Translations under genes and position numbers: made by a program
NCBI GenBank assembly: GCA_030614945.1
Contig: JAUXAH010000089.1
Coordinates: 1 to 7,230, forward strand
Direction of reading: 5' to 3'
DNA length: 7,230 bases
Origin: Phycisphaerae bacterium
GTDB lineage: Bacteria; Planctomycetota; Phycisphaerae; Sedimentisphaerales; SG8-4
Shown: positions 1-7,230 of the stretch, piece by piece
Layout: each line of letters starts with the position of its first letter
Position numbering within the stretch: the first letter of the stretch is position 1
Notes under the pieces: model-generated
Seen by the model: the letters and a program-made list of their open reading frames with translations, nothing else
Told to the model about the DNA's origin: nothing
Databases searched by the model: none

Positions 1-208
1 GCTGGTTAATCCGCAGGTGCTTGAATTCAGCTACCACGTAACGTCGTGATATAAAGATTGCCTCACGATGCTCGCAACGACGAGATTCTTCCCCTTCGGC
101 TTCGCTCAGGGCTAAAGGCTTTTTGCGCTCAGAATGACAAAAAGAAGCTCGCAGTGACAAAGGGAAAGGAGCAGGATGACAGCGAGGGCGGTTTTGGGAC
201 ATAATGAT
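1..208. other. Gene-free left flank, largely repeat-derived
   Basis: I see no credible gene here on either strand. An antisense open frame crosses the segment, but it overlaps arfB and has no recognisable domain. Positions 1-54 show nothing I can name. Positions 55-180 are composite repeat sequence, described separately. No convincing promoter is visible: TTGAAT at 21-26 and TATAAA at 50-55 are 23 nt apart, too far for a normal sigma-70 pair. The leader of arfB therefore seems to consist mainly of repeat DNA, and the promoter may lie left of the window or inside the repeat. Confidence 0.6.
55..180 (-). repeat. Composite dispersed intergenic repeat (TCATTCTGAGCG / TTGCGAGC type)
   Basis: Read on the minus strand, this stretch strings together several short modules. 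These are GTCATCCTGC (180-171), GTCACTGCGAGC (158-147), GTCATTCTGAGCGC (138-125), CCCTGAGCGAAGCCGAAGGG (111-92), AAGAATCTC (90-82) and TCGTTGCGAGCATCGTGAGG followed by CAATCT (80-55). The GTCAyyCTG/GTCAyTGCGAGC modules recur about every 20-22 bp. Such modules are familiar from dispersed intergenic repeats in many environmental bacterial genomes; that is recall, not a search. The CCCTGAGCGAAGCCGAAGGG module separates AAGAATCTC from TCATTCTGAGCG, which are usually adjacent, so it may be nested. The right end reaches the first possible ATG of the downstream gene. Confidence 0.65.
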
Positions 209-643
209 ATGATTGAAATCACAAATGATATATTTATTCGTGAGGATGAGCTTGTTTTTAAGTTCTCTCGCAGCGGCGGGCCGGGTGGACAAAATGTGAA
301 CAAGGTCAATACGCGGGTAACACTGTTCTTCGACGCGGTAAACTGCGAGAGTTTTTCCGATGTACAAAGGCAGCAAATACTCAAACGGCTTGCAACACGA
401 GCCAACAAAGACGGCATAATACGGGTTGTTTCGCAACGGTATCGGACGCAAAAGGCAAATCGCAGGGTTGCGGTCGAGCGATTGCAGGAGTTATTGAGAG
501 GGGCGATAAAAAAGAAAGCGGTTAGGAAAAAGACTGCGGTGCCGAAGGCGGTCAAACGGCGGCGATTAGAGGAAAAAAGGCGGCGAAGTCTCTTAAAGCA
601 GCAAAGGGCAAAAAGGAATTTTGCCGAAGATTACGTGGGTTAG
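209..643 (+). CDS. arfB: Stand-alone peptidyl-tRNA hydrolase / ribosome-rescue factor, ArfB (YaeJ/ICT1) type
   Basis: This 144-residue protein matches the ArfB/YaeJ/ICT1 family: a release-factor catalytic domain without codon-recognition domains, followed by a basic tail. The catalytic loop is SRSGGPGGQNVNKVNTRV, with GGQ at residues 26-28. The family uses this glutamine to hydrolyse peptidyl-tRNA in the A site of ribosomes stalled on mRNA lacking a stop codon. The C-terminus (about 97-140) is packed with Lys and Arg; in ArfB this tail threads into the empty mRNA channel. Total length is close to the roughly 140 residues of the E. coli protein. I chose ATG 209 because MIEITNDIFIREDEL aligns with the usual family N-terminus, with a modest GGGA at 196-199. 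An in-frame ATG at 176 would add 11 residues and has a stronger AAAGGAG at 165-171, but spaced only 4 nt away and at the edge of repeat DNA. addB follows after 159 nt, so operon membership is uncertain. Confidence 0.87.
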   Translation: MIEITNDIFIREDELVFKFSRSGGPGGQNVNKVNTRVTLFFDAVNCESFSDVQRQQILKRLATRANKDGIIRVVSQRYRTQKANRRVAVERLQELLRGAIKKKAVRKKTAVPKAVKRRRLEEKRRRSLLKQQRAKRNFAEDYVG

Positions 644-802
644 AAAAGCTGGGCTGCCGACGGCTAAAGACAGCCAGCGTGCGTTTTTCATATTTCACCG
701 GTCGGGGGTATGGTGGTCGGGTGAAGTAAAGCGCATTGAAAACGGGCGGCACTTGTGGTAAAAGGGGGGGAAAGAATAATTTTCAAATCCGGGACGGTCC
801 CT
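644..802. other. arfB-addB intergenic spacer
   Basis: No gene is supported here; an antisense open frame at 552-752 overlaps the arfB end and looks like no known family. Two possible hairpins are visible. The first (649-677) is followed by a T-run. The second pairs TTCACC (694-699) with GGTGAA (720-725) across a 20-nt loop. A purine-rich AGGGGGGG lies near 763-770, over 30 nt before the chosen addB ATG, too far to serve it. GGGAC-G-GTCCC (791-801) is a small perfect palindrome directly before that ATG. A GTG at 755 opens the same frame, so the right part of this spacer would be coding if that start were used. Confidence 0.5.
649..688 (+). terminator. Possible weak intrinsic terminator after arfB
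   Basis: CTGGGCTG (649-656) can pair with CAGCCAG (671-677), with one bulged G and a 14-nt loop. A run of five T follows at 684-688. The stem starts 6 nt after the arfB stop. The stem is imperfect and the T-run begins 6 nt after it, further than in a good intrinsic terminator, so this may only attenuate or may be chance. Confidence 0.28.
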
Positions 803-3800
803 ATGGCAGTTCAATTTATTCTTGGCAGAAGCGGTACTGGCAAGACCAGCTATTGCATAAGAGCAATCGTTGATGCATTGCTGGAGCCGGCTGGCGAACA
901 GCGGCTGATTTTGCTGGTTCCGGAACAGGCCACTTATCAGGCGGAGCGCGCAATTCTTGGCGATAAAAGAATAGCCGGCTACAACAGATTGAGAGTGCTT
1001 TCATTTGACCGACTGCAGTTTCTGCTGTCAGGCAAGAATACGGTGAGGCCGCAGCTTTCGCGCATCGGCCGACAAATGATAGTGCACAGGATTCTGCGAG
1101 ACAGTAAAAGTAAATTAAAAATCTTCGAGTCATCAGCGAACCGGCCGGGGCTGGGTCGGCAAATGGCAAAAACCATCGTTGAGCTGCACCAGTATGCAAA
1201 GACGCCGGACGATATTGACCAACTGCTGGGCGAATTGCAGAAAGACGAACATAATAGTTTGGCTGTCTTGAAATTTGCCGATATCGGCCTGATTCTTAAA
1301 GAATATTTGAAGTTTATCGAGGGCAGGTTCATCGACCCTGATATTCAACTGAGCCGTGCGTGCCGAGCAGTAGCGGAAGCGGGCTTTGTTAAAGGCGCCA
1401 AGTTATGGGTAGATGGCTTTGCCGGCTTTACGACAGCCGAGCTTGCAATGCTTGCTGAGCTGCTGAAGGTCGTGGCGGATGCACAAATTGCCCTTTGTCT
1501 GGCCCCGTCAAATATCGATTTGGCCAATCCGGATGCCGAGAAACTCGACCCTGTCGGCATATTCGGCCCGACTGAACGAACGTATATCGCCCTGATTGAA
1601 CTAATAAAAAAATGTAAACTGCGATTGGCTGAGCCGATAATCCTCGATGAGGCGGTTAGATTCTCTTTTTGTCCGCAGCTCGCTCATATCGAGCGCAACG
1701 CATTCAAGTTGGAAGCATCTAAAATGCCTGCGGCTGGCAATATCCGCATCGTATCGGCACCAAACGGGCGGGCTGAAGTCCGATTCGTCGCAAGGCAGAT
1801 ACTTGAATTAGTCAAGGAAAAGGATTATCGATATCGTGACATTGCGGTTATCGCATCGGACATCGACGGTTATCAGCACTATATAAGGGCGTATTTTGAC
1901 GACTATGAGATACCATTTTTTATCGATAAGCGAAAACCGTTGAACCAGCATGCGGCTATTCAGCTTATTTGTTCGGCGCTGCAGGCGGTTACAGGCGGCT
2001 TTTTTAGCAGCGATATTTTTGCTTATCTAAAAGCCGACCTGGTGCCAATAGAGCGCCGGGATGTTGACGTGCTGGAAAATTACTGTCTTGCCTTTGGCAT
2101 AAGCGGTGACGACTGGCAAAGTGGGAAGGAATGGCGTTTTGCAGGCGAGGACAAAGGAGATTTTGACGAGCCCCGCCCCTCGGAGGGGCGGGATGAGCAG
2201 CGGATAAACGAAATCCGGCTAAAAGCCGTCGGCCCTTTGCTTGAGCTTCGGGACAGACTTTACCCAGGTGACAATCCGGCAAAAACAATCAGCGCCGAGG
2301 AGTTCACTCGGATTATTTTTGATTTTATCGATGGTTTGGGTGTTCGTGAAAGAATTCGGAGCTGGGTTGGAGAAGCCGCTGAAGGAAAAGATTATACAGC
2401 CGTTGATGAACATCTGCAGTTTTACGATAAGCTTGTAGATATATTTGACGAGCTTGTCGAGGTCTTTGCCGGCCAAGAGATGAGCTGTGAGGATTATGTT
2501 GCGATTCTGGATTCGGCATTTTCGCAGTTGACGCTGGCTTTCATTCCGCCGACACTGGACCAGGTTCTTGTAGGTTCTATCGAGCGCAGCCGGCATCCGG
2601 ATTTGAAAGCGGTTTTTTTAGTAGGAGCTACACAAAAGCAGTTTCCCGTTCCGGTTAGTTTCGACAGCATATTAAGCGAAGACGACCGCAGCGCTGCGGA
2701 GTCGGCGGATTTCCCACTGGCGGCAACGGCAAGCCAGATGCTTGCCGAGCGCCAGTATCTGGCTTACATTGCATTTACACGCCCATCGCAATTTCTCTGT
2801 GTTACCTACCCTTCGGCTGATGATAAGGGCAGTGCGGTGCCTCGCTCGCAATTTATAGCTAATTTAGAATCGCTGTTTGAAAATCTCAAGGAAGAATCGA
2901 TTGTGGGCGAGCAAATCAGTATTGAAAAGGTCCACGGCGAGACCGAGCTTACAGATTTGCTCTGCAGCCGATTAGGTAAAGATGCATCTGGTGACTTGCT
3001 TGAGAGTTCCGGCGAGCGGCTTGGTGAATTATTAAATGGAATTTGTTCGGATGAACAACCTGGAGAACTCGGCTCAAAAGTTCAATCTGCTATAAATTAT
3101 GACAATCGTGCCGAGCTCGATAAGAGGATAGTCAAAGAGCTTTTCGGTGAGCAGGTAAGAAGCTCTGCGACACGGCTGAGTACTTTTGCGGCGTGTCCGT
3201 ATCAGTATTTTGCCCGATATGTATTGGAATTGAAGGAGCGGGAGGAATTTAAGTTTGAGCCGTTGGACGTGGGCATTTTTTACCATCGTGTTCTGGATGC
3301 TTTGTTGAAGCGGGTAAGCTGCGAAACAGAAGATTTTGCGACGGTTCAGGATGACCGGCTTTTAGAGCTTTTGAGAGAACAAATATCAAAACTTGTCAGA
3401 GAGGACTCGTTTATATCAAACTTTGTCCGTCACAGGCCTCATAACGCTTTTATCATTCACGTTGCCGGCGAGGTTCTTGAGGATTGTGTTTCGGCGATTG
3501 CGCAAATGGTGCAGGTGGGGAGTTTCAGGCCGAGCCGGTCGGAAGTTTCGTTCGGCAAAGCAGGTGCAGGCCTACGTGCCGGCCGAGGGCAACCACACAG
3601 GGTTGCCCCTACAAGCCTTGGCGAATGCGAGATTGGCCTTTCGGGCGGCCGGCTGCTGTCTCTGGATGGCAAGATAGACCGGATTGATGTTGCAAAGCTC
3701 GAAGATGAAAAAGTCGTGATAGTTTTCGATTATAAACGCCGAGACAAATCCTTTAATTGGTCGAAGCTTTATTATGGTCTGGATATGCAGCTTCCAATTT

Positions 3801-4345
3801 ATATGTTAGCTGTACGCAGCGCATCCCGAGGACAGAGGACAGAAGACAGAGGACAGAGGACAGAAGATGCTCTATGCTCGATACTCGATGCACAGGTTGC
3901 AGGGGCGTTTTATATGCCGGTCGAAGTGGCGCCCACAAGGGCCACGCTCGAAGAACTATCGGGAAAAACTGAAAGTTTTGCTTATAAAGCAAAAGGTATC
4001 TTCAACGGTGAATTTGCCCGGGAGCTTGATAAAACAGCTTTGAAAGACAGTAAATTCTATAATTTTTACGTTACTAAAGACGGTGAGCCATACGGCAATT
4101 ATGGAAATAGAGGGGTGTTAAAACCCGCTGACTTTGAAAAGGTTCTTAAATTTACCGAGAGGAAAATAGTTCAGCTGGCTGAAGAAATACTCTCCGGCAG
4201 AATTGATGTCAAGCCATATCGTTTGAGCGGGAAATCACCGTGCAGTTATTGTAAGTACAAGTCGGTCTGCCGGTTCGACTGGCAGATAAATGACTACAAT
4301 CCGTTAGAATCATTCGGGAAAATTCGTGTTCTTGAAGAGATGTGA
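803..4345 (+). CDS. addB: ATP-dependent helicase-nuclease subunit AddB (inactive helicase fold, PD-(D/E)XK nuclease, 4Fe-4S)
   Basis: AddB partners AddA in the complex that unwinds and resects double-strand breaks to make 3' tails for RecA. The protein is 1180 residues, close to B. subtilis AddB (1166). Visible landmarks: nucleotide-binding loop GRSGTGKTS at 8-16; YIAFTRP (655-661), a degenerate echo of helicase motif VI; and a C-terminal nuclease with H828, GKIDRID (956-962), FDYK with D976 and K978, then a QLPIY segment. Cysteines 798, 1147, 1150 and 1156 (C...CxxCxxxxxC) reproduce the AddB iron-sulphur signature, in which the cluster pins the nuclease domain. In characterised AddAB the helicase-like part of AddB reads Chi. 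ATG 803 gives the family-typical MAVQFILGRSG start; GTG 755 would add 16 unconserved residues. The stop lies 7 nt before addA. In-frame repeat insertions occur at about residues 455-469, 917-938 and 1009-1030, all outside the motifs listed. Function is assigned from motifs and synteny and is secure. Confidence 0.94.
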   Translation: MAVQFILGRSGTGKTSYCIRAIVDALLEPAGEQRLILLVPEQATYQAERAILGDKRIAGYNRLRVLSFDRLQFLLSGKNTVRPQLSRIGRQMIVHRILRDSKSKLKIFESSANRPGLGRQMAKTIVELHQYAKTPDDIDQLLGELQKDEHNSLAVLKFADIGLILKEYLKFIEGRFIDPDIQLSRACRAVAEAGFVKGAKLWVDGFAGFTTAELAMLAELLKVVADAQIALCLAPSNIDLANPDAEKLDPVGIFGPTERTYIALIELIKKCKLRLAEPIILDEAVRFSFCPQLAHIERNAFKLEASKMPAAGNIRIVSAPNGRAEVRFVARQILELVKEKDYRYRDIAVIASDIDGYQHYIRAYFDDYEIPFFIDKRKPLNQHAAIQLICSALQAVTGGFFSSDIFAYLKADLVPIERRDVDVLENYCLAFGISGDDWQSGKEWRFAGEDKGDFDEPRPSEGRDEQRINEIRLKAVGPLLELRDRLYPGDNPAKTISAEEFTRIIFDFIDGLGVRERIRSWVGEAAEGKDYTAVDEHLQFYDKLVDIFDELVEVFAGQEMSCEDYVAILDSAFSQLTLAFIPPTLDQVLVGSIERSRHPDLKAVFLVGATQKQFPVPVSFDSILSEDDRSAAESADFPLAATASQMLAERQYLAYIAFTRPSQFLCVTYPSADDKGSAVPRSQFIANLESLFENLKEESIVGEQISIEKVHGETELTDLLCSRLGKDASGDLLESSGERLGELLNGICSDEQPGELGSKVQSAINYDNRAELDKRIVKELFGEQVRSSATRLSTFAACPYQYFARYVLELKEREEFKFEPLDVGIFYHRVLDALLKRVSCETEDFATVQDDRLLELLREQISKLVREDSFISNFVRHRPHNAFIIHVAGEVLEDCVSAIAQMVQVGSFRPSRSEVSFGKAGAGLRAGRGQPHRVAPTSLGECEIGLSGGRLLSLDGKIDRIDVAKLEDEKVVIVFDYKRRDKSFNWSKLYYGLDMQLPIYMLAVRSASRGQRTEDRGQRTEDALCSILDAQVAGAFYMPVEVAPTRATLEELSGKTESFAYKAKGIFNGEFARELDKTALKDSKFYNFYVTKDGEPYGNYGNRGVLKPADFEKVLKFTERKIVQLAEEILSGRIDVKPYRLSGKSPCSYCKYKSVCRFDWQINDYNPLESFGKIRVLEEM
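2165..2209. repeat. Intragenic palindromic element in addB, copy 1 of a 45-bp repeat shared with addA
   Basis: The core is a perfect palindrome with 10-bp arms, CCCGCCCCTC (2172-2181) and GAGGGGCGGG (2183-2192), around one central G. Flanks GACGAG on the left and GATGAG on the right, then ATAAAC, are also shared with the addA copy at 6006-6050; 37 of 45 positions match by eye. It reads in frame as DEPRPSEGRDEQRIN, residues 455-469 of AddB. It lies between the N-terminal helicase-like motifs and the later conserved blocks, in a stretch rich in charged residues and probably an exposed loop. Confidence 0.75.
3556..3620. repeat. Intragenic GGGCAACC hairpin element in addB
   Basis: GGGCAACC (3587-3594) and GGTTGCCC (3601-3608) form a perfect 8-bp hairpin with loop ACACAG. 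The flanks CAGGCCTACGTGCCGGCCGA and CTACAAGCC look like part of the same unit. The strand-reversed core, GTAGGGGCAACC followed by GGTTGCCC, resembles a dispersed repeat I recall from many environmental genomes; this was not searched. It is read in frame as GLRAGRGQPHRVAPTSLG, about residues 921-940. This falls just before the first nuclease-core strand (GKIDRID at 956). The outer boundaries are estimates. Confidence 0.65.
3828..3893 (+). repeat. Two adjoining 7-bp tandem arrays inside addB
   Basis: The first array has six heptamers: GAGGACA, GAGGACA, GAAGACA, GAGGACA, GAGGACA, GAAGATG (3828-3869). They form a 21-bp higher-order unit present twice, encoding RGQRTED twice. The second array overlaps its end: GATGCTC, TATGCTC, GATACTC, GATGCAC (3866-3893), encoding ALCSILDA. 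Together they span 66 bp, exactly 22 codons (about residues 1009-1030). They sit between the QLPIY nuclease segment and the AGAFYMPVE strand, a variable position in AddB. Both sequence types resemble dispersed heptamer repeats I recall from environmental bacterial genomes. Confidence 0.85.
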
Positions 4346-4352
4346 GTGGTTG

Positions 4353-7230
4353 ATGGCTGGGAAGAAGATTAAATGGACGGAGCAGCAGCGGCGGGCAATC
4401 GTTGCACGCGGCAGTGACGTTTTAGTAACGGCCTCAGCGGGCACCGGTAAAACGGCGGTCCTTTCGGGCCGATGTGCCAATATCGTGTCCGACAAATCCG
4501 TATGTCCCGATGTGTGGAGCATACTGGTATTGACTTTTACCGAGATGGCTGCCGAGCAGATGCGTTCGCGAATAGCCGAGCAATTAAGAGCTGCATTTCT
4601 GGAAAACGGCGACGCCCATCTTCGCCGCCAGCTTATGCTATTGGGCGGCGCCGATATCAGTACGATACATTCGTTTTGCAAACGGCTTATCACTGAGTAT
4701 TTTTACGAACTTGGCCTTGACCCAACGTTCGGCGTAATCGATGAGGACGAAGCGAAACTATTAAAAGCGGAGGTGCTCGAAAAAACAATCGACTGGGCCT
4801 GGCAGCAGAGCAACATACGAGCGGCCCTTGAACAGCTCTTGTACCGGCGAGACCTTCGCACAAATGACGGTTTTCCTGCAAAGATAATAGAGCTTAGCGA
4901 TTTTCTGGACAGCGTAGTTTTACGGGAAAAGTGGTACGAAAGGGCATTGCTGCTTGCAGAGGCGGCCAATCCCTTTGCAACTGAGTTAGGTAAGAAACAA
5001 AAAGAAATTATTGCAGACAAATTGCAGCACATCCTAAATCAGCTTCGGCACGCCCGGAGACTCTACGAAAATGAAGGTGTTGGTGGTGATTGGGCTGAGA
5101 AGTGCGAGGATATTTTTATTAAACCCGTTGCGAAATGTATTGAACTTTTGAAGGCCGATGATTGGGGCAAATTTGCCGAAGAGATAAGAAATTTTAAGAA
5201 GCCAAGGGTTAATAAGCCCAAAGAAGTGCCGAAAACAATCGCTGAACTTGTACAAAAGACGGTGAAAAAAGCAGTGGATGCTTTTGAGGGACTCTCGGAC
5301 CTTGCGATTATAAATCCGGACTACCTCGATAAAGTCAGCGCCGCTGCCGGCCTGCAGACGAAGGTATTGATTGAGCTGGTTAAGAAATTTGACCGGTTGT
5401 ACAGCCGGGCCAAGCTGGCGGTCAACTGTCTGGATTTTGCCGACCTTGAACATTATGCCCTGAAGCTTTTGACCGATGAGAGTTCTTCGGAGGACAATCT
5501 GGCACCCTCGAAGACGGCTCTGGCGCTTCGCCGCAGGTACAAATACATATTCGTTGATGAATATCAGGATATTAACCCTGTTCAGCAGGCCATACTTGAT
5601 TTGCTTAGCTGCGAAGACAATGTTTTTGTTGTCGGCGATGTGAAACAAAGTATTTATGCGTGGCGGGGAGCTGAGCCGGAGATTTTTTTAGAACGCTTAA
5701 AGCCCGCCCGCCAGGGGCGGGTTGACCGGGCCGATGCACTTAACGGGCTGCGGGTTGACCTGAATGCCAATTTCCGCTCGGCCAAAGGAATCCTCGATTT
5801 TGTCAACAAGATATTCGGCCGGATAATGACGGCTTCGTTTGCAAAGATTGATTACGACGAGTCGGCCCAGTTGAAGCCGGCACTTACAAGCCGTGCCCCG
5901 TCATCCGTGCCCCGTGACACAAACGAGCCAATTGTCGAGTTTCACATACTTGACGAACAAAACAGAGACCAGGATTTGCAAAACCAGGAGATAAGCGAAA
6001 TTGCCGACGAGCCCAGCCCCTCCGAGGGGCTGGACGAGGAGAATATAAACCCCGTTAGAAATTCCACGACTGTTTCTAACGGGGTAAATGTTATCAGCAG
6101 CCGGCAGCGTCAGGCGGCAATGATTGCCCGGCGTATCAGGCAAATGGTCGGAGCAGATACGGGTAAGGCGGAATTTCAGATATATGATAAGCAGGAAGAT
6201 AAATTCAGGGATGTTGAGTATCGTGACATTGTGATACTGATGCGGTCGCTGGCCAAAAAGGCCAATGACTACGTCGAAGTGCTGCGATTAGCGGGCGTGC
6301 CTGTAAGCTGTCAAGCCACGGCCGGGTATTTTGAGGCGACTGAAATCAGCGATTGTCTCTGCCTGTTAAAGGTCCTGGACAATCCTCAGCGCGATATCGA
6401 ATTAGCCGCCGTATTGCGAAGCCCGTTTTTTAATATTAGCGACACTGAATTAGCGAAGATAAAAATCCACAGCGAAACAGATGAGCATAGCAAAAACTTC
6501 TACGACTGCGTAATCGAATACTCCAACAACGGTGAGGATGCGGAACTGGCGCAAAGGTTGAAAGAAATAGTGGCTGTGATTGAGCAGTGGCGGACACTTG
6601 CCCGACGAGGCAATCTGGCAGATTTGATATGGCAGGTCTATCGCCGGACCGGCTTTCTGTCGTTCGTTTCGGCTCTGCCGAATGGGCAGGCACGCAGAGC
6701 TAATCTTCTCAAGCTCCACGACAGGGCGATACAATTTGAGGGTTTTGTCAGCGGTGCGGGCATCCCTTCCCTGACGCGGTTCGTTGAATTTATTGAGAAG
6801 CTTCAGGAAGCAGGCGAAGATTGGGCCCCTGCAGAGCCGGAATCTGCAGCGGGTAATGCCGTTCGTATCTTAAGCGTGCATAAAAGCAAGGGACTTGAAT
6901 TTCCGGTCGTTTTTTTGGCCGAGCTGGACAGCAAGTTCAACAAAAGGGACATTCAGCGAGATTTTCTTGCCGATGCCGGCGATACGTTGGGGCTGCAAAT
7001 TATCGACCGTAAGTCAAACAGCAAGCTGCGTTCGCTTGCACACGAGGTCATCGCAGAGCGGAAACTGTCAACAGCACTGGCGGAAGAGATGCGTATCCTT
7101 TACGTTGCAACGACGCGGGCGAGAGACCGGCTTATTTTAAGCGCTTGTGAAAAGCCAGGCAATTGCCGGACTATTATTTGCAACGGCTTCTTCTTCGGCG
7201 CCGAATCGATTCCGAGCTGGCAGCTTCGCT
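4353..7230 (+). CDS. addA: ATP-dependent helicase-nuclease subunit AddA (UvrD-like helicase), partial: 3' end outside window
   Basis: AddA is the SF1A motor, moving 3' to 5' in characterised AddAB, and carries a C-terminal nuclease. The frame is open from ATG 4353 to the window edge (959 codons plus one base), with no internal stop. Motifs in order: Q motif WTEQQRRAI (8-16), Walker A ASAGTGKTA (27-35), Ia VLTFTEMAAEQM (59-70), STIHSFC (103-109), Walker B VDEYQD (401-406), III VGDVKQSIYAWRG (427-439), IV LNANFRS (470-476), V VRILSVHKSKGLEFP (837-851) and VI EEMRILYVATTRARDR (911-926). All key residues are present, so the motor should be active. The nuclease domain expected after about residue 950 is missing only because the window ends (B. 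subtilis AddA has 1232 residues). The gene begins 7 nt after addB with no strong Shine-Dalgarno sequence, suggesting translational coupling. Residues about 509-586 form a long low-conservation linker with several repeat-derived segments; another follows motif III at about 450-456. Confidence 0.95.
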   Translation, partial: MAGKKIKWTEQQRRAIVARGSDVLVTASAGTGKTAVLSGRCANIVSDKSVCPDVWSILVLTFTEMAAEQMRSRIAEQLRAAFLENGDAHLRRQLMLLGGADISTIHSFCKRLITEYFYELGLDPTFGVIDEDEAKLLKAEVLEKTIDWAWQQSNIRAALEQLLYRRDLRTNDGFPAKIIELSDFLDSVVLREKWYERALLLAEAANPFATELGKKQKEIIADKLQHILNQLRHARRLYENEGVGGDWAEKCEDIFIKPVAKCIELLKADDWGKFAEEIRNFKKPRVNKPKEVPKTIAELVQKTVKKAVDAFEGLSDLAIINPDYLDKVSAAAGLQTKVLIELVKKFDRLYSRAKLAVNCLDFADLEHYALKLLTDESSSEDNLAPSKTALALRRRYKYIFVDEYQDINPVQQAILDLLSCEDNVFVVGDVKQSIYAWRGAEPEIFLERLKPARQGRVDRADALNGLRVDLNANFRSAKGILDFVNKIFGRIMTASFAKIDYDESAQLKPALTSRAPSSVPRDTNEPIVEFHILDEQNRDQDLQNQEISEIADEPSPSEGLDEENINPVRNSTTVSNGVNVISSRQRQAAMIARRIRQMVGADTGKAEFQIYDKQEDKFRDVEYRDIVILMRSLAKKANDYVEVLRLAGVPVSCQATAGYFEATEISDCLCLLKVLDNPQRDIELAAVLRSPFFNISDTELAKIKIHSETDEHSKNFYDCVIEYSNNGEDAELAQRLKEIVAVIEQWRTLARRGNLADLIWQVYRRTGFLSFVSALPNGQARRANLLKLHDRAIQFEGFVSGAGIPSLTRFVEFIEKLQEAGEDWAPAEPESAAGNAVRILSVHKSKGLEFPVVFLAELDSKFNKRDIQRDFLADAGDTLGLQIIDRKSNSKLRSLAHEVIAERKLSTALAEEMRILYVATTRARDRLILSACEKPGNCRTIICNGFFFGAESIPSWQLR
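5700..5722. repeat. Short GC-rich hairpin in addA after motif III
   Basis: CCCGCC (5707-5712) pairs with GGCGGG (5716-5721) around AGG. An overlapping CCCGCC at 5703-5708 offers an alternative pairing with a 7-nt loop. It reads in frame as KPARQGR, residues 450-456, between motif III and motif IV, where AddA proteins vary in length. The AAGCCCGCC...GGCGGGTT form resembles dispersed hairpin repeats, but it is short enough that chance in GC-rich codons cannot be excluded. Confidence 0.45.
5891..5915 (+). repeat. 11-bp direct duplication in addA
   Basis: CCGTGCCCCGT occurs at 5891-5901 and again at 5905-5915, separated by CAT, a 14-bp period. It is read as RAPSSVPRD, about residues 514-522. The phase differs between the two copies, so the repeat is not conserved as a peptide. 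It sits at the start of the repeat-rich linker of AddA, suggesting slippage or a small insertion. Confidence 0.6.
6006..6050. repeat. Intragenic palindromic element in addA, copy 2 of the 45-bp repeat shared with addB
   Basis: The core palindrome is CCAGCCCCTC (6013-6022), a central C, then GAGGGGCTGG (6024-6033). Flanks GACGAG, GACGAG and ATAAAC match the copy at 2165-2209 in addB. It is read as DEPSPSEGLDEENIN, residues 552-566, in the same phase as in addB. Base 6015 is A and its partner 6031 is T, where the addB copy has C and G, so the stem pairing is kept. It abuts the next palindrome at 6049. Confidence 0.75.
6049..6085. repeat. 13-bp-arm palindromic repeat in addA (PVRNS/SNGV type)
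   Basis: ACCCCGTTAGAAA (6049-6061) and TTTCTAACGGGGT (6073-6085) are perfect inverted repeats around an 11-nt loop, TTCCACGACTG. The element is read in frame as NPVRNSTTVSNGV, residues 566-578. The complementary strand in the matching phase reads YPVRNSRGISNGV, so either orientation gives nearly the same peptide ends. I recall PVRN...SNGV peptides as a recurring signature of repeat insertions in proteins from uncultivated bacteria; that is recall, not a search. It ends just before ISSRQRQAAMIARRI, where the conserved helicase sequence resumes. Confidence 0.85.

Follow-up and report, generated by a model that had tools for sequence, protein, structure and literature searches.

Why should two adjacent genes for dissimilar proteins carry nearly the same palindromic segment, in frame in both? 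The DNA that raises this question is a 7,230-nucleotide stretch from a Phycisphaerae bacterium (hereafter, the window). It holds a gene at 176-643 that looks like a peptide release factor, judging from a GGQ motif seen by eye, then addB (ATP-dependent helicase/nuclease subunit B; 803..4345, + strand) and a partial addA (4353..7229, + strand) that runs past the window end. Homologues of the addB open frame contain PF21445/PF12705/PF13361, and for several of them the source gives the name subunit B; the name of the putative addA rests on its operon partner and on helicase motifs recognized by eye. A first-pass annotation had drawn attention to the segments 2165-2209 in addB and 6006-6050 in addA. 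We confirmed that they match at 37 of 45 positions (82%) and that, at 45 nt, no direct-repeat family listed for the window is longer. Each lies in an open frame, where it is translated as DEPRPSEGRDE in addB and as DEPSPSEGLDE in addA. Their 21-nt palindromes are inverted repeats of each other. The two proteins are indeed dissimilar at these segments, as had been stated, since both segments are inserts that relatives lack.

The repeated unit is shorter than the 45 bp originally proposed. It consists of a 22-bp near-perfect palindrome with the consensus CCC[C/A]GCCCCTC-S-GAGGGGC[G/T]GG, flanked on each side by a 5-bp target duplication that the earlier reading had not recognized and that sets the insertion at 27 bp (22 bp of element plus 5 bp of duplicated target), i.e., 9 codons. 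ACGAG is the duplicated target at both window sites. In copy 1, flank comparison places the left ACGAG at 2166..2170 (+ strand) and the element at 2171..2192 (no strand assigned), the latter coinciding with a nine-residue insert without counterpart in 119 of 120 AddB homologues; the right flank, 2193..2197 (+ strand), reads ATGAG and reflects one later substitution, as the related locus L001 has ACGAG on both sides. In copy 2, flank comparison places the duplications at 6007..6011 and 6034..6038 (both ACGAG, + strand), and the element, at 6012..6033 (no strand assigned), corresponds to a single 27-base gap in L001. Beyond these units, the 45-bp match is made up of the common target plus coincidence: on the 3' side, addB has normal AddB sequence that also occurs in relatives, and addA enters the duplication of an insertion from a second family (see below).

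The closest relatives that we compared are metagenome-assembled genomes (MAGs) of Phycisphaerae/Sedimentisphaerales. L001 (CSMAG_1316) shares 91% identity with the window in the best AddA segment, and P0001, apparently the AddB of this relative, is 88% identical to the window AddB. We used the genome of L001 (G001, ~3.5 Mb) as a stand-in for the source genome of the window and searched it for dispersed copies, a search that the first-pass annotation had suggested for the source genome. This search uncovered 142 matches to the 21-base core at ≤2 mismatches and none with a reversed-pattern control, so the window repeat is not a product of chance. The exact 15-base core occurs at 81 places in G001, and among 89 genomes from the same family 12 contain exact cores (81 in G001, 16 in G082, 15 in G080, 8 in G081, 7 in G023, and 1 in each of seven others), as do 4 of 42 genomes reached via loci of relatives. 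The centre base of the 16 G082 copies is oriented 14 to 2 relative to the contig strand. Only G001 was sampled deeply. The deep sample comprises 62 stretches and 1,065,798 bases (1.07 of 3.5 Mb, about 30% of the assembly); leaving out copies <60 bases from stretch ends, it holds 127 copies at ≤4 mismatches, 114 of them at ≤2. Tandem and nested 22-bp copies were seen at L150 12512-12559, L153 2064-2111, and L161 14626-14661.

Comparison with relatives revealed sites at which the insertion is missing as an exact unit. In AddB, 119 of 120 homologues read ...DF-DEQRINEIRLK or similar at the copy-1 site; nine additional residues are present in the window and in P0001, where the sequence is ...DFDEPRPSEGRDEQRINEIRLK. 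The AddA insert is found in none of the 39 relatives that cover the site, L001 included (39 of 42 alignment rows, the distant ones aligning poorly there). These counts (1 of 120 and 0 of 39 covering rows) rule out ancestral conserved segments as the origin of the two inserts. At the DNA level, addA of L001 differs from the window at this site by one gap of 27 bases and one substitution at the remaining target, and the 27 extra bases in the window are one 22-bp palindrome and one copy of ACGAG. Single exact 27-base gaps also separate G080 from L140 (91.6% identity) and G081 from L141 (75.8% identity, with smaller gaps elsewhere in the alignment).

We then compared 43 copies of other genomes with sampled G001. 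Fifteen aligned across the site and 28 had no alignment there; among the 15, 10 are filled in G001 too, 2 are empty (27-base gap), and 3 are unusable. On this comparison, an artefact of a single assembly was rejected. One of the 10 filled sites, L225, has different flanks and may represent an independent insertion nearby. At another shared site (L222 in G080, L185 in G001), both target copies and the paired stem bases differ at once, which fits two independent insertions or conversion. Additional hosts were examined in G001. An isomerase/ceramidase-type protein at L161 carries two inserts that are filled in none of 120 homologues; the first, of 14 residues, looks nested, and the second site of the gene is empty by nine residues in all 120. 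A TsaB-family gene (PF00814; L134 10387-11223) contains three copies in a linker that is hypervariable in homologues, where the alignment is too gappy for an empty-site count: 96 and 16 of 119 homologues were scored as filled, which goes against a clean empty site. The TsaB homologue P0126 has EPRPSEGRDE in this variable linker.

The target duplication is a property of most copies. Among the 114 G001 copies, the bases preceding the core (-5 to -2) are identical to those at +1 to +4 past the base following it in 91-93% of cases per position, with flanks of different copies as a null (35-49%). The spacing of this match is exactly 27; spacings of 25, 26, 28, and 29 give ≤34%. A perfect 4-bp core duplication is present in 91 of 114 copies and absent from 23. 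The next base agrees in 61% on the left (null, 37%) and 68% on the right (null, 41%): both agree in 46 copies, one alone in 31 and 24, and neither in 13, so that at least one agrees in 101 of 114. Our reading of this pattern is a 5-bp duplication around a 22-bp element inserted in either orientation, and an exact 5-mer duplication is kept in 81 of 114 copies (55 + 60 - 34). The commonest duplicated 4-mers (n = 91) are CGAG (16), TTCA (15), TGAA (14), and CTCG (9); the target therefore resembles R-Y-(GA or TC)-R-Y. In the four other genomes sampled (43 copies, from 46 listed places), the perfect 4-mer was found in 34 copies (13 of 16 in G082, 12 of 15 in G080, 5 of 6 in G081, and 4 of 6 in G023) and the 5-mer in 32.

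None of the six element variants typed has a stop codon in any of the six frames. Since, in addition, 22 + 5 = 27, each insertion lengthens the host gene by nine codons without interrupting its reading frame. We scanned the G001 sample for inserts of 8-60 bp bounded by CC[C/A]G and C[G/T]GG with a duplication and found 105, vs. 5 in reversed sequence. The core length is 21 in 80 of the 105, a total that also includes second-family inserts. Since 16 of these 80 are intergenic (58 lie wholly in predicted coding sequence [CDS] and 6 partially), the length of 21 is intrinsic to the core and does not arise only through filtering by genes. None of the off-length variants that we take as real in either family (22, 23, 23, 58, 62, and 64) lies wholly in CDS; one 50-bp CDS insert of the scan has poor ends and is taken as chance, and the off-length second-family pairs of 59, 74, and 98 stand outside this placement count.

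Genic and intergenic copies and their reading phase were tabulated for the G001 sample using a home-made hexamer-based caller (828 genes, 84% coding), as the first-pass annotation had suggested. Most copies are genic: 84 of 114 lie in predicted CDS, 23 are intergenic, and 7 are partial. With partial copies dropped, the CDS share is 84 of 107, compared with 84.5% of target 4-mers in CDS (P = 0.11). The phase distribution in CDS is 18:20:46, compared with 22:24:39 for target sites (P = 0.26). Selection for one reading phase was rejected, the 46:20:18 bias being non-significant against the available target phases. Since both CDS share and phase follow the target sites, intragenic insertions look nearly neutral, as judged in one genome with a home-made gene caller.

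The first-pass annotation had also read a compensatory stem change into the two window copies. The base pairs on which it relied, 2174 C/2190 G and 6015 A/6031 T, are present. In the 127 G001 copies, the corresponding core pair 2/18 is A/G in 49, C/T in 38, C/G in 38, C/A in 1, A/C in 1, and A/T in none, and is thus unpaired in 89; A/T occurs elsewhere, in the window addA and in G080 (L221). Most copies have two different ends, CCAG and CCCG. Unpaired combinations are therefore the norm in G001, and compensatory evolution was discarded as the source of the A-T pair. Across the seven inner pairs of the 127 copies, there are 20 paired double changes, 46 one-sided changes, and 2 double unpaired changes, and 16 of the 20 fall at pair 7/13 in two recurrent variants. 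A known structured RNA was likewise considered and rejected, with no match in the window at Rfam gathering scores. The two-part proposal of selection on, or copying of, a nucleic-acid hairpin thus divides: copying at the nucleic-acid level is borne out by the 142 copies and the empty sites, and selection seen through compensation is not. Selection on the hairpin as an RNA or DNA structure in host genes, visible as compensatory substitutions, could draw on the paired double change at pair 7/13 in 16 of 127 copies. However, the excess of one-sided over paired inner changes, the largely unpaired 2/18 position that is never A-T in G001, and the existence of homologues without the inserts, whose host genes evidently do not need them, make it extremely improbable. 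The stem pattern fits palindromic source copies followed by ordinary decay.

The second family lies next to copy 2. Seven bases downstream of the copy-2 duplication, a left target duplication TAAAC (6046..6050, + strand) precedes a 34-bp element with ends CCCGTTAGAAA/TTTCTAACGGGG (6051..6084, no strand assigned), which encodes NPVRNSTTVSNGV in frame in addA and is present in L001 and absent from L002; the right duplication, TAAAT (6085..6089, + strand), carries one later substitution. Elements of this family span 34-106 bp and have duplications similar to those of the 22-bp element. In the G001 sample, 27 short inserts with cores of 33-159 bp are bounded by the ends CCCGTTAGA[A/G] and their complement; the 4-base duplication is perfect in 19 of them, and in 21 the core length is a multiple of three. 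A search of 30 genomes found the end CCCGTTAGAAAT in 17, with counts of 87 in G001 (control, 0), 63 in G023 (control, 1), and 49 in G003 (control, 0); the other genomes have one to three each, overlapping the control, which reaches 3. The CCCG ends and the target type common to both families suggest that one activity may have moved both. Twenty stretches around second-family ends without an exact partner were inspected, and nearly all have a near-match partner 35-95 bp off; L255 and L258 have none. Partners of these ends at 0.3-4.3 kb showed an absent duplication or a poor match and gave no candidate transposon.

Other repeats were observed in and around these genes. An in-frame GGGCAACCACACAGGGTTGCCCC segment at about 3560-3612 (AddB) also occurs in P0001 and is missing from P0002-P0008; the similar peptides CPGQPHGVAPT and CPGQPHRVAPT occur in two other G001 proteins (L161 and L174), and the segment is probably a third in-frame repeat family. 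A GAGGACAGAGGACAGAAGA direct repeat at 3828-3867 (AddB), encoding RGQRTEDRGQRTED, is not found in P0001. The CCCGCCCGCCAGGGGCGGG near-palindrome at 5704-5722 (AddA) has an altered form in L001 and makes the site 9 bases longer than in most aligned relatives, with no target duplication seen. The intergenic CTTCGGCTTCGCTCAGGGC-type sequence at 61-170 is, by eye, a known-looking repeat, and kindred peptides such as HSEPKRPLALSEAEG lie inside AddB of some relatives.

What kind of mobility could account for these data? With good confidence, we read the repeat as a 22-bp palindromic mobile element that duplicates 5 bp and adds nine in-frame codons, moved, as we propose, by a transposase acting in trans. 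The flanks and empty sites show that a non-coding 22-bp palindrome inserts at R-Y-(GA or TC)-R-Y-like sites and duplicates 5 bp. The target duplication by itself points to the transposase in trans, probably of the staggered-cut (DDE) type; its recognition sites would be the C-rich ends CC[C/A]G, which are short. It could also mobilize the second family (34-106 bp; ends CCCGTTAG), whose targets are similar. The hairpin probably serves mobility rather than being selected for in host RNA or protein. At a profile cut-off of E ≤ 0.001, the draft MAG of G001 has no match to PF01609, PF13701, PF00665, or PF01526, and that of G082, with 16 copies, has none to these or to PF01797. Assemblers lose multi-copy insertion sequences (IS), and draft MAGs drop repeated IS, so this absence says little. 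Matches to PF13701, PF01609, and PF00665 in G023, G002, G003, G080, and G081 (including L252) have no end pair. Two ends bound by ordinary transposases would not fit on 22 bp of DNA, which makes a classical cut-and-paste cycle doubtful for this element. It is conceivable, and we propose it tentatively, that the 22-bp DNA itself is mobile through an integrase that needs to read no more than short ends (CC[C/A]G) and a 6-bp target of dyad-like form, spreading nine-residue inserts. Since its length plus duplication is a multiple of three and all frames are open, such a unit could spread in coding DNA almost unopposed.

The copies might instead be scars of a larger transposon that had CCCCGCCCCTC- and GAGGGGCTGG-like ends, made a 5-bp duplication, and then lost its interior, so that the two ends were fused. 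Reduction of IS605-type transposons to fused terminal sequences, as described in the portion of PMC3119063 available to us, offers a precedent; the similar target and duplication of the 34-106 bp family and the existence of 24-bp cores and other centres (3 of 105) would also agree with it. Against this stand the uniform length of the 114 copies at ≤2 mismatches, the near absence of intermediate lengths, and the nested and tandem copies and subfamilies, which suggest that the short unit itself moves. Moreover, no long element with these ends was seen in the 1.07-Mb G001 sample of a draft MAG: end pairs 61-4000 bp apart numbered 18, vs. 7 in the control, the long ones being, by eye, pairs of separate copies or chance. 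Fused scars are therefore unlikely. A repetitive extragenic palindrome (REP)-type element that a tyrosine transposase of the RAYT or IS200-IS605 type mobilizes in the form of a single-stranded DNA hairpin would agree with the size and palindromy, REPs measuring 20-40 bp in the part of PMC3733652 consulted. Matches to PF01797 (Y1_Tnp) do occur (2 in G001, one of them over the cut-off, 1 in G080, 5 in G081, and 4 in G023), and L246, the G001 match below the cut-off, has a second-family end motif within its 3.2-kb locus. However, the 22-bp element is absent from all 12 Y1_Tnp loci, G082 combines 16 copies with no Y1_Tnp match, and the ends of the consensus carry neither a GTAG nor a CGTC tag. Furthermore, the element duplicates its target, whereas IS200/IS605 elements make no larger target duplications, according to the accessible text of PMC2817692. 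Movement of this kind is very improbable.

For a 22-bp unit, about the footprint of one transposase, our data show that the target is cleanly duplicated, that empty sites exist, and that spread has been recent. If confirmed, this unit would challenge the lower size limit of transposable DNA and, if itself mobile, it is perhaps the smallest known to make a target duplication. It also offers a natural codon-phased source of nine-residue insertions, through which one could ask how often conserved enzymes such as AddA, AddB, and TsaB-family proteins tolerate peptides of this kind. Because annotation shows such elements solely as odd protein inserts, they may be overlooked in uncultured bacteria.

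Comparison with known systems sets the element between several classes. As the first-pass annotation had remarked, it is similar in principle to the Rickettsia palindromic elements (RPEs), a likeness that holds for a dispersed palindrome inserted in frame into protein genes with empty sites in relatives; we compared RPEs by description. In the excerpts consulted, RPEs are palindromic, genic and intergenic, and in frame in unrelated conserved genes (PMC10969869, PMC2229807), measure 105-146 bp, and have their target duplication entered as "?" in Table 1 (PMC2229807); intragenic RPE-4 and RPE-6 have been equated with short CGTC REPs (PMC3733652, in part). The 22-bp element differs by its size, its clear 5-bp duplication, its fixed 27-bp insertion, and its phylum. 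Most described bacterial miniature inverted-repeat elements (MITEs) are longer and mainly intergenic. Inverted-repeat ends, a fixed 5-bp target duplication, many copies, and the lack of coding capacity ally our element with MITEs; unlike them, it is uniform, lies below 50-500 bp, and is without a unique interior or known parent. The MITE size is given as 50-500 bp (PMC10969869) or 70-300 bp (PMC3733652), with degraded QMITE1 copies down to 39 bp (PMC10969869), in the sections available to us. REPs, in the corresponding part of PMC3733652, are palindromes of 20-40 bp, tagged with GTAG/CGTC, some in genes and predominantly downstream of coding regions, and a word search of that text found neither "duplication" nor "target site". 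The 22-bp element is likewise a multi-copy palindrome of this size, but is mostly intragenic (84 of 114), duplicates its target, is found near none of 12 Y1_Tnp loci, and is untagged, its flanks varying with the target. Outside bacteria, the yeast mitochondrial GC cluster, as far as the consulted part of PMC4478555 describes it, is also a short GC-rich palindrome with short direct repeats like target duplications; it has 42 bp, flanks of AG or ACT, and a debated mechanism, whereas our element resides in a bacterial chromosome and has a variable 5-bp target. No bacterial palindrome of ~22 bp with a target duplication appeared among the titles and abstract openings listed in a literature search that mostly did not reach subscription papers. 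Collectively, the 22-bp element resembles REPs in size, MITEs in its duplication, and RPEs in its in-frame habit, and it departs from each of them in at least one tested feature.
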